Assembly: GCF_001375555.1 (NCBI RefSeq)
Contig: NZ_CTDZ01000009.1
Coordinates: 985,758-1,049,757, forward strand
Direction of reading: 5' to 3'
DNA: 64,000 bases
Source of the DNA: Numidum massiliense
GTDB lineage: Bacteria; Bacillota; Bacilli; Thermoactinomycetales; Novibacillaceae
This document shows, in pieces, positions 1 through 64,000 of the stretch. Position numbers and translations under genes: made by a program. The notes beneath the pieces were generated by a model. The model was not told where the DNA came from and made no database searches. It saw nothing but the letters and a program-made list of their open reading frames with translations. Position 1 is the first letter of the stretch. Each line of letters opens with the position of its first letter.

Positions 1-11
1 GTTTGCGCCAT
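1..11 (-). CDS. 5' end of a LexA-controlled gene, cut by the window edge
   Basis: Only the first three codons (Met-Ala-Gln) and two bases are inside the window. An ATG at 11-9 follows a strong Shine-Dalgarno (AGGAGGTG on the minus strand, 24-17) at normal spacing. The upstream region holds a TATAAT at 96-91 and a consensus LexA box at 70-83, so the gene is probably an SOS gene. The protein cannot be identified from three residues. Confidence 0.6.
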
Positions 12-69
12 CCAGACACCTCCTGTTTCAGTTTAAGAACTATACAGTTTGCGAGTCATACGTTCGCCG

Positions 70-83
70 GAAACGTATGTTCG
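70..83 (-). promoter_or_regulatory. LexA (DinR) SOS box
   Basis: On the minus strand this reads CGAACATACGTTTC. It matches the Bacillus LexA consensus CGAACRNRYGTTYC at every position. It lies just downstream of a minus-strand TATAAT (96-91), overlapping the expected transcription start, and about 60 bp before the ATG at 11. A second weaker copy at 53-66 (two mismatches in the first half-site) forms an inverted repeat with it (57-64 against 72-79). Confidence 0.75.
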
Positions 84-90
84 CATCACT

Positions 91-96
91 ATTATA
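91..96 (-). promoter_or_regulatory. -10 element of the edge SOS gene
   Basis: The minus strand reads TATAAT here, a perfect SigA -10. No good -35 is seen 17-18 bp upstream. The expected start near 84-85 is covered by the LexA box, so LexA binding would block initiation. Confidence 0.5.
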
Positions 97-130
97 CATA
101 ATCAGCCGCAAAAGAAACATGGTATTTCGC

Positions 131-161
131 GGAAAAAGAAAAAACCACCGGATCAGGTGGT
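131..161 (-). terminator. Rho-independent terminator after the DUF1885 gene
   Basis: On the minus strand a stem ACCACC/GGTGGT (161-156 with 149-144, six-base loop) is followed by a T-rich tract. It lies 40 bp after the stop of the minus-strand gene ending at 203 and separates it from the SOS gene. Confidence 0.75.
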
Positions 162-202
162 CGCCAGTCACTTAATGAATGACAGATATGAATGGCTTGC
201 AT

Positions 203-697
203 TTACTTGCGCGGGAAGAAGAACATGACACGGCCGTTAAACAGGTGCAATTCGGCTTGGAACTGCTTCGCTAAATACTTGGCGAACTCGTTGCCTTTCG
301 CCTTGTCGCCGTGCAAAGCGCCATCAGGGAGGACGATTTGGATAAAGTGGCGCACGTTTTGCGGCGGTTGTTCCATTTCCGCCTGTTCCCGTTTGGTCGA
401 CGTTACAGCTTCGGTGTTAGTCACGTCGTCCACGTCGAGGGGTTCGCTGCCGATGCCGACGATCATTCCTTTGTACAACTGAGGGTCTTTACCTTTTAAG
501 TAAAACCACACCCCTTCTCCTTCCGGCTTGTGTTCGATCGTGTAAGGGAAGGCGTGGTCCGAGTAGTCCCAGTTTAACTGCTTGCCGGTATGGCCGGTTT
601 GCTCGATATAGCGGGAAAATTTTTGTTCGACATCGTCTAACGTGAGTGACTGTTGCGTCGATTGGGCAACTAATTTAACATAAGCACTTTGTGGCAA
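203..697 (-). CDS. DUF1885 family protein
   Basis: This encodes about 164 residues. The sequence (PQSAYVKLV near the N-terminus, GVWFYLKGK, YKGMIVGIG, then HFIQIVLPDGA, GNEFAKYLAKQF and ELHLFNGRVMFFFPRK at the end) resembles the small soluble DUF1885 proteins of Bacillus and Geobacillus, whose function is not known. A TTG start at 697 is chosen because GGTGGGAG-like bases sit six bases upstream and because the family begins near this point; an in-frame start at 742 would add 15 residues without support. An acidic stretch around DVDDVTNTEAVTSTKREQAE in mid-protein looks like a loop expansion. There is no signal peptide or membrane segment. It is monocistronic, with its own terminator at 131-161. 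Confidence 0.75.
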   Translation of the reverse strand: MPQSAYVKLVAQSTQQSLTLDDVEQKFSRYIEQTGHTGKQLNWDYSDHAFPYTIEHKPEGEGVWFYLKGKDPQLYKGMIVGIGSEPLDVDDVTNTEAVTSTKREQAEMEQPPQNVRHFIQIVLPDGALHGDKAKGNEFAKYLAKQFQAELHLFNGRVMFFFPRK

Positions 698-878
698 AAT
701 ATTCACTCCCACACCGAGTATCGTATGTCGCCATCTTAGCACGTTGAAAGCGGTTTTTCAACTAACCCGCCTTTGGCGATTCGACGGGGGCAAGGGACGG
801 GGTGAAGTCGCTTTTCTTAAGTGGACGAACGGCAGTGAGAATGATAGGATGAACAGCAGAGGAGGTAATGGCTACACG

Positions 879-1808
879 ATGATAGACGTACAAAATGTTG
901 CAGCTCGCGTAGCTGATCATATAGCGTATACGGACCTGAACTTTCACGTCGCTTCCGGGGAAGCGTACGGCATATTGGGGGACGCAGGTTCAGGAAAAAC
1001 AGAACTTATTCAACTGTTGTCCGGTGTGCGTTCTCCCGAGAGCGGTAAGGTAACAGTCGCTAATAACCGCGTGTACCCGAATATTTTGGAAGCACAGCAA
1101 TACATTGGCGTCGTCACCCGTTCGCTTGCCCTTTTTCGCTCGATGACTGTGGAGGATAATTTGATGTTCTGGGGGCGGTTGCTCGATTTAAAAGCACGCC
1201 ACTCGAGTGAGAGGATCGAGCAGCGGCTGGAACAAGTGGGCTTTACGGGGAAACGCGACGACACCGTTAAGTCGCTTCCGTTATTAGAGCAAAAAAAAGT
1301 GCACCTCGCCGCGGCACTGTTACACGATCCAAAAGTGCTTATGTTGGATCAACCGACTGAGCGCATGCGACCGAAAGAGAGGGAGTCCTTCTTACAGGTC
1401 GTATCCACCTTGCAGCAAGGAGGCTTGACGTTACTGTACGCCACTGACCGCGTCGACGAAGTGCAGCGGGTTGCAAGGCGCGTCGCTATTATGGACGGCG
1501 GGAAAATTTTGGCGGAAGGCACAGTAGAGGAGTTGCGCGGCTCGTTAGGCGGGCAGTCGCAAGTGATCGTCCGCAGTCGCCCGCTGGAAGCGTTAATTAG
1601 TTATGTCGAGCAACAGGCACTCGTACACACGGTCGACCGCGAGGAGGATGCGATACGCATTTGGACAAGCCAACCGAAGCAATTGCTGTTACAAATGTTT
1701 TCCGAGTGGCAGCAAACGGGCGTAGTTACCGAATCGGTGAAAGTGGTTGAGCCAACGCTGGCAGGGGTCTACTTACACTTGACAGGCAAGTCGCTCGACG
1801 GCTGTTGA
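879..1808 (+). CDS. ABC transporter ATP-binding protein with degenerate catalytic motifs
   Basis: About 309 residues: an ABC domain (about 1-220) plus a C-terminal extension of the kind found in drug/ABC-2 exporter ATPases. Walker A is intact (GDAGSGKT, 34-41) and a Q-loop region follows (QQYIGVV). The rest of the active site is unusual. The LSGGQ signature is LPLLEQ (133-138). The Walker B catalytic Glu is Gln158 (MLDQPT). The D-loop is RMRP instead of GLDP. The switch His is Asp190 (YATDRVDE). The protein could bind ATP but would hydrolyse it poorly or not at all. No permease gene lies beside it. The ATG at 879 is preceded by AGAGGAGG but at about 13 bases; an upstream in-frame ATG at about 849 is the alternative. 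It may be a non-catalytic partner of another ATPase, a regulator, or a decaying gene. Confidence 0.85.
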   Translation: MIDVQNVAARVADHIAYTDLNFHVASGEAYGILGDAGSGKTELIQLLSGVRSPESGKVTVANNRVYPNILEAQQYIGVVTRSLALFRSMTVEDNLMFWGRLLDLKARHSSERIEQRLEQVGFTGKRDDTVKSLPLLEQKKVHLAAALLHDPKVLMLDQPTERMRPKERESFLQVVSTLQQGGLTLLYATDRVDEVQRVARRVAIMDGGKILAEGTVEELRGSLGGQSQVIVRSRPLEALISYVEQQALVHTVDREEDAIRIWTSQPKQLLLQMFSEWQQTGVVTESVKVVEPTLAGVYLHLTGKSLDGC

Positions 1809-1840
1809 CAAAACTATTTTTGTCAGCAGTCATTTTTTTA
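1802..1840 (+). terminator. Rho-independent terminator after the ABC gene
   Basis: A 12-bp stem (1802-1813 with 1818-1829, one G-U pair, four-base loop) overlaps the stop codon and is followed by a T-run. It isolates the ABC gene from the metal operon downstream. Confidence 0.8.
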
Positions 1841-1870
1841 TGGTCATTTAGTCATTTCTTTAGTCGTTTT

Positions 1871-1884
1871 TTGATCTAAGTCAA
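1871..1884 (+). promoter_or_regulatory. FNR-type operator
   Basis: TTGATCTAAGTCAA is a close match to the FNR consensus TTGAT-N4-ATCAA, with one mismatch in the right half. Its centre (1877.5) is 41.5 bp upstream of the start predicted from the TATGAT at 1907-1912, the classic class II activator position. The third gene of the operon encodes a Crp/Fnr protein whose recognition helix has the E-x-x-S-R pattern that reads TTGAT. Confidence 0.75.
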
Positions 1885-1906
1885 AGAAACATAACGGGCG
1901 AACGCT

Positions 1907-1912
1907 TATGAT
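1907..1912 (+). promoter_or_regulatory. -10 element of the metal operon
   Basis: TATGAT (one mismatch to TATAAT) predicts a transcription start near 1919. No good -35 is visible; the FNR-type box occupies that place, as expected for an activator-dependent promoter. Confidence 0.6.
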
Positions 1913-1945
1913 GAAAGTGAACCAAAAAACGAGGAGGTTTCACTC

Positions 1946-2164
1946 ATGCTGAAAAAAACATTTCAATTAGAAGCGTTGACGTGCCCGAGTTGTATCCAAA
2001 ACATTGAAACGGTGTTAGCGCGAACGAAAGGTGTACGAGAAGTAAAGGTGCTATTCCACTCCAGCAAAGTAAAGGTTTCATTCGACGAACATGTCGTCTC
2101 TGGGGACACTATCAAACAAACGCTAGGTGACCTCGGCTATGAAGTAATAGGCGTCCCGTCTTAA
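1946..2164 (+). CDS. Heavy-metal-associated (HMA) domain protein, CopZ-like chaperone
   Basis: 72 residues forming one HMA domain (beta-alpha-beta-beta-alpha-beta). The metal site is TCPSC (Cys-x-x-Cys at about residues 13 and 16), where the usual Gly/Met-rich GMTC is replaced by ALTC. It should bind a soft monovalent or divalent metal and deliver it to the P-type ATPase encoded 26 bp downstream, which has no HMA domain of its own. GAGGAGG lies at good spacing before the ATG. First gene of the operon behind the FNR-type box. Confidence 0.85.
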   Translation: MLKKTFQLEALTCPSCIQNIETVLARTKGVREVKVLFHSSKVKVSFDEHVVSGDTIKQTLGDLGYEVIGVPS

Positions 2165-2190
2165 ACGAATCGCATCGGGAGGTAAACGAC

Positions 2191-4098
2191 GTGTTGAATC
2201 GAAAACAGATAGTCATTCTCTCCGGAAGTGCTATCGTCCTAGCGCTCGCACTGCGTTACTTTGAGATTACCCCGTTAGTGGCTGATGGGCTCTTCGTCTT
2301 CGCGACTGTTCTCGCCGGTGATCCGATCGCCCGCAAAGCGATCCAGCTCGTGCGCTTTAAAGTAGTCGGGATCGAAGCGCTAGTAACCGGCGCCGTGACA
2401 GGGGCGCTCTTCATCGGAGAATTTTGGGAAGCGGCAGCCGTTACCTTTTTGTTTATCTTCGGGTCTTACCTCGAAGAGCGTTCACTAGAAAAAACGCGGT
2501 CGTCCTTACAAAATTTATTAGCCCTCTCTCCTACCGAGGCTAGAGTCATACGCGACGGTGTCGAGCAAAACATCTCCCCCTCTGAAGTCGTCAAGGGGGA
2601 GAATGTATTCATTCGTCCAGGGGAAAAGATCCCGATCGACGGAACAGTCGTTGCCGGGCATGCTTCCGTCAACCAAGCTGCCATTACTGGAGAATCCGAA
2701 CCTGTTCGCTGTGAGCCCGGAGACGACGTGTACAGCGGTACGGTACTTGAAACCGGCTATTTAGAAGTGCAAGCCGAACAAGTTGGGGAAGACACGACTT
2801 TCGCCCGCATCGTGCAAATGGTGGAAGAAGCGCAAGAAACGAAAGCGTCGTCCCAGCGGTTTCTCGAACGCTTCTCCCGCTACTACACCCCGGCAATTAT
2901 GGTGTTGGCCGTGCTCGTTTACTTTGTCACTTGGGATGTTAGACTGACATTGACCTTGCTCGTCATTTCCTGTCCGGGGGCACTCGTCATTTCCGTTCCC
3001 GTGTCGATCGTCGCCGGGATCGGAAATGCGGCGAAGAACGGCATCCTCATCAAAGGTGGCGACTATTTAGAAAAGGCGGGGAAAGTGGACGTCGTCGCTT
3101 TTGACAAGACGGGGACGTTGACGGTAGGCAAACCGCATGTTACAGGGGTTCGCGCCTACGAAGGAACAGAAGCGCACATTCTCGCTTTGGCCGCTGGGGC
3201 GGAGACGCACTCTGAGCACCACTTGGCGCGAGCGATCATCACCAAAGCGCGGGACGAGCTGGAAGACAGTGACATTCCTGCGGCAAAAGACTTTCAAGTT
3301 TTTCCCGGTCAAGGGGTGAAAGCAGTCCTTCAAGGGCGACACATATTGCTAGGGAACCGTACCTTGATGAAAAATAACGGTGTGGCCATTTCCACGGCGA
3401 TCGAGGATGATTTACAGAGAGAAGAAAGGCGTAGACAGACAGCTGTCCTTCTCGCTGACGAGAGCAGGGGCATTATCGGGCGCCTGTCGATCGCCGACGT
3501 CGTCCGCGATGACGCGGCTCACATCGTGCAGCAATTAAAACGCGAAGGTATTGCGAAAGTCGTCATGCTCACGGGAGACAATCAGCGCACGGCTGACGCT
3601 GTCGCTGAACAACTAGGAGTTACGACTGTGTATGCCGATTTAATGCCTGAAGATAAGGTGCGCGTCATCGAACAACTGCAACAGCGCGGGAAAACTGTGG
3701 CGATGGCGGGGGACGGTATTAACGACGCGCCTGCCTTGGCGACAGCGGACCTCGGCATCGCGATGGGAGTTGCCGGTACGGACGTCGCCATGGAAACGGC
3801 CGATGTCGTCTTAATGACAGACAATTTGCGGCAAATACAGTACGCCTTCGCACTGAGCCGTGCGGCAGTGCGCAATATTCGCCAGAACATCGTCTTCTCC
3901 GTCAGTGTCGTTATCCTTCTCATGCTCGGGGTGTTGTTCAATAAAATATTTATGGCCTCAGGGATGCTAATCCATGAATTAAGCGTGATCCTCGTAATCC
4001 TTAATGCAATCCGCTTACTAAGGATTAAACCAGAACAGAAAAGGTTAAAGCCATCTTCTAAAGTCAAGGCGGAAAGAATGTTAAACGTTGGAAACTAG
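2191..4098 (+). CDS. P1B-type heavy-metal translocating P-type ATPase with a CPG motif
   Basis: 635 residues. The P-type ATPase landmarks are present: TGES in the actuator domain, the phosphorylation motif DKTGTLT (Asp305), TGDN, and GDGINDAPAL before the last two membrane helices. The ion-site motif in the sixth helix is CPG (261-263) rather than CPC. The nucleotide-binding HP motif reads EHH (343-344) instead of EHP. The last helix carries HELSVILVILNA. There is no N-terminal HMA domain; the separate protein upstream would serve. A GTG start follows CGGGAGG by eight bases. The metal cannot be predicted safely because CPG belongs to none of the classic CPC/CPH/SPC groups. FNR-like (FLP) proteins are linked to zinc homeostasis in lactic acid bacteria, making zinc or another divalent metal a reasonable guess. 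Stop overlaps the next gene. Confidence 0.9.
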   Translation: MLNRKQIVILSGSAIVLALALRYFEITPLVADGLFVFATVLAGDPIARKAIQLVRFKVVGIEALVTGAVTGALFIGEFWEAAAVTFLFIFGSYLEERSLEKTRSSLQNLLALSPTEARVIRDGVEQNISPSEVVKGENVFIRPGEKIPIDGTVVAGHASVNQAAITGESEPVRCEPGDDVYSGTVLETGYLEVQAEQVGEDTTFARIVQMVEEAQETKASSQRFLERFSRYYTPAIMVLAVLVYFVTWDVRLTLTLLVISCPGALVISVPVSIVAGIGNAAKNGILIKGGDYLEKAGKVDVVAFDKTGTLTVGKPHVTGVRAYEGTEAHILALAAGAETHSEHHLARAIITKARDELEDSDIPAAKDFQVFPGQGVKAVLQGRHILLGNRTLMKNNGVAISTAIEDDLQREERRRQTAVLLADESRGIIGRLSIADVVRDDAAHIVQQLKREGIAKVVMLTGDNQRTADAVAEQLGVTTVYADLMPEDKVRVIEQLQQRGKTVAMAGDGINDAPALATADLGIAMGVAGTDVAMETADVVLMTDNLRQIQYAFALSRAAVRNIRQNIVFSVSVVILLMLGVLFNKIFMASGMLIHELSVILVILNAIRLLRIKPEQKRLKPSSKVKAERMLNVGN

Positions 4099-4795
4099 TG
4101 CATGTCGCCATAACAGTAGCGCTGCTTTGTGCGTTAGCAAAGTGCCGATTTTTAACCATTTGACAGCCGACGAGATGGCGACAATCGCCACTTGTACACA
4201 CTATGCATCTGTAAATAAAGGTGAATCGTTAGCGACAGCGGGTGAGCTCCTCGATCAATTGTTTATCGTTCACCGCGGGAAAGTGAAAATTTACCGTTTA
4301 TCGCCAATAGGAAAAGAACAAATTGTACGCATATTGACGCCGGGGGATTTTTTCGGGGAATACGGTCTGTTTGACGATCAACCGCAAGACAACTATGCGG
4401 AAGCTTTGGAGCAGACCGAGGTGTGTGTGATCCGCGGCGAGGACTTTCAACGCTTGCTGGAGCAGTTTCCGCAAATGGCGCTCAAGCTGTTACGGGAAAT
4501 GAGTAAGCGGCTCGCCATGAGTGAACGCTTAATCGAACAACTTAGCTTGCACAGTGTCGAGCAACGTCTCGCAGCGACATTGCTGGAATTAGCGCACACG
4601 ACGGCAGACACGGGACAAACATTGACGCTAGACATTAGTAAAGGAGAACTGTCCAACTACTTAGGTATGTCCCAAGAAACGCTAAGTCGCACGTTGTCTT
4701 CTTTCCAACAGCGAGGCTGGATTCAATTAGTCGGCAGGCGCCAAATGGTCATCCTTAATGAGGAGCGGCTAAAAGAGGTGATCCACGCTTCCTAA
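4088..4795 (+). CDS. Crp/Fnr family transcriptional regulator (FLP/FNR-like)
   Basis: 235 residues: an N-terminal cyclic-nucleotide-binding-like beta barrel (about 20-135, with GDFFGEYGLFDD), a dimer helix, and a C-terminal winged helix-turn-helix. The recognition helix MSQETLSRTL has the Glu-x-x-Ser-Arg arrangement that reads TTGAT in FNR proteins, and such a site sits upstream of this operon. Cysteines at about 6, 15, 36 and 113 could form a disulfide switch, as in lactobacillal FLP, or a labile cluster; there are too few N-terminal cysteines for an E. coli-type [4Fe-4S] site. The TTG start overlaps the ATPase stop by 11 bases, showing tight coupling. A later start is possible, since the conserved VPIFNHL begins at residue 19. 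Confidence 0.88.
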   Translation: METSACRHNSSAALCVSKVPIFNHLTADEMATIATCTHYASVNKGESLATAGELLDQLFIVHRGKVKIYRLSPIGKEQIVRILTPGDFFGEYGLFDDQPQDNYAEALEQTEVCVIRGEDFQRLLEQFPQMALKLLREMSKRLAMSERLIEQLSLHSVEQRLAATLLELAHTTADTGQTLTLDISKGELSNYLGMSQETLSRTLSSFQQRGWIQLVGRRQMVILNEERLKEVIHAS

Positions 4796-4836
4796 GGAAC
4801 GGGTGGGAGTACGGGGTGGTCATTAAGGAGGATCGG

Positions 4837-4871
4837 GGGGCACGGGTGTACTGTGCCCCGTGCGTCGTTTT
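4837..4871 (+). terminator. Probable terminator of the metal operon
   Basis: Stem GGGGCAC/GTGCCCC (4837-4843 with 4853-4859, nine-base loop) followed after a few bases by TCGTTTT. The T tract is short. It lies 40 bp after the regulator stop. Confidence 0.5.
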
Positions 4872-5037
4872 AGGGCTTTTCTCCATCTGTTAACGTCTCA
4901 CTGTGTGTCCCTTTCGCTTCGTAAGCGATGAGTACAATGTCCCGCGACGCACTTGCGCGCAGTTCCCGCTCGAGCGATTGCACTTTATGCAACAGCTCAG
5001 AGCTTAAGTTCGCTGTTTCGTAGTTTTGGGAGATCAC
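4870..5037 (-). CDS. Small hypothetical protein (55 aa)
   Basis: A GTG at 5037 follows GGAGG (5052-5048, minus strand) by ten bases and opens a 56-codon frame ending TAA at 4870. The peptide starts VISQNYETANLSSELL, continues with an amphipathic charged helix (HKVQSLERELRASASRD) and ends IVLIAYEAKGTHSETLTDGEKP. I do not recognise a family; the size and helical charge recall small Bacillus regulatory peptides, but the Spo0E-phosphatase signature is missing. An ATG at 5046 in another frame stops after 16 codons. Support rests on the good ribosome site and plausible composition. Confidence 0.45.
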   Translation of the reverse strand: MISQNYETANLSSELLHKVQSLERELRASASRDIVLIAYEAKGTHSETLTDGEKP

Positions 5038-5234
5038 GATTAGACATCCTCCAATTTTTGTTTATCATCTTGCCCATTATTGGACAACTTTATGTCACTA
5101 ACATGTCACGTGCACGTTGTGTCTAACCCACGTTGTGTCACATTGCTTCTATTTCACATTTGTGTTACAATAAATATTTATAAGATAAAGGAAAATAAGG
5201 ATTAGGGCAAAAAAGGACGAGGAGGATGAAACAG

Positions 5235-5531
5235 ATGGCAGCTTACGAGCGATTGTACGATGAATCCGAACAAGCACACGTGCGATACGTCGGTTTTTTG
5301 ACGGAAAAGAATCGTTACGATTTAGGGATCGTGTACACGAGTATGTTTTTCGGAAAGACGTTAGTGGTCGACATGCAAACTGGGCGCTCGGCACTTTTGT
5401 GCGAAGAAGAAGTTGACCAGCTGTCGCAGCTGCAGAAGCTATTTAACCTCGACGATTTACAGGAGGCAGAACAACTTGCGAGTTTTCTCAAAGTTGCCCT
5501 GCCGAAACAAACGCCGGAAAATCAGTATTAA
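5235..5531 (+). CDS. DUF3055 family protein
   Basis: 98 residues. YERLYDESEQAHVRYVGF, RYDLGIVYTSMFFGK and VVDMQTGRSALL match the DUF3055 (SAV1292-like) family of small soluble Bacillales proteins, whose function is unknown. The ATG at 5235 is chosen because AGGAGG ends nine bases before it; an ATG at 5226 touches the Shine-Dalgarno and cannot be the start. It has no signal peptide and appears to be a single-gene unit. Confidence 0.85.
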   Translation: MAAYERLYDESEQAHVRYVGFLTEKNRYDLGIVYTSMFFGKTLVVDMQTGRSALLCEEEVDQLSQLQKLFNLDDLQEAEQLASFLKVALPKQTPENQY

Positions 5532-5609
5532 TTGTATTATTGTATTCCTTTACAAGTATGGCCTTCTAATCAACGGTTATCGCACAATAATATGACACAA
5601 TCATACCCA

Positions 5610-5638
5610 TTGACATAAACAGTATGGCGCATTAAAAT
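5610..5638 (+). promoter_or_regulatory. SigA promoter of SR1
   Basis: TTGACA (5610-5615), a 17-bp spacer and TAAAAT (5633-5638) form a near-perfect vegetative promoter. Transcription should start near 5645, giving an RNA of about 240 nt ending at the terminator at 5857-5886. Confidence 0.8.
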
Positions 5639-5654
5639 AAATACAACACAATAA

Positions 5655-5668
5655 TTGAAGCGCTTAAA
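5655..5668 (+). promoter_or_regulatory. cre-like palindrome downstream of the SR1 start
   Basis: TTGAAGCGCTTAAA is a near-palindrome centred on GCGC and resembles a CcpA cre site. It begins about 10 bp after the predicted start, where bound repressor would act as a roadblock. B. subtilis SR1 is repressed by sugar through CcpN and, more weakly, CcpA. Confidence 0.4.
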
Positions 5669-5684
5669 TAGGAGGCGTATGACA

Positions 5685-5813
5685 GTGGGGATCATTTTGT
5701 GCCAGTTTTGCGGTGAAGTGATTGAGTACGTGCAACAGGAGAAAGTGGCAAAAGTATACGCGTCATGCCACGAATGCGCCGATGGTGCAACCTGTCAAGG
5801 CGAGGAAGACTAA
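5685..5813 (+). CDS. sr1P: GapA-binding peptide SR1P
   Basis: 42 residues beginning (M)GIILCQFCGEVIEYVQQEKV. This lines up with B. subtilis SR1P (MGTIVCQ, a Cys-x-x-Cys pair, then IHYFEDEKV). A second Cys-x-x-Cys (SCHECAD) plus a late Cys suggest a small zinc- or disulfide-stabilised fold. In B. subtilis the peptide binds GapA and promotes its interaction with RNase J1. The GTG at 5685 is preferred: GGAGG lies nine bases upstream and it matches the homologue's start. An ATG at 5679 is only three bases from the Shine-Dalgarno. speA lies downstream, convergent. Confidence 0.82.
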   Translation: MGIILCQFCGEVIEYVQQEKVAKVYASCHECADGATCQGEED

Positions 5814-5856
5814 ACGCCACGGCGAAAAGCGGAACGGAACAAAAAGAAAAATGACG

Positions 5857-5886
5857 AAAAACCGCCTAGCGACCAGGCGGTTTTTT
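5857..5886. terminator. Bidirectional terminator between SR1 and speA
   Basis: An 11-bp stem (5857-5867 with 5875-5885) has a seven-base loop. It carries A-runs on the left and T-runs on the right, so it can serve both the SR1 RNA on the plus strand and speA (stop at 5894) on the minus strand. Confidence 0.9.
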
Positions 5887-5893
5887 GGTGTAG

Positions 5894-7351
5894 CTATTTG
5901 ACAACCTGTAGGTGACGCATTGTCTCGTCTTCCGGACCTTGTACGGGCAAGCCAGCGTCGAGGTGCTTCTCGATGTAGGCTAAATTGTCTGCTGTTACCA
6001 CCTCGCCGGGCAATAAGACGGGAATACCCGGTGGGTAAATCATCACGAATTCGGCGGTGACACGACCTGCGGCCTCGCGGAACGGTACCGACTCTTTAGG
6101 TGCGTAAAACGCTTCGCGCGGCGACAGGGCGAGCTGCGGAATTTGCGGTACTTGCACGGTAATCGGGCTTTTGACGCGCGGTGAGTAGTAATGGTTGGAC
6201 AGTTTCGTTAATCCTTGCACGAGTGCCGCGATCGACTGCGCGTCGTCCCCAGTCGTCACGAGGCACAACACGTTGTACAGATCACTTAGCTCGACCTCGA
6301 TGTTACACTGTTCGCGCAACCACGTTTCCGCTTGGAAACCGCTAATTCCTAATTCTTTGACGTGAATAATTAATTTACTCTCATCCATATCGTACGTCGC
6401 TTCCGTACGCAAAATTTCTCGCCCGACGCAAGACAATCCGGGGAGTTCGTTAATGCGGCGCCGTGCTTTTTCCGCTAATTGCAGCGTGTCGGCGATGCGC
6501 GCGTGCCCCGACGTCGCCAAATAGCGGCGCGCGGCGTCGAGTGAGGCGAGCAGCACGTACGACGTCGACGTCGTTGTCAACATACTAATCGCCGTCTGCA
6601 CGCGGCCGAGGTCGATCCGGTCGGTGCGGACGTTGAGCACAGACGATTGCGTGAGCGAGCCGCCCAATTTGTGTACACTCGTCGCCGCCATGTCGGCGCC
6701 AGCTTGCATCGCTGACAGCGGCAACGACTCGTGAAAGTGCGTATGGACGCCGTGAGCTTCGTCGACGAGGACCGGTATGTCAAAGCGGTGTGTGAGGCGT
6801 ACGATCTCCTCTAAATTGGCGGCGATGCCGTAATATGTTGGATTAATGACGAGAACGGCGCGCACGTCCGGGTGTTTGCGTAACACTTTTTCCACGGCGG
6901 ATACGGTGATGCCGTGCGCGATGCCGATGTTTTCATCCATTTCCGGATGGAGAAATAGCGGGTGTGCCCCGGCATAAATGATCGCTGTCAACACTGATTT
7001 ATGCACGTTGCGCGGCACGACAATTTTGTCGCCCGGTTTGCATACAGCCATGACCATCGTCATAATTGCGCCGCTCGTTCCTTGCACCGAAAAAAAAGTC
7101 GCATCGGCCCCGAACGCTTCTGCTGCGAGTTGCTGCGCCTCGTAGATGGCGCCGTGTGGATGGTGCAAGTCATCCAGTGGCGCGATGTTAATTAAATCGA
7201 TCGCGAGCGCATTGCGACCGATAAAAGCGGCAAATTCAGGATCCATGCCGGCGCCTTTTTTATGCCCGGGAATGTGAAATTGCCACGGGTCGCGGGCAGC
7301 ATGGCGTTTGAGGCAATCGAATAAGGGCGTTCGCTTTTGCCGTTCGTTCAT
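5894..7351 (-). CDS. speA: Arginine decarboxylase (PLP-dependent, Orn/Lys/Arg decarboxylase class I)
   Basis: 485 residues, the same length class as B. subtilis SpeA (490). It matches along most of its length: PLF..LKRHAARDPWQFHIPGHKKGAGMDPEF, FFSVQGTSGAIMTMVMA, VDEAHGVHTHF, and the PLP-lysine motif ATSVHKLGGSLTQ (Lys228). The enzyme makes agmatine from arginine, the first step of putrescine and spermidine synthesis in this group. It is cytoplasmic. The ATG at 7351 has GAAGAG about ten bases upstream; a TTG at 7360 abuts that site and is less likely. A cre match and a palindrome lie in the shared upstream region with korA (divergent). Confidence 0.93.
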   Translation of the reverse strand: MNERQKRTPLFDCLKRHAARDPWQFHIPGHKKGAGMDPEFAAFIGRNALAIDLINIAPLDDLHHPHGAIYEAQQLAAEAFGADATFFSVQGTSGAIMTMVMAVCKPGDKIVVPRNVHKSVLTAIIYAGAHPLFLHPEMDENIGIAHGITVSAVEKVLRKHPDVRAVLVINPTYYGIAANLEEIVRLTHRFDIPVLVDEAHGVHTHFHESLPLSAMQAGADMAATSVHKLGGSLTQSSVLNVRTDRIDLGRVQTAISMLTTTSTSYVLLASLDAARRYLATSGHARIADTLQLAEKARRRINELPGLSCVGREILRTEATYDMDESKLIIHVKELGISGFQAETWLREQCNIEVELSDLYNVLCLVTTGDDAQSIAALVQGLTKLSNHYYSPRVKSPITVQVPQIPQLALSPREAFYAPKESVPFREAAGRVTAEFVMIYPPGIPVLLPGEVVTADNLAYIEKHLDAGLPVQGPEDETMRHLQVVK

Positions 7352-7424
7352 TGTCGTCAACTCTTCTCTAAAAGATCGTATCCGAGGCTGAGTATAGCAG
7401 AAAATGTACGAAATGGGAATGTGT

Positions 7425-7438
7425 TGAAAGCGGTAACA
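7425..7438. promoter_or_regulatory. CcpA cre site
   Basis: TGAAAGCGGTAACA fits the cre consensus TGWNANCGNTNWCA at every defined position. It lies in the divergent speA/korA region, 74 bp from the speA start and about 200 bp before korA. Which promoter it controls is not clear. Confidence 0.55.
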
Positions 7439-7479
7439 CTGTTATATATCAGGGTGATAGTATAATTATAACAAAAATA

Positions 7480-7493
7480 ATAAAGCGCTTTAT
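7480..7493. promoter_or_regulatory. Perfect 14-bp palindrome, possible operator
   Basis: ATAAAGCGCTTTAT is a perfect inverted repeat in the speA/korA intergenic region. It shares the AGCGCT core of cre sites but not the outer bases. Possible operator for korAB or speA. Confidence 0.35.
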
Positions 7494-7638
7494 CATATAT
7501 GTTAATAGCTTATTTATGATTATAACAGATAAAAAAATACGCAGGAACAGTTTTCATTTCCCAACGTTGTTGGTACAATGTTTTTATATGGAGGAACCAT
7601 AACGGCTAAGGTCGATCTCATGAGGTGGGGTGAGTAGT

Positions 7639-9408
7639 GTGTTTGACAGTTTAACGTGGAAGGTTGGGGGGACCCAAGGAGAAGGTATTGACAGTACAGG
7701 GGAGATTTTTGCGACGACTCTCAATCGCCGCGGCCACTATATATTCGCGTACCGCCATTTCATGTCCTTAATTAAAGGGGGACATACGAATTTCAAAGTG
7801 CGCGTCAGTACACATAAAGTTGGCTATCACGGAGACGGTCTCGACGTCTTAATCGCCTTTGACCAGACGACGATTGATCACAATTGGCACGAACTGAATG
7901 AAGATGCTGTCCTTATTTACGATGCGAGCAAATTGAAAAAACCAGTGATTCCGACGGACAAACCAGGTGTTCATTTATGTCCGGTGCCAGTGACGGATAT
8001 GGCGAAAGACGTCGGCAGTGCGATTATGAAAAACATGGTCGCCTGCGGGGTGTCGGCGGCAATCGTCGGGCTGTCTAGTGACATTTTTAATACGCTCATT
8101 GAAGAGCGTTTTGAGAAAAAAGGGGAAAAAGTGGTCGCAAGCAACAAGGCAGCGATTCAAGCAGGTTTTGACTATGCGCTCGAGGCGTATGGAGTCTTAA
8201 AGTCGGTACCGGCGCCCGCGTCGGAAACGGACGCAGGCGGACACGTGTACATTTCGGGCAACGAAGCCGTCAGTATGGGGGCGCTGTTCGCCGGGTGTCG
8301 CCTCCTCGCCGCCTACCCGATTACGCCCGCGACAGAAATCATGTATTGGGCGCTCGCCAACTGGCCGAAGTACGGCGGCAAAGTCGTGCAAGCCGAAGAT
8401 GAGATCGCCGCGTGCATGATGGCGATCGGTGCTAACTACGCAGGGACACGGGCGATGACGTCGACGTCTGGACCGGGGTTTTCGCTCATGCAAGAAGCGA
8501 TCGGCTTGGCCGGCATTTCCGAAACGCCACTCGTCGTCGTCGATGTCATGCGCGGCGGGCCGGCGACTGGTTTGCCGACGAAGACGGAACAATCCGACCT
8601 AAACGAACTGCTGTACGGGTCACATGGGGAGATCCCGCGCATCGTGCTCGCCCCGTCGACGGTTGAAGAATGTTTTTACTACACGATCGAAGCGTTCAAC
8701 TTGGCGGAGCAGTACCAATGTCCGGTCATCGTCGCCTCCGACTTGTTCCTCGGCATGTCCAAACAGTCACTCGCCCTCGGCGACATCGATCCGGATAAAG
8801 TAACGATCGACCGCGGTGCCCTGCTCAGCGACGACGCGCTCGCTGAACTACCGGCACGGACGTATGCGCGGTATAAAGTGACGGATTCGGGCGTTTCGCC
8901 ACGCGCGATCCCCGGGCAGAAAAACGGTATGTTTACCGCCCTGTCGAACGAGCACGGGGAAAGCAGTCCAGTCGAGATCGAAGACCCGGAAACGCGCGTG
9001 CTCATGATGGATAAGCGGATGAAAAAGTTAACGACCTTCGATTTCGGCGAGCGGGCCTACGCGTACGACGGTCCGGTAGAGACGGACATCACGTTAGCTG
9101 GCTTCGGTTCGACCGTGTCGCAAATGAAAGAAGTGGCCGCCGTGCTGCGGGCACAAGGCGTGAAGGTCGGCGTCCTCACCGTCAAAGTACTGACGCCGTT
9201 CCCGGATGCCCCCGTCAGCGACATTCTCGCTGGCGCCGGAAAAATCGTCGTCGTCGAAAATAACGCGACGGGACAGTTTGCCGCTTTACTGAAACAGCGG
9301 GTCGGTTTCCACAGCAAAATGTCGTCCTGCCTCAAATACAGCGGTGATCCGTTCACCGTGCAAGAAATTCTCGCGCATTGTGCGCAAGTGAAAGGGGTGG
9401 CAATCTAA
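7639..9408 (+). CDS. korA: 2-oxoacid:ferredoxin oxidoreductase, fused gamma/alpha subunit
   Basis: About 589 residues in the KorA fusion layout: a gamma (EKR) domain (GGTQGEGIDSTGEIFA, about 10-190), then the alpha-type pyrimidine domain (GNEAVSMGALFAGCRLLAAYPITPATEIM) and the transketolase C-terminal-like domain (ITLAGFGSTVSQMKEV, VVENNATGQFA). With KorB it oxidatively decarboxylates a 2-oxoacid, most likely 2-oxoglutarate, to the acyl-CoA, passing electrons to ferredoxin. The GTG at 7639 is nine bases after GAGGTGGG; a GTG at 7630 touches that site and is less likely. The stop overlaps the korB start by one base. Substrate assignment (2-oxoglutarate rather than pyruvate) rests on family resemblance. 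Confidence 0.9.
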   Translation: MFDSLTWKVGGTQGEGIDSTGEIFATTLNRRGHYIFAYRHFMSLIKGGHTNFKVRVSTHKVGYHGDGLDVLIAFDQTTIDHNWHELNEDAVLIYDASKLKKPVIPTDKPGVHLCPVPVTDMAKDVGSAIMKNMVACGVSAAIVGLSSDIFNTLIEERFEKKGEKVVASNKAAIQAGFDYALEAYGVLKSVPAPASETDAGGHVYISGNEAVSMGALFAGCRLLAAYPITPATEIMYWALANWPKYGGKVVQAEDEIAACMMAIGANYAGTRAMTSTSGPGFSLMQEAIGLAGISETPLVVVDVMRGGPATGLPTKTEQSDLNELLYGSHGEIPRIVLAPSTVEECFYYTIEAFNLAEQYQCPVIVASDLFLGMSKQSLALGDIDPDKVTIDRGALLSDDALAELPARTYARYKVTDSGVSPRAIPGQKNGMFTALSNEHGESSPVEIEDPETRVLMMDKRMKKLTTFDFGERAYAYDGPVETDITLAGFGSTVSQMKEVAAVLRAQGVKVGVLTVKVLTPFPDAPVSDILAGAGKIVVVENNATGQFAALLKQRVGFHSKMSSCLKYSGDPFTVQEILAHCAQVKGVAI

Positions 9409-10271
9409 TGGCGACGATCAAGGACTTTCGCGTAACGGAAAGACCGACGTGGTGCCCCGGCTGCGGCGATTTCGCCGTCCTCGCCGCACTGCAGAAGGCG
9501 TGTGCCAATTTAGGCCTCGAGCCGGAAAACGTCGCACTCATCACCGGCATCGGCTGCTCGGGAAAACTCGTGCAACACTTCGGCGCTTACGGCTTCCACA
9601 CGTTACACGGCCGTTCGCTGCCGCTGGCACAAGGGGTGAAGTTGGGCAACCAAGATCTCACCGTTATCGCCGCCGGCGGAGACGGCGACGGCTACGGGAT
9701 CGGTATGGGACACCTCGTGCACAGCATCCGGCGCAACGTCGACATGACGTACATCGTGATGGACAACCACATTTACGGCCTGACGACGGGACAAATGTCG
9801 CCGACGAGTAAACGCGGCTTCAAATCGAAAACATCGCCGCAAGGTTCGGCAGAGGAACCGGTGAGGGCAGTAGAAACGGCGATCGTCAACGGCGCCAGCT
9901 TCGTCGCGCAAGGTTTTTCCGGCGACGTCAAGCACTTGACGCAGCTTTATGAACAGGCGATTGCGCACAAAGGGTTTGCCCTCGTAAACACCTTCAGCCC
10001 TTGCGTCACTTTTAACAAGGTAAACACGTACGACTGGTTCCGCGAAGGGTTAGTCAAACTGGACGGACAGGGCGACTATGACCCGACCGACCGCCAAGCA
10101 GCACTGCACGCGCTGCACGAGGCGGACGGGATGGTTTACGGAGTTATTTACAAAAAAGAGCGCCCCGTCTACAACGAAGTCGTGTTAGGCGCTTCGGAGA
10201 CGGCGGCGGCGAAGATGGACCTCCACATCGCGGGCGAAGAGAAACGTACCCTCCTCGCCAATTTTCGCTAA
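9408..10271 (+). CDS. korB: 2-oxoacid:ferredoxin oxidoreductase, beta subunit
   Basis: 287 residues. Cluster cysteines appear as CPGCGD (16, 19), GIGCSGK and TFSPCVTF. The thiamine-diphosphate site is GDGDGYGIGMGH, followed by the metal-binding DNHIYGLTTGQ. It partners KorA; ATG overlaps the korA stop (TAATG), so the two are translationally coupled. The pair is followed by a strong terminator. Confidence 0.93.
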   Translation: MATIKDFRVTERPTWCPGCGDFAVLAALQKACANLGLEPENVALITGIGCSGKLVQHFGAYGFHTLHGRSLPLAQGVKLGNQDLTVIAAGGDGDGYGIGMGHLVHSIRRNVDMTYIVMDNHIYGLTTGQMSPTSKRGFKSKTSPQGSAEEPVRAVETAIVNGASFVAQGFSGDVKHLTQLYEQAIAHKGFALVNTFSPCVTFNKVNTYDWFREGLVKLDGQGDYDPTDRQAALHALHEADGMVYGVIYKKERPVYNEVVLGASETAAAKMDLHIAGEEKRTLLANFR

Positions 10272-10292
10272 GTGAATAAATACTAGAGAAGC

Positions 10293-10338
10293 GAGCGGTT
10301 GTTTAATGCTAGAGAGCGTTAAGACCGCTCATTTTTTT
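10293..10338 (+). terminator. Terminator of korAB
   Basis: A long imperfect stem (GAGCGGT 10293-10299 with ACCGCTC 10324-10330, plus an inner helix) has the loop AGAG and is followed by seven T residues. Confidence 0.85.
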
Positions 10339-10513
10339 GTCCACTATTTTTACCCTTGGGCGCATTTTTTGTCCCTTCTGACGGCGCATTCGTGTTATGA
10401 TAGAAACACGTTGGGTAAATTGCCTAGTAATTAAAACTTTTCGTCGTTCCCTCAATAAAAATAAGACGAATATGCTAAAGACTACATAGGAGAATACGGG
10501 AGGGGATATCGGT

Positions 10514-12610
10514 TTGACCAGAGCGGCAAGACGAAGTACAACGCTCGTGCTCGCGGTGATCTTTTTGTTTGGAGTAGGTATTTCTACCGCGTATGCCGAC
10601 GTCCGCATCGCCGATCAGGCGGAGCTGTTCGACGATGAGACTGTCGAAGAGATAAGATCGAAATTATCATCTATAGATGTTGATTTTTACATATTAACGG
10701 TTAAGAGCACGAAGGGTGAAGACATCGACGAGATCGGTGTGCGCACCTTTCGAGAGCACGAGTTCAATGAAGGCGACGTCTTATTGACGATCGCTGTCAA
10801 AGAGCGCCAGGCGGATCTAATTGCTCCGTCAAAGATCGACGATCCGCAAAAAGTGCTCGAGGAGCACTTTTCGCCTCACGCTGAGAACGACGACTATGTG
10901 ACTGGCATCGTGAAAGTAGCGGAATACATTGACGAATATAATACTATTGGGGGTTACATTTTAGAAGGGATATTTGATTTCATATTATTATTAATTATTA
11001 ATGCGCCAGCAGTCCTCGCCATCGTCTTTATTATATTGCTTTTATTGCACCCTACTGGACAATCTTTGCTCCTCATTCTTTTTAGCCCGATTATTTGGGG
11101 TGTGCCAGCGATGATCCGCCGCGGGAAGATGAGAAAACAGCGCAACACCTTGCTCACGTCCAGTCGGGAAGCGTTAACAGACATTAACCGCTTAAAGCGG
11201 AAGGTCCAGAAACGCCTGGCGAAAAGTGACGGACAGACGGCGAAAGCACTCGCCAAAATCGAAAAGGAAGTCGCGCCGCTACAAGAAAAGCTGGGAACAC
11301 TTACGAAAGCGATCTTTGGAATGAAGATCCCGGTGCGAAAAAAAAAGAAACCGACCTTCGACAAGTTGCACAAAAAGTACAAGGCGGAATTAAAAAAGCA
11401 CCGCACGGCAATAAAAAAACAGACAGAGGCGTGGCAAAAAATCGTCAGCGCCGACAAAGCCGTGCGTACGACGACGGCACAGCTAGAGAAACAGTTAGCT
11501 GAAACGCGGCATAACTTTCAAGCTCTCCAGAACGACTTTTTATACACTTTTGAAAAACTTGCCCAGCGCGTCGAAGCGGTGCCGACAGCGCTCGCACAAG
11601 CTAACGCCTTGCAGACATCTGACCCGCTCACTGCACATAAACGGCTGAAAGATGTCGCGAAAATGTTGCAAGACATTTCCCAGTCGTTTGCGCTCGTTCC
11701 GGCTCACGAAGCGGCGCTCAACGAATGGGCGCAAAAGATCGCGCAGCAGCGCGAAGAGCTCGCCGCAATCGCAAAGCGCGAGAAGTTGCAACTTGTTGAC
11801 AGCGCGCCATTTGCCAACTTTGACCGTGCGCTTGAGCAGCTTAAGCCGTTAGCAGAGGCGATTCAAGCCGGCGATACGAAAGCGTCGCTCGCGACGTTGG
11901 AAGCCATCGACGCACGCGTCACCGATGCGTTTCGCCAAGTGGAGACTCTCGTTCGTTTGCGCGAGCAGAACCGTGATGCTTTAGGCGAAATTGAACAGAC
12001 GCTCTTCGCATATACGTCCGGCGTCGACGATGCGTTTACGGAAGTGATGCAGCGAACGGAAGCTTTATTCGTAGAAACTCATTGGCGACACGTGCCGGAG
12101 CTGTTTAAGCAAATGAAGCGAAAAACGGCCGACGTGCGGGAAATGTTGCTTCAAGTGAAACGGGCAAACGATCCGGACGTACAACAGTATAAAAAGGCAG
12201 AGGAACAAATTGTCGCGATGCGGGCGGCGCTTAAAGAAGCGGCCACACTTAAAGACGAATGTCTATCGATTTACGGGACGCTCATCGAGCGACGGGACAG
12301 CCTACAAATCGCGCGGGCAAACAGCCTACAGAAGTACCGCGCCGCACAGAAAAAACTCGACTCCGGCGGCATCTTGAGCAGCGGGATCCCGCAGCCGGAA
12401 AAACTAGCAGAAAAGAAAAAACTCATTCAATTGGGCAGCGAAGAGACTGAGGCGCTACTCGACACGGTACCGTACGACCTCGACACTGCAGAAGAGGCGG
12501 TACAGCGTCTCGCTTCCCGTGTGACCTCGTTCACAAAAGAAGCGAAACGGTTGACCGAGGCAAAGCAAAAGAGGCGAAAAAAAGAGTCAGAAGACGAACG
12601 AGAAGAGTGA
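10514..12610 (+). CDS. TPM-domain membrane protein with long coiled coil, paralogue 1
   Basis: 698 residues. A signal peptide (cleavage near AYA-D, residue 29) leads an extracytoplasmic TPM domain (about 30-140: VRIADQAELFDDE, FYILTV, GDVLLTIAVKERQ). Two hydrophobic segments follow (about 150-178 and 183-200). A very long charged coiled coil runs from about 205 to the end and should lie in the cytoplasm, a topology reminiscent of EzrA with an added outer domain. TPM proteins are often called phosphatases, but their role is mostly unknown. It is the first of three tandem paralogues and lacks the Ser/Gly/Trp tail and last helices of the other two, ending KRRKKESEDEREE. The TTG at 10514 follows GGGAGGGG by eight bases. 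Biological role not known. Confidence 0.75.
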   Translation: MTRAARRSTTLVLAVIFLFGVGISTAYADVRIADQAELFDDETVEEIRSKLSSIDVDFYILTVKSTKGEDIDEIGVRTFREHEFNEGDVLLTIAVKERQADLIAPSKIDDPQKVLEEHFSPHAENDDYVTGIVKVAEYIDEYNTIGGYILEGIFDFILLLIINAPAVLAIVFIILLLLHPTGQSLLLILFSPIIWGVPAMIRRGKMRKQRNTLLTSSREALTDINRLKRKVQKRLAKSDGQTAKALAKIEKEVAPLQEKLGTLTKAIFGMKIPVRKKKKPTFDKLHKKYKAELKKHRTAIKKQTEAWQKIVSADKAVRTTTAQLEKQLAETRHNFQALQNDFLYTFEKLAQRVEAVPTALAQANALQTSDPLTAHKRLKDVAKMLQDISQSFALVPAHEAALNEWAQKIAQQREELAAIAKREKLQLVDSAPFANFDRALEQLKPLAEAIQAGDTKASLATLEAIDARVTDAFRQVETLVRLREQNRDALGEIEQTLFAYTSGVDDAFTEVMQRTEALFVETHWRHVPELFKQMKRKTADVREMLLQVKRANDPDVQQYKKAEEQIVAMRAALKEAATLKDECLSIYGTLIERRDSLQIARANSLQKYRAAQKKLDSGGILSSGIPQPEKLAEKKKLIQLGSEETEALLDTVPYDLDTAEEAVQRLASRVTSFTKEAKRLTEAKQKRRKKESEDEREE

Positions 12611-12649
12611 GTAGAAGTAGAGTGAGTAGAAGTAGAATGAGTAGAAGTA
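12605..12649 (+). repeat. Three tandem 15-bp repeats between TPM paralogues 1 and 2
   Basis: Unit GAGTGAGTAGAAGTA at 12605-12619 and 12620-12634, with one change (GAATG) at 12635-12649. It starts at the last codons of paralogue 1, where paralogue 2 continues with more helix and a tail. Slippage here may have helped truncate paralogue 1. Confidence 0.8.
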
Positions 12650-12707
12650 GCATGCGCAAAAGAAATGTAGCTAGACCAATGAAAAGAAACGTGAGAGGGG
12701 GAGGGCG

Positions 12708-15095
12708 TTGACAGTTAACTTACGCCGCCTGACAACAGTCCTTATTTTTTTGTGTGTGTTGTTAAGCAGTACGACCGCGTTTGCCCACGTCGTCGTGGAA
12801 GATGCAGCCAAAATGTTCGACAAAGAGGACGTTGCGCATATTAAAGCTGAGTTGAAGAATAAAAAGTACAATTATTACATCGTGACGCTGAAACAGTTGA
12901 AAGGGGAAAACATCGACAGCGTCGGGAAGCGCATCGCGAGCAAAAAGCGGCTCGGCAAAAGCGACGTCTTACTGACACTGGCCAAAGAAGAGCGCGAGGT
13001 CAACTTAAACGTCCCGCCGGCGCTCGACATTAATCCGAAAAGCGTGCTCGACGAATATTTCGTGCCCCACGCGGCGGACGGCGACTTTGTTGCTGGCGTC
13101 GTCGATGTCGCTGCCTATTTACACGAACCGCCCGGCTTTTGGGGAAGAGCGTTAAAGTCGATCACAGAAATCGTAAAGGAAAATTTGTTCGTCGTTATCG
13201 CTTTAGCTTTTTTCACCCTTCCGGTCGTGTTCGTTGTTGTCTCCAAGTTTTTCAAACTTATTTTCAGCCCCGTTACGGGGACGATTGGCCTCTTTAAACG
13301 GCACCGTCTGGCGCGGCAGAAGCACGCGCAATTACTCGCTGCCAGCCGCGAGCAGTTGGCGAAAACAGGCCGCGCCAGCGACAAGCTGGCGAAACGTTTA
13401 ATTTACAGTGACGGGGAGACGAAAACGAAGCTCACCGATATCGAACAGCAACTGACACAGCTGCTGGAAAAAAACGTTGCACTAACGGAAGCGATCGCGA
13501 AGCTGTCGATCCCTTGGCGCAAAAAAAATCAAACGTTTGACAAACTGTATAAAAAGTACAATGAAAACTTGAAAAAGTTGCGCAAATCGTTAAAGAAACA
13601 GACGACCGCTTTGCAAAAAATTGTCGCCGTCGACGACGCCATCCGCCCGGCGATTGATCAGTCGGAGCAGCAGTTAGCACAGATCAAGCAAAGTTTTCGC
13701 GACTTGCGCGCCAACTATTTGTTCTCATTCGACAGTCTTGAACAGCGCATTCGCGCGGCACAAACGCTCATCGCTAAGGCCGATGACTTAGAAGAATTTG
13801 ACCCGCTCGCAGCTGAGAAGCCGCTCAAAGAAGTGGCTGGCATGTTGCAAGAAATTGAACAATCGCTGTCGCTCGTCACCGCCCACGAAACGGCGTACAC
13901 CACATTGCCGCAAAAAGTCGAGCAGCGGCGGGCACAAATTAGGGACATTGTGCAGCGTGAGCAGTTGAAACTCGTCGACATCGCGCCCTTTGCGAACATT
14001 TCCCGCGCCGAAGAGCAGTTACAATCACTGGAGCACTATATTCAAATTGGGGATACAAAAGCGTCGACCGATACATTGGAAAATATCGACTCCTTGCTCG
14101 AAGACGCGCTCGCCCAAGTACGGGACGTCATTCGCACGCGGGAGGCGAACGGCGCGGCGCTGCACGAAATCGAACAATCATTGACGACGTATTCACCGGC
14201 TGTCGACGCTGCGTTTGCGGAAGAGATACGGCGGGTAGAAGGTGTTTTTGCGGAAAAGCATTGGCGACACATCCCCGAGCAGTATGAACAAATGAAGCAA
14301 AAAGTAGAGGATGTTTACACCGCGTTACCTCCAGCGAAAACAGCGAACGATCCGGAAGTGCAAGAGTATAAGCAGGCGAAAGCACAAGTTACTGCGATGC
14401 AGACGGCACTCAAAGAAGCCGCGGAACTACAAGATCACTGTTTATCGCTTTACGGGATGCTCATGAAGCGGCGGGACGGCCTGCAAATCGCACGTGAAAA
14501 TACGTTGGCGAAATACCGCAAGGCGAAGAAAAGTTTGGAAGTTAACGACATCTCCCTCACGAAAAAATTAAAAGAGATGCAAACTGCAGTTGAAACGAGC
14601 GACGAAGAGGCAAAGTCATTACTTGCCGCCGTGCCGTACGACCTCGACGCCTCAGAAGAACAGCTAAAGCGACTCGAGCCGCACGTGGCAACGTTCGCGA
14701 AGGAAGCGAAACGGCTTACTGAGGAAAAGAAGAAGGTGGAAAAACAGTGGCGAGAGGCGCAAGCGAAATTTGCTAACGCGCGTACGCGTTACGGTAAAAA
14801 AATTAAACTTAAGACATATACGGCGAAGTATAACGCGCTCGACAAAGAGATTGCGGCGTTCATTAAAGCTGTCTCGTTCAAAAAGGCGGCCGACAAGGTG
14901 AAGGAGATGAAGAAGCTAGCCAGTGAGATGAAAAAAGCGTACAACCGCGTCCTCGAAGCGGAGCGCAGGGCAGAAGAGCGCAAACGCGAACGGTACGAAT
15001 ACTCTAGTAGTAGTCGCAGTAGCGGCAGTTCGTCTTGGGGCGGGAGCAGTAGCAGCTCGTCGTACGACCGCAACAGCGGTAGCTCTTCATGGTAG
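12708..15095 (+). CDS. TPM-domain membrane protein with long coiled coil, paralogue 2
   Basis: 795 residues. Signal peptide to about AFA-H (26), TPM domain about 27-140 (VVVEDAAKMFDKED, YYIVTLKQLKGENIDSVG, SDVLLTLAKEEREV), membrane segment about 158-180, then a coiled coil to about 760. Shared blocks with paralogue 1 (FDKL.KKY...LKK, FANF/ISRAEEQL, KHWRH.PE....MK) show that the genes arose by duplication. The C-terminus is a low-complexity Ser/Gly/Trp tail (SSSRSSGSSSWGG ending in SSSW), a feature of many TPM proteins. The TTG at 12708 lies just after a purine-rich GGGGGAGGG. It probably forms an operon with paralogue 1, 97 bp upstream. Confidence 0.75.
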   Translation: MTVNLRRLTTVLIFLCVLLSSTTAFAHVVVEDAAKMFDKEDVAHIKAELKNKKYNYYIVTLKQLKGENIDSVGKRIASKKRLGKSDVLLTLAKEEREVNLNVPPALDINPKSVLDEYFVPHAADGDFVAGVVDVAAYLHEPPGFWGRALKSITEIVKENLFVVIALAFFTLPVVFVVVSKFFKLIFSPVTGTIGLFKRHRLARQKHAQLLAASREQLAKTGRASDKLAKRLIYSDGETKTKLTDIEQQLTQLLEKNVALTEAIAKLSIPWRKKNQTFDKLYKKYNENLKKLRKSLKKQTTALQKIVAVDDAIRPAIDQSEQQLAQIKQSFRDLRANYLFSFDSLEQRIRAAQTLIAKADDLEEFDPLAAEKPLKEVAGMLQEIEQSLSLVTAHETAYTTLPQKVEQRRAQIRDIVQREQLKLVDIAPFANISRAEEQLQSLEHYIQIGDTKASTDTLENIDSLLEDALAQVRDVIRTREANGAALHEIEQSLTTYSPAVDAAFAEEIRRVEGVFAEKHWRHIPEQYEQMKQKVEDVYTALPPAKTANDPEVQEYKQAKAQVTAMQTALKEAAELQDHCLSLYGMLMKRRDGLQIARENTLAKYRKAKKSLEVNDISLTKKLKEMQTAVETSDEEAKSLLAAVPYDLDASEEQLKRLEPHVATFAKEAKRLTEEKKKVEKQWREAQAKFANARTRYGKKIKLKTYTAKYNALDKEIAAFIKAVSFKKAADKVKEMKKLASEMKKAYNRVLEAERRAEERKRERYEYSSSSRSSGSSSWGGSSSSSSYDRNSGSSSW

Positions 15096-15326
15096 CCCCG
15101 TGACACAAACGCTCGCTTAGAAACCCATTGATACGGACGGATCCTCATCAAATAGAGTGGAGATTCCTCACAGTAGATCTGTGGGCCTATGGTCAGTTGT
15201 TTAACAATCTTGTGAGCGAAGAAACTTTATTGTCGCTCGCGCGTATTAAACGGTAGGGTCTTGCGAAGGGTTGTGCGCTATTTGTTACATACAACTCGCT
15301 TTACGCAGACGAAGGGAGATCTTACG

Positions 15327-17801
15327 TTGTTAAAAAAATCTATCGTCGGGCTTTTGTGCGCACTCATTTTTTTCATAAGCGCGCCGGTCGTCTTCGCCGA
15401 TGCGATTGTATCCGACTCCGCGAATATATTTTCCGTCGCCGACGTCGAGCGCATGACGAAACAATTGGCCGATCAAACGTACAATTTCCACGTCGTTACC
15501 GTCCGCAGTTTGGACGGGGAAGCGATCGAGGACGTTTCTGACAGGCTGTTAACGCAAAAGAGGCTCGGGAAAAAAGATATATTACTTACGATTGCCGCCG
15601 ATGAGCGGGAAGTGTTTTTGGAAGTACCACGTGGTTCGGCATTGGATCGGGCGATTACTGAGCCAATACGGTCGCTGTTAGATGACTTTTTTATCCTTTA
15701 TGCGGCTGATGGAGATTTTGCCGGCGGCGTGTTGGCGTTGGCTGATCATTTGTTAGCACGTGATGCCGAACAGGCGAAGGAACATAAAAAGGCGCACGCA
15801 CCGCCAGCCTCTGACCCCGGCCATTCCACAGCTGCTGCGGCAGAAAGCATAGACGTTGAGGACAGTGGGTGGATCGGCGGCTTAATTGCGCTACTAGTCA
15901 TCGCGGCCCCGGTTGTCTTCTTTTTGCGGCGCAAAGCGCGCACGAGCCATCGACGGGTTGTCGTTTTAAGTGAAAATCTGCTCAAATCGATCGCTGCGGC
16001 GATGGAACAATTAAACGAGTACTTGCCGTACAGTCAAGGGACGACAGGCGAGATGTTGCAAGAAGTGGAGCAATCGCTCAACGAGCTAATTCAACAGGCG
16101 AATGACCTAGAGCAGCAAATTTTAGCCGTTAAGCTGCCGCGATTTGGTATGAACAAAAAGCTCAAACAGCAGTTAAAGCAGCAGTATGCGCACATTAAAA
16201 CGCTCGGAGAGCAGCTGACGAAAAATAAGGAAACAATCACTCGCGTCGCCGAAGTCGATCGACAGATGAAACAGTCGTTACAAACGGCTAGGGCGCGCTG
16301 GGAGCAGGTTACAGCTCAATTTAAAAAACTGTGTGGCGATTACATGTTTTCATTCGCCCATTTGCGGGAGCAAATCGACGAGATTGGCGTGCTCATCGAA
16401 ACGTCCGACGACTTAGAGGAGTTTGACCCGATCGAAGCAAAGAAGGACTTAGACGAAGGGGTGCAAATTCTCGAGCGCGTCGAACAGTCGATGCAGCTCG
16501 TCCAACAACACATTGACGTATATGCGGCGCTGCCGGAAAAAATCGCAAGCAGACAACGGCAAATCGACGCGATCGTCACGGACGAAAACTTGAAACTCGT
16601 CGATACAGACCCTTATAAAAATTTCGCGCAAGGGAATGAGCTGTTAGCCGAGATGCATCAAGCGATCAAGTTGGGGCGCACCGACGCGTCGACCAAAGCA
16701 CTCAACGACATTGACGCATTGCTCGAAGACGCCCTCGATCAAGTGCGGGAGTTAATCGAGATTAGGGACGGCAACCGAAAAAACATTCACACGCTCGAGG
16801 AAGGATTAGAGACTTATACGGCGCGTTTAGACGAAGCGTTCGCGCGCGCCTTGCAGCGGGCGGAAATGTCCTTCCCGGAAAAACATTGGCGTCACTTGCC
16901 GCGCGACTTTGCCGCGATGCAACAAAAAATAGAGACGATCCGTGCGGAGTTGCCGGAAGTTAAGACGATGAACGACGATGGCGTGCAGGAGTACAAACGC
17001 GCTCAACCGCAAATCGACACCTTACTTTCCTTACTCGCGGAAGCTGACGAGACGAAGAATGCATGCCTCGACGTATTCGAACGACTCATGGCGCAGAGGG
17101 CTGCCCTCGCCGACCGCCTGCGCAGCCTAGATAACGAGAACGTTAAACTGAGGACGAGTTTGGAGCATCATCGCATCCCGTTAACCGACTCGTTACACGA
17201 CGCGTATTCCCGCATACAGGTGTGTATAGCGACCGTTTACGAGCTGCTCGACAAGGAGCCGTACGCGCTCGACTTCATCGACGGCGAGTTACGGGACCTC
17301 GATGCGCGCGTTAAAGCGTTCGCCCGCGATGTCGAGCAAACGATTGCGAGGAAGCGAGAGGTAGAGCGGTTATTCAGGGATGCGCAATCGGATTTTTCAC
17401 GCAGTCATACCCGCTATGAGCGGCTCATAAGTACGTCACATTACCGGCGTCAGTTTCGCGATTCCGGTAGTGAGGTCGAGCGGCTGATCGCCCGCGGCTT
17501 ATTTGTGGAAGCTGCCGCGCAAATTACCGGTTTACGGCGCCTCATGGAGGAAATGGCTCACGACTACAGGCGTGCCCGCGATGCGGAAGAAGAGCAAATG
17601 CGACGGCGAGCAGCGGCGCGTCAGAACAGTGATAACGATTCGTTTTGGGGCGGTCGGTCGTCGTGGGGTGGCGGTCACCGCAGGGGCGACTCCTCGTGGG
17701 GCGGCGGACACCGGGGCGGACGTTCGTCGTGGGGCGGCGGACAGCGTAGTCGTAGTCACCGCGGGAGCGGGTCGCGGTGGGGAGGTAGCGGGAATTTATA
17801 G
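15327..17801 (+). CDS. TPM-domain membrane protein with long coiled coil, paralogue 3 (C-terminally cut by an amber codon)
   Basis: 824 residues as read. Signal peptide near VFA-D, TPM domain (IVSDSANIFSVADVERM, HVVTVRSLDGEAIEDVS, KKDILLTIAADEREV), a linker (EHKKAHAPPASD), one membrane segment (WIGGLIALLVIAAPVVFFL) and a coiled coil. It ends in Arg/Gly/Ser/Trp repeats (SSWGGGHR type). The TAG at 17799-17801 falls inside a 69-bp repeat whose next copy has TCG at the same place. Reading through gives 46 more codons ending GGGSKW at 17939, a terminal Trp like that of paralogue 2. The TTG at 15327 is preferred (GGGAG eight bases upstream, next to the signal peptide); an in-frame start at 15261 lacks a good site. 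Confidence 0.75.
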   Translation: MLKKSIVGLLCALIFFISAPVVFADAIVSDSANIFSVADVERMTKQLADQTYNFHVVTVRSLDGEAIEDVSDRLLTQKRLGKKDILLTIAADEREVFLEVPRGSALDRAITEPIRSLLDDFFILYAADGDFAGGVLALADHLLARDAEQAKEHKKAHAPPASDPGHSTAAAAESIDVEDSGWIGGLIALLVIAAPVVFFLRRKARTSHRRVVVLSENLLKSIAAAMEQLNEYLPYSQGTTGEMLQEVEQSLNELIQQANDLEQQILAVKLPRFGMNKKLKQQLKQQYAHIKTLGEQLTKNKETITRVAEVDRQMKQSLQTARARWEQVTAQFKKLCGDYMFSFAHLREQIDEIGVLIETSDDLEEFDPIEAKKDLDEGVQILERVEQSMQLVQQHIDVYAALPEKIASRQRQIDAIVTDENLKLVDTDPYKNFAQGNELLAEMHQAIKLGRTDASTKALNDIDALLEDALDQVRELIEIRDGNRKNIHTLEEGLETYTARLDEAFARALQRAEMSFPEKHWRHLPRDFAAMQQKIETIRAELPEVKTMNDDGVQEYKRAQPQIDTLLSLLAEADETKNACLDVFERLMAQRAALADRLRSLDNENVKLRTSLEHHRIPLTDSLHDAYSRIQVCIATVYELLDKEPYALDFIDGELRDLDARVKAFARDVEQTIARKREVERLFRDAQSDFSRSHTRYERLISTSHYRRQFRDSGSEVERLIARGLFVEAAAQITGLRRLMEEMAHDYRRARDAEEEQMRRRAAARQNSDNDSFWGGRSSWGGGHRRGDSSWGGGHRGGRSSWGGGQRSRSHRGSGSRWGGSGNL

Positions 17802-17888
17802 CGGCGCGGAAGCGGATGTCGTAGTCACCGCGGAAGTGGGTCGTCGTGGGGAGGTAGCGGGAATTCATCGCGGCGCGGAAGCGGATCG
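17751..17888 (+). repeat. 69-bp tandem repeat coding for a Gly/Ser/Trp/Arg-rich tail
   Basis: Two copies with a 69-bp period (CGTAGTCACCGCGG starts at 17751 and 17820), or 23 codons each. At matching positions copy 1 has AATTTATAG and copy 2 has AATTCATCG, so two base changes turned Ser-Ser into Leu-stop. The region is the end of the third TPM paralogue. Confidence 0.8.
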
Positions 17889-17939
17889 TCCCGGCGCGGC
17901 GGGGGCTCCTCTCACCGCGGTGGCGGAAGCAAGTGGTAA
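17802..17939 (+). pseudogene. In-frame 3' remnant of TPM paralogue 3 beyond the amber codon
   Basis: Reading on from the TAG in the same frame gives 45 sense codons and a TAA at 17937-17939: RRGSGCRSHRGSGSSWGGSGN..., ending GGGSKW. Composition and terminal Trp match the tails of the TPM family. It is either dead sequence after a recent nonsense change or is translated by readthrough. Confidence 0.6.
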
Positions 17940-18021
17940 CCCTTTAGATGAGGCGACTTGGGCGACAAGCGTCGTTTAGTGACAAAAACAGATCAAACGG
18001 GAAGAAGGAGAGAAATCATTC

Positions 18022-19434
18022 GTGGAAATAACGAATCACCCGAACAACCATAGGGAAGTGAGCTTGCCGAGCGGGCAATTGCACGTGTTTGCCAACGACG
18101 AAGTGTTTGACTCACTCGGAGAGCGCGTCTTCGCGATGGCGGAGAACAATTTGCGCATTCCGCGCAATCGGTATATGAGCTACACGCCGGACGCGCACGT
18201 CGGCATCGGCACGTGTATCGGCACGACAGCCGTGTGGGAGATGAAGGACGGTTTCGTCTCGCCGTCGATCGTCGGCGTCGACATCGGGTGCGGTATGCGC
18301 GTCCACCTGACGAACGTGCACAAAGACGACTTGCGCGATAAGTCGCTAAAGAGAAGTATCATCGAGGCGATTGAACGGTACGTGCCGACGAATGAACGCG
18401 TCAACTCGCACTATGCGGACATTGCGCTGGAAGACGTCGTCACGGACGGCATCGAAGGGCTCCCGAAGCAATACGTCGAAGATTACCGCTCGGTGACCCA
18501 CGTCGAACAGGCGAAGTTTAAGTTCGACACAACACAACTCGAACATTTGCGGCGCAAAATATGGCGGACCGCGCACGGGCAGCTAGGGACACTCGGCGGC
18601 GGGAACCACTTTATCGAAGTGCAACACCTCGCGATCGATGAAGGGAAGCGCGACGTCGCGGAGCAGTGGGGCTTGTTCGACGGACAAGTCGTCGTCATGA
18701 TTCACAGTGGCAGCCGTGCCTGGGGAGCGATGTTGGGTCAAGTGTACACGAAAAGTATTAAACAGGCGATGTACAATTGGGGCGTGCAAACTGCTGATCC
18801 AAACCTCGTGTATGCCCCGATTAATAGCCCGGAAGGGCAGCAGTACTTGCACTTAATGCACTCGGCCTTAAACTTTGCCGTTGTGAACCGGCACATGATC
18901 GCTTACGGTGTGCAGGAAGGGTTTCGCGACGTATTCGGGAGCGATTTTGTCATGCCGGTGCTGTACGACCTCATGCACAATTACGCGTTAACCGAATTTC
19001 ACCAAAACAAAGGCATGCTCGTCCACCGCAAAGGCGCGACAAAAGCACTGCCGCGGAAGCACTTTGCCAATCCAGTGCCGTATAAAAATACCGGTCACCC
19101 GGCGCTCATTCCCGGCAGTATGGGGACGTCGTCATACATTATGGTTGGAGAAAAACAAGGAGCGAAAAACTACTACTCAATCTGCCACGGCGCCGGTCGC
19201 GTGCGTTCGCGGCGAGCGACGAAGGAACTCGTCAGTGTGGACGAATTTTCCAGCGCGCTCAAGGTCGGCGAGGAAGATGAAATATTAGTGAACCACCGCA
19301 CGCTCAATAAAATTCTCGACGAGTGCCCGCAGGCGTACAAAGACGTGGACCAAGTGATCGACAGCGTCGTCGGTGCTGGCTTAGCTTCGGTCGTCGCTAA
19401 ATGCCACCCAATGATGGTCGTTAAAGGGGTGTGA
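18022..19434 (+). CDS. rtcB: RtcB family RNA ligase
   Basis: 470 residues, full length for the family. Metal and GTP-site motifs are present: GVDIGCGM (Asp87, Cys90), GGGNHFIE (His196), HSGSR (His228), HRKGATKALP, PGSMGTSSY and CHGAGRVRSRRA, with His389 as the likely guanylylated residue. RtcB joins RNA 2',3'-cyclic phosphate ends to 5'-OH ends using GTP and Mn(II), acting in RNA repair. No archease or RtcA gene is nearby. The GTG at 18022 has AAGGAG about 11 bases upstream. It lies 83 bp after the TPM triplet on the same strand with no terminator between, so co-transcription is possible. Confidence 0.93.
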   Translation: MEITNHPNNHREVSLPSGQLHVFANDEVFDSLGERVFAMAENNLRIPRNRYMSYTPDAHVGIGTCIGTTAVWEMKDGFVSPSIVGVDIGCGMRVHLTNVHKDDLRDKSLKRSIIEAIERYVPTNERVNSHYADIALEDVVTDGIEGLPKQYVEDYRSVTHVEQAKFKFDTTQLEHLRRKIWRTAHGQLGTLGGGNHFIEVQHLAIDEGKRDVAEQWGLFDGQVVVMIHSGSRAWGAMLGQVYTKSIKQAMYNWGVQTADPNLVYAPINSPEGQQYLHLMHSALNFAVVNRHMIAYGVQEGFRDVFGSDFVMPVLYDLMHNYALTEFHQNKGMLVHRKGATKALPRKHFANPVPYKNTGHPALIPGSMGTSSYIMVGEKQGAKNYYSICHGAGRVRSRRATKELVSVDEFSSALKVGEEDEILVNHRTLNKILDECPQAYKDVDQVIDSVVGAGLASVVAKCHPMMVVKGV

Positions 19435-19791
19435 ACGGGAAGGGGGCGTCACCCCTTCCAATCACCTCGGCAAACATAAAATCGATACATGCCTCAAAAT
19501 GTTGTACCGTAAGGCGCAAAACTTCGACAACTATTCGACAACTATTCGACAACGAAGGGGAGGTGCCGTGACAACAAGTAATAGGTGCGAGTATTGTATA
19601 GAAAGCATCAATCGCCTTCCGTCCTGATGACATTTACGCGTTGCAATTTTGAATGGGTAGCAATTATTTTATGGGTTTAAGTCATTTCGTAAAAGGGCAT
19701 GCTGTGATTATACATTCTTTCGCAACCAAATATTGGCTACATCGGTTTACTATGGAAAATGCGGAAGATCATTTAGGGAAAGAGGTGCAGC
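19435..19791. other. 357-bp intergenic region after rtcB
   Basis: It begins with a stem-loop (GGAAGGGG 19438-19445 with CCCCTTCC 19452-19459) that could end rtcB transcription, though no T-run follows. It then holds an 11-bp-period repeat (19521-19552). No gene or clear promoter is seen in the rest. Confidence 0.5.
19521..19552. repeat. Three direct repeats with 11-bp period
   Basis: TTCGACAAC occurs three times with an 11-bp spacing, one helical turn, flanked by CTTCG and CGAAG. Possibly a protein-binding array; no function can be assigned. Confidence 0.5.
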
Positions 19792-19989
19792 GTGACCGTG
19801 GAAGACGTCATTAAAGCCTTTAAGTCGAAGGATTCAGAAAAGAGGATCCCGGTGTTGAGGATGGAAATTGACTACGAATTGGCCGAACTGTATGAGGCGA
19901 TCCAAGAAAAAAACACACATCGCATCGACCAGTGTAAAGCGCGTCTAACCGAATTACGGCGGGAAATGTTGTTATTAGAGGCGATTTAA
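19792..19989 (+). CDS. Small coiled-coil hypothetical protein (65 aa)
   Basis: A short acidic/basic helical protein (VEDVIKAFKSKD, then DYELAELYEAIQEKNTHRIDQCKARLTELRREMLLLEAI), probably one helix hairpin. A GAGGTG site precedes two in-frame GTG codons (19792 and 19798); either could be the start. A strong terminator follows at 20051-20079, which supports it as a real transcription unit. I do not recognise a family. Confidence 0.65.
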   Translation: MTVEDVIKAFKSKDSEKRIPVLRMEIDYELAELYEAIQEKNTHRIDQCKARLTELRREMLLLEAI

Positions 19990-20050
19990 CGTGTACACAT
20001 TAACTGATCTGACAATGTAGCATCTACCGTCGTGTAGATTCTTAAAGAGT

Positions 20051-20079
20051 GTATCCTTAAAGAAGGATACATTTTTTTT
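20051..20079 (+). terminator. Rho-independent terminator
   Basis: Perfect 8-bp stem GTATCCTT/AAGGATAC (20051-20058 with 20063-20070) with loop AAAG, followed by eight T residues. It ends the small gene at 19792-19989. Confidence 0.92.
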
Positions 20080-20177
20080 GTGAAAAAAGACGTGCGGCTG
20101 CTCGGAACATTGCACAGTTTGTAAAACGCGTGATAAGATAAGACACAGTACTTTTACGATAGAGGAGTCGTTTTACC

Positions 20178-20456
20178 GTGGAGTGGATTTATGAAACGTT
20201 GGATCGTTTTTGGCTCGCCTACGCTGTCATTTTTATTTTGACAGGCATTGTATACAAAGTCGCGTTTGCGCGGCGCTTACCCGTGTTAAAAGCACTGATC
20301 ATATATTTATTTCTCGCTGCCGGCTGTTATCTTTTTACAATTATGCACTTTTTGCGCTTCCCCGTCGTACTCGCGCTGGCAGGGACCGTCGTGCTAATCA
20401 TCATTGCCCGCTTACGCATGACCGCTACAAACCGCAAGCGCGAAGACGCATCATAA
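20178..20456 (+). CDS. ylaH: YlaH-like membrane protein
   Basis: 92 residues with about three membrane segments (residues 13-27, 38-53 and 58-78). The block YKVAFARRLPVLKALIIY is typical of the YlaH family of Bacillales; its function is unknown. The GTG at 20178 has AGAGGAG at good distance. Its neighbours here (a YlaL-like gene and ylaJ) come from the same B. subtilis region, although ylaI and typA are absent. Confidence 0.75.
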   Translation: MEWIYETLDRFWLAYAVIFILTGIVYKVAFARRLPVLKALIIYLFLAAGCYLFTIMHFLRFPVVLALAGTVVLIIIARLRMTATNRKREDAS

Positions 20457-20501
20457 TTTTCTGCTGCTTTATATTTCCAATTGTGTAAGGGGGGACGGAC
20501 C

Positions 20502-20774
20502 GTGCGTATGGAAGATGCGCTGTTTAACTGGTTACAAATACATATCGTGGCGAAAGCGCGTCCAGAAGACAGGGCGGCACAAGAGACGGCTGATTTTTTT
20601 TACGAGATTGTAAGCGAAGACCATTTGCTGAAAGAACTCACTTACGAGGTGGACGATACGTCGTACACCGTCAAGTACACGCTTGACGGGACGTCGCATG
20701 GCAAGCGCTTTGATCGGATCGCGGTAGAACAGTTGTTGCGGCAGATCGAATCTGAACCACGCTACAACCAGTAG
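20502..20774 (+). CDS. YlaL-like small protein
   Basis: 90 residues: MEDALFNWLQIHIVAKARPEDRAAQETADFFYEIVSEDH at the N-terminus, then a beta-rich part (YEVDDTSYTVKYTLDG) and a C-terminal helix (VEQLLRQIESEPRY). It is soluble and acidic. It resembles B. subtilis YlaL as far as I can recall, and the genomic context agrees; function unknown. The GTG at 20502 is seven bases after AGGGGGG. A terminator follows at 20903-20931. Confidence 0.65.
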   Translation: MRMEDALFNWLQIHIVAKARPEDRAAQETADFFYEIVSEDHLLKELTYEVDDTSYTVKYTLDGTSHGKRFDRIAVEQLLRQIESEPRYNQ

Positions 20775-20902
20775 TTGTGCTGTACAATGAGTTGTGCTGG
20801 ACAATGTGTATTGATCGTCCGTATGTGTAAGGGTACACCTACACCGCCTTTTAGTATTTACAGAATTGCCGCTGAAATCCCACGGATTTAATCGCAGCAG
20901 CT

Positions 20903-20931
20903 AGCCCAGACGAAAAGCGTCTGGGCTTTTT
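20903..20931 (+). terminator. Rho-independent terminator
   Basis: 10-bp perfect stem AGCCCAGACG/CGTCTGGGCT (20903-20912 with 20918-20927), loop AAAAG, then T residues. It lies between the YlaL-like gene and the convergent ylaJ. Confidence 0.9.
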
Positions 20932-20940
20932 AGCGACTTG

Positions 20941-21531
20941 TTACCGCTGTTTTGGCGCTTTTCGGCGCGGCTCTTGCGGGTTAGGCGTCTGATTGATCCG
21001 TTGCTGTTCGGTTTTACTCGGTGGTTGCTCCTTTTTTTCCACGCCGCGCGAAGGTTGCGGTGCGAGGCGTCCCGTAAGAGCGGCAAGTTCATCCATAAAA
21101 CCGTTAATCGGTCGGCCACGGCGAATGTCGGCGTTTATTTCGCGCAGACGCTGCACGATGTCCGCGTCGGCTGTTACTAACACGTTGGCGCCGTGCGGAT
21201 CTTTTTTGACTGCTTGTGCGACCGTGTATTTAATCGTGCCGACGCGGCTGCGATCGAGTTCCGCACCGACGTCAATGCCGATAAAAGCGACCTTACCGGC
21301 GACGACCGCCGTCGCGTCGCGTACGTTTGGTACTTGTGTCGCCAAATTTGCCAAACGATCCGCTTTTTCCTGCGCCGAGAGTGTTTGTCGCGGTTCCGGC
21401 GTTGTCTGCTGGACTTTTGGGGCGGTTCGCCTAGCCGGTGTCGGTGCTGCTTCGTTAGCGGGCGGTTTGTTCGCCGTCTGACAACCTAACAACAGTAAAA
21501 AGCCGAACAAAACGATGACTATTTTTCGCAT
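20941..21531 (-). CDS. ylaJ: YhcN/YlaJ family sporulation lipoprotein
   Basis: 196 residues. A lipoprotein signal peptide ends in LLLLGC (Cys about residue 17). A Pro/Ala/Thr-rich linker follows, then the YhcN/YlaJ domain (ADRLANLATQVPNVRDATAVVAGKVAFIGIDVGAELD, AVKKDPHGANVLVTADADIVQRLREI). The tail is basic and Pro/Gln-rich. Members are made during sporulation and sit in the spore envelope; YlaJ is implicated in germination. The ATG at 21531 directly precedes the signal peptide and has AAGGTG nearby; in-frame starts up to 21600 are unlikely. Confidence 0.87.
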   Translation of the reverse strand: MRKIVIVLFGFLLLLGCQTANKPPANEAAPTPARRTAPKVQQTTPEPRQTLSAQEKADRLANLATQVPNVRDATAVVAGKVAFIGIDVGAELDRSRVGTIKYTVAQAVKKDPHGANVLVTADADIVQRLREINADIRRGRPINGFMDELAALTGRLAPQPSRGVEKKEQPPSKTEQQRINQTPNPQEPRRKAPKQR

Positions 21532-21730
21532 TGTACACCTTTCCTTCCTTTCCGTAAGTCGTTTCGTTACGATAGTGTAACCGCCCCTAGTGCACATCAT
21601 GCGCGTGTTTTTGTTTTCAATAACAAAATCGAATCTACCAAAATGGGGGTTATGTGTTGAATTTTAGTAGGCTGTATGTCATGATAGACTCATATATACA
21701 TAAAACTTGGGGAATGGAGGAATTGTACGT

Positions 21731-23152
21731 TTGCGAAAAAAACTACTACCGATCGTCCTGTCTGGCGCATTGACGTTGACACTGGCGCTGCCGCCGTACA
21801 CGGCCCATGCGAATGCAGACATTGACTTGCAAATCTCGGAACTGCGGGAGAAAATTAGGCAGGGAGAGGGAAAGCAAGTTGAAGCGCAGAAGAAGTTAGA
21901 CGAAAACCGAAGCAAACAAGAGGCGGAGAAGCAAGAGCTTTCGCGCATAGAAGGCGAATTGAAGAAGACGAAAGAAAAAATTCGCGAATTAAACGATAAG
22001 ATTTCTAAGACTGAGAAGAATTTGGAAAAGGCGAAGCGCGACTTAGCGGCGGCAAAAAAACGCGTCGCCGAGCGCGAGCAGTTTTTGAACGAACGCGTGC
22101 GGCTCATTTACGAAAAAGGGGAAGTCTCTTATTTAGAAGTGTTGCTGCAATCGACAAGTTTTAGCGATTTTTTAGCGCGATTTGAAGCGTTACGCGCCGT
22201 TTCAGAACAAGATTACCAGATGTTAGAAGATAACCGGCGCGATCATGAAAAAATTAAAACGGCAAAAGCTAAAATCGAAAAGTCGTTAGTCGCTTTAGGC
22301 GAATTGCGTAAAGAAGTGAAGGCGGAACGCAGTATACTCGCCAAACAAGAAAAAGAGCACCAAGCGACGCTCGCTTCCTTGCAGAAAGAAGGGCGACACC
22401 TCGATCATATGAATGCTCAAGAAGCTGCGGCGATGAGCCAGCTAGTCGATCAACTGGCTAAGGCGGAAGCGGCGAAAGCAGAGTGGCAACAGCGCGAAGA
22501 GCAGCGCAAACGCGAAGAGGCCGAACAAAAGCGGCAAGAAGCTGAGCGGCAAAAACGTGGGGCTGAACAGCCGCAACAACAAGAACAGCAACAAGATAAA
22601 CAGGAGCAACCACAGCAGGAGCAACAGCAGCAACCACAGCAAGAGCAACAGCAGCCGAACAAAAAAGTGGCGAAGAACCCACCGGCTAACCCGCCTCAAC
22701 AAGCGCCGTCCAAACCTGCGCCGTCAAAACCAGCTCCGGCACCAGCTCCGGCACCGAAGCCGAGCCCACCAGCGGGAGGACAGTTTGGTTGGGCAGTGCC
22801 GGGATACCACCACGTCAGTTCGGGATTTGGCTGGCGTTGGGGAGCACCGCACAATGGGATTGACATTCCCGCGCCGATCGGTACGCCGATCGTAGCGATT
22901 GCCGACGGTACAGTGACGGCAGCGGGACCGGCGAGCGGTTTCGGCAACTGGGTTGTCATTTACCACGGTAACGGCTACTCAAGTGTGTACGGGCATATGA
23001 GGGGTTCATCGATCAAAGTGCGCGCCGGCCAGCGCGTCTCGCGCGGGCAACATATCGCCGGTGTCGGGAACGAAGGGTTTTCGACCGGGCCGCACTTACA
23101 CTTGGAGATTCACCAAAACGGTAGGCCTCTTAACCCCATGCGGTTCTATTAA
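21731..23152 (+). CDS. M23 family peptidoglycan hydrolase with N-terminal coiled coil (PcsB/EnvC-like)
   Basis: About 473 residues. Signal peptide (cut near AHA-N), then a long coiled coil (about 30-255; QISELREKIRQGEGKQVEAQKK, FLNERVRLIYEKGEVSYLEVLLQSTSFSDFL as in CwlO/PcsB/EnvC proteins). A Gln/Pro/Ala-rich linker precedes the C-terminal M23 (LytM) domain. Its zinc-site motifs are complete: HNGIDIPAPIGTPI (His, Asp) and GPHLHLEIH (His-x-His), with SVYGHM before it. It is a secreted endopeptidase acting on cell-wall cross-links. The TTG at 21731 is ten bases after GGAGG; a TTG at 21707 lacks a site. The linker is rich in CAG/CAA repeats. Confidence 0.9.
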   Translation: MRKKLLPIVLSGALTLTLALPPYTAHANADIDLQISELREKIRQGEGKQVEAQKKLDENRSKQEAEKQELSRIEGELKKTKEKIRELNDKISKTEKNLEKAKRDLAAAKKRVAEREQFLNERVRLIYEKGEVSYLEVLLQSTSFSDFLARFEALRAVSEQDYQMLEDNRRDHEKIKTAKAKIEKSLVALGELRKEVKAERSILAKQEKEHQATLASLQKEGRHLDHMNAQEAAAMSQLVDQLAKAEAAKAEWQQREEQRKREEAEQKRQEAERQKRGAEQPQQQEQQQDKQEQPQQEQQQQPQQEQQQPNKKVAKNPPANPPQQAPSKPAPSKPAPAPAPAPKPSPPAGGQFGWAVPGYHHVSSGFGWRWGAPHNGIDIPAPIGTPIVAIADGTVTAAGPASGFGNWVVIYHGNGYSSVYGHMRGSSIKVRAGQRVSRGQHIAGVGNEGFSTGPHLHLEIHQNGRPLNPMRFY

Positions 23153-23173
23153 GGACAACGAAAGCGAAAATAT

Positions 23174-23213
23174 CGAGCCAGTGAGCAAATGAACGCTCCT
23201 GGCTCGTTTTTTT
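23174..23213. terminator. Terminator between the M23 gene and the convergent MFS gene
   Basis: Stem CGAGCCAG/CTGGCTCG (23174-23181 with 23199-23206) with an inner GAGC/GCTC helix, followed by seven T residues on the plus strand. It lies between two convergent genes. Confidence 0.87.
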
Positions 23214-23218
23214 ATGTG

Positions 23219-24463
23219 TTACCGCGCGCGCCAAGCGACAGGGGCGATGTGCGCTTTGGCCGTCAACAAAATAAAAATGACAATCATCGCCATCGTGATG
23301 AGAAAGGCGACGAAATAAGGGGAGACGAGTGTACGCAACGATCCCGCGATGAGCGGTCCGATGACGAAACCGCTTGACATGAGTGCGGAGTGTACGCCGA
23401 AGACGGTGCCGTATCGATCGCGACCGGCGCCGCCGAGCATGATCGTCGTCTTCGCTGGAAATAATAGCCCGTGGGCGGCACCTTTTAAAAACAGAAGCAA
23501 GGCGAGCGGGAGCGCGAGCTTGAGCGCGAGGGTGTAGAATACGGCTGCGATCGCCAGTAAGCCGAAAAAACAGCGGTCGTACGGAGAGTAGCGGTTCAAC
23601 CAGCCTTGGCTTAAGGTCGTCAATTGGCCCAGTCCCATCATTGTTAGCAAGAAGCCGGTGGCCGTGCTCGATTCGCCCTGTTGCACCATCGTATACGGCA
23701 CTTCGTACATTAAAATGCCTTGCCCTAGTGTCGTCGTAAGCGCAGTAAATAGCGCGGGTAACAACGCGGGACTCGTCAAAATGGCGGCAACCGTCCGCAT
23801 GCCGTCTGAGGCGGTCAACGACTGTCGCCTGCTCTGCGCGTTGCGGCGTTTGCGGTGCGGTGTTTGCCGTAGACTCCGTTCTGTCGTCGCTACGCGTTGA
23901 CCGAGTGCTGCCGTTCGCTCGCCTTCGACGCACTGCCAACCGATGAACGCGCCGAAGACGAGAACGGTGCCGAGAATCCAGAACGTGACGTTAAACCCGA
24001 ATTTGTCGGCGAGTACGCCGCCGACGAGGGGCGAAATGAGCGAAGCGAGCGTCAGCATCATCCCGTTTTTGGCCATAATGCGCCCTTGTTCTTCGATCCC
24101 TTCCCCTTGCTTTCCGAGTAGGGCAAAGCAAGCCGGGGTGAGGAAGGCGATGGCGAAGCCCGTCGTGAGGCGTAAGGAAAAAACGACTGCCAGATCTGCT
24201 ACGAGACCTTGCAGAAACAGTAACAAACCGGCCAATAACAAACTGATGACGATAAACGGTTTGCTGCCAAAGCGGTCGATGAGTGGGCCGGCAACGATGT
24301 TTCCGCCCATACTCGCTGCCGAGTAACCGGATAAAATGAATCCGAGCATGGCGGCAGACGAGCCTAGCGACACTAAAAAAGAGGGGAGAATCGGATTGAG
24401 TGCGTGTAAGTCAAAAAAAGCCAAAAAAAGCAACGGATACAGCCAGTTGATGCGTTTTTTCAC
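23219..24463 (-). CDS. Major facilitator superfamily transporter
   Basis: 414 residues with the 12-helix MFS layout in two halves. The first loop carries the MFS motif (AGPLIDRFGSKPFI, a variant of GxLaDrxGrk). The second half has LSQGWLNRYSPYDR. It is an inner-membrane secondary carrier, likely an exporter; the substrate cannot be told. The central cytoplasmic loop (about 185-225: VEGERTAALGQRVATTERSLRQTPHRKRRNAQSR) is long and very basic. It is a single gene, convergent with the M23 gene. Confidence 0.85.
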   Translation of the reverse strand: MKKRINWLYPLLFLAFFDLHALNPILPSFLVSLGSSAAMLGFILSGYSAASMGGNIVAGPLIDRFGSKPFIVISLLLAGLLLFLQGLVADLAVVFSLRLTTGFAIAFLTPACFALLGKQGEGIEEQGRIMAKNGMMLTLASLISPLVGGVLADKFGFNVTFWILGTVLVFGAFIGWQCVEGERTAALGQRVATTERSLRQTPHRKRRNAQSRRQSLTASDGMRTVAAILTSPALLPALFTALTTTLGQGILMYEVPYTMVQQGESSTATGFLLTMMGLGQLTTLSQGWLNRYSPYDRCFFGLLAIAAVFYTLALKLALPLALLLFLKGAAHGLLFPAKTTIMLGGAGRDRYGTVFGVHSALMSSGFVIGPLIAGSLRTLVSPYFVAFLITMAMIVIFILLTAKAHIAPVAWRAR

Positions 24464-24696
24464 GTCATAACTACCCTTTCTAAAGCCTTGTGCGGCGATA
24501 AGCTAAGGCATCGCAGAGGTTCCGTGTCAACAGACAGAGGCGTCGAAACTGGAATAACGGACGTCGTTGCCAACGTATGTGCGCCCAAGTTGGCGCCTGA
24601 GCCGCGATAACTCTATTATGCGCGGTAAGGATTTGCCAGTTGAACGAGACGCTGTTATACCAATATACGGGACAGGTTCACGTTCTAGAACGGCAC

Positions 24697-24731
24697 AAAA
24701 AAAAGGGACACTACGTCGTTGTCGTGTCCTT
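24697..24731 (-). terminator. Terminator of the symporter/LytST operon
   Basis: On the minus strand GGACAC pairs with GTGTCC across a loop of about a dozen bases, and a run of T (A8 on the plus strand, 24697-24704) follows. It lies just after the lytT stop. Confidence 0.82.
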
Positions 24732-24741
24732 ATTTAGTCGC

Positions 24742-25656
24742 TCAGCGTTCTAATAGCACGAACAATTCTTTTGCCGCGTTGCGGCTCAGCGGAATTTTCG
24801 TCTTTATAGGAGCTTTAAGCAATAAATTGTAGGCGCCGTTAAACCACGGCGTAATTTCTTGGACGTATTCGAGATTGACCAAATAGCTGCGGTGTGGGCG
24901 AAAAAAGGGGTAGCCGACTAATTTTTGTTCCAGTTGCCGCAGAGCCATTTTCGCTTTGACGACGTCGTCAGCTGTCGTATGAATGTGCACAAAGCGATCG
25001 TTGCGGACGGCGTAGACGATGTTGTTAGGGTCGAGGATGACCATTTTTTCTCCCTCTTCGATGAGTAAGCGCCCTTTCGGCCTAGGGGTGGTCGTTCCGG
25101 CGACTGCTGGTGCCGCCAGCATCCGCGCCTGCGCGCCTATTTTGGCCTCAACTCCTCTCACCCGTGTCTTTGCGTTAACGCCTTCAACATCAACTTCTCC
25201 TATGTCAACTTCTGTCGCCGAGTCCGGGTCTCCTGGCGAACGCGCGACTGAAGGTGAGTCTGCGGAAACAGGGGCGATCGCCTGTGTCTGTGCCAATTGT
25301 TTGCGCACTCGGGTGAGAGCGGTGCGGAAACGGGCGGCATCGTACGGCTTTAACAAGTAATCGACTGCCTCTAAACCGAACGCGTCGACGGCATATTCAT
25401 CGTAAGCTGTGGTAAAGACGAATAGTGGGGCGTGCGCCTCCTGCGCCATTTTTTGTGCTGCGTCCATGCCGGAGAGGATTGGCATGTCGATATCTAAAAA
25501 AATGACGTCCGGCAAGTGCTGTTTAGCGAGACTTAGCAATTGTTCGCCGTTTTCAGCATGCGGACAGAAGGTGACGTCTGCTTCTTGTGCCAGTAAGTAG
25601 GCGAGCTCGTCGCGGGCGAGGCGTTCATCTTCGGCGATCATCACACGAATGTTCAC
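24742..25656 (-). CDS. lytT: LytTR family response regulator
   Basis: 304 residues. Receiver domain about 1-120 (AEDERLARDE, phospho-Asp in VIFLDIDMPILSG, FTTAYDEYAVDAF, Lys in YLLKPYD). LytTR DNA-binding domain about 200-300 (LIEEGEKMVILDPNNIVYAVRNDRFVHIHT, FFRPHRSYLVNLEYVQEI). The linker between them is long, about 70 residues of Pro/Ala/Ser/Val (VSADSPSVARSPGDPDSATEVD...), far more than usual. The GTG start overlaps the lytS stop (GTGA), so the two are translationally coupled. It probably controls the transporter genes of the same operon. Confidence 0.9.
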   Translation of the reverse strand: MNIRVMIAEDERLARDELAYLLAQEADVTFCPHAENGEQLLSLAKQHLPDVIFLDIDMPILSGMDAAQKMAQEAHAPLFVFTTAYDEYAVDAFGLEAVDYLLKPYDAARFRTALTRVRKQLAQTQAIAPVSADSPSVARSPGDPDSATEVDIGEVDVEGVNAKTRVRGVEAKIGAQARMLAAPAVAGTTTPRPKGRLLIEEGEKMVILDPNNIVYAVRNDRFVHIHTTADDVVKAKMALRQLEQKLVGYPFFRPHRSYLVNLEYVQEITPWFNGAYNLLLKAPIKTKIPLSRNAAKELFVLLER

Positions 25657-27410
25657 GACACATCTCTCCTTTCTGTTGCTAACGGGATTTGAAAGGTCAC
25701 GGTACAGCCACCGCCCGGCTTATTTTGAAAGTGCAGCTGGGCGCTAGTACCGAAGAAGCCGGTGAGGCGCTGATTGACATTGTATACACCGATACCGTTA
25801 CCTTTGTCCCGCTGTAGCGGTTCCTGGCCGAGCTTGGCGAGCAGCTGCTCCGGAATACCGCAGCCGTTATCGGAAATCGCACAGTGGATCGCCGTAGCGC
25901 GCTGCGTGATTGCGATTTCGAGCCGACCGTTGCCCGCGGTACGCCTTAAGCCGTGCTTAAGGCTATTTTCGGCGAGCGGTTGCAACGTAAACGGGGGGAT
26001 GAGTGCGGTTCCAATCCCGTCGTCACACGCAAATGACACTGTTAGTCGATCGGTAAATCGCACCTTGACGATTTCTAAATACGCGTTAAAATGTTCGATC
26101 TCTTGTGTAAGCGGAATGAGCGGTTCGTCTGTCATTTTCAAATTCATGCGCATTAAATGCCCCAGTTGCACGGTAATGTGACGCGCTAAACGGGGGTTCA
26201 CGCGAATTAAGGCTGCAATGAGGTGTAACGTGTTAAAGAGGAAGTGTGGATTAATTTGCGCTTGCAAATGGCGCATTTCCGCTTCCTGCAACAACTGTTT
26301 CATCTTTTCGGCGGCGATGACGTCCAATTGGTCAGACATCAGTTTGCCGATGCCTTGGGCTAAGGCAATTTCGACGGTGCGAATTTGTTGGGCGCGCCGA
26401 AAAAAGAGCGTAATTAAGCCGATTGCTTCACCCGACTGGCAGAGCGGGATGGCAATCGCCGTTTGCAGCGGACATTTTTTATATCGGCACTGAATGTGTT
26501 CGCGGCTATACGCAACTTGCACCCGATTCGTCTGTAGCGCTAGCTTAGCGACGCGCGTCAACAGTGGTTCGCGCGGGCGGTGATGTTCTGTCCCGAGGCC
26601 GATGTGGGCGAGTACGCAGTCTTTGTTTGCAATTGACACGGCAGCAATGTGTAATTCTGCGTACAGCAGCCCAGCGATTGCTCGCGCTGTTTGAGCGTTC
26701 ATCCCACGGCGCAAGTGGGGGAGGGCTTGTTCGGCAATTTTAAGGGCGCGTTCAGTTGCGAGCGCCGCTTCTCGTTCTCTTTCCCCTAAAGCGATGCGGA
26801 TCATCGTCGTAAATATGGCGATGCCGACGCTGTTCGTCAAAACTAGGGGGATCCCGACCGCGTTGACGAGTTTGATCGTCTCTTCCGGCCCATCGGTAAA
26901 CATAAGGAGCAAACACATGTGCAAAATAGGGGCAAACATGCCGATAAACAGCGCTTTTGTCGGAGCAATGACGCGCTCGTGTGAGAAAAAACGCGCCGTA
27001 AAGCCAGCGAGTAAGCCTGTCAGGAGAACGGTCAGGACGTTGGCGACAACTGCCTCGCCGCCTAACGTGTACGCGTAAGCGCCGGTAATGATGCCTGCAC
27101 CTAAGCCGACATAAGGGCCACCTAACAAACCGGCGATGACGACCGCGACTAATCCGGATCCGACGAGCGTCTCTCCCGGTGCCAGCTGTGCCACCCATAT
27201 GTGGGGTACAATCTGTCCCCCGCTAACGAGGACGCCTGCTTGCGTGGCGGCGATGCCGTAGAGCCCGAAAAAACAGGCGTACGCCGCGACCGAACGTACA
27301 CTTAACTCTCGGTCTAACAGGTGGCGAAACGTCGGTAGACGAGTCATGAGAAAGGCGATTAACAACAGCAGGCCAAGTCGTTCAAACAGTTGAATCGTCA
27401 ATACTTCCAT
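25653..27410 (-). CDS. lytS: LytS-type sensor histidine kinase
   Basis: 585 residues. The N-terminal part is the 5TM LYT sensor (about 1-190), followed by a GAF-like domain (about 220-345, including CRYKKCPLQTAIAIPL). The kinase core has the H-box QAQINPHFLFNTLHLI, N-box AENSLKHGL, and G-boxes SDNGCGIPEQLL and GNGIGVYNVNQRL. LytS-type kinases sense small metabolites or membrane state, pyruvate in some Bacillales. The start overlaps the end of the symporter gene by 13 bases with AAAGAGGTG upstream. Neighbours suggest that the ligand is the carboxylate carried by the symporter. Confidence 0.92.
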   Translation of the reverse strand: MEVLTIQLFERLGLLLLIAFLMTRLPTFRHLLDRELSVRSVAAYACFFGLYGIAATQAGVLVSGGQIVPHIWVAQLAPGETLVGSGLVAVVIAGLLGGPYVGLGAGIITGAYAYTLGGEAVVANVLTVLLTGLLAGFTARFFSHERVIAPTKALFIGMFAPILHMCLLLMFTDGPEETIKLVNAVGIPLVLTNSVGIAIFTTMIRIALGEREREAALATERALKIAEQALPHLRRGMNAQTARAIAGLLYAELHIAAVSIANKDCVLAHIGLGTEHHRPREPLLTRVAKLALQTNRVQVAYSREHIQCRYKKCPLQTAIAIPLCQSGEAIGLITLFFRRAQQIRTVEIALAQGIGKLMSDQLDVIAAEKMKQLLQEAEMRHLQAQINPHFLFNTLHLIAALIRVNPRLARHITVQLGHLMRMNLKMTDEPLIPLTQEIEHFNAYLEIVKVRFTDRLTVSFACDDGIGTALIPPFTLQPLAENSLKHGLRRTAGNGRLEIAITQRATAIHCAISDNGCGIPEQLLAKLGQEPLQRDKGNGIGVYNVNQRLTGFFGTSAQLHFQNKPGGGCTVTFQIPLATERRDVS

Positions 27411-28930
27411 CCTGTCACCTCTTTGTTCAGGTCCGGCGGGTACATCCCCGTTTGCCCCTGCAGCGCCAACGTGTCAAAGTGTGCTTCGTCCACTTGGCCG
27501 CGGGACAGCCACGCCCCGAGGGCGGCGCCGAGAAAACCGCAGGGGATGGCGACGATGCCGGGGTTGTACAACGGAATCTTCCCGAGTAAGTGTGGCCCGT
27601 ACAGGACAAAAAGTAAGGAGACGCACAGCCCGCTCAGCATGCCCGTGACGACGCCGGTAGCGGTAAAACGCTTCCAGTAAAAGGTCATTAACAATACCGG
27701 TAAGTTCGTCGAGGCGGCGACGACGAATGTTAGCCCGACGAGAAAGGCGACGTTCACACTTTCTAGCCCGAGCGAAAGTACCGTTGACACAAAACCGATC
27801 GTCACTGCGGTCAGCTTAGCTACCCGCAGTTGCTCGCGTTCTGTGGCGGAACCGTTTTTCAGGACGCAATTGTACACATCGTGTGCAAACGACGACGTCG
27901 CCGATAGGAGTAGCCCTGTGACGACTGCTAAAATCGTCGTAAACGCCACGGCGGCGATAAAGGCCATCAGGAAGTCGCCACCGACCGTTAACGCGAGTAG
28001 GGGGGCGGTTAAGTTGCCCGTCGGGTCGACGGAGACGATCTGTTGCCAACCGACGAGTGCGACCGCGCCAAAACCTAAAAGGAGCGTGAGCAAGTAAAAA
28101 GAACCGATAATGCCGATCGCCGTGACGACTGACTGCCGCACGGCCGGGGCGTCTTTAACCGTAAAAAAGCGGATGAGGATGTGTGGTAAGCCTGCCGTAC
28201 CTAAAATGAGTGCCAAGCTTAACGAAAACGCTTCGAGTGGATCGGTAAATAAGTTTCCCGGGTAAAAAAAATGGTCCTTAAGCGGGGTCCCCCGACTGAC
28301 CGTTTCTAACAGCGACGGCAAGTGCCACTGGAAGCGGGCGAGGACGATGAGTGTCAGTAGCAGGGTACCTGCCATGAGTAGCACCGTTTTCACGATTTGC
28401 ACCCACGATGTGGCAATCATGCCCCCAAAGACGACATACACCGTCATGAGGCTGCCGATGACGAATACGGAAGCCGCGTAGTCGGTCCCTAACAAGAGCC
28501 GGATGAGTAGCCCCGAGGCGACGAGTTGCGGGATAATATAGAGGATCGTAATAATTAACGTACTCGACGCAATGAAGAGGCGCATTTTTTTGCCGGGAAA
28601 GCGACGGGCGATCACATCGCCGAGCGTAAACTGTCCTAAGTTGCGGACCGGTTCAGCGATGACGAATAATAGTAACAAATACGAGACGAGGAAACCAATC
28701 GAATAAAGGAAACCGTCGAAACCTCGCAAGGCAATTGCCCCCGTCGTCCCTAAAAAGGAGGCGGCGCTCATATAGTCGCCAGAGATGGCTAACCCGTTTT
28801 GAAAACCGGTTAATTGCCCTGCGGCCGAATAGTATTGGTGTGTCGTCGTCCCCCGTTTGGCTGCCCAATGAGTAATAATGAGCGTACCGGACAAAATTGC
28901 TAGAAAAAAGATGAAGTAAGTGAAGTTCAT
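27398..28930 (-). CDS. actP: Sodium:solute symporter, acetate permease (ActP) type
   Basis: 510 residues with about 13 membrane helices. SSS-family blocks: AAGQLTGFQNGLAISGDYMSAASFLG near the N-terminus, IALRGFDGFLYSIGFLVSYLL, RFPGKKMRLFIASSTL, and LGTAGLPHILIRFFTVKDAPAVRQSV. These fit cation/acetate symporters. It takes up acetate or a related short carboxylate with Na+ or H+. The ATG at 28930 is six bases after AGGAGG. The upstream DUF485 gene is the usual partner of actP (as yjcH in E. coli). Confidence 0.9.
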   Translation of the reverse strand: MNFTYFIFFLAILSGTLIITHWAAKRGTTTHQYYSAAGQLTGFQNGLAISGDYMSAASFLGTTGAIALRGFDGFLYSIGFLVSYLLLLFVIAEPVRNLGQFTLGDVIARRFPGKKMRLFIASSTLIITILYIIPQLVASGLLIRLLLGTDYAASVFVIGSLMTVYVVFGGMIATSWVQIVKTVLLMAGTLLLTLIVLARFQWHLPSLLETVSRGTPLKDHFFYPGNLFTDPLEAFSLSLALILGTAGLPHILIRFFTVKDAPAVRQSVVTAIGIIGSFYLLTLLLGFGAVALVGWQQIVSVDPTGNLTAPLLALTVGGDFLMAFIAAVAFTTILAVVTGLLLSATSSFAHDVYNCVLKNGSATEREQLRVAKLTAVTIGFVSTVLSLGLESVNVAFLVGLTFVVAASTNLPVLLMTFYWKRFTATGVVTGMLSGLCVSLLFVLYGPHLLGKIPLYNPGIVAIPCGFLGAALGAWLSRGQVDEAHFDTLALQGQTGMYPPDLNKEVTGWKY

Positions 28931-29008
28931 CGCCCGCCTCCTCAAGCGTATGTTTATCGGATCGGCTCTTCCAACGTACCCGAGAAACGACCGCGAAACG
29001 CGTTTAGC

Positions 29009-29305
29009 TCAACTATCTTCCTTCTTGTCACGTAGGAGGGTACGGATCCGCCAATCAAACCGTTTCGCCACGCGCACGTAAATGAGCGCAAGTGCCCCCG
29101 TCATCACGAATTGCGCAAAGGCGAACAACCATCCGACATTTAAAAAGACGAGGACGGGTGTACTTACCACCCGCGGAAAAAAGGTAATAGAAAGCGGTAA
29201 CAATAAGTAGAAACAAATAAAAAATGCGCACGACACCCATATAAACTGCTGTTTTTGTTGCAGTAGCCGCCTTAGTGCCGCATCCGTTGCCGCCTGCTGC
29301 TGCAT
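29009..29305 (-). CDS. DUF485 membrane protein (YjcH-like)
   Basis: 98 residues with two membrane segments (about 22-44 and 54-76) and the family core QQFIWVSCAFFICFYLLLPL and FAFAQFVMTGALALIYVRVAKRFD. DUF485 proteins are encoded next to actP and thought to assist the symporter. First gene of the four-gene minus-strand unit with actP, lytS and lytT. AAGGTGGG precedes the ATG. Confidence 0.87.
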   Translation of the reverse strand: MQQQAATDAALRRLLQQKQQFIWVSCAFFICFYLLLPLSITFFPRVVSTPVLVFLNVGWLFAFAQFVMTGALALIYVRVAKRFDWRIRTLLRDKKEDS

Positions 29306-29423
29306 GGGAAGCCCACCTTCGTAAAAGCATACTTATTTGTTGCTTATATTACAACAACTATACCATTATTACCAACTCTATTTTTTAACAGGGGGAGTTC
29401 GCGATTTTGCCACACGTGTGCGT

Positions 29424-29453
29424 TTGTCAATTTGCACAAAACTGTGCTATCCT
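29424..29453 (+). promoter_or_regulatory. Candidate promoter of resA
   Basis: TTGTCA (29424-29429), an 18-bp spacer and TATCCT (29448-29453). Both boxes are partial matches. A GCAC/GTGC inverted repeat lies in the spacer and the palindrome CACACGTGTG (29411-29420) just upstream. Confidence 0.35.
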
Positions 29454-29546
29454 TGCATAAGGTTATCTTTGCAAACGCCCTCGTTTAAGGATGAGGTTAC
29501 TTGAACCCTCAGTGTGCTAAAGTGTCATAGAAGGAGTTATTTTAGA

Positions 29547-30086
29547 ATGAAGAATAGAAGGTTCCGCTATTGGTTGCGCACGAGTATTCTTACCGTAGTA
29601 GTTGTGTTACTCGGTTTTACCCTCTATAAAACATTTGTTAGCAGCAGCGAAAAAGTACTGCACGAAGGTGAACAAGCTGCTGACTTTACCTTGGAATCCC
29701 TTGAAGGTAAAAAGGTGCGACTGTCGGAGGAGCTGCAAGGGAAGGCCGTCATGCTCAACTTTTGGGGGACGTGGTGCGTGCCGTGTAAAACGGAAATGCC
29801 CGCCATCGAACGGCGCTATCAAAAATATAAGGACCAAGGCTTTACGGTGTTAGCAATCAACGCCGCCGGCGAATCGAAGCTCGCTGTGCACAGCTTTGTC
29901 GAAGACTATGAACTGACGTTTCCCGTGTTGCTCGATCCGGAGAAAGAAGTGACGCGAGACTTGTACAAAGTGATCCCGCTGCCGACGTCCGTGTTCATTA
30001 AGCCGGACGGCACAATACACAAAATCGCGCAGTATGAACTTAACGATACTTCCTTGGAGACGTTCATTAAAGAAATAATGCCATAA
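29547..30086 (+). CDS. resA: Membrane-anchored thiol-disulfide oxidoreductase, ResA-type
   Basis: 179 residues. An N-terminal membrane anchor (about 11-32) precedes an extracytoplasmic TlpA-like thioredoxin domain. Active site WCVPC (Cys77, Cys80), with the usual ADFTLESLEGKKVRLSEELQGKAVMLNFWGTW before it and the cis-Pro region IPLPTSVFIKPDG. ResA keeps the haem-binding cysteines of apocytochrome c reduced for cytochrome assembly. No resB or resC follows, so the function is inferred from sequence. The ATG at 29547 has AAGGAG at ten bases; a start at 29514 lacks a site. Confidence 0.87.
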   Translation: MKNRRFRYWLRTSILTVVVVLLGFTLYKTFVSSSEKVLHEGEQAADFTLESLEGKKVRLSEELQGKAVMLNFWGTWCVPCKTEMPAIERRYQKYKDQGFTVLAINAAGESKLAVHSFVEDYELTFPVLLDPEKEVTRDLYKVIPLPTSVFIKPDGTIHKIAQYELNDTSLETFIKEIMP

Positions 30087-30093
30087 CTACCAC

Positions 30094-30387
30094 TTACTTC
30101 GTCAGCCGTTTGACGACTTCCATCAGTTCGGCGATCGCTTCTTCCGCGCCGTTCGTCTGCACGGCGCGGCTGACGCAGTGGCGGGTATGGTCTTCCATTA
30201 AGGCGATGGCGACAGCGTTCATCGCCGACTTCACAGCAGCAACTTGAAATAAAATGTCGACACAGTAGCGATCTTCTTCGATCATACGTTGAATGCCTCG
30301 CACCTGGCCTTCAATGCGCTTTAAGCGGTTCTGTAATTTTTCTTTGTTCGGTTGGACGACTTTTTTATTATTGTGTGTCACGAGCAT
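30094..30387 (-). CDS. csoR: CsoR-type copper-sensing repressor
   Basis: 97 residues, all-helical CsoR/RcnR family. The Cu(I) site is complete with family spacing: Cys42 (RYCVDIL), His67 and Cys71 (EDHTRHCV). The DNA-contact helix is NRLKRIEGQVRGIQRMIEED. It represses copper-efflux genes and lets go when Cu(I) binds. No copZ or copA is adjacent; resA is convergent. An ATG at 30387 is used; a GTG at 30381 has better spacing (seven bases) from GTGAGG and may be the true start. Confidence 0.88.
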   Translation of the reverse strand: MLVTHNNKKVVQPNKEKLQNRLKRIEGQVRGIQRMIEEDRYCVDILFQVAAVKSAMNAVAIALMEDHTRHCVSRAVQTNGAEEAIAELMEVVKRLTK

Positions 30388-30525
30388 GCCTCACTTTCTC
30401 GTTAAAAATACGTATACCGGGTATTTGACCTATCAATATTTTAGCAATGCCGAATACGTTCGTCAACCAGTTGGACAGGTCACCGCCGACCGCGAAGGAC
30501 GAGCTATTGGCGAACGGAATGGGTA

Positions 30526-30566
30526 AAAAAAGCCACCCTAGAGCGAATGGCTCGGGTGGCTTTTTT
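30526..30566. terminator. Bidirectional terminator after aconitase
   Basis: 13-bp stem (30526-30538 with 30554-30566; AAAAAAGCCACCC and its complement) plus an inner GAGC/GCTC. On the minus strand it ends the aconitase transcript (stop at 30646). Confidence 0.87.
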
Positions 30567-30645
30567 AATGGGGCGCAGCGGGCACGATACAGGGAAGTCG
30601 CCATGACGCGTCGCCACGCTTGGTTTAACTTTCCTTAGTCACGCG

Positions 30646-33360
30646 TTAAGCGTTTTTTAGGAAGTTGCGTAAGACGAGTTGCAAGATGCCGCCATTGCGG
30701 TAGTAGTCGATTTCGACTTGGCTGTCGAGACGAGCGAGTACGTCGAATGCGAAGGTGGAACCGTCCGCTTTCGTCGCCTTCACTTTTAGCGTCGCGCCAG
30801 GCTGAATATCGTCGCTCAAGCCGACGATATCAAACGTTTCTTCGCCCGTAATACCGAGGTTTTTCCAGCTGTCCGCGTCGGCGAACTGCAGCGGCAGTAC
30901 ACCCATGCCGACGAGGTTGCTGCGGTGGATCCGTTCGAAGCTTTCGGCGATGACCGCTTTTACCCCGAGCAAGTTCGTACCTTTGGCTGCCCAGTCGCGC
31001 GAGCTACCGGTGCCGTACTCTTTACCGGCAAAGACGACGAGCGGTTGCTCCGCTTCTCCGTACTTCATGGCCGCATCGTAAATCGGCATCACTTCGCCGT
31101 CTGCCAAGTACTTCGTCACGCCGCCTTCCGTGCCCGGAGCCATTTGGTTGCGGATGCGGATGTTGGCGAACGTGCCGCGCATCATCACTTCGTGGTTACC
31201 GCGGCGGGAACCGTAAGAGTTGAAGTCTTTCAGCGCAACTCCGTGATCGAGTAAATATTTTCCTGCCGGGCTATTCTTGGCGATCGCACCAGCGGGGGAG
31301 ATATGGTCCGTCGTCACCGAATCGCCGAGCAGCGCTAACACTTTTGCCTCAATAATATCATCGATCGTTCCTGCTTCGGCTGCGAGACCTTGGAAGAAGG
31401 GCGGCTCTTGAATGTACGTCGAGTCTGCATCCCATTCGTACAGTTCGCCTTGCGGTACTTCCATGGCGTTCCATTGTTCGTTGCTGTCAAATACGCGGGC
31501 GTATTCTTCTTTAAACGCTTCTGGTGTCACCGCTTGCGCAATCGCGTCTTCCACTTCTTGCGACGACGGCCAAATGTCGTGCAAATAAACCGGTTGGCCT
31601 TTGTCGTCGTGGCCGAGCGGGTCGTTCTTCAGGTCGATGTTCACTGTACCCGCGAGTGCGTAAGCGATGACGAGTGGCGGTGAGGCCAAGTAGTTCGCCT
31701 TCACGAGCGGGTGGATGCGTCCTTCGAAGTTACGGTTACCGCTTAGGACGGAAGCGACGGTTAAGTTGTTTTCGTCAATCGCTTTTTCAAACTCGTCCTT
31801 CAGCGGGCCGCTGTTGCCGATACACGTCGTGCAGCCATAACCGACGAGGCTAAAGCCGAGCTGTTCCAGTGCAGGCATTAAGCCAGCTTTCTCCAAGTAT
31901 TGTGTGACGACTTTGGAACCAGGAGCTAAGCTCGTTTTGACGAACGCCGGTGTTTTTAGTCCGCGTTCGACTGCTTTTTTCGCCACGAGGCCTGCGCCGA
32001 TCATGACCGACGGGTTCGACGTGTTCGTACAACTCGTAATCGCGGCAATCGCTACGGCACCCGTGCCCATTTCCGTCTTCGTCCCGTCGGCGAGAGTTAC
32101 GTCTACTTTTCGGTCTAACTCTGCGGCAGGAAGGCCAAAACCGCCTTTGTCGACAGGTGTTTGAATGACTTGTTGGAACGCTTGTTGCATGTTTGTCAGT
32201 TCGATGCGGTCTTGCGGGCGCTTCGGACCTGCAAGCGACGGGGTGACCGTGCTGAGATCCAACTCGATCGTATCGGTAAATTCGAGTTCCGGTGTGTCTG
32301 CCGTACGGAACAGACCTTGTGCTTTCAAATATTTTTCAACGCGCTCGATTTGTTCTTCGTCGCGTCCGGTTAACCGCAAGTATTTGAGCGTTTCGTCGTC
32401 GACGGGGAAGAAGCCCATCGTCGCACCGTATTCTGGCGCCATGTTCGCCACCGTCGCGCGGTCTGCGAGACTGATGTTGTCCAAACCTGAACCGTAAAAC
32501 TCGACGAATTTACCGACGACGCCTTTTTTGCGCAACATGTTCGTGACGGTTAACGCCAAGTCCGTCGCGGTTGCCCCTTCGGCGAGCTTTCCGGTTAATT
32601 TGAAGCCGATCACTTCCGGTTCCAACATGTAGAGTGGTTGTCCGAGCATACCAGCTTCTGCTTCGATTCCACCGACGCCCCAGCCGACGACTCCGATGCC
32701 GTTAATCATCGTCGTGTGCGAGTCTGTACCGACGAGCGAATCGGGGAACAGGTACGTTTCGCCGTCTACTTGTTTTTGCTGCACGACGCTTGCCAAGTAC
32801 TCCAAGTTTACTTGGTGTACAATCCCGGTTGCAGGAGGGACAACTTGGAAGTTTTCGAATGCCTGTTCCGCCCACTTCAGTAAGCGGTAGCGTTCCGCGT
32901 TTCGTTCAAACTCCAAGTTCATGTTAAACTCCAGTGCTTCCTTCGACGCGTAGCGGTCGACTTGTACCGAGTGGTCTATGACGAGGTCGACCGGTACGAG
33001 CGGGTTAATGCGATCCGGGTTGCCGTTCATGCGCTGGATCGCGCTGCGCAGGGCGGCTAAGTCGACGACAGCGGGGACGCCGGTAAAGTCTTGGAGGACG
33101 ATCCGTGCCGGTTTGAAAGGAACTTCCTTCTTGGCCGGTGCTTTGGCGTTCCAGTTAGCCAACTGTTTCACGTGTTCGTCTGTGATCGCGCGCCCGTCCC
33201 ACTGCCTGAGGACAGCTTCGAGCAGCACGCGAATCGAGAAGGGGAGGCGCGAGATGTTGGCGATCCCTTGCTCTTCCAGTGCTTGCAAACGGTGATAGTA
33301 GTACGTTTTGTTGCCGATTGTTAGCGGCGTCTTTGTTTGAAATGGATGTTGATTAGTCAA
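30646..33360 (-). CDS. acnA: Aconitate hydratase
   Basis: 904 residues, full length for AcnA (CitB) of Bacillus. The [4Fe-4S] ligands lie in [16 protein letters not shown] and [14 protein letters not shown]. Substrate-site blocks include [50 protein letters not shown] and the C-terminal [15 protein letters not shown]. It interconverts citrate and isocitrate in the TCA cycle, and as an iron-free form may bind RNA. The TTG at 33360 has GAGGTG upstream. Confidence 0.96.
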
Positions 33361-33450
33361 GTTTGCTTCACCTCACAAATAATCTCCTCAATACTTTATT
33401 TTACCACGCCATTTAATACTCTACCACTTTTTGCGCTTTTTGGGTATGGG

Positions 33451-34065
33451 CTAGTCGTCGTTCACGTTTTTCGCCTTTACTTTTGATAAGCGGCGCCACC
33501 ACTGCCACGCGAGTAGGGAGATGGCGACTAAGGCGATCACAACCCATAGCGAGTTATAAACGACGGCGGTGAAGGCGCGCCAATGTTGTCCCAAAAAAAC
33601 CCCCAGCGTTAAAAAGGTCGCGACCCAAATGAAGCCTCCCGGAATCGCGTACAGGAGGAACGTGCCGAACGACCATTTGCTAATCGCCGCCAAATAGGCC
33701 GTCACATGGCGAAAACCGGGAAAAAAATAACCGACAGTGACGGTCATTTTCCCGAAACGGTGGAACCACGCTTCCATTTTATGTAACTTTTCCGGGGTTA
33801 TATGTACCTTTTTTCCATACTTAACTAAAAAGGGCAATCCGAGCTTACGCCCGACAAAAAAACTGACGGACATACCCGTAATGCTCCCTAAAAAAGCGAT
33901 AATCAGAGTGTATAAGTATTGAAAACTGCCTTTTGAAACTAGGAATCCCGCAAACGCCATCAACACTTCGTCTGGTATGGGAATGCCTATAATGCCGAGC
34001 ATGAGTGCTAAATATATGCCGACATACCCGTACTGGGCGATGTATTGTAGAATAGTATCTTCCAA
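33451..34065 (-). CDS. DedA family membrane protein
   Basis: 204 residues with four to six membrane segments. DedA motifs: GIIGIPIPDEVLMAFAGFLVS, then the re-entrant region GYFFPGFRHVTAYLAAISKWSFGTFLLYAIPGGFIWV. DedA proteins help flip undecaprenyl phosphate and other lipids across the membrane. A TTG at 34065 is chosen: AGGAGG lies nine bases before it and the family begins here. Longer in-frame starts up to 34530 would run over the divergent MBL gene and are rejected. Confidence 0.88.
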   Translation of the reverse strand: MEDTILQYIAQYGYVGIYLALMLGIIGIPIPDEVLMAFAGFLVSKGSFQYLYTLIIAFLGSITGMSVSFFVGRKLGLPFLVKYGKKVHITPEKLHKMEAWFHRFGKMTVTVGYFFPGFRHVTAYLAAISKWSFGTFLLYAIPGGFIWVATFLTLGVFLGQHWRAFTAVVYNSLWVVIALVAISLLAWQWWRRLSKVKAKNVNDD

Positions 34066-34213
34066 AAGCGGGTTCCTCCTTAAAAATGCACACAAAAACT
34101 CGTCCAGTTCAGCTAGGTGGCTCACGGCTCCCGGTTGCCTGTCGTTGTTGGCCGAGTATATACAGTGTAAAATAACGGTGACACCATTGCAAACCGAGAG
34201 AGGAAGGATCATT

Positions 34214-34852
34214 ATGCCTATCAAACGACAATCATTCGTTCTCGGACCGGTTATGACGAACGCGTACGTGTTGTGGAACGAGGAGACGTCACACGGTATC
34301 GTCGTCGATCCCGGCAGCAACCCCGCGCCACTGACGGCGGCGATTAACGATAAGGGGCTGACGATTGAAGCGATTTTACTGACGCACGCGCATTTTGACC
34401 ATATCGGTGGCGTCGAGGAGGTGCGTAAGCTAACCGGGGCGCCAGTGTACGTGCACGAGAACGAAGCGGACTGGTTGACAGACCCTCGTGCGAACGGCTC
34501 GCTGCGCTTCGGTATCGGAGACATTCGCACTGCGGCAGCGGAAAAGACGCTATCCGGGGGCGAGACGCTAATACTCTGCGGGAAGAAGTGTCAAGTCATT
34601 TTTACTCCCGGACATTCGCCCGGGAGTGTGAGTTACTATTTTGCCGACGAAGAGTTGCTGCTCAGTGGCGACGTATTATTCCAAGGTTCGATCGGCCGAA
34701 CCGACTTGACCGGCGGCGACTATGCGACGCTTATGGCCAGTATCGACACGCTGCTCGAACTGCCCGCCGAGACGCGAGTATGCGCCGGGCACGGTCCAGA
34801 GACGACGTTAGCGCGGGAGCAGCAAAGCAATCCGTTCATTAGCGGGCGGTAA
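34214..34852 (+). CDS. yqgX: MBL-fold metallo-hydrolase (YqgX-like)
   Basis: 212 residues. Zinc-site motif THAHFDHIGG, then TPGHSPGSVSYYF, SGDVLFQGSIGRTDL and a late His in CAGHGPETTLAREQQSNPF. This is the small glyoxalase-II-like family containing YqgX, which hydrolyses thioesters such as S-lactoyl-thiols; in a bacillithiol maker this fits methylglyoxal detoxification. The ATG at 34214 follows AGGAAGG. In B. subtilis yqgX and yqgY are neighbours; here the yqgY homologue is 4 kb away, with asnB and a methyltransferase between. Confidence 0.88.
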   Translation: MPIKRQSFVLGPVMTNAYVLWNEETSHGIVVDPGSNPAPLTAAINDKGLTIEAILLTHAHFDHIGGVEEVRKLTGAPVYVHENEADWLTDPRANGSLRFGIGDIRTAAAEKTLSGGETLILCGKKCQVIFTPGHSPGSVSYYFADEELLLSGDVLFQGSIGRTDLTGGDYATLMASIDTLLELPAETRVCAGHGPETTLAREQQSNPFISGR

Positions 34853-34947
34853 CAGCGTGTCCAAAGGCACAAATGAACAGGTGGTGACAGGCGGCTCCCT
34901 GCCATTTTATTAGCAGCGGTAACGGTCTAACCGTTAACTTGGGTGAC

Positions 34948-36912
34948 TTACATCGGTGCTGCAGATTGACTATCGTCTTTGTCAAAAGAAAGGTCCACTT
35001 GTTCGCGCTGCGGCTTAGTTTCGCCGACAGGTACGGCGTTCTTGTTCGTTTTTACCGACTGTACGAATTGTTCGTGCCAGCGGGAAAAAATGTAGAGTGC
35101 CCAAATCTTGCGGCTGTGGTCGAACTTGCCGGCTTTATGCTCGTCGAGAAGACGGGTGGCGGCGCTTTGGTCGATCCACGTCGCAATGGCGGTACTCGCG
35201 AGGACGTCGCGGACCGGTTCGTAGAGCGGACCGGTCAACCATTTTTTCAGGGGTACCGGGAAACCGAGTTTCGGGCGGTTCACGACGGAATCGGGAATGA
35301 TCCCTTTCATCGCCTCGCGCAGCACGTACTTCGTCGTATGTTTCGTCACACGCATATGGGCCGGGATTTTCGCAGCAAACTCTGCGATTTTCACGTCTAA
35401 GATCGGCATGCGTACTTCTAGCGAATGGGCCATACTCATTTTGTCCGCCTTGAGCAAAATGTTGCCCGGCATCCAGTGCATAATGTCCGTATACTGCATT
35501 TGGCTGAGTGGGTCCCACGTCTTACTTTCTTCGTACGCCCCGGCGACGACGTCAAACGGCGTGCGGTAATGGGCGAGCGTTTCGCCGGACAGCGAGACGA
35601 TACGCCGTTTTTCTGCCTCGTCAAATAAAAAGGCATTCCCGACGAAGCGCTCGTTCAGCGGCGTATTCGCTCGCAGCAAGTAACTGCGTCCGTACATACC
35701 GACAGGTAGTTTAGCGGCGAAGCCGCGGATCACTTTTTTTAAACCGGCGGGGACGTGGCGGAATGGGGCAATCGCCCGCGTTTCGCCGTAAATCGGGTAA
35801 CCGCCGAACAGTTCGTCCGCTCCTTCGCCTGAGAGCGCCATTGTGACGTGTTCCCGTGCGAGTTGCATTAAGTAGTACAACGGGATGGCAGACGGGTCGG
35901 CCATAGGCTCGTCCATATGTCTGACGACGTGCGGAATGGCGGCTAAGTAATCGTCAGCCGTCAGCGCGCGCGAGAAAAAGTTGATCCCGATTTCGTCGGC
36001 TGTCTGTTTTGCATGCTCGACTTCGTTCACCGGGTAATCGGCAAACCCGACACTGAACGAAGAGAGCGGTTTGGCGCTTTTGGCGGCGACGAGGCTCGTT
36101 ACGGCGGTCGAGTCGATGCCGCTCGAAAGAAACGTGCCGTACGGTACGTCGCATTGTAAATGTAGGTCGACCGACTCGCGAAACTGTTCGCGCAGCTCTT
36201 CGATAAACGAGTCGAGCGAGCGATTTTCTTCTGGCTCGAACGACAGCTGCCAATAGCGCTCGATGTGGCACTCGCCGTTTGCCGCTACCGTCATGCAGTG
36301 TGCGGGGAGCAGTTTATGGATGTTTTGGAACATGGTCATTTCTTGTGGCGGGTACTGAAACGTTAAGTAATTTAGGAAAGCCGTTGAATCAACGGACGCA
36401 TTGACCGCGCCACTGGCCAATAGTGCTTTAATTTCCGAGGAGAAAACGAACGAGTTTTTTTGTTTTGTGTAATAAAAAGGTTTCATGCCAAAGTGATCGC
36501 GGGCGCAAAACAGTTCTTGCCGCTTCCGATCCCAAATTGCGAAAGCGAACATCCCGCGAAATTTTTGCACACACGCCTTGCCCCATTCTTCGTAGGCGTG
36601 GACGATCACTTCGCTATCTGTTTTCGTGTAAAACGTATGTCCGCGCGCCGTTAGTTCGTCTAGCAGTTCGCGGTAGTTGTATATTTCACCGTTAAAAATT
36701 AACCAACACGTTTTATCTTCATTGTGCAGCGGTTGGCGACCCGTCTCTAAATCGATCATCGCGAGGCGGCGGAAGCCGAGGGCTAGTCGCTCTTCTTCGT
36801 GCACGCCGTCACTATCTGGGCCACGGTGCGCGATCGCTTCGTTCATCTGCCGAATGCGACCTAGTTCTATCGGACTGTCATCCCAAGTTAAAATACCGTT
36901 GATTCCACACAT
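34948..36912 (-). CDS. asnB: Asparagine synthase (glutamine-hydrolysing)
   Basis: 654 residues. The N-terminal class II glutaminase domain starts MCGINGILTW (Cys2 nucleophile after Met removal) with AHRGPDSDG and FNGEIYNYREL. The synthetase domain has the PP-loop SSGIDSTAVTSLVA and GEGADELFGGYPIYG. It makes asparagine from aspartate, ATP and glutamine. The overall form is close to the AsnO group of Bacillus, which is tied to sporulation, but with about 40 extra residues, mostly a polar C-terminal tail (KPQREQVDLSFDKDDSQSAAPM). Single-gene unit. Confidence 0.93.
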   Translation of the reverse strand: MCGINGILTWDDSPIELGRIRQMNEAIAHRGPDSDGVHEEERLALGFRRLAMIDLETGRQPLHNEDKTCWLIFNGEIYNYRELLDELTARGHTFYTKTDSEVIVHAYEEWGKACVQKFRGMFAFAIWDRKRQELFCARDHFGMKPFYYTKQKNSFVFSSEIKALLASGAVNASVDSTAFLNYLTFQYPPQEMTMFQNIHKLLPAHCMTVAANGECHIERYWQLSFEPEENRSLDSFIEELREQFRESVDLHLQCDVPYGTFLSSGIDSTAVTSLVAAKSAKPLSSFSVGFADYPVNEVEHAKQTADEIGINFFSRALTADDYLAAIPHVVRHMDEPMADPSAIPLYYLMQLAREHVTMALSGEGADELFGGYPIYGETRAIAPFRHVPAGLKKVIRGFAAKLPVGMYGRSYLLRANTPLNERFVGNAFLFDEAEKRRIVSLSGETLAHYRTPFDVVAGAYEESKTWDPLSQMQYTDIMHWMPGNILLKADKMSMAHSLEVRMPILDVKIAEFAAKIPAHMRVTKHTTKYVLREAMKGIIPDSVVNRPKLGFPVPLKKWLTGPLYEPVRDVLASTAIATWIDQSAATRLLDEHKAGKFDHSRKIWALYIFSRWHEQFVQSVKTNKNAVPVGETKPQREQVDLSFDKDDSQSAAPM

Positions 36913-37164
36913 GTGTCAACTATCCTCTCCCAAGTGGTCTAACGATGCGGTGTTCAGCTTTATTTGTATTTTAAGCCATTCTTGCCATCCGTATAAGGGG
37001 TGCACGGAAAAAACACCGTTACATTGTACCAGAATTACGGTACCTGTGGTACGTAGCATGCAAGATAAAGGTGAGGCATGCTTTTTTCATTCGGCTACGG
37101 TACAATGAGTGCGAGTAAGTAAACCGCCAACAACGCAATCATGCGATGACGAGGAGGAGGTCAC

Positions 37165-38391
37165 TTGACGACGGCTACACCGCTAGCAAAGTGGATTCGC
37201 GCGCAGTTACAGAACCGCGCGAGTAAGCGCGTCACCTTCGCACAGTTTATGGCATGGACTTTATACCATCCTACATTAGGTTATTATACACGACCCGTTA
37301 CAAAGATAGGAAGAAAAGGTGACTTTTTTACTAACTCGTCTGTCAGCACAGTGTTTGGGGAAACGTTAGCACCGTTTTTGCAAAAACTTAGCAAGACGTT
37401 CGCTAGCGACAGTTGGGCCATTCTCGAAGTAGGTGGCGGCGACGGCAAGCTCGCTAGCGATTTGTTGCGCGCGCTGCCTGTACGAGGCACGTTACCCCGC
37501 GAAGGAGAGCAACTTGCGCCAGACGCGTTACAAGGACAAAAGACGTTCCCCCCGCAGCGTTGTGCGAAACCGTTACAGACGTATTATATGCTGGAGGCGA
37601 GCCCGTACCACCGCGCTCGCGTACGAGAGCGAGTCGGCAGTGACGCGAGACTGCACTTTATCGAGAAGCTTGACGAACTTGACGCGGTTGACACCTTCAC
37701 GCGGCAGGAGCCGGTGATTGTCCTCGCGAATGAACTGTTTGATGCGCTACCGGTACACCGCCTCCGCTATTCCGACGGGAAGTGGCAAGAAATTTACGTC
37801 GCGTGGGATGGGCGAACAGACGCCTTTACCGAATGTTTGGACGACGTTTCGGTGTCGCGGCTGGCGCAATATGTGCGGGAAGAACAGCCGCCCGAACGAC
37901 AGGGACAAACGATTGAAGTTAACTTAGAGGCCGAACGCATGCTCCAGCGTCTCGCGGCAGTCATCCCGCGGGGCTACCTACTGACGATCGATTACGGGGA
38001 CGTCAGTGACACCTTGTGGGAACCGGCACGCAGGGATGGCACGCTCCGCTGTTATTATCGGCACGGTGCGCACGACGATCCTTACGTTCGTGTGGGCGAG
38101 CAAGATCTAACGGCGCACGTCAATTTTACTTCGTTACAGCGTTGGGGGGGTGCGTGTGGTTGGGAGACGCAACTGTTTGCACCGCAAGGAGAGTTTTTAC
38201 AGCAGATCGGTATTTTGCAGCAGCTCGTGGCGCACAGCGATCCGAACCCGTTTAGCGCCGCCTCGAAGCGCAATCGAGCGATCCGCCAACTGATTGCGCC
38301 AGGAGGCATGGGTAGTACGTTTAACGTGCTCCTGCAGGCGCGGGGAAACGGGGCGGCCGATGTACAAGCAAAAACAATGTCGTCGATGTGA
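37165..38391 (+). CDS. MidA-like (COG1565) class I SAM-dependent methyltransferase
   Basis: 408 residues. The N-terminal block TFAQFMAWTLYHPTLGYYTR...IGRKGDFFTNSSVSTVFGE and the SAM motif ILEVGGGDGKLASDLL are typical of the MidA/NDUFAF7 family, as are PVIVLANELFDALPVHRL and YLLTIDYGD. The mitochondrial member dimethylates an arginine of complex I; bacterial targets are unknown. An insertion of about 30 residues (RGTLPREGEQLAPDALQGQKTFPPQRC) follows the SAM motif. The TTG at 37165 has GGAGGAGG close upstream. Confidence 0.87.
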   Translation: MTTATPLAKWIRAQLQNRASKRVTFAQFMAWTLYHPTLGYYTRPVTKIGRKGDFFTNSSVSTVFGETLAPFLQKLSKTFASDSWAILEVGGGDGKLASDLLRALPVRGTLPREGEQLAPDALQGQKTFPPQRCAKPLQTYYMLEASPYHRARVRERVGSDARLHFIEKLDELDAVDTFTRQEPVIVLANELFDALPVHRLRYSDGKWQEIYVAWDGRTDAFTECLDDVSVSRLAQYVREEQPPERQGQTIEVNLEAERMLQRLAAVIPRGYLLTIDYGDVSDTLWEPARRDGTLRCYYRHGAHDDPYVRVGEQDLTAHVNFTSLQRWGGACGWETQLFAPQGEFLQQIGILQQLVAHSDPNPFSAASKRNRAIRQLIAPGGMGSTFNVLLQARGNGAADVQAKTMSSM

Positions 38392-38451
38392 CAGCAGTGG
38401 CGTAGGAGAAGAAGAGCGACCGCTGCCTAGGGTGCTATTTAAGATAGCAAA

Positions 38452-38483
38452 AAAAAAGGCACCGAATGACCGGTGCCTTTTTT
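38452..38483. terminator. Bidirectional terminator
   Basis: 13-bp stem (38452-38464 with 38471-38483) with A-run and T-run flanks and loop AATGAC. It lies between the methyltransferase and the convergent DUF2626 gene. Confidence 0.9.
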
Positions 38484-38524
38484 CCTACAGTGCGGGTCGC
38501 TTATGTACCCGTGCAGCAGCCTGC

Positions 38525-38776
38525 TTATGCAGCAGCACCGCCGCCGACGCCAACGAAAAACGACCAAAAAACGATGCCGACGAATGCTACGACCATGTAC
38601 CCGCCGAATATGTACATGTAGCCCCGCTCGGTAATGGGGAGGTAGCTAACGATTAAGAAGAATGCTGTTTGCGCGAAAAATAGCATGGCAGTAACAGTCA
38701 TTCCGCCAGCTAAAAACATGAGCGCGATGATGAACACCCAGAATGCTAATACGCGGAACATGCGATCCATTCCCAT
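38525..38776 (-). CDS. yqgY: DUF2626 family membrane protein (YqgY-like)
   Basis: About 83 residues, nearly all membrane, with three hydrophobic segments. MDRMFRVLAFWVFIIALMF, TAMLFFAQTAFFLIVSYL and ERGYMYIFGGYMVVAFVGIVFW match the DUF2626 family of Bacillales, whose function is unknown. The ATG at 38776 gives a workable distance to AAAGGA; the ATG at 38788 touches that site. It ends in a Gly/Ala tail. Confidence 0.8.
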   Translation of the reverse strand: MGMDRMFRVLAFWVFIIALMFLAGGMTVTAMLFFAQTAFFLIVSYLPITERGYMYIFGGYMVVAFVGIVFWSFFVGVGGGAAA

Positions 38777-38788
38777 ATCGACAAACAT

Positions 38789-39126
38789 TCCTTTCTCTAC
38801 AACGTAAGTGCTGCGCGTACAGTTTTAACGTATCCCACGACTAAGGATTCCATACTTTATTATAAACAAACACCTCTAAACTGTAAATGTCTGATTGGCT
38901 AGTCTACATAATTTTGTTGACGTTTGCAGCGCAAAGCATACGTTGAGTAAAAAATGCTCAAAACGGGTTGCCTCTTAAATGTGACCGCGGGAAGTGTCAC
39001 GTTTTTATTTCTGCACGTATAATATCATACGAAATGGGTTATACAAGATTCTATGAAGTCTATGAGTTGCATACAGATAGATCAAGTTAGTTATTTCTGT
39101 AGCTATTTTGGACAGGAGGGAAGAAA
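38789..39126. other. 338-bp intergenic region upstream of the RsfA-like gene
   Basis: No gene is visible. A hairpin with a T-run lies at 38977-39008, about 120 bp before the rsfA-like start. A promoter-like TTGACG lies near 38920 but has no matching -10. The stretch before rsfA contains GCATACAG, faintly like a sporulation-sigma -10. Confidence 0.45.
38977..39008 (+). terminator. Orphan terminator-like hairpin
   Basis: Stem AAATGTGAC/GTCACGTTT (38977-38985 with 38996-39004, one G-U pair) followed by T residues. No gene on the plus strand lies directly upstream, so it would end a short leader or small RNA. Confidence 0.5.
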
Positions 39127-39735
39127 ATGACAACGTTACGCCAAGACGCGTGGACAGAAGATGACGATTTGTTATTGGCTGAAGTAACGCTTCGCCATAT
39201 TCGGGAAGGAAGTACTCAGTTGGCGGCGTTTGAAGAAGTCGGCGAAAAACTTGGCCGAACCCCGGCGGCTTGCGGTTTTAGATGGAACAGTGTCGTGCGA
39301 AAAAATTACATCCCAGCGATTCAAATCGCCAAATCGCAGCGGCAAGGAAACAAAAAAAGGAGAAACACCCCTGTTACTTTGAACGAAGACTTGGATAAAC
39401 AAGGTGATTCTACCGTCTCACTGACAGCGGTGATCCGTTTCTTAAGGCAGCACAAGCACGAATACAGTGAGATGAGCAAACAGGTGCGACATTTGGAAAA
39501 AAAGCTAGCCGAACGCGATGCGGAATATTTGCGGCTCGAGGCCGAGTACAACGAATTAAAAAAGCGCGTCGATCATACGCAAGCTGACTACCAAACAATT
39601 AACGACGATTATAAAACGCTCATAAAGATTATGGATCGTGCGAGAAAGTTAGCTATACTTAACGAGGACGAAGTAGAAGAAAAGCCGAAATTCAAAATGG
39701 ACATAAACGGCAACTTAGAGCGCGTCGATAAGTAG
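39127..39735 (+). CDS. rsfA: RsfA family prespore transcription factor
   Basis: 202 residues. An N-terminal Myb/SANT-like domain ([55 protein letters not shown]) and a C-terminal coiled coil (about 115-175) give the exact RsfA layout. RsfA modulates SigF-dependent genes in the forespore. Its neighbour is ylbP, and in B. subtilis ylbO (an RsfA paralogue) and ylbP are adjacent, so this is the ylbO-position gene. The ATG follows AGGAGGG. Confidence 0.88.
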
Positions 39736-39764
39736 AGAAAAACCCCCATCAGGGGGTTTTTCTC
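39735..39764. terminator. Bidirectional terminator after the RsfA-like gene
   Basis: Perfect 13-bp stem (39735-39747 with 39752-39764) with loop ATCA and A/T-rich outer pairs. It serves the RsfA-like gene and the convergent ylbP. Confidence 0.92.
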
Positions 39765-39803
39765 CTCTATATACTAACTACAATCACGCGCCGTTAAGAT
39801 TCT

Positions 39804-40277
39804 TTACTCTTGCAACGAAATCCCCTCCGGCATCCACACGTACGGGTTTTCCCCGCGGTCGCGGGTCGGGTTGTACGTGACAGGACTGAAACCCATTTTT
39901 AACCAAAACTCGTCGGCGCGGCAGCGAGAGTTCGTTTTAATAGGCAACCCCAAACTTTTTGCGTAGTTGACGAGCGCCGTGCCGTAATCGCGATTGCGGT
40001 ACTGCGGCAGAACTTCTAACTTCCACAGTTCATAGTAATCTTGAGCAGGTGCAAAATAGTGGTCGTATTTCGAGTCGATGCGGTACAAACTCATGCGTGC
40101 GATGAGCGCACCGTCGACATAAATACCATAAAAAGGTGAATTGCTATCGTTTTCGATTATATTTTCCCGTAGGTCGTCAAGCATCGAAAGCTCTTCAAGG
40201 CCGTATTCGCGGAACTTCTGAAACTCCTCTAACGTTTTATAGTTAATTTGTAAGCGCTCAATATTCGGCTCAGGCAT
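39804..40277 (-). CDS. ylbP: GNAT family N-acetyltransferase, YlbP-like
   Basis: 157 residues. Matches B. subtilis YlbP over its length (INYKTLEEFQKFREYGLEELSMLDDL, IENDSNSPFYGIYVDGALIARMSLY, ELWKLEVLPQYRNRDYGTALVNYAKS). The acetyl-CoA loop is QYRNRDYGTAL, where the usual Q/R-x-x-G-x-G/A has Asp in place of the first Gly. Substrate unknown. Orientation is convergent to the RsfA-like gene. Confidence 0.88.
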   Translation of the reverse strand: MPEPNIERLQINYKTLEEFQKFREYGLEELSMLDDLRENIIENDSNSPFYGIYVDGALIARMSLYRIDSKYDHYFAPAQDYYELWKLEVLPQYRNRDYGTALVNYAKSLGLPIKTNSRCRADEFWLKMGFSPVTYNPTRDRGENPYVWMPEGISLQE

Positions 40278-40504
40278 GCTTTGTATCCCCTTTCATTACA
40301 CACTTACACCCATTATACAACAAACGCAGTGCATGTGTGGGGCGATTTTTTCGCTAATCTTTAAGGAAGCTAAATCTCATTATTTCAGTTATACTACATG
40401 TATAGGAACTGGAAAATTAAGCTTCTGAAAACAAATGTGTGAAACACAATAATTATATCGTATGACGATGTCACATTCATACACATTAGAAAGGGGCATG
40501 TGAC

Positions 40505-42055
40505 ATGCGGAGACGCTCTCCCAAAAAGTTAACCGTCGCATTATTAATCGCGCTGTTATTGTGCGGGCTCGATCCGTTTATGACAGTTACTGCCTTGACG
40601 AGTATTATTCAAGAGTGGCGATTGCCTTATCAGCTGGCGGTCTGGATCATGACCTTATATTTCCTAGCGTTCGGTGTCAGCATCCCGGTGATGAAACATT
40701 TATCCGAACGCTTCGGACGACAGTACATAATAGCCGTCTCTCTGGCTGTATGCGGCACTGGCGCGCTCGTCAGCAGCATAGCGCCGAACTATCTTCTCCT
40801 TTTTGCCGGTCGCTTGCTACAAGGGGTCGGTGCGGGGGGATTGTTTCCGCCAGTTGTCGCTGTCATAAAAAACTATAACGGGTGGAAAAAAACGTTACTC
40901 ATCGTCGGGTCGGCGCTCGCACCGCTTATTGCTAGCTTCGGTGTCAGTGCTGTCCATTGGCGCAGCGTCTTCTTTATGCAAGTGCCGTTCGCCTTTTTCG
41001 CTTGCCTGCTCCTTTACCGCCGCCCGTACCAACAGCGGCAACCTGTTGCACCGTTCGATGTGCTCGGTATTCTACTGTTCACAGGCATTGCGGTCAACTT
41101 AATGACCGGGTTAATATACGTTGAACCGGAACGGTTTTGGCAGTCGTTTTTAGGGCCGGAAGTGTTTCCGTTCGTCGTGGTGGCGAGTGGCTTAATCGTG
41201 CCGCTGGCGATGGTCGAACGGCAGCATCGCGCACCGCTCGTTCCGCCGCGCAACTTTCTCACGCAGCGCACCGTATACCCGCTGTTGACGCGCACATTTG
41301 CCGGCATGTGCTGGGCGACACTCATGTTTGTCCCGACGTTCGCCGAAGTGTTGTTGCGGCATCAAACAGGCAGTGGTGGTTATTTAGCCGCGTTACTTGC
41401 GGTTACTGCGATTGTCGCGATTTTCCTGTCGCGCGATCTCATCGAGCGGTACGGTGAGCAAGTCGTCACTGCAGCAGGCTTCTTGCTCATCGCCTGTGGA
41501 TATTTGTTGTTAGCGACAGTTGCACTGCGACAGTGGAGTTTTGTGTTAGTCGTAGCCTTGCTCGGGTTAGGCCTTGGGCTGACCCTCATCGCACCGATCG
41601 GGGACGCGTTCACTCTCGCTTCCAGAGAAGATAAAGCGAAACCGCGCGTCCTACAGGAAAATTTATTTCAGATGGTCGGCATGGCGGTGGGACCGTCGTT
41701 AGTCGTCACTTTTTTAACGCAGCGCGTGGCAGAGCTTCCGGCGCGCGTTAGCGAATCGCTAATGGTGGCGCCGACGGGGGCTGGGGAGCTTGCGGGCGGT
41801 ACGTTTGCCGAGTTAGTGCAAGGTATTGCCGAGTTGCCGATCGTCGACGAAGTCGCGCTGCGTGAGCTTATTCCCGACGATATTGCGGTGACGACGCAAG
41901 AACTCATTTTGCGCCAAACGATGAATGTGATGCGGAACGGACTCGTCGAGGGGTATCAAGATTTGTTTTTAGCGGCGACTGTCTTTGCCTTGTGCGGCTT
42001 TACGTTTCTACTGGCGATGTGGCGTTTGGAACAGGACGAGCGATTAAAGCAGTAA
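40505..42055 (+). CDS. MFS transporter, DHA2-like drug:H+ antiporter
   Basis: 516 residues with about 14 predicted membrane segments. MFS motifs: LDPFMTVTALTSIIQEWRLP in the first helix region, HLSERFGRQYII in the first loop, GRLLQGVGAGGLFPPV in helix four. The long last extracytoplasmic loop (about 410-475) is typical of DHA2 pumps. Likely exports hydrophobic or drug-like compounds; substrate unknown. AAAGGGG lies before the ATG at 40505. It is inserted between ylbP and bshC relative to B. subtilis. Confidence 0.85.
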   Translation: MRRRSPKKLTVALLIALLLCGLDPFMTVTALTSIIQEWRLPYQLAVWIMTLYFLAFGVSIPVMKHLSERFGRQYIIAVSLAVCGTGALVSSIAPNYLLLFAGRLLQGVGAGGLFPPVVAVIKNYNGWKKTLLIVGSALAPLIASFGVSAVHWRSVFFMQVPFAFFACLLLYRRPYQQRQPVAPFDVLGILLFTGIAVNLMTGLIYVEPERFWQSFLGPEVFPFVVVASGLIVPLAMVERQHRAPLVPPRNFLTQRTVYPLLTRTFAGMCWATLMFVPTFAEVLLRHQTGSGGYLAALLAVTAIVAIFLSRDLIERYGEQVVTAAGFLLIACGYLLLATVALRQWSFVLVVALLGLGLGLTLIAPIGDAFTLASREDKAKPRVLQENLFQMVGMAVGPSLVVTFLTQRVAELPARVSESLMVAPTGAGELAGGTFAELVQGIAELPIVDEVALRELIPDDIAVTTQELILRQTMNVMRNGLVEGYQDLFLAATVFALCGFTFLLAMWRLEQDERLKQ

Positions 42056-42286
42056 ACCATATGGCACGCCTTTCGTCAGGAAGGCCCCCGCTTTACGAGG
42101 TAGTGCAAGTGTGCGAATCAATCTTTCGCCGCACGAAACAGTCGTGTATACTAAGGGGGAGGTACGATCGCTATTGAAGTGGCCTTTCGATGCGAGGTAG
42201 CTACTTAAAGCAGATCGAATCTTACAAGGTGGAAAGTATGCACCGCTACTAGAGCGGCCGAAGGTAAAAAAGGGGATCGAATAGAG

Positions 42287-43918
42287 TTGAACAATATTCA
42301 TGCGCTCGAGATACATTCGCAAGGGACGATTGCCGATACGTACATAACATCGTACGGCGAAGTGTCGTCGCTGTACGCCTATCCCCCGTATGAACAAAAC
42401 AGCTATGCCGCGCGTTTACGGGACCTACAAGCAGTAGACAACGCGCTCGACCGCGACGTGTTGACGACAGCGTTATCCGCTTATAACGAACGGGTGAATC
42501 CTCACGAGGCCGTAAGAGACAACATTGCGCTACTTAAGAGAAAAGACAGTGTCGTCGTCATCGGAGGGCAGCAGGCAGGGATTTTGACGGGGCCGCTGTA
42601 CACGATTCATAAAGCGATTTCGATCTTGCAATTGGCCCGCGAACAACAAGAAAAATTAGGTGTGCCCGTCGTGCCCGTCTTTTGGATTGCTGGCGAAGAC
42701 CACGATTTAGCGGAAGTGAACCACTTGTGGATCCCGAGTGGAGCGGGACAACCGCGTAAATTGGCACTAGGACGAGACGACGGGCGCAAGCTGTCGATTG
42801 GCCGGCGCCCGCTGGCTGAAGACGACGTCGCCACGTTTATGCGGCACGTCGCCGACGCACACCCCGACACAACGTATAAGGGCAAGTGGACTGCACACGT
42901 CCAACAGCTCGCGGTGGGCGCTGAGACGTGGAGCGATTGGTTTGCGCGTATTTTTCACGCGTTGTTTGCGCGCGAAGGACTCGTGCTCATCGATCTAGCA
43001 GCAGCGGAGTTTAACGGTGTAGCGGCACCGTTGTATACGCAAATCATCGCACAAAACGAAGCACTGGACGAGGCGGTATGCGCCGGGACAAACCGGCTAA
43101 CCAGCCACGGCTACGAGCCGCTCGTCGACGTTTTTCCGGGGCAAGCGCACTTGTTTATCGAGCGGGAGGGCGAGCGGTCGCTGCTTTTGCGCGAAGGGGA
43201 TACGTTCGTCACGAAAGACGGGCAAGCGTCCTACTCACCGAGTGAACTCATTGACATCGCCCACAGCGGCGAGCCGCGGCTTAGCAGTAACGTCGTGACG
43301 CGCCCACTCGTGCAGGAGTACTTATTTCCCGTATTGGCGGCGGTGCTCGGTCCGGGAGAAATCGCCTATTGGGGGCAATATAGCGCCGCATTTTCCCTAT
43401 TCAATTGGCGGATGCCGATCTTGTACCCGCGGCTCGGCTTTACGCTCGTCGAACGGGACGTCGCAAAATATATCGAGGACTTTCACTTATCGCCGGAAGA
43501 GGCGATGTTCCGGATGGCTGACAAGCGCACGAACTGGTTACGCGCCCAAGACGTGCTCGATTTAGATTCGTTGTTTCGCGCCTTTAAGCGCGAGCTGGCG
43601 ACACTTCACGAACAGAAGCTGCAGCAACTTGCACCGCTCTTCGGAGACGCCACACACATTGTCGAAAAAAACCGCACGCGGATGTTGCGCGAAGTGGATT
43701 ACTTGGAGCGTCAGGCCCACCGCTTGTTCCGCCGTAAACACGACGTGCCGCTCAAGCAGCTTAAGCGCATCGAAGCGAGCCTCACCCCGCAAGGATTCTT
43801 GCAGGAACGCGTGCACAATGTCTTTTCGTATGTGAATCAGTACGGCTGGCAATGGCTTCATTCGTTAGTGAACGAACCGTTAGATTTAACGCAGCAGCAT
43901 TATATGGTACATTTGTAA
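42287..43918 (+). CDS. bshC: Bacillithiol biosynthesis cysteine-adding enzyme
   Basis: 543 residues, the BshC (YllA) length. Family blocks: AVRDNIALLKRKDSVVVIGGQQAGILTGPLYTIHKAISILQLA, PVFWIAGEDHDLAEVNHLWI (HIGH-like), ETWSDWFARIFHALF, and QEYLFPVLAAVLGPGEIAYWGQ. It adds cysteine to glucosaminyl malate, the last step to bacillithiol. A C-terminal coiled coil (about 445-500) is typical. The TTG at 42287 is weakly supported by an upstream GGGG. In B. subtilis bshC is close to mraZ; here about 5.6 kb of other genes intervene. Confidence 0.93.
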   Translation: MNNIHALEIHSQGTIADTYITSYGEVSSLYAYPPYEQNSYAARLRDLQAVDNALDRDVLTTALSAYNERVNPHEAVRDNIALLKRKDSVVVIGGQQAGILTGPLYTIHKAISILQLAREQQEKLGVPVVPVFWIAGEDHDLAEVNHLWIPSGAGQPRKLALGRDDGRKLSIGRRPLAEDDVATFMRHVADAHPDTTYKGKWTAHVQQLAVGAETWSDWFARIFHALFAREGLVLIDLAAAEFNGVAAPLYTQIIAQNEALDEAVCAGTNRLTSHGYEPLVDVFPGQAHLFIEREGERSLLLREGDTFVTKDGQASYSPSELIDIAHSGEPRLSSNVVTRPLVQEYLFPVLAAVLGPGEIAYWGQYSAAFSLFNWRMPILYPRLGFTLVERDVAKYIEDFHLSPEEAMFRMADKRTNWLRAQDVLDLDSLFRAFKRELATLHEQKLQQLAPLFGDATHIVEKNRTRMLREVDYLERQAHRLFRRKHDVPLKQLKRIEASLTPQGFLQERVHNVFSYVNQYGWQWLHSLVNEPLDLTQQHYMVHL

Positions 43919-43949
43919 CGAATATTTGCATTAAAAAGGAGGCGTCACT

Positions 43950-45209
43950 GTGAACGTCCAGCAAAAGAGTGAAATCTTCGATATCGGTTTAGCAAAAGAA
44001 GGGCATCAAAAAATCGACTGGGTACGCGCGCACATGCCCGTGTTAAACCGCGTGCGCGAAAAATTTGCCGCGGAAAAGCCGTTTGCCGGTTTAAAAGTGG
44101 CCATCTCGCTACATTTGGAGGCAAAAACGGCTTATTTAGCGAAAGTTGTGCAAGCGGGTGGGGCTGACGTGACGATTACGGGGAGTAATCCGCTGTCTAC
44201 GCAAGACGACGTCTGCGCGGCGCTCGTCGAAGACGGGATTACTGTATTTGCCCGCTACAACCCGCGTCCGGACGAGTACAAAGAGCACCTCATCCAAACG
44301 TTGGAGACGAAGCCGGAGTTAATCATCGACGACGGCGGCGACTTAGTGTCGATCTTGCACGCCGAGCGCCCCGATTTGCTGGCACAAGTGCGCGGTGGCG
44401 CCGAAGAGACGACGACGGGCATTTTACGCCTGAAAGCATTGGAAAAAAGCGGCCAGCTCGCTTTTCCAATGGTTGCTGTCAACGATGCCTACTGTAAATA
44501 TTTGTTTGACAACCGTTACGGTACCGGTCAGTCGGTTTGGGACGGGATTAACCGTACGACGAACCTCGTCGTCGCTGGCAAAACAGTCGTCGTCACCGGG
44601 TACGGCTGGTGTGGCCGCGGGGTGGCGATGCGGGCGAAAGGGCTCGGCGCCGACGTGATCGTGACGGAAGTGGACGCAATTAAAGCGGTGGAAGCGCACA
44701 TGGACGGGTTTGCGGTCATGTCGATGGAGGACGCAGCGGCGCACGGTGATTATTTCATTACCGTCACAGGTAACCACGGAGTGATTGATAGGGATCATTT
44801 TGCGCGCATGAAGAACGGCGCTATTCTCGCTAATGCCGGGCACTTCGACGTCGAAATCGATAAAGTTGCGTTAGAAGAGATGGCCACATCCAAACGGACG
44901 GTACGCAAAAATATCGAGGAGTATACGCTAGAAGATGGCCGCAAGTTGTACCTGTTAGCTGAAGGGCGCCTCGTCAACTTAGCCGCTGGAGACGGACACC
45001 CGGCAGAAATTATGGACATGACGTTTGCCTTGCAGGCGCTGTCACTAGCGTACGTCAATAAAAACGACGAGACGCTTGCGAACGCTGTGCACTCCGTGCC
45101 GTACGACTTGGACGAACAAGTCGCCCGCTACAAACTTGAAGCGTTAGGCATCGGCATCGATACGTTGAACGAGGAGCAACGAAAGTATTTAGATAGCTGG
45201 AAGTGGTAG
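43950..45209 (+). CDS. ahcY: Adenosylhomocysteinase
   Basis: 419 residues, the shorter archaeal/Thermotoga-like class. NAD-binding site VVVTGYGWCGRGVAMRAKGLGADVIVTEVD; catalytic region HLEAKTAYLAKVVQAGGADV, DDGGDLVS, EETTTGILRL, NRYGTGQSVWDGI. It splits S-adenosylhomocysteine into adenosine and homocysteine. Many Bacillales instead use the Pfs/LuxS route, so its presence is notable. The GTG has AAAGGAGG upstream. The spacing to bshC is 31 bp, so the two may be co-transcribed; a terminator follows. Confidence 0.94.
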   Translation: MNVQQKSEIFDIGLAKEGHQKIDWVRAHMPVLNRVREKFAAEKPFAGLKVAISLHLEAKTAYLAKVVQAGGADVTITGSNPLSTQDDVCAALVEDGITVFARYNPRPDEYKEHLIQTLETKPELIIDDGGDLVSILHAERPDLLAQVRGGAEETTTGILRLKALEKSGQLAFPMVAVNDAYCKYLFDNRYGTGQSVWDGINRTTNLVVAGKTVVVTGYGWCGRGVAMRAKGLGADVIVTEVDAIKAVEAHMDGFAVMSMEDAAAHGDYFITVTGNHGVIDRDHFARMKNGAILANAGHFDVEIDKVALEEMATSKRTVRKNIEEYTLEDGRKLYLLAEGRLVNLAAGDGHPAEIMDMTFALQALSLAYVNKNDETLANAVHSVPYDLDEQVARYKLEALGIGIDTLNEEQRKYLDSWKW

Positions 45210-45276
45210 CGTCGATTCAAAGGATGAAATGGCTCCTCGTCGTATTTCACGTGTACGATACGAGAAGCACACGATG

Positions 45277-45324
45277 AAAAAGCGTTCTACCTTCCTGGCC
45301 GTTGAAGTAGAACGCTTTTTTTTT
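45277..45324 (+). terminator. Terminator between ahcY and hutU
   Basis: 14-bp stem (45277-45290 with 45307-45320) followed by T residues. It separates ahcY from the hut genes, which need their own promoter. Confidence 0.88.
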
Positions 45325-45372
45325 CATACCAAAAAAATAGATCGTTAATCGAACAATCGTTAAGTCCGGATG

Positions 45373-45401
45373 CTCGAAAACCGATGTAAATTCTGCTAAG
45401 A
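45373..45401 (+). promoter_or_regulatory. Candidate promoter of hutUIG
   Basis: TAAGAT at 45396-45401 has an upstream TG (TGCTAAGAT, an extended -10) and a partial -35 (TCGAAA, 45373-45378) at 17 bp. Two ATCGTTAA direct repeats lie about 25-50 bp further upstream and may bind a regulator. The HutP antiterminator gene is not in the window. Confidence 0.4.
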
Positions 45402-45439
45402 TGAAACCGATTAATTGATCGACAAGGAGGATGTTTACT

Positions 45440-47110
45440 ATGACAAATAGTGCAGAAAAACGCGTCATTCGCGCACCTCGAGGCAATCAATTAACTTGTA
45501 AAGGTTGGCAGCAAGAAGCAGCCCTTCGCATGCTCATGAACAACTTAGATCCAGAAGTCGCAGAAGATCCGGACAACCTAGTCGTTTACGGTGGAATCGG
45601 GAAAGCAGCGCGCAACTGGGCAGCGTACGATGCGATTGTCGCGTCATTAAAGGAATTGGAAAACGACGAAACATTACTCGTTCAGTCAGGCAAACCTGTC
45701 GGCGTATTCCGTACCCATGAGATGGCACCACGCGTCTTACTGGCGAACTCAAACATTGTTCCAGCGTGGGCGAACTGGGATACATTTTATGACCTTGAAG
45801 AAAAGGGCCTAATGATGTACGGTCAAATGACAGCGGGAAGCTGGATTTACATCGGAGCACAAGGTATTCTACAAGGCACGTACTTAAGTTTCGTTGAAGC
45901 AGGTAAAAAAGTGTTTGGAACGCCAGACTTAACAGGCAAATTAATCGTCACAGGTGGAATGGGCGGTATGAGTGGCGCTCAACCACTAGCAGGTAAAATG
46001 GCGAAAGCAGTCATCTTAGTTGTAGAAGTCGACCGTCGCCGGATCGAACGTAAAATCGAGGAAGGTTACTGCGACTACATCGCCGAAAACTTAGACGAAG
46101 CGTTAGCAATGGTCGATAAGTTCCGCAAAGAAGGAACGCCTGCATCGATCGGTCTCGTTGGCAACTGTGCTGCAGTATACCCAGAAATGTTAAAACGCAA
46201 CATCATTCCAGACATCGTCACAGACCAAACGAGTGCGCACGACCCGTTGAACGGATACGTGCCACACGGCATGACCTTTGAAGCAGCACTTGAATTACGC
46301 AAATCAGATCCAGCGACATACGAGCGTAAAGCAAAAGAGTCCATGGCTGTACATGTACAAGCGATGCTCGCCTTCCAAGGGAAAGGTGCAGAAACATTTG
46401 ACTACGGGAACAACATCCGTAAATACGCGAAAGAAATGGGTGTTGAAAACGCCTTCGACTTCCCGGGGTTTGTTCCCGCCTACTTACGTCCACTTTTCTG
46501 TGAAGGAAAAGGCCCTTTCCGTTGGGCAGCACTTTCCGGCGATCCAGAGGATATTTACAAAACAGACGCACTAGCGAAAGAAATGTTCGGTCACGACGAA
46601 GCCCTCGTCAACTGGATCGACATGGCACAAGCAGTGGTCAAATGGCAAGGTCTACCGTCACGTATTTTCTGGCTCGGTTACGGCGAGCGACATAAATTCG
46701 CGAGCCGCGTCAACGAAATGGTCGCAAGCGGCGACATTTCCGCGCCGATCGTCTTCGGTCGCGACCATTTAGACTCAGGGTCAGTCGCCTCACCGAACCG
46801 TGAGACAGAAGCGATGAAAGACGGTTCAGATGCGATCGCAGACTGGCCGATCTTAAACGCCCTCATCAATACAGCAGGTGGAGCGAGCTGGGTGAGTGTT
46901 CACCACGGCGGTGGAGTGGGGATGGGTTACTCATTACATGCGGGTCAAGTGCTCGTCGCCGACGGTTCAGATGAAGCGAGACAGCGTATTGAACGCGTGT
47001 TAATTTCTGATCCGGGAATGGGTGTGATTCGTCACGCGGATGCAGGATATGAGCGTGCCATCGAAGTTGCGAAAGAGCGTCGCATACGCATGCCTATGCT
47101 TGAGCAATGA
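45440..47110 (+). CDS. hutU: Urocanate hydratase
   Basis: 556 residues, full length. Typical blocks: [81 protein letters not shown], and the C-terminal [19 protein letters not shown]. It converts urocanate to imidazolonepropionate using tightly bound NAD+. The ATG at 45440 is nine bases after AAGGAGG; an ATG at 45431 touches it. Codon use looks different from the neighbours (more A/T at third positions, fewer CG-rich runs), hinting at acquisition with hutI and hutG. Confidence 0.96.
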
Positions 47111-47122
47111 GGAAGATAAACG

Positions 47123-48370
47123 ATGACAACACTATTCATTAAAAACGCATCACAACTTGCAACCCTCGCATCAGGTACGAAAGGCCCACGCAAAAAAGAG
47201 CAAATGTCACAATTAAACATTATCGAAAATGGGGCAGTGTACGTTGAAGACGGCAAAATTCGCGATGTCGGGACGACAGATGAACTCGCCTCCCGTTACG
47301 AGGCGGACACGGATGAAGTCGTCGACGCCGAGGGGCGACTCGTCACACCGGGACTCGTCGATGCGCATACGCACGTCGTTTTCGGTGGAAGCCGTGCGCA
47401 TGAATTTGAACGTCGTTTACAAGGTGCGACGTATATGGAAATTATGAACGAAGGCGGGGGCATTCACGCGACGACTCGCATGACGCGTGAAGCGACAGAA
47501 GAAGAGCTGATCGCTCAAACGAAGCGCCGTCTCGATTCATTTTTAAAACATGGGGTAACGACAGTAGAAAGTAAAAGTGGATACGGCATGAACTGGGAAA
47601 CAGAATTGAAACAGCTTCGCGTCATGCAAGAGTTGCAAAAAGAACACCCGATCGACCTCGTGCCGACATTTATGGGGGCACACGCGGTGCCACCGGAGTA
47701 TAAAGGACGCGAAGAGGTATTCGTCCAACACGTTATCGACGATATGTTACCGATCGTCGCAGAAGAAAAATTAGCGAAATTTAACGATGTCTTTTGTGAA
47801 AAAGATGTGTTTACACCTGATCAGTCGGAACGCATTTTAGAAGCGGGTAAACGATTAGGCCTCGTGCCGAAAATTCACGCGGACGAAATCGAATCGTACG
47901 GCGGTGCAGAACTCGCGGCGAAAGTGGAAGCTGTATCTGCAGAACATTTATTGAAAGCGTCAGACGAAGGGATTAAAGCGATGGCAGCAGCGAATGTCAT
48001 TGCATGCTTACTCCCAGCGACAGCGCTTTACTTACGCGAAGATGCGGCGCGAGGACGTAAAATGATCGACGCAGGAGTCGCAGTAGCGATTTCAACGGAC
48101 AACAACCCAGGTTCGTCACCGACGACGTCGCTGCCACTCGTCATGAACTTAGCGTGCATTTTGATGCGTATGACGCCAGCAGAAGCGTTAACAGCGGCGA
48201 CATACAACGGTGCATGTGCCATTCAAATGGAAGACGAAGTCGGCTCGATCGAAGTCGGCAAAAAAGGCGACATCGTTTTATGGGATGTCCAGTCGTATCA
48301 AGAATTACAATATTTATTCGGCGTCAATCACGTCGCATCTGTTTGGAAAGAAGGCGTAAAAGTCGTATAA
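47123..48370 (+). CDS. hutI: Imidazolonepropionase
   Basis: 415 residues, amidohydrolase fold. Metal motif VDAHTHVVFGGSRAHEF; other sites are EGGGIHATTRMTR, KSGYGMNWETELK, GAHAVPPEYKGR, KIHADEIESYGGAELA and ISTDNNPGSSPT. It hydrolyses imidazolonepropionate to N-formimino-glutamate. It starts 12 bp after hutU, so the two are co-transcribed. AGGAAG precedes the ATG. Confidence 0.96.
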   Translation: MTTLFIKNASQLATLASGTKGPRKKEQMSQLNIIENGAVYVEDGKIRDVGTTDELASRYEADTDEVVDAEGRLVTPGLVDAHTHVVFGGSRAHEFERRLQGATYMEIMNEGGGIHATTRMTREATEEELIAQTKRRLDSFLKHGVTTVESKSGYGMNWETELKQLRVMQELQKEHPIDLVPTFMGAHAVPPEYKGREEVFVQHVIDDMLPIVAEEKLAKFNDVFCEKDVFTPDQSERILEAGKRLGLVPKIHADEIESYGGAELAAKVEAVSAEHLLKASDEGIKAMAAANVIACLLPATALYLREDAARGRKMIDAGVAVAISTDNNPGSSPTTSLPLVMNLACILMRMTPAEALTAATYNGACAIQMEDEVGSIEVGKKGDIVLWDVQSYQELQYLFGVNHVASVWKEGVKVV

Positions 48371-48392
48371 GGAGGCGCATTTAATGAAGTGA
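48371..48392 (+). other. Ribosome site followed by a two-codon frame
   Basis: GGAGG at 48371-48375 and an ATG at 48384 have ideal spacing, but the frame is ATG-AAG-TGA. It sits between hutI and hutG, where the true hutG start is 80 bp further on with another GGAGG. This may be a relic of a lost gene or of an older hutG start, or a coupling device. Confidence 0.4.
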
Positions 48393-48463
48393 GGGCTAAC
48401 ATACAGTGACTGCGTGAGGAAACTCAAGGGAATCTAACGTTATAGTCGGAGGCGATGAAAGCC

Positions 48464-49393
48464 ATGTCTGGAACAGCATTTTGTTGGGAAGGACGAAGGG
48501 ATAGTACGACGGATCGATCGGCTTTTCGATACCATCAAGTCGTCAACCGAGAACGACGGCAACCATCATTCGTACAACTGATCGGCTTCGAAAGTGATGA
48601 AGGGGTACGACGGAATTGCGGTCGCCTCGGCGCGAAAGAAGCACCGAATGCTATCCGTCGTCAATTGTCGAGTATTCCGTGGAAATTGCGTGGCGTGTCG
48701 ATCGAAGACTACGGCAATCTTGCGTGCATCGGAACAGACTTAGAACGCGCACAAGAGCAACTAGGGCAAGCCGTTGCGAATGTGCTGAAAGAAGACGGGC
48801 TCGTCATCGTACTCGGTGGGGGACATGAAACGACGTACGGACACTATTTAGGTGTGCGTGAAGCGCTCGGTCCAGATGCGAAGCTCGGCATCATTAATAT
48901 CGACGCCCATTTCGACATGAGGCCATACGATAAACAACGCTCTTCTGGGACGATGTTTTTACAAATTAAAGAACAAGACCTTCATGCATCTTATTTTGCC
49001 CTCGGCATTCAGCCCTTCGGCAATACGATCGCACTGTATGAAACTGCTGCAAGTCACGACGTGAAGGTGCTAGAAGCAGAGGAAGTAGCCGTTCACAATT
49101 GGACGACGATACGAGAACAATTACGTCATTTTATCGATGCAAACGATGCGGTCTATTTAACATTGTGTACCGATGTACTGAATACAGCATACGCGCCTGG
49201 TGTGAGTGCAACGACACCATTTGGGATCGATCCACTTATTACGAGAAAGATCATTCAGTTGGTCATGGGCGACGCAAAAGCAACCTCTTTTGATATTTGT
49301 GAAGTGAACCCATCCCTAGATATTGATGAGAGAACAGCGAAACTCGGCGCATACTTTGTGAATGAAGCTATTTATGCACATTTTAACGCATGA
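48464..49393 (+). CDS. hutG: Formimidoylglutamase
   Basis: About 309 residues, ureohydrolase (arginase) family. Mn-site motifs: GGGHETTYGH (with Glu where arginases have Asp), NIDAHFDMRP and FDICEVNP, plus LCTDVLNTAYAPGVSA. It hydrolyses N-formimino-glutamate to glutamate and formamide, ending the three-step route here. The ATG at 48464 lies 11 bases after GGAGG; the ATG at 48455 is only two bases from it. A terminator follows at 49460-49487. hutH, hutP and hutM are not in the window. Confidence 0.9.
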   Translation: MSGTAFCWEGRRDSTTDRSAFRYHQVVNRERRQPSFVQLIGFESDEGVRRNCGRLGAKEAPNAIRRQLSSIPWKLRGVSIEDYGNLACIGTDLERAQEQLGQAVANVLKEDGLVIVLGGGHETTYGHYLGVREALGPDAKLGIINIDAHFDMRPYDKQRSSGTMFLQIKEQDLHASYFALGIQPFGNTIALYETAASHDVKVLEAEEVAVHNWTTIREQLRHFIDANDAVYLTLCTDVLNTAYAPGVSATTPFGIDPLITRKIIQLVMGDAKATSFDICEVNPSLDIDERTAKLGAYFVNEAIYAHFNA

Positions 49394-49459
49394 AATCATT
49401 TGAGAAGGCGCTTTGGCATTGGTCAAGGAGTTTATAGCAAGCAATCCCCTGTAAAAATT

Positions 49460-49487
49460 TCCTGCACATTTGTGCAGGATTTTTTTT
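49460..49487 (+). terminator. Terminator of the hut operon
   Basis: 8-bp perfect stem TCCTGCAC/GTGCAGGA (49460-49467 with 49472-49479), loop ATTT, then eight T residues. Confidence 0.92.
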
Positions 49488-49510
49488 GTCGTTGTTGTAT
49501 ACTATAAGTG

Positions 49511-49536
49511 TGGTGGAAAGTGGGGGATAGTGGGGG
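49511..49536 (+). promoter_or_regulatory. MraZ operator repeats
   Basis: TGGTGG, TGGGGG and TGGGGG start at 49511, 49521 and 49531, an exact 10-bp period. MraZ autoregulates dcw operons through direct TGG-type repeats with this period, between the promoter and mraZ. A TATACT/TATAAG-like -10 lies just upstream (about 49497-49508). Confidence 0.7.
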
Positions 49537-49553
49537 GAAGGGGGACGATTGGT

Positions 49554-49985
49554 ATGTTCATGGGAGAATATCGCCACACGATCGACGATAAAGGGCGTAT
49601 CATTATCCCGGCTAAGTTTCGCGACGACTTAGGTGAGACGTTCGTTGTGACGCGTGGCTTAGACAACTGCCTTTTCGTTTACCCTGCAACAGAATGGACC
49701 CAGCTTGAGCAGAAACTGAAAACACTGCCGTTTACGCGCAGTGATGCGAGAGCTTTTACGCGTTTTTTCTTCTCCGGTGCGACTGAAGTCGGATTGGACA
49801 AGCAAGGGCGTATCCACTTGCCTCTTAATTTGCGCACATACGCCAAACTGAGCAAGGAGTGCGTCGTGATCGGCGTATCTAACCGAGTAGAGGTTTGGGA
49901 CAAGCACATTTGGGAAAACTATTTTGCCGCCTCGGAACAATCGTTTAACGATATTGCCGAAAAGATCGTCGATTTCGATTTGTAA
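49554..49985 (+). CDS. mraZ: Transcriptional regulator MraZ
   Basis: 143 residues with two SpoVT/AbrB-like halves, each with its motif ([20 protein letters not shown] and [22 protein letters not shown]). It binds the repeats upstream of its own gene and represses the dcw operon. The ATG at 49554 (MFMGEY) matches the family start, nine bases after AGGGGG. First gene of the dcw cluster. Confidence 0.95.
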
Positions 49986-50024
49986 GAGGGGTAGTAGAGG
50001 AAGCCTAAAAAGGACTGAACAGAC

Positions 50025-50972
50025 GTGAGTGACGAATTTCGACATATTCCCGTGTTGTTGGAGGAAACAATGACTGGGCTACACATTCGTGAGGATGGGA
50101 CCTACGTCGATTGTACGCTAGGCGGTGGCGGGCACAGTGCACGCATCGCCGAGGCACTCGGCCCGACAGGAACGCTCGTCGGCCTCGACCAAGACGACAC
50201 AGCGCTCGCCGCAGCAACGACACGGTTAGCGCCATACCCGTGCCGCAAGCACTTCGTGCGCAGCAACTTCCGCCATTTAGCTGACGTGTTAGACGACTTG
50301 CGCATTGAGAAAGTAGATGGTGTGCTTTTTGATATCGGGGTCTCCTCGCCGCAATTAGACGAGGCGTCGCGCGGCTTTAGTTACCACCACGACGCCCCGC
50401 TCGATATGCGCATGGACCGTTCCCAGTCGCTAACAGCGTACGACGTCGTGAACGCGTGGGACACAAAGGCGTTAGCCCGCATGATTCGCACGTACGGCGA
50501 AGAGCGGTTTGCGCAAAAAATTGCCCGGGCAATTGTACAAAGTCGGGCCGCGCAGCCGATTGAAAGGACCGTGCAGCTAGCAGCGATTATAAAAGAGGCG
50601 ATTCCCGCCCCCGCGCGGCGCGAAGGACCCCATCCGGCGAAACGTACCTTTCAGGCGATTCGCATCGCCGTGAACGACGAGCTCGGCGCCCTAGAACAAG
50701 GTCTAGCCGCAGCGATTGCACGCACTGCCCGCGGTGGGCGCATCGCCGTCATTACGTTTCACTCGTTAGAGGATCGTATCGTCAAGCAAATGTTTAAACG
50801 GGAAGCAGAGACGTGTACGTGCCCCCCGGATTTTCCGGTCTGCGTCTGTGGGAACGAGCGCTCGCTCAAACTGGTAACCCGCAAACCTGTCAAGGCGTCG
50901 ACGCAGGAATTGACATATAATCCACGGGCGCGGTCAGCCAAATTGCGGGTGGCCGAAAAAATGGTCGAGTAA
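50025..50972 (+). CDS. rsmH: 16S rRNA (cytosine(1402)-N4)-methyltransferase
   Basis: 315 residues. Starts (M)SDEFRHIPVLLEETMTGL; SAM site YVDCTLGGGGHSARIAEAL; other blocks are GVLFDIGVSSPQLDEASRGFSY and ITFHSLEDRIVKQMF. It methylates C1402 of 16S rRNA in the decoding centre. A CPPDFPVCVCG block near the C-terminus is the normal family cysteine pattern. The GTG at 50025 has a weak upstream site. Confidence 0.96.
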   Translation: MSDEFRHIPVLLEETMTGLHIREDGTYVDCTLGGGGHSARIAEALGPTGTLVGLDQDDTALAAATTRLAPYPCRKHFVRSNFRHLADVLDDLRIEKVDGVLFDIGVSSPQLDEASRGFSYHHDAPLDMRMDRSQSLTAYDVVNAWDTKALARMIRTYGEERFAQKIARAIVQSRAAQPIERTVQLAAIIKEAIPAPARREGPHPAKRTFQAIRIAVNDELGALEQGLAAAIARTARGGRIAVITFHSLEDRIVKQMFKREAETCTCPPDFPVCVCGNERSLKLVTRKPVKASTQELTYNPRARSAKLRVAEKMVE

Positions 50973-50988
50973 ATGGAGGTGGAGTAAG

Positions 50989-51348
50989 TTGCGGAACTAC
51001 GGAAATCTCGCCACGACTCTCGGAAGAAAACCGAAGCAGCGACAGGTGAAGCGGACATTCATTCGCCGCAGGGGACTCCCGCCGAAGGAAAAACTGTTGT
51101 ACTTAGGGACGGTACTCCTGTTTGCGGTTATTGCCACCTTTATCATTATGCAGCACGTGAAACTGTCAGAGATTAACCAGCAAGTACACGCAGTCGAACG
51201 ACAAGTTACGAAGATGGATGAGAAAAACAGCTCCTTGCAGTTAAAAATAACGGAACTAAAAGATCCCGAACGGATCAAACGCGAAGCGGAAAAGATGGGA
51301 CTTAAAGAAGACCCAAACCGCGTACGCAAACAAACGTTAGGCGAATAA
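50989..51348 (+). CDS. ftsL: Cell division protein FtsL
   Basis: 119 residues: a basic cytoplasmic head (RKPKQRQVKRTFIRRR), one membrane helix (about 37-54), then an extracytoplasmic coiled coil (EINQQVHAVERQVTKMDEKNSSLQLKITELKDPERIKREAEKMGL). It acts with FtsB/DivIC and FtsQ/DivIB at the septum. A TTG start with GGAGGTGGAG upstream. Position between rsmH and pbpB agrees. Confidence 0.92.
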   Translation: MRNYGNLATTLGRKPKQRQVKRTFIRRRGLPPKEKLLYLGTVLLFAVIATFIIMQHVKLSEINQQVHAVERQVTKMDEKNSSLQLKITELKDPERIKREAEKMGLKEDPNRVRKQTLGE

Positions 51349-51381
51349 AGAATGATTAATTGAGTAGGGAGAGAACCGATC

Positions 51382-53673
51382 ATGAGGCGTCCTACGAAAG
51401 AAGCCCGCTTGCGTTCACTACTTATCGGGTTGGTTCTCACCGTCTTATTGACCGTCATCGTCCTGCGCCTATTTTGGATCCAAGGGGTAAAAGCCGAGGA
51501 ATACACGAAACGGGCGAAACAGATGTGGGAACGAGAAGAAGTGTTAAAACCGAAGCGCGGCAACATATTAGACCGCAACAACAAATTGCTGGCAATGGAC
51601 GGCCCAGCTTTTACGATCGCGGTTTATTTGCCGACATTTCGCCAAGGGGCGGTGACACCAAAACAGGCGGCGGAAAAGTTGGCTCCACTTTTAAAAATGG
51701 AAAAAAAAGATCTCGTTAAGCGGCTGTCACAAAAAGACGTCGAACAAGTTGAACTAAAAACGTCCGGTTATAGTTATAAAATAACCGAAGAAGTGAAAGA
51801 CAAAGTGATCGCTTTAAATATTCCGGGCGTACACGCAATTCCGACGACGAAACGGCTGTATTTAGACGGCACGCTAGCCGCCCACGTGCTCGGGTTTTTA
51901 AACAACGAAAGTAACCCGATCAAAGGTGTGGAGGCGACGTTCAACGATGAACTTCACGGGAAATCGGGGGAACTCCATTTCAGCCAAGACGGCGGTGGGA
52001 CTGCTGTGCCGAACCGCGATAAATTGTTTAAACCGCCCAAACCGGGTAAAGATATCGTGTTAACGATCGATTGGCGCTTGCAGAAAGTCATCGAGAACGT
52101 GCTGGATCAAGCAGTGAAGACGCAAACGTTCAAAGGTGCTACCGCCATCATCATGAACCCGAAGAACGGAGATATTTTGGCACTGGCCAATCGACCGACC
52201 TTCGACCCAAACGCTTTTTACGACGCGACCGAAAAACAACTGACGAACTTTGCGACAGAAAGTGCGTTTGAACCGGGTTCGACATTCAAGACGCTGATGC
52301 TCGCAGCGGCGATCGAGGAAGGGAAGTTTCATCCGGATGAACGCTTTAAGTCGGGCAAGATCAAAGTCTCTGACCAGATGTTATACGACTGGGACCGAAA
52401 CGGTTGGGGAACGATCAGTTACGCTGAGGGCGTCCAGTTGTCCAGTAACGTTTTATTTGTGAAGCTAGAGCAACAGTTAGGCAAAGAAATGGATCGCTAC
52501 ATCGAACGCTTCGGTTTCGGCAAGTACGGGAAAGCGGTCGAAGGCACCCCGACAGGGATTGAACTGCCGGAAGCAAAAGGTTTGCTCCCTAACCCGGACA
52601 AATTAGGCGATATTGAACGCGCGACGACCTCTTACGGACACGGCTTTGCGGTGACGCCCATCCAACTCATAACGGCTACCTCGGCGGCAATCAATGGAGG
52701 CACGCTCTATCGGCCACAGTTAATTAAAGAAGTACGCGATGCAGAGACAGGGGAAGTCGTGGAAAAACGGGAACCGTCCGTTACGCGCAAGCACGTCATC
52801 TCCGAAGAAACGTCGCGGCAAGTGCGCGATCTATTGCACAGTGTCGTCGCCGGTAAGAAAGGGACGGGACGCGCGGCGCAAGTACCGGGGTACAGCATCG
52901 GCGGTAAAACCGGAACGGCAACGAAGTACGACTCACCATACTCATACGTTTCTTTCGTCGGCTTCGCTCCCGTCGACGACCCGGAAGTCGTCCTTTTACT
53001 CGCCGTCGATGAGCCAGTAAGTCGAGATGCGACAGGCGGGCAGTCCGTAGCGCCGATGGCTGGTGACATGCTCGCGCAAATTTTGCCACTCTTACATGTG
53101 GAGAAAAATGAGAAAAGCGATCCGGAGGAAGAACGTGATGCTACCAAAATAAACGAAACTGAACAGATGCGTATCACGTTGCCGAATCTCGTCGATGCCT
53201 CGGCTGTTACAGCTGAGCGAACGTTAGCCGATCAATCGCTCCACACTGTCGTCCTCGGTGCAGGTGAACGGGTCATCGACCAACTGCCGCAACCGGGGAA
53301 AGTCGACGCGGAGCAAACGGTATACTTGTTAACAGAAAAGGCGTCCGCCGTGCCGATGCCCGATTTACGCTCGTTGTCGATGCGAGAAGCATGGGCGTTG
53401 TGTGACATGCTCGGGCTCGATGTCCAGCTCGAAGGGGAAGGGTATGTGTACGCACAAAGTATCGCACCGGGTGAGCGTCTATTCGATGTGAAGGAAGTCA
53501 AACTGGTGCTAAAGCCAGGTAAAGCGCCAGACAGAAGAAAAAAGACACCTAATGAAGCCACTCAAGATCGCACGGCACAAGGCGAGGAGGAGAACGAAGC
53601 TGATGCGGCTGGCGATCCGGCGACTCAGTCGACCGATGGGAGCGGGGCCGAATCTAATGGAGCCGATCACTGA
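51382..53673 (+). CDS. pbpB: Penicillin-binding protein 2B-type division transpeptidase with PASTA domains
   Basis: 763 residues. N-terminal membrane anchor (about 10-33), PBP dimerisation domain (RGNILDRNNKLLA), then the transpeptidase with STFK (EPGSTFKTL), SSN (LSSNVLFVK) and KTG (GGKTGTATKY). Two PASTA repeats follow (about 592-710) and then an acidic, Gly/Asp/Glu-rich tail (ATQDRTAQGEEENEADAAGDP...). It cross-links septal peptidoglycan. The ATG lies 33 bp after ftsL. Confidence 0.93.
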   Translation: MRRPTKEARLRSLLIGLVLTVLLTVIVLRLFWIQGVKAEEYTKRAKQMWEREEVLKPKRGNILDRNNKLLAMDGPAFTIAVYLPTFRQGAVTPKQAAEKLAPLLKMEKKDLVKRLSQKDVEQVELKTSGYSYKITEEVKDKVIALNIPGVHAIPTTKRLYLDGTLAAHVLGFLNNESNPIKGVEATFNDELHGKSGELHFSQDGGGTAVPNRDKLFKPPKPGKDIVLTIDWRLQKVIENVLDQAVKTQTFKGATAIIMNPKNGDILALANRPTFDPNAFYDATEKQLTNFATESAFEPGSTFKTLMLAAAIEEGKFHPDERFKSGKIKVSDQMLYDWDRNGWGTISYAEGVQLSSNVLFVKLEQQLGKEMDRYIERFGFGKYGKAVEGTPTGIELPEAKGLLPNPDKLGDIERATTSYGHGFAVTPIQLITATSAAINGGTLYRPQLIKEVRDAETGEVVEKREPSVTRKHVISEETSRQVRDLLHSVVAGKKGTGRAAQVPGYSIGGKTGTATKYDSPYSYVSFVGFAPVDDPEVVLLLAVDEPVSRDATGGQSVAPMAGDMLAQILPLLHVEKNEKSDPEEERDATKINETEQMRITLPNLVDASAVTAERTLADQSLHTVVLGAGERVIDQLPQPGKVDAEQTVYLLTEKASAVPMPDLRSLSMREAWALCDMLGLDVQLEGEGYVYAQSIAPGERLFDVKEVKLVLKPGKAPDRRKKTPNEATQDRTAQGEEENEADAAGDPATQSTDGSGAESNGADH

Positions 53674-54023
53674 GCAGACGAAGAAGACAATTAACATAGC
53701 AGCCCGCCCCTAGCAAGTAGCCAACTGCAACGTGTCCCGCTCCGCGAAGAAGCGCGGACGCGTTGCCCGCCTTTCGTGCGACGAAACCGCGAGATGACAC
53801 CGGGTGCGGCTAGACGTTGCCAGCAGTGCACTGAGGCGGCCACCTGAGTGAGAGCTACGCATGTTGTGGCCGTCCCGCGCTACCGCCTTGCTCTACCGCG
53901 TTGCGCGGCCGCCTTGCTCTACCGTGTTGCACGGCCGCTTTGTTCTAATAGGCGGACAAGGTGAATAGGGTGTTTGTAAGAAGGAACACCTTATTTTAGC
54001 TGGTAGCTAGGGGGAGAACGAGC
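53674..54023 (+). other. 350-bp structured, GC-rich intergenic region between pbpB and spoVD
   Basis: No coding frame is convincing. It contains several hairpins: TCCGCG/CGCGGA (53741-53758), CGGCCAC/GTGGCCG (53837-53843 with 53866-53872), two tandem hairpins in the 26-bp repeats, and AGGGTGTT/AACACCTT (53967-53974 with 53985-53992) near the spoVD start. Possibly a processing or attenuation region, or the site of a sporulation promoter for spoVD. Confidence 0.55.
53883..53946 (+). repeat. 26-bp tandem repeats forming covarying hairpins
   Basis: Two full units (53883-53908 and 53909-53934) and a partial third (53935-53946). Each full unit holds a hairpin: CCGCG-TTG-CGCGG at 53896-53908 and CCGTG-TTG-CACGG at 53922-53934. 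The C-to-T change in one arm is matched by G-to-A in the other, so the pairing is kept. Confidence 0.75.
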
Positions 54024-55946
54024 ATGCGATTTTCTACCGTAACTGTTAGGAAACGCATTTTTTTTACGTTTTGTGTGGCGGTGTTATTTTTCGCCGCCCT
54101 GGTCGGTCGTCTCGCTTATGTGCAACTCGTACAAGGCGAGTGGCTGGCGGAGCAAGCGGACGATTTGTGGTCGCGCAACATTCCGTTCGAAGGGAAGCGC
54201 GGGGAAATTCTCGATCGGCACGGCAAACGGTTGGCGTATAACATTTCTGCCCCTTCCGTTATGGCTGTCCCGAGTCAAGTGAAAGACCCGAAGCAGACAG
54301 CGGAAACACTCGCAACTGTTTTACAGGCCGATGCAAAAAAAATATATAAACAGTTGACTAAAAAAGAGTACATCGTTCGCATCACACCAGAAGGGCGTAA
54401 AATATCGGAAAAGCTTGCGCGCGAGATTTACACGCGCGATTTGCCTGGCGTGTACATTGCTGAAGACAGTAAGCGGCACTATCCGAAAGGGGCGTTCGCG
54501 GCGCACGTGCTCGGTTTTACCGGCATCGACAACCAAGGGCTTAGCGGCTTAGAAAGTGTGTACGACAAAAAAATGCGCGGGACGCGCGGTCACGTGTCGT
54601 TTGAAGCGAAGGCGAGCGGGGAGAAAATACCTGGTGGCATCGAGCGCTTTACCCCGCCAAAGGACGGGTTAACGCTGAAGACGACGATCGACGCCGAGTT
54701 GCAAGCAATTATGGAGCGCGAATTGGATCAGGCACAGGCACAATTCCAACCGGAAGGCATCATCGCGATCGCTATGGATCCGAAGACAGGTGAAGTACTG
54801 GCGATGGCGAGCCGCCCGACGTACAATCCGGAAAAGTTTCGCGATTACGACCCAGACATTTACAATCGAAACACGCCGATTTGGCGTACGTATGAACCCG
54901 GTTCGACGTTTAAAATAATTACTCTGGCTGCGGCGCTGGAAGAAAAAGCGATCTCGCTTGACGACCACTTTCACGACCCTGGGTATATCGAAGTGAGCGG
55001 TGTGCATTTGCACTGCTGGCGGCGCGGTGGGCACGGGTCAGAGACAATGCTCGAGGTCGTGCAAAATTCGTGTAACCCCGGGTTCGTGAAAATGGGGCAA
55101 GTACTCGGCGAGGAGAAGCTGTTCAAGTACATTCGCGCCTTCGGGTTTGGCGACAAGACGGGGATTGACTTACCGGGAGAGGCGACTGGCATTCTGTTTA
55201 AACCGGAACAAGTCGGCCCGGTAGAATTAGGCACGACATCTTTCGGGCAAGGTGTGTCGGTGACACCGCTACAACAAGTCGCCGCCGTCTCCTCTGCCGT
55301 AAACGGCGGTAAAAAGGTGCAACCGCACGTGGCCAAAGAATGGGTTCATCCGGAGACGGGGAAAACGGTTGAACGCGTGCAATTAGCGCAGAAAAAACGC
55401 GTCATTTCCGAAGAGACGTCAGCGAAAGTGCGCCACGCGCTAGAAAGTGTCGTCGCGCAAGGGACAGGGCGGCGTGCCTTTATCGACGGATACCGCATGG
55501 GCGGCAAGACGGGAACAGCGCAAAAAGTTGGGCCAAACGGACGCTACTTAGAAAACAACCACATCGTGTCATTCGTCGGGTTCGCGCCAGCCGACGACCC
55601 AGAGCTCGTCGTCTACGTCGCGGTCGACAACCCGCAAGGCGTACAGTTCGGCGGGGTCGTGTCCGCGCCGATCGTCAAGCGCATCATGGCCGATAGCTTA
55701 CGTAGCTTAGGCGTAAAACCGCGCAAAGACCAATTGGAGCCGGAAGTGCTTTATCCGGAGCAGCCGTTAGTGGAAGTGCCAAACTTAGTGAACTTAAAAC
55801 CGAGCGAACTGCAAACTAGCCTGTACAGTTTCCAACTGCACGCGGTCGGGAAGGGCAACCGCGTCGTAGAACAGTCGCCTGCTCCCGGTACGCGGGTGAA
55901 ACAAGGTGCGACAATCCGCGTTTACTTAGGTGAGGAAACGCCGTGA
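54024..55946 (+). CDS. spoVD: Stage V sporulation protein D (spore-cortex transpeptidase)
   Basis: 640 residues. N-terminal anchor (about 11-33), dimerisation domain (RGEILDRHGKRLAY), transpeptidase with STFK (EPGSTFKIIT), SCN (VQNSCNPGFVKMG) and KTG (GGKTGTAQK), and a single C-terminal PASTA domain (about 582-638). SpoVD cross-links cortex peptidoglycan in the mother cell with SpoVE. The ATG has GGGGGAG at seven bases. It is separated from pbpB by a 350-bp structured gap, so separate control is likely. Confidence 0.93.
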   Translation: MRFSTVTVRKRIFFTFCVAVLFFAALVGRLAYVQLVQGEWLAEQADDLWSRNIPFEGKRGEILDRHGKRLAYNISAPSVMAVPSQVKDPKQTAETLATVLQADAKKIYKQLTKKEYIVRITPEGRKISEKLAREIYTRDLPGVYIAEDSKRHYPKGAFAAHVLGFTGIDNQGLSGLESVYDKKMRGTRGHVSFEAKASGEKIPGGIERFTPPKDGLTLKTTIDAELQAIMERELDQAQAQFQPEGIIAIAMDPKTGEVLAMASRPTYNPEKFRDYDPDIYNRNTPIWRTYEPGSTFKIITLAAALEEKAISLDDHFHDPGYIEVSGVHLHCWRRGGHGSETMLEVVQNSCNPGFVKMGQVLGEEKLFKYIRAFGFGDKTGIDLPGEATGILFKPEQVGPVELGTTSFGQGVSVTPLQQVAAVSSAVNGGKKVQPHVAKEWVHPETGKTVERVQLAQKKRVISEETSAKVRHALESVVAQGTGRRAFIDGYRMGGKTGTAQKVGPNGRYLENNHIVSFVGFAPADDPELVVYVAVDNPQGVQFGGVVSAPIVKRIMADSLRSLGVKPRKDQLEPEVLYPEQPLVEVPNLVNLKPSELQTSLYSFQLHAVGKGNRVVEQSPAPGTRVKQGATIRVYLGEETP

Positions 55947-55976
55947 CGGTCGTACTATTTTTGCAAAAGATTGTAT

Positions 55977-55990
55977 AAGACGCGCGTCTT
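55977..55990. promoter_or_regulatory. Perfect 14-bp palindrome upstream of murE
   Basis: AAGACGCGCGTCTT lies between spoVD and murE. It is followed by TAAAAT (about 56001-56006), a possible -10 without a clear -35. It could be an operator. Confidence 0.35.
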
Positions 55991-56022
55991 TAAGATGTGG
56001 TAAAATAAGAGAGGTTTACGTG

Positions 56023-56050
56023 TGCCAGGGAAACCTGGCATTTCGATTTT
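56023..56050 (+). terminator. Hairpin with GAAA loop between spoVD and murE
   Basis: Stem TGCCAGG/CCTGGCA (56023-56029 with 56034-56040) closed by a GAAA tetraloop and followed by TTTCGATTTT. The T tract is broken, so it may be a weak terminator or attenuator in the dcw transcript. Confidence 0.5.
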
Positions 56051-56185
56051 GACTGTGTGTTGCACGCCGAGTCGCTGGAAATAATGCGGGCTAAAGCTGC
56101 ATAAAAAAGCTAGTGCCATACAACAATGGTTCTAGTGCCCATACAACAACGGTTTTTGTTTATTTTTCTTAGGGGGAGATGTTTG

Positions 56186-57685
56186 GTGCGACTGTCTGAC
56201 ATCAGCGAATGGCTTGTCCCCGTGCACGTAGTGGGCGAGCAAGATATAAAAATAGAAAACATCGCGTGTGATTCGCGGAAAGTGTCTGCCGGCGACTTGT
56301 TCATTTGTTTGCGCGGTTTTACGGTCGACGGGCACGATTTTGCCGCACAAGCGGTGGCACAAGGGGCGGTGGCGCTCGTCGTCGAAGAGAAACTAGCCGT
56401 AGACGTGCCGCAACTTGTCGTTCCAGATACGCGACGAGCGATGGCTGTCATTAGCAGCCGCTTTTTCGATTTTCCAAGCAATAAATTTAAGCTCATTGGC
56501 GTAACAGGAACGAACGGAAAGACAACAACCACTCACCTTATTTATCATATAATGACAGCGTGGGGAAAAAAGGCGGGGTTAATTGGCACAATTAACCGAC
56601 GCATCGGCGATCAAGTCGTAGAAATGAAAAACACGACACCGGAAGCACTCGATTTGCAACGTTATTTGCACGACATGCACAGAGAGGGCGCTGATTACGT
56701 GGCGATGGAAGTTTCTTCGCACGCGCTCGATCTCGGTCGCGTGCGCGGGTGCCAGTTTCGTACCGCTGTCTTTACAAACTTGACCCAGGATCACCTCGAC
56801 TACCACGAGACGATGGAAAACTACCTAGCGGCAAAAGAGCTTTTGTTTACTCAGTTAGGGAACACTTACAGCTGTAAGCAGGCAGCGTACGCTGTGTTAA
56901 ACGCCGACGATGCGGCGAGCGATTATTTGTTGAAGCGGACAGCGGCGCAAGTTGTTACATACGGGATTGACCAAGCGGCTGACGTGCGGGCGACGAACAT
57001 TCGCTTTAGCGGACAAGGTGTTTCTTTTGATGTGGAGACATTCCGCGGTAACGGGCACCTCGACCTGCAGTTGACAGGCAAGTTCAGTGTGTACAACGCA
57101 CTCGCTGCCCTTGCGACCTGCTTGCTGGAAGGTGTACCGTTCACTGTTATTAAGGACAGTCTCGAACAGGTCGCGGGTGTCGACGGACGGTTTGAACGCG
57201 TCAACGCGGGGCAACCGTTCACCGTGCTCGTCGATTATGCCCACACACCGGACAGTTTAGAAAATGTGCTGAAGACGGTGCAAGAATTTGTGAGCGGACG
57301 CGTTTACTGTGTCGTCGGCTGCGGCGGCGACCGCGACCGTGCAAAACGCCCGCTCATGGCACAAATCGCTGTGCAGCACAGTGACGTTGCCGTGTTGACG
57401 TCCGACAATCCGCGCACGGAAGATCCGGAGCGCATTTTGCAAGATATGGTGGATGGCGTCAGCGGCGTCGACCGTGCACGCTTCACGGAAATTATCGATC
57501 GGCGCGAGGCTATTCAATTTGCGATTGACGCTGCGGAGCCGGGCGACGTCGTGCTAATCGCTGGTAAAGGGCACGAAACGTATCAAGAAATTAACGGCAA
57601 ACGGTACGATTTTGACGACCGTTCGGTGGCGCGCGCGGCAATTGCGGCGAACGGGTTCGCAAAGGAAAGAGAGAGGATTGAGTAG
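56186..57685 (+). CDS. murE: UDP-MurNAc-L-Ala-D-Glu:meso-2,6-diaminopimelate ligase
   Basis: 499 residues. ATP site GTNGKTTTTHLIYH; the DNPRTEDP motif marks the meso-diaminopimelate-adding type (lysine enzymes differ there). Also KNTTPEALDLQRYL, EVSSHALDLGRVRG, HLDYHETMENYLAAK, DYAHTPDSL and IAGKGHETYQ. It adds the third residue of the stem peptide. The GTG at 56186 is seven bases after GGGGGAG; a start at 56126 is unlikely. Confidence 0.95.
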   Translation: MRLSDISEWLVPVHVVGEQDIKIENIACDSRKVSAGDLFICLRGFTVDGHDFAAQAVAQGAVALVVEEKLAVDVPQLVVPDTRRAMAVISSRFFDFPSNKFKLIGVTGTNGKTTTTHLIYHIMTAWGKKAGLIGTINRRIGDQVVEMKNTTPEALDLQRYLHDMHREGADYVAMEVSSHALDLGRVRGCQFRTAVFTNLTQDHLDYHETMENYLAAKELLFTQLGNTYSCKQAAYAVLNADDAASDYLLKRTAAQVVTYGIDQAADVRATNIRFSGQGVSFDVETFRGNGHLDLQLTGKFSVYNALAALATCLLEGVPFTVIKDSLEQVAGVDGRFERVNAGQPFTVLVDYAHTPDSLENVLKTVQEFVSGRVYCVVGCGGDRDRAKRPLMAQIAVQHSDVAVLTSDNPRTEDPERILQDMVDGVSGVDRARFTEIIDRREAIQFAIDAAEPGDVVLIAGKGHETYQEINGKRYDFDDRSVARAAIAANGFAKERERIE

Positions 57686-57689
57686 ACAG

Positions 57690-59351
57690 ATGCGGACGAC
57701 TTTTGATCAAGTAGTGACATGGCTAGGTGAGGAAGTAACGGACGTACGCGGGGTAGGCACTTACAGTGGCGGGGGAGATAGTCACAATAACGAAGCGGGC
57801 ATTAGCGATCGCACGGGGGGCACTTACGGTAGCGAAGGGGGCGCCAACGGTGCTACGGACGCTACGGACGCTACGGGCGCTAACGGCAGAGAGGTGACCA
57901 TTGACGGCGTCTCGACCGATACGCGCACACTCGCCCCGGGGAACTTGTACATTCCGATCGTCGGGGAACGGTTCGACGGACACGCCTTTATCGAGCAAGC
58001 GGTACAGGCGGGAGCGGCAGCGGTCGTCTGTCAGTCCGACCACACCGCAGTTGACGTGCCGCTCGGATGTCCAGTCGTTTACGTCGGCGACACACTCCGC
58101 GCCTTGCAGAAGCTCGCTCACGCGTATCGGCGTCATACCGACGCGCGTATCGTGGCCGTTACCGGTTCGAACGGGAAGACGACGACGAAAGATTTACTCG
58201 CCGCCGTCTTACGTACGACGTTTAACGTACATAAGACAGCGGGCAACTTAAACAACCACATCGGGTTGCCCCTCACAATACTTGCGATGCCGGAGGAGAC
58301 AGACGTCGCTGTGTTAGAGATGGGGATGAATCACCCGGGCGAAATCTCCTTGCTCTCGCGACTGGCGGAACCCGACATCGCCGTCATTACGAATATCGGC
58401 GATGCCCACATCGAGTTTTTGGGCGAGCGGCGGGGGATTGCGCGCGCGAAGTTAGAAATCGTGGATGGGTTGGCGGCTGGTGGCGTACTCTTTATTAACG
58501 GCGATGACGACTTGTTGCCGGAAGAGACGGCGGAGCTCAAGAACCCTGTCTATAAAGTCGGTCTAGAAGAGCAGTCGAAGGTGTCAGCTTCCGAGACAGA
58601 GGAGACAGAGGAGACGGTGGAGTCCGACGCGGGGACAGCTTATGGAGAAGCTCCTATAACGAATGAGAGGAGACGTTTTGGCGCAGGTACCCAAAAACAG
58701 GGCGGCGGTTTCGCATGGACGGCGCGAGAGCTGGAGACGTTAGGTACGCGTGGGACGCGCTTCACGACGAGTGACGGCTGTCACTATGAGCTGCCGCTAC
58801 TCGGCGCGCACAACGTGCGTAACGCGTTACTCGCCTTAGCCGTCGGACGCTATATGGGCGTGACGCGCGAGGCGCTGCAGGAAGGGCTCAGGACGGCGAG
58901 CACTAGCGGCGGGAGGCTGCAGTTAGTGGAAAGTACGAGTGGCATGTGGGTCATCGACGATTCGTATAACGCGAATCCGACCGCCGTGCGGGCGGCGATC
59001 GACACGTTAGTCGGCCTGCCGGGGAAAGAGGAAAAATGGGCGTTACTCGGCGATATATTTGAACTCGGGGCACACGAAGAAGCGTTGCACCGCGAACTTG
59101 GCGCCTACGCGTGTGACAGAGGCGTGGATCGCCTGTTTACCGTCGGTATGCGCGGTCGCTGGATTTACGATGCGGCGAAAGAGGCAAAGGGAGATTCGAC
59201 GATGATTGCGCATTTTGATACAGTAGACGAAGCGATCCACGCGATCAGCGAGTTACAAAGTGCGCGTGCTGCGTTGCTCGTGAAAGCGTCGCGCGGTATG
59301 GCACTCGAACGAGTCGTGAAGCAGCTGTGCAATCCGGCTACATCGCGATAG
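57690..59351 (+). CDS. murF: UDP-MurNAc-tripeptide:D-Ala-D-Ala ligase with two insertions
   Basis: 553 residues against about 450 for typical MurF. The core is normal: TIDGVSTDTRTLAPGNLYIPI, ATP site VTGSNGKTTTKDLL, EMGMNHPGEISLLS, NIGDAHIEFLG, DDSYNANPTAVRAAID and LLGDIFELG. Two low-complexity insertions account for the excess. The first, about residues 20-66, is Gly/Thr/Asp-rich and coded partly by 9-bp repeats near 57851-57880. The second, about 295-340, is Glu/Thr-rich. Both lie in loops. It adds D-Ala-D-Ala to the UDP-muramyl tripeptide. The ATG at 57690 starts just after the murE stop; a TTG at 57678 is possible. Confidence 0.92.
   Translation: MRTTFDQVVTWLGEEVTDVRGVGTYSGGGDSHNNEAGISDRTGGTYGSEGGANGATDATDATGANGREVTIDGVSTDTRTLAPGNLYIPIVGERFDGHAFIEQAVQAGAAAVVCQSDHTAVDVPLGCPVVYVGDTLRALQKLAHAYRRHTDARIVAVTGSNGKTTTKDLLAAVLRTTFNVHKTAGNLNNHIGLPLTILAMPEETDVAVLEMGMNHPGEISLLSRLAEPDIAVITNIGDAHIEFLGERRGIARAKLEIVDGLAAGGVLFINGDDDLLPEETAELKNPVYKVGLEEQSKVSASETEETEETVESDAGTAYGEAPITNERRRFGAGTQKQGGGFAWTARELETLGTRGTRFTTSDGCHYELPLLGAHNVRNALLALAVGRYMGVTREALQEGLRTASTSGGRLQLVESTSGMWVIDDSYNANPTAVRAAIDTLVGLPGKEEKWALLGDIFELGAHEEALHRELGAYACDRGVDRLFTVGMRGRWIYDAAKEAKGDSTMIAHFDTVDEAIHAISELQSARAALLVKASRGMALERVVKQLCNPATSR
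57851..57880 (+). repeat. 9-bp coding repeats in murF
   Basis: GCTACGGAC-type units occur three times in a row, coding Ala-Thr-Asp repeats, inside the N-terminal insertion of MurF. They are likely to vary in number by slippage in units of three codons. Confidence 0.7.
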
Positions 59352-59368
59352 AAAGGGGGAGTTTTTGT

Positions 59369-60334
59369 ATGGAAATTAGAGAAATTGTTATTCCGATTAT
59401 CGTTGCTTTTTTAATGACCGTCATTATTGCGCCGTTGTTCATTCCCGTCTTGAAGCGAATGAAATTTGGGCAAGAAATTCGCGAAGAAGGTCCGAAAGCG
59501 CACTACAAAAAAGCGGGTACGCCGACGATGGGCGGCATCATTTTTTTGTTGTCTTTAACGCTAGTCAGTGTGACGTTCGCCCCGCGCAATGTGGAACTGT
59601 TTATGCTTCTGTTTGCAACGCTCGGCTACGGCTTGCTCGGTTTTTTGGACGATTTTATTAAAGTAGCCTACAAGCGGAACCTCGGGCTGACTGCGAAACA
59701 AAAACTGTTTGGGCAACTCGTCATCGCTGGCGTGTTGTACTGGGTACTCGTCCAAAGCGGTCTGTCGACGACGCTCCACGTGCCCGGCACGAATTGGTCT
59801 GTCGACCTCGGATGGCTCTACTTGCCGTTCCTCATTCTCATTATGTTAGCTTCGACGAATGCCACTAACTTGACCGACGGAATCGACGGCTTACTGTCGG
59901 GGACCGCATCGATCGCCTTCGGCGCTTTTGCGCTTATCGGGCTGTACTACAGCAACTATACGGTCACGCTGTTCTCGGTCGCAGTGATCGGCGCCCTGCT
60001 CGGTTTTCTCGTCTTTAACGCGCATCCGGCGCGCGTCTTTATGGGTGACACCGGCTCGCTCGCCCTCGGCGGCGGCTTGGCCATGGCGGCCGTACTCACG
60101 AAGACGGAGCTAGCGCTCGTCGTCATAGGCGGCGTGTTCGTGATCGAGACACTATCCGTTATGCTGCAGGTGCTGTCGTTCAAACTGCGCGGTAAACGCA
60201 TTTTCCGCATGAGCCCGATTCATCACCACTTTGAGCTCGTCGGGTGGTCAGAATGGCGCGTCGTAACGACGTTCTGGTCGATCGGATTCCTATTTGCCGC
60301 GCTCGGCTTGCTGTGGATTGGGGTGAGAATGTAA
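59369..60334 (+). CDS. mraY: Phospho-N-acetylmuramoyl-pentapeptide-transferase
   Basis: 321 residues with ten membrane helices. Motifs: GPKAHYKKAGTPTMGG, FLDDFIKV, NATNLTDGIDGLLSG, FNAHPARVFMGDTGSLALGG and the late MSPIHHHFELVGW. It transfers phospho-MurNAc-pentapeptide to undecaprenyl phosphate, forming lipid I. The ATG has AAAGGGGGAG upstream. The stop overlaps murD by one base. Confidence 0.96.
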   Translation: MEIREIVIPIIVAFLMTVIIAPLFIPVLKRMKFGQEIREEGPKAHYKKAGTPTMGGIIFLLSLTLVSVTFAPRNVELFMLLFATLGYGLLGFLDDFIKVAYKRNLGLTAKQKLFGQLVIAGVLYWVLVQSGLSTTLHVPGTNWSVDLGWLYLPFLILIMLASTNATNLTDGIDGLLSGTASIAFGAFALIGLYYSNYTVTLFSVAVIGALLGFLVFNAHPARVFMGDTGSLALGGGLAMAAVLTKTELALVVIGGVFVIETLSVMLQVLSFKLRGKRIFRMSPIHHHFELVGWSEWRVVTTFWSIGFLFAALGLLWIGVRM

Positions 60335-61725
60335 TGGATGGAACGTTGCGCGATGCCCCTCGCGATCCCACCGCGTGGACAGGTAAACGCGTGCTCGTGC
60401 TCGGGTTGGCTAAAAGTGGCGTCGCCGTGGCGAAGTTGTTGCACCGCCTCGGCGCACACGTGACAGTGAACGACCGGAAACCGCGCGAGGAAGCGCCGGA
60501 AGCAGCTGTTCTGGAAGCGCTCGGGATCCGCGTCGTCTGTGGCGGTCACCCGGAAGGCATCGTAAACGACAGCCTTGACCTCGTCGTCAAAAACCCGGGT
60601 ATTCCGTACCGCGTCGTGCCGGTACAAGCAGCGATTGCTCTTAACTTGCCGATCGTGACCGAGGTGGAGATCGCCTACCGCTTGAGCAAAGCGCCGTTCG
60701 TCGGTATTACTGGCTCCAACGGAAAGACGACGACAACGACGTTAGTGGGGCAAATGCTCGCGGCGGGAAAAGTGCCGAATGTCGTCGCCGGCAACATCGG
60801 GCGGGCACTCACTGACGTCGCTGCCTCCCTCGACCGCTCGTCTTGGCTCGTAGCCGAACTGAGCAGCTTTCAATTGAAAGGGACGGTGGCGTTTCGTCCG
60901 CGCGTGGCGGCGCTACTGAACATTATTCCTGCTCATTTGGACTATCACGAGACGATGGACGACTACGTCCAGTCAAAGCAAAAGCTGCTCAGCAATCAGA
61001 CGGCGGACGAGATTGCGATCGTCAATGCCGACTGCGCGCACAGTATGCGCCTTGCGGCCGAGGCGAAGAGCCGCGTGTGGCGGTTTTCGCGTACGCAAGA
61101 GGTGGCTGTCGGCACCGATGTCAGAGATGGCTGGATTTGCTTCCACGGGAAGGTGGGTCAGACAGAGCAAATCGTACCTGTCGCCGAAATTGCCCTCATC
61201 GGACAACACAACTTGGAGAATGCCTTAGCTGCGGTGGCGATCGCCAAAGCGTGTGGCGTTCAGACAGCGGCGATTGCCGACGTCTTGCGCCAGTTCCCGG
61301 GCATCGAACACCGGCTCGAGTTCGTGCGGGAGCTCGATGGCGTCCGCTATTACAATGACTCGAAAGCGACGAATCCGGTTGCGCTCGCACGCGCCCTCGA
61401 ATCGTTTACGGCGCCCGTCGTACTAATCGCCGGTGGTCTGGACCGCGGCATCGATTTTCGCGAACTCGTGCCGCTGTTTAAGGAACGGCTGCACGGATTA
61501 GTCGTTTACGGACAAGTGCGGGACGTGTTAGCGCAGCGGGGACGCGAAGCGGGAGTACCAGTTGTCGCCGCGGCCGCACATTTGCGCGATGCCGTCGTCA
61601 AGGCGCGGGGCATGGCTCGCACTTCCGACGTCGTGCTCCTTTCGCCGGCTTGTGCCAGTTGGGATCAATTTGCTTCTTTTGAAGAGCGGGGAGGTATTTT
61701 TAAACAAGCCGTGCATAGCTTGTAA
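60334..61725 (+). CDS. murD: UDP-MurNAc-L-alanine:D-glutamate ligase
   Basis: 463 residues. N-terminal Rossmann part (KRVLVLGLAKSGVAVAKLLHRLGAHVTVND), ATP site ITGSNGKTTTTTLVGQ, AELSSFQL, IIPAHLDYHETMDDYVQSK, HNLENALAAVAIAK, YYNDSKATNPVALARAL and LLSPACASWDQFASFEERG. It adds D-Glu to UDP-MurNAc-L-Ala. The ATG overlaps the mraY stop (TAATG). Confidence 0.96.
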   Translation: MDGTLRDAPRDPTAWTGKRVLVLGLAKSGVAVAKLLHRLGAHVTVNDRKPREEAPEAAVLEALGIRVVCGGHPEGIVNDSLDLVVKNPGIPYRVVPVQAAIALNLPIVTEVEIAYRLSKAPFVGITGSNGKTTTTTLVGQMLAAGKVPNVVAGNIGRALTDVAASLDRSSWLVAELSSFQLKGTVAFRPRVAALLNIIPAHLDYHETMDDYVQSKQKLLSNQTADEIAIVNADCAHSMRLAAEAKSRVWRFSRTQEVAVGTDVRDGWICFHGKVGQTEQIVPVAEIALIGQHNLENALAAVAIAKACGVQTAAIADVLRQFPGIEHRLEFVRELDGVRYYNDSKATNPVALARALESFTAPVVLIAGGLDRGIDFRELVPLFKERLHGLVVYGQVRDVLAQRGREAGVPVVAAAAHLRDAVVKARGMARTSDVVLLSPACASWDQFASFEERGGIFKQAVHSL

Positions 61726-61758
61726 CAAGGACGTTCACCCGGTGAAGGGGGCCTTGTT

Positions 61759-62856
61759 ATGGCGAAGGACAGAGGGGCGGCAGATCCGTGGCTGACTGCT
61801 GCCGTCTGGCTACTATTGTGCGTGGGCGTGCTGATGGTGTACAGCGCAAGCGCCGTGCTTTCTTACCACAAGTTTGACGACTCGCTCTACTACGCAAAAC
61901 GGCAGCTGCTGTTTGCCGTATTGGGCGTGTTTTTAATGTTGTGGCTGGCGCGCCTCGATTACGACACGTGGCAGAAATGGTCGCGCACCGGTCTCATTGC
62001 TTGTTTCGTCTTACTCGCCGTCGTGCTCATTCCCGGCGCCGGTATTTTGCGCAACGGGGCGCGCAGTTGGCTCGGCCTCGGCGCGTTCAGCATTCAACCA
62101 TCCGAGTTTACAAAATTAGCGCTGATCGTCTTTTTAGCGCATTGGCTACCTACCCGCAAACAAAACTTAACCCGGTTCACGACTGGATTATTGCCGCCGC
62201 TCGCGCTTTTAGCCGCAGCGTTTGGACTCATTATGGCGCAACCCGACTTAGGGACGGGGACCGTTTTGTTTGCGACCGGTATGTTGATTATTTTTGTCGC
62301 CGGGATGCGCATCAAGCACTTAATGGCGATGGTTGCTTTAGGCTTGGCGGGTTTTACTGCGCTCGTCGCTTCGGCACCGTATCGGATCGACCGCATTACT
62401 GCGTTTCTCGATCCGTGGCAAGATCGGCTCGGTTCGGGATACCAGATCATCCAGTCACTGTTTGCGATTGGCCCGGGCCGCTTAATGGGGGTTGGCTACG
62501 GCTTAAGTAAACAAAAACATTTGTACTTGCCTGAGCCACAGACGGACTTTATCTTTTCGGTAACGGCGGAGGAGCTCGGTTTTATCGGAGCAGCAACGGT
62601 CGTCGTCCTCTTTCTCATTGTCGTCTGGCGCGGCGTGCATATCGCCTTTCGCGCGCCGGATTTGCCGGGGACACTCATGGCGGTCGGAATTACCGGGATG
62701 ATCGGCATTCAGGCGTTGATGAATATCGGTGTCGTTACCGGGATGCTGCCGGTGACCGGGATTACGTTACCTTTTTTAAGTTACGGCGGCTCCTCGCTCA
62801 CGCTCACACTTGTCGCAGTCGGTATTTTATTGAACATTTCCCGCTACGCCCGCTAA
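61759..62856 (+). CDS. spoVE: SEDS glycosyltransferase SpoVE/FtsW
   Basis: 365 residues, ten membrane helices. SEDS motifs: LMVYSASAVLSYHKFDDSLYYAKRQLLF, RNGARSWLGLGAFSIQPSEFTKLALIVFLAHWL, MAQPDLGTGTVL, PYRIDRITAFLDPWQDRLGSGYQIIQSL, LPEPQTDFIFSVTAEELGFIG, and ITLPFLSYGGSSL. It polymerises glycan strands from lipid II, pairing with SpoVD (cortex) or a division PBP. The position between murD and murB is that of spoVE in Bacillus. The ATG has AGGGGG upstream. Confidence 0.92.
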   Translation: MAKDRGAADPWLTAAVWLLLCVGVLMVYSASAVLSYHKFDDSLYYAKRQLLFAVLGVFLMLWLARLDYDTWQKWSRTGLIACFVLLAVVLIPGAGILRNGARSWLGLGAFSIQPSEFTKLALIVFLAHWLPTRKQNLTRFTTGLLPPLALLAAAFGLIMAQPDLGTGTVLFATGMLIIFVAGMRIKHLMAMVALGLAGFTALVASAPYRIDRITAFLDPWQDRLGSGYQIIQSLFAIGPGRLMGVGYGLSKQKHLYLPEPQTDFIFSVTAEELGFIGAATVVVLFLIVVWRGVHIAFRAPDLPGTLMAVGITGMIGIQALMNIGVVTGMLPVTGITLPFLSYGGSSLTLTLVAVGILLNISRYAR

Positions 62857-62957
62857 CGCAGTTGGGCGATTGTCACGTTCTAAAAGCAGCGGGCATAAAC
62901 TATGTTATACGTCGCCAAATATCGCACAACCGGTAGAGAAGATGGAGGTTCCAGCCG

Positions 62958-63866
62958 ATGCAAACCATTAAACGACAATTACAGCAAGCGGGTGTCTCGC
63001 ACGTACTAACCGACGAACCGCTCGTAAAGTATACGACGTGGCGGGTCGGCGGTTCGGCCGACTTGTTTGTATATCCGAAAAGCAAGCGCGAGCTGCAGCA
63101 GACGATGACCGTGCTCCACCGGGAAGGTATTCCGTGGCACGCGATCGGACGCGGTTCTAACCTATTAGTGCGCGATAACGGCATTCGCGGCGCTGTCATC
63201 AAAGTCGGGGAAGGGTTGGATCACCTGACGATCGAGGGGACGAGAGTAACGGCCGGAGGGGGGTACTCCTTCGTCCGCTTGGCGGGCAAGACGGCAAAAG
63301 CAGGTCTCTCCGGTTTGGAATTTGCGAGCGGCATTCCGGGAAACGTCGGCGGGGCGGTGTTTATGAACGCGGGCGCTCACGGTTCCGACGTGTCGCGGAC
63401 GCTCGTGTCGGCAGAAGTGATTCTCGAAGACGGTTCTTTCAAGACGCTGTCAGCGGCTGACTTAAACTTTCGCTACCGTACGACCGCGTTACAAGAGCAC
63501 GTGCACGGAGTCGTGGCGGAAGCGACATTTGCTCTAAAAAAAGGGAACCCTGCACAAATTATGGCTGACGTGCGCGCGTTTAAACAGCGGCGCAATCGGA
63601 CGCAACCGCTGAACCACCCGTGTGCCGGAAGTGTGTTCCGCAATCCCCCTGGCGATCATGCCGGGCGCTTGATCGAAGCTGCGGGCTTAAAAGGTTATCG
63701 CGTCGGAGATGCCGAAGTGTCTACGCTGCACGCGAATTTTATCGTGAACAACGGTAAGGCGACAGCGGCTGACATCTTGACGCTGATCGGCGATGTACAA
63801 AAGACAGTACTAGAAACGTACGGCATCGTTTTACACCCGGAAGTGAGAGTCGTGGGCGAGGAGTAA
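62958..63866 (+). CDS. murB: UDP-N-acetylenolpyruvoylglucosamine reductase
   Basis: 302 residues. FAD-binding half with [66 protein letters not shown]. The catalytic part is [27 protein letters not shown] (Ser acid) and HANFIVN. It lacks the extra Tyr loop of type I enzymes and so is type II. It reduces enolpyruvyl-UDP-GlcNAc to UDP-MurNAc. It follows spoVE by 101 bp, where murG would be expected first. Confidence 0.96.
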
Positions 63867-63880
63867 ACGGGGGTGTAAGT

Positions 63881-64000
63881 TTGGAGCAATTTATCGTTGA
63901 AGGGGGTCGTCCACTGTGTGGCGCCGTCCGCGTGCACGGTGCGAAAAATGCGGCGCTCCCTATATTGGCGGCAACGGTTCTCGCCGCCGGGGAGCACGAA
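63881..64000 (+). CDS. murA: UDP-N-acetylglucosamine 1-carboxyvinyltransferase (5' part)
   Basis: The first 40 codons are in the window: (M)[39 protein letters not shown]. The Lys-Asn of [10 protein letters not shown] is the conserved MurA active-site pair. It makes the MurB substrate from UDP-GlcNAc and PEP. TTG at 63881 follows GGGGGTG by five bases, 15 bp after the murB stop; the reading frame is open to the window end. Confidence 0.88.

Follow-up and report, generated by a model that had tools for sequence, protein, structure and literature searches.

Tandem TPM-domain membrane proteins of Numidum massiliense with rods that are very probably EzrA-type

Three long tandem genes followed by the RNA ligase gene rtcB raise the question of what kind of membrane protein they encode, and whether RNA repair has any part in their function. 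They lie in the window, i.e. the whole 64,000-nucleotide stretch of Numidum massiliense DNA analysed here. A preliminary description had noted three paralogues of 698, 795 and 824 residues, in which a signal peptide and an outer TPM domain are followed by a membrane segment and about 500 residues of coiled coil, and had likened their topology to that of EzrA. The features of the locus are as follows.

10514..12610, plus strand: tpmA, 698 aa; signal peptide, TPM domain, membrane segment and EzrA-like rod; lacks the C-terminal hairpin and the tail
10610..10936, plus strand: TPM domain of TpmA, residues 33–141 (Pfam PF04536, E 1.9e-10)
12708..15095, plus strand: tpmB, 795 aa; design as in tpmA plus a Ser/Gly/Trp tail, last residues SGSSSW; AlphaFold model
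12795..13115, plus strand: TPM domain of TpmB, residues 30–136 (PF04536, E 3.7e-10; model vs. 5ANP, Z 15.4)
13185..13241, plus strand: membrane segment of TpmB, residues 160–178, from a hydropathy scan; followed by basic residues
13314..14930, plus strand: predicted EzrA-type spectrin-like rod of TpmB, residues 203–741 (VIA-align to 4UXV, Z 15.4, 503/522 residues)
14988..15092, plus strand: Ser/Gly/Trp tail of TpmB, residues 761–795; low model confidence
15327..17801, plus strand: tpmC, 824 aa from the TTG at 15327; ORF opens at 15261; in-frame TAG at 17799–17801
15408..15752, plus strand: TPM domain of TpmC (PF04536, E 9.7e-14; model vs. 7TBR, Z 15.5)
15939..17555, plus strand: predicted EzrA-type rod of TpmC, residues 205–743 (VIA-align to 4UXV, Z 15.3, 506/522 residues)
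17737..17886, plus strand: 69-bp tandem repeat within the part of tpmC that encodes the tail; its first copy contains the TAG stop
18022..19434, plus strand: rtcB, RNA ligase (Pfam PF01139, E 1e-119); judged an unrelated neighbour

The three ORFs all have TTG as start codon, that of tpmC at 15327 being preceded by a GGGAGA ribosome-binding site, and pairwise identities of 45% (TpmA/TpmB), 35% (TpmB/TpmC) and 27% (TpmA/TpmC) bear out their description as paralogues. The profile search that had been proposed as a check on the domain call returned Pfam TPM above its curated cut-off in each protein (40.3–51.9 bits vs. 22.1), and the predicted outer-domain fold matched the TPM structures BA41 5ANP, 7TBR, Psb32 8C7I and AtTLP18.3 3PVH at Z 12.8–15.5; no TPM genes beyond tpmA, tpmB and tpmC were found in the window's genome. 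A hydropathy scan located two hydrophobic segments per protein, namely the signal peptide and a second that follows the TPM domain, the latter being long enough in TpmA for possibly more than one pass. Past its TAG, the tpmC frame stays open until a TAA at 17937–17939 and would then end in GGGSKW, as in other family members. An aromatic C-terminus is present in TpmB; TpmA is tailless and TpmC stops upstream of such an end. The reported domain order thus stands, with flexible Ser/Gly/Trp tails in TpmB and TpmC, and we have little doubt that the triplet represents tandem duplicates joining an outer TPM domain and a membrane segment to a cytoplasmic EzrA-type rod.

Direct profile searches of the window's rods gave EzrA scores under the family cut-off at best. 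In the genome profile search, the EzrA profile aligned to TpmA over model positions 10–493 of 557 (at 11090–12559; E 1e-6, 26.9 bits, under cut-off), and Pfam EzrA reached 26.1 bits on TpmB (curated cut-off 39.6); a Pfam scan at E 1 returned no EzrA match for TpmC, nor for TpmA. Among NCBIfam models, SMC was the top match for TpmC (1.6e-6) and TpmA (0.002), with EzrA and SMC about level on TpmB. The same Pfam model exceeded its cut-off in L016 and L017, relatives from the same order (7e-12 and 6e-14), and in five scanned relatives of the window's own class (class B, see below) it matched once above the cut-off, twice under it and twice not at all.

Profile–profile comparison, for which the canonical EzrA rows were thinned to 15 of 30 (as they were for the decoy test below), aligned the pooled rods of TpmA, TpmB, TpmC, L016 and L017 to TPM-bearing EzrA proteins (class A, see below) at 99.6% (E 3e-24) and to canonical EzrA at 96.8% (E 2.4e-10). 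When reversed, the same five rods gave 86% (E 5e-6) against class A and 4% (E 0.009) against canonical EzrA, and the reversed rods of the whole class B set still reached 89% (E 2e-6) against class A. In the decoy test, 23 of 25 class B rods exceeded 20 bits, the window's three scoring 53, 66 and 38 (L056 and L077 were low, at 17.8 and 0.7), as did one of 25 reversed, none of 200 heptad-shuffled and three of 200 block-shuffled decoys, the highest at 22.2 bits. A search of the five-protein profile against all PDB sequences retrieved TPM structures first and then EzrA 4UXV (6e-5) over 455 residues.

Structural comparison points the same way. With VIA-align, the AlphaFold models of TpmB and TpmC superposed on EzrA 4UXV at the Z-scores and lengths listed above and on Staphylococcus aureus EzrA 4UY3 at Z 12.3 and 12.6 (rmsd 2.7 and 2.5), EzrA being the sole long match at top Z for both separate models; in Foldseek, EzrA was absent among the 50 best matches. 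The predicted models of TpmB and TpmC match the five triple-helical repeats and the C-terminal bundle of EzrA, the last part of which is missing from TpmA. Because profile–profile comparison, decoys and two AlphaFold models agree, the window's rods are very probably homologous to EzrA. The likeness to EzrA hence goes beyond the topology originally noted, even though direct Pfam EzrA matches in the window stay under the cut-off.

Full-length relatives of these proteins split into two classes. Class A comprises a TPM domain fused to full EzrA and is, in many Bacilli, the ezrA gene itself: its EzrA matches ranged from E 4e-46 to 9e-130 (25 proteins scanned), Pfam TPM was found in 18 of these 25, and a class B TPM profile detected the domain in 11 of 11 class A proteins. 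Class B, including the window's three, lacks the QNR motif, usually has an aromatic C-terminus (W or F in 23/25) and lies outside the ezrA neighbourhood; its 25-protein set excludes L062, which has no TPM domain, L069 with its split frame, the short and tailless L073, and L088, whose rod is short. The QNR motif of EzrA binds FtsA. A QNR-like NR[YF]R was present in all 30 canonical EzrA proteins and in 10 of 11 class A members vs. none of the 25 of class B (the window's three among them), and, in further sets drawn from partly overlapping genomes, in 14/15 long and 7/8 short EzrA proteins, the missing short one being a fragment. A RefZ-like TetR or HisJ-like gene was nearby in 8 of 11 class A cases, in none of 25 class B loci (a count that includes the reduced copies L062, L069 and L073), nowhere in the window, and beside 11 of 30 canonical EzrA genes with flanks of only 1.5 kb. 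We take the TetR and the PHP-domain protein behind these labels to be RefZ- and HisJ-like, and likewise assume the B. subtilis gene order. A G-x-T motif near the membrane was discarded as evidence, since the reversed control was filled by the G/S-rich tail and only 8 of 11 class A proteins have the motif.

The searches of 398 genomes scored the best two, three or seven first-look candidates per genome, which makes class B and EzrA counts lower bounds. Class A and class B occur together in five of 15 class B genomes examined, and no other EzrA-type gene was found in the remaining ten (the window's genome, G002, G019 and seven more). Within the order, three of 42 genomes carry the TPM–EzrA family; the other 39 have neither the family nor an EzrA match above cut-off (12 show weaker matches with E ≤ 0.001). 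EzrA thus appears to be dispensable in this order. Our literature search found no published TPM–EzrA fusion and no report of the EzrA nature of class B. These observations suggest that the ezrA gene of some Bacilli, e.g. L078, is misread if taken to encode the textbook 560-residue protein.

Did the two classes arise from one fusion or two? In the rod tree, which is unrooted and includes 10 of the 30 canonical EzrA rows, canonical EzrA is nested in a grade of TPM-bearing class A proteins its sister being L083 (99/96), and the class B rods fall outside (100/100); a root within canonical EzrA would turn one TPM loss into one gain. In the TPM tree, a 98/97 branch separates the two classes, class B falling among short TPM proteins with tails and class A alongside three without. 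Constraining the TPM domains of both classes together gave borderline p-AU values of 0.053 and, with three short relatives added, 0.035. Long-branch and composition warnings apply to the rod tree and the TPM tree alike. A tentative reading, which we consider somewhat doubtful, derives EzrA from a transmembrane receptor: TPM–EzrA would be older, canonical EzrA would have lost its outer domain once, and class B would be a sister branch devoted to envelope stress. The borderline p-AU values and the split in the TPM tree make two separate fusions possible and speak against this order of events. If it is true, one scaffold family once connected the external state of the wall with cell division and membrane repair within the cell.

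As to function, PspA adjoins class B members L016, L017 and L055 as well as the short relative L088; there is no pspA in the window, the genome's two pspA genes being located elsewhere. By a hand tally uncorrected for kinship, which counts G287 and G374 (carrying L073 and L069) and G215 and leaves out G190 (a class B fragment), PspA is encoded in 25 of 25 genomes found to have class B vs. 184 of 373 others; PspA is common in the two families that supply the majority of class B genomes. In B. subtilis, according to excerpts of PMC8581546, YdjH interacts with PspA and YdjI in two-hybrid assays; PspA is delocalised in cells without YdjH, in which alkali stress also disturbs cell shape and wall synthesis. 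The neighbours, the co-occurrence and this literature render plausible the envelope-stress or membrane-scaffold role already suggested for the triplet. We envisage that the TPM domain would meet the wall side of the membrane, the rod would arch across its inner face, and partners might dock on the tail, the membrane-repair machinery of PspA being the likeliest, by analogy with the way YdjH anchors PspA. The triplet may yield long and short versions, TpmA lacking hairpin and tail, that assemble together. Class B would not join the Z-ring via FtsA, and RtcB would play no part. That class B is not a Z-ring factor is probable; that it is a PspA-linked membrane-stress scaffold falls slightly short of an even chance. 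The best overall explanation, a transmembrane TPM–EzrA envelope-stress scaffold outside the Z-ring and without RtcB, we consider about evenly poised between right and wrong.

This explanation competes with three others. The triplet might replace EzrA, as divisome scaffolds whose rod binds FtsZ or penicillin-binding proteins while the TPM domain reads the septal wall. A division role for class B is conceivable because ten of 15 class B genomes, the window's included, yielded no other EzrA-type gene, and class A provides cases of a TPM domain attached to a genuine EzrA. Nevertheless, the absence of the QNR-like motif and of the refZ/hisJ neighbourhood throughout class B, its co-existence with a class A EzrA in a third of the genomes examined and the apparent dispensability of EzrA in the order make such a replacement unlikely. 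Much less probable still is convergence, in which an ordinary long coiled coil came to resemble EzrA and the proteins are TPM membrane proteins with a spacer. Long coiled coils do produce spurious profile matches, and an excerpt of PMC3695513 lists the Pfam EzrA model among coiled-coil families prone to overlap with other families; moreover, the window's proteins fall under the Pfam cut-off, SMC models from NCBIfam match them equally well or better, and helical bundles easily reach middling Z-scores. Against this stand the reversed and shuffled decoys, matches that are collinear along ~500 residues, and EzrA as the only long top-Z match of two separate models.

Least probable of all, and close to negligible, is that an envelope-stress scaffold is tied to RNA repair by co-transcription with rtcB, as the preliminary description had suggested. 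The ligase gene does follow on the same strand, and our scan placed no terminator-like site in the interval from tpmC to rtcB, in a window where predicted promoters and terminators were no more numerous than in shuffles. The gap, given before as 83 bp, has this length only if counted from the later TAA; from the real TAG stop it is 220 bp. Yet across 37 related loci of every type, mostly surveyed with ~8 kb of flank per side, none encodes RtcB. G019 has a family protein and no rtcB that we could find, G002 has both on different contigs, and the sister genome G001 holds other genes between the same flanks, with no rtcB found. On these findings we reject functional coupling as a working explanation: rtcB looks like a chance neighbour of the tpm triplet, and an easy wrong link is thereby corrected.

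The joining of an outer TPM domain to an EzrA-type rod suggests that the division scaffold EzrA has relatives able to sense the cell exterior. The family would also connect the EzrA fold with the stress response of PspA via a common TPM module.

Among known systems, EzrA (PF06160; B. subtilis 4UXV) shares with class B a single membrane segment followed by a ~540-residue spectrin-like rod, a collinear profile match and, in the models, the same fold across ~505 of 522 residues. EzrA itself lacks both outer domain and tail, carries the QNR motif and often has a refZ/hisJ-type neighbour; in class B, an outer TPM domain is present, QNR is absent, a Ser/Gly/Trp tail is usual and the neighbours differ. 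The TPM structures 5ANP, 7TBR, 8C7I and 3PVH share the outer-domain fold; their titles describe TPM-domain proteins and do not mention EzrA. YdjH-type TPM proteins (B. subtilis pspA-ydjGHI) have in common with class B the outer TPM domain, membrane segment, glycine-rich tail and recurrent PspA neighbour (Ravi et al.); the excerpts of the literature on them do not state an EzrA-type nature of the long coiled coil. The short TPM proteins compared here (about 215–435 aa) are, unlike class B, too short for a full rod. Class A shares the order TPM, membrane segment and EzrA rod and differs from class B in its full-strength EzrA match, its QNR-like motif, its lack of a Ser/Gly/Trp tail and its frequent RefZ- or HisJ-like neighbour.

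The three tandem TPM genes of the window are followed on the same strand by rtcB:

10514-12610, + strand: tpmA
12708-15095, + strand: tpmB
15327-17801, + strand: tpmC
18022-19434, + strand: rtcB, the next gene after tpmC

All three Tpm products exceeded the Pfam cut-off for the outer TPM domain (PF04536), in agreement with the preliminary description, and a hydropathy scan revealed in each a signal peptide and one further hydrophobic segment past that domain. As the residues behind the second segment are strongly basic in TpmA, TpmB and TpmC, the TPM domain should face outside and the ~500-residue rod inside. In a tree of the rods, the triplet formed a single branch (support 100/99) separate from other sampled relatives, with tpmA and tpmB as the closer pair; the copies thus arose by duplication within this lineage, in line with the earlier duplication claim. 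No TPM genes beyond these three were found in the window's genome. The tpmC stop is a TAG within a 69-bp tandem repeat. Read past this stop, the frame would run on for another 45 codons to a GGGSKW ending like that of several relatives, the repeat and this extension together spanning window 17737-17939; the early TAG may be a true truncation or an assembly error. Further downstream (window 21707-23152) lies a gene for a secreted coiled-coil protein with, by eye, an M23-type peptidase-like end, and a similar gene is present in the sister genome.

The rod of all three proteins is of the EzrA type. The Pfam EzrA model barely reaches TpmB (E 3e-6, under the cut-off), and NCBIfam SMC models match the triplet about equally to or better than EzrA. 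L016 and L017, single-copy relatives from the same order, exceeded the Pfam EzrA cut-off (E 7e-12 and 6e-14) and were collinear over ~400 positions. Because the EzrA model appears among coiled-coil families listed with overlaps in the part of PMC3695513 covered, reversed and shuffled controls were run. In profile-profile comparison, the rods of the five-protein set (the triplet, L016 and L017) matched TPM-bearing EzrA at 99.6% (E 3e-24) and canonical EzrA, which lacks the outer domain, at 96.8% (E 2e-10); reversed rods reached 86% (E 5e-6) and 4%, respectively. With an EzrA profile built without any class B row (class B being the triplet and its kin, see below), 23 of 25 class B rods scored above the 20-bit threshold, as did 1/25 reversed, 0/200 heptad-shuffled and 3/200 block-shuffled decoys, none above 22.2 bits. 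Searched against all PDB sequences, the five-protein profile retrieved two TPM structures and then B. subtilis EzrA (4UXV; 6e-5), with viral coiled coils below it as short matches (0.004 and weaker).

TpmB and TpmC were modelled with AlphaFold from alignments that contained no canonical or class A EzrA. The two models aligned with 503 and 506, respectively, of the 522 residues of 4UXV (Z 15.4 and 15.3; rmsd 15.3 and 10.4). These large rmsd values fit a rod curved differently along its length in the models; for the S. aureus EzrA fragment 4UY3, rmsd was 2.7 (TpmB) and 2.5 (TpmC). Two entries of a designed 98-residue three-helix bundle reached Z 13.5 and 12.9 with the TpmC model, and all remaining rows besides EzrA, TPM structures and this bundle stayed at Z ≤11.6 for both models. 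Profile-profile, decoy, PDB and model comparisons therefore support the EzrA-likeness proposed at the outset and extend it past topology.

With the five-protein alignment as query and the best two candidates scored per genome, a survey of the class (398 genomes) returned matches in at least 87 genomes, many of these matches being short TPM proteins. Full-length relatives fell into two classes. Class A carries a full-strength EzrA domain behind the outer domain (EzrA in 25/25 scanned, E 4e-46 to 9e-130; Pfam TPM in 18/25), and a TPM profile built solely from class B detected the outer domain in all 11 class A tree members (E ≤4e-13; reversed copies no better than 0.04). EzrA frames of ~735-910 aa are the rule in nine families as sampled (f7, f17, f18, f24, f25, f27, f28, f29 and f32), except for two in f17 (567 and 637 aa); canonical frames span ~565-632 aa. 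At class A loci including L083:7532-9784, L134 and L138, ezrA encodes a TPM-EzrA fusion, as in many Bacilli. A RefZ-like TetR or HisJ-like gene lies near 8 of 11 class A and, within a flank of only 1.5 kb, 11 of 30 canonical loci, and near none of 25 class B loci. The QNR-like motif NR[YF]R occurs in 30/30 canonical, 10/11 class A and 0/25 class B proteins; according to the portion of PMC12288466 covered, QNR is the motif through which EzrA binds FtsA and takes its place at midcell. Of the 25 class B proteins, 23 have W or F as their last residue, the exceptions being TpmA and TpmC. Reduced or broken class B copies were also seen: one split in two frames (L069:7611-9857, G374), one without the TPM domain (L062:7844-9847, G327) and one without the tail (L073:7362-9359, G287).

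The family occurs in only 3 of 42 genomes of the window's order. Among 15 class B genomes examined, five also possess a class A EzrA (G079, G104, G164, G277, G333); at E 1e-5, the remaining ten (G000, G002, G019, G085, G099, G205, G327, G342, G366, G390) yielded no further EzrA-type gene. In the rod tree, canonical EzrA is nested within class A, with class B outside, and midpoint rooting places the root between class B and the rest; with that root, the tree reads as an ancestral TPM-EzrA whose outer domain was lost once. The TPM tree speaks mildly against one common origin (p-AU 0.053 and, with three short relatives added, 0.035).

The functional link to rtcB suggested from adjacency did not survive comparison: among the loci seen, the triplet and rtcB adjoin only in the window, and rtcB is absent from all 37 related loci. 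It is present in 9 of the 21 genomes compared, which were the window's genome plus 20 others from the order; it was not found in the sister genome G001 or in G019, and in G002 it and the TPM gene lie on separate contigs. G001 retains the upstream ferredoxin oxidoreductase pair and the downstream small genes in the window's order, and the triplet/rtcB site varies among relatives. In G001, the oxidoreductase pair is followed by a DUF1054 gene and others (L179:8325-11429), and only then by the counterparts of window 20178-20774.

Class B genes have a pspA neighbour in L016, L017 and L055. By a hand tally that ignores kinship, PspA was found in 25/25 genomes with class B vs. 184/373 others; in family f2, where class B is confined to genus g3, PspA occurs in 2/2 genomes with class B and 1/8 without. 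The window's genome has two pspA genes, both away from the triplet: one in a cluster resembling, by eye, liaIH-liaF-liaSR (L026:5677-10498), the other on a separate contig (L027:6239-6946). At L088:7605-9520, directly after and overlapping a same-strand pspA, a TPM protein of 412 aa, which has a truncated rod and a G/S/W tail, may represent rod loss or a state preceding rod gain.

As reported in the passages of PMC8581546 covered, the B. subtilis TPM protein YdjH binds PspA and YdjI in two-hybrid assays, and its loss delocalizes PspA and, under alkali stress, disturbs cell shape and wall synthesis. Already known, too, is a PspA-linked TPM protein that has a long coiled coil. What appears to be new is the EzrA-type nature of this coil and the presence of a TPM domain in ezrA across many Bacilli; no description of TPM-EzrA fusions was found in the literature searched, which covered few subscription papers, and the passages of Ravi et al. 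covered do not name EzrA.

Class B is characterized by an outer TPM domain, an EzrA-type rod, no FtsA-binding motif, a frequent tail and PspA in its genomes, and we infer that it may act as a membrane-stress scaffold. The TPM domain would contact the wall side, and the tail would dock partners, PspA being the foremost candidate. To guess from anatomy, TpmA, TpmB and TpmC could form one assembly with TpmA as its short form. The rod would arch across the inner face of the membrane and, by analogy, share the arch over this face proposed for EzrA (PMC5354558).
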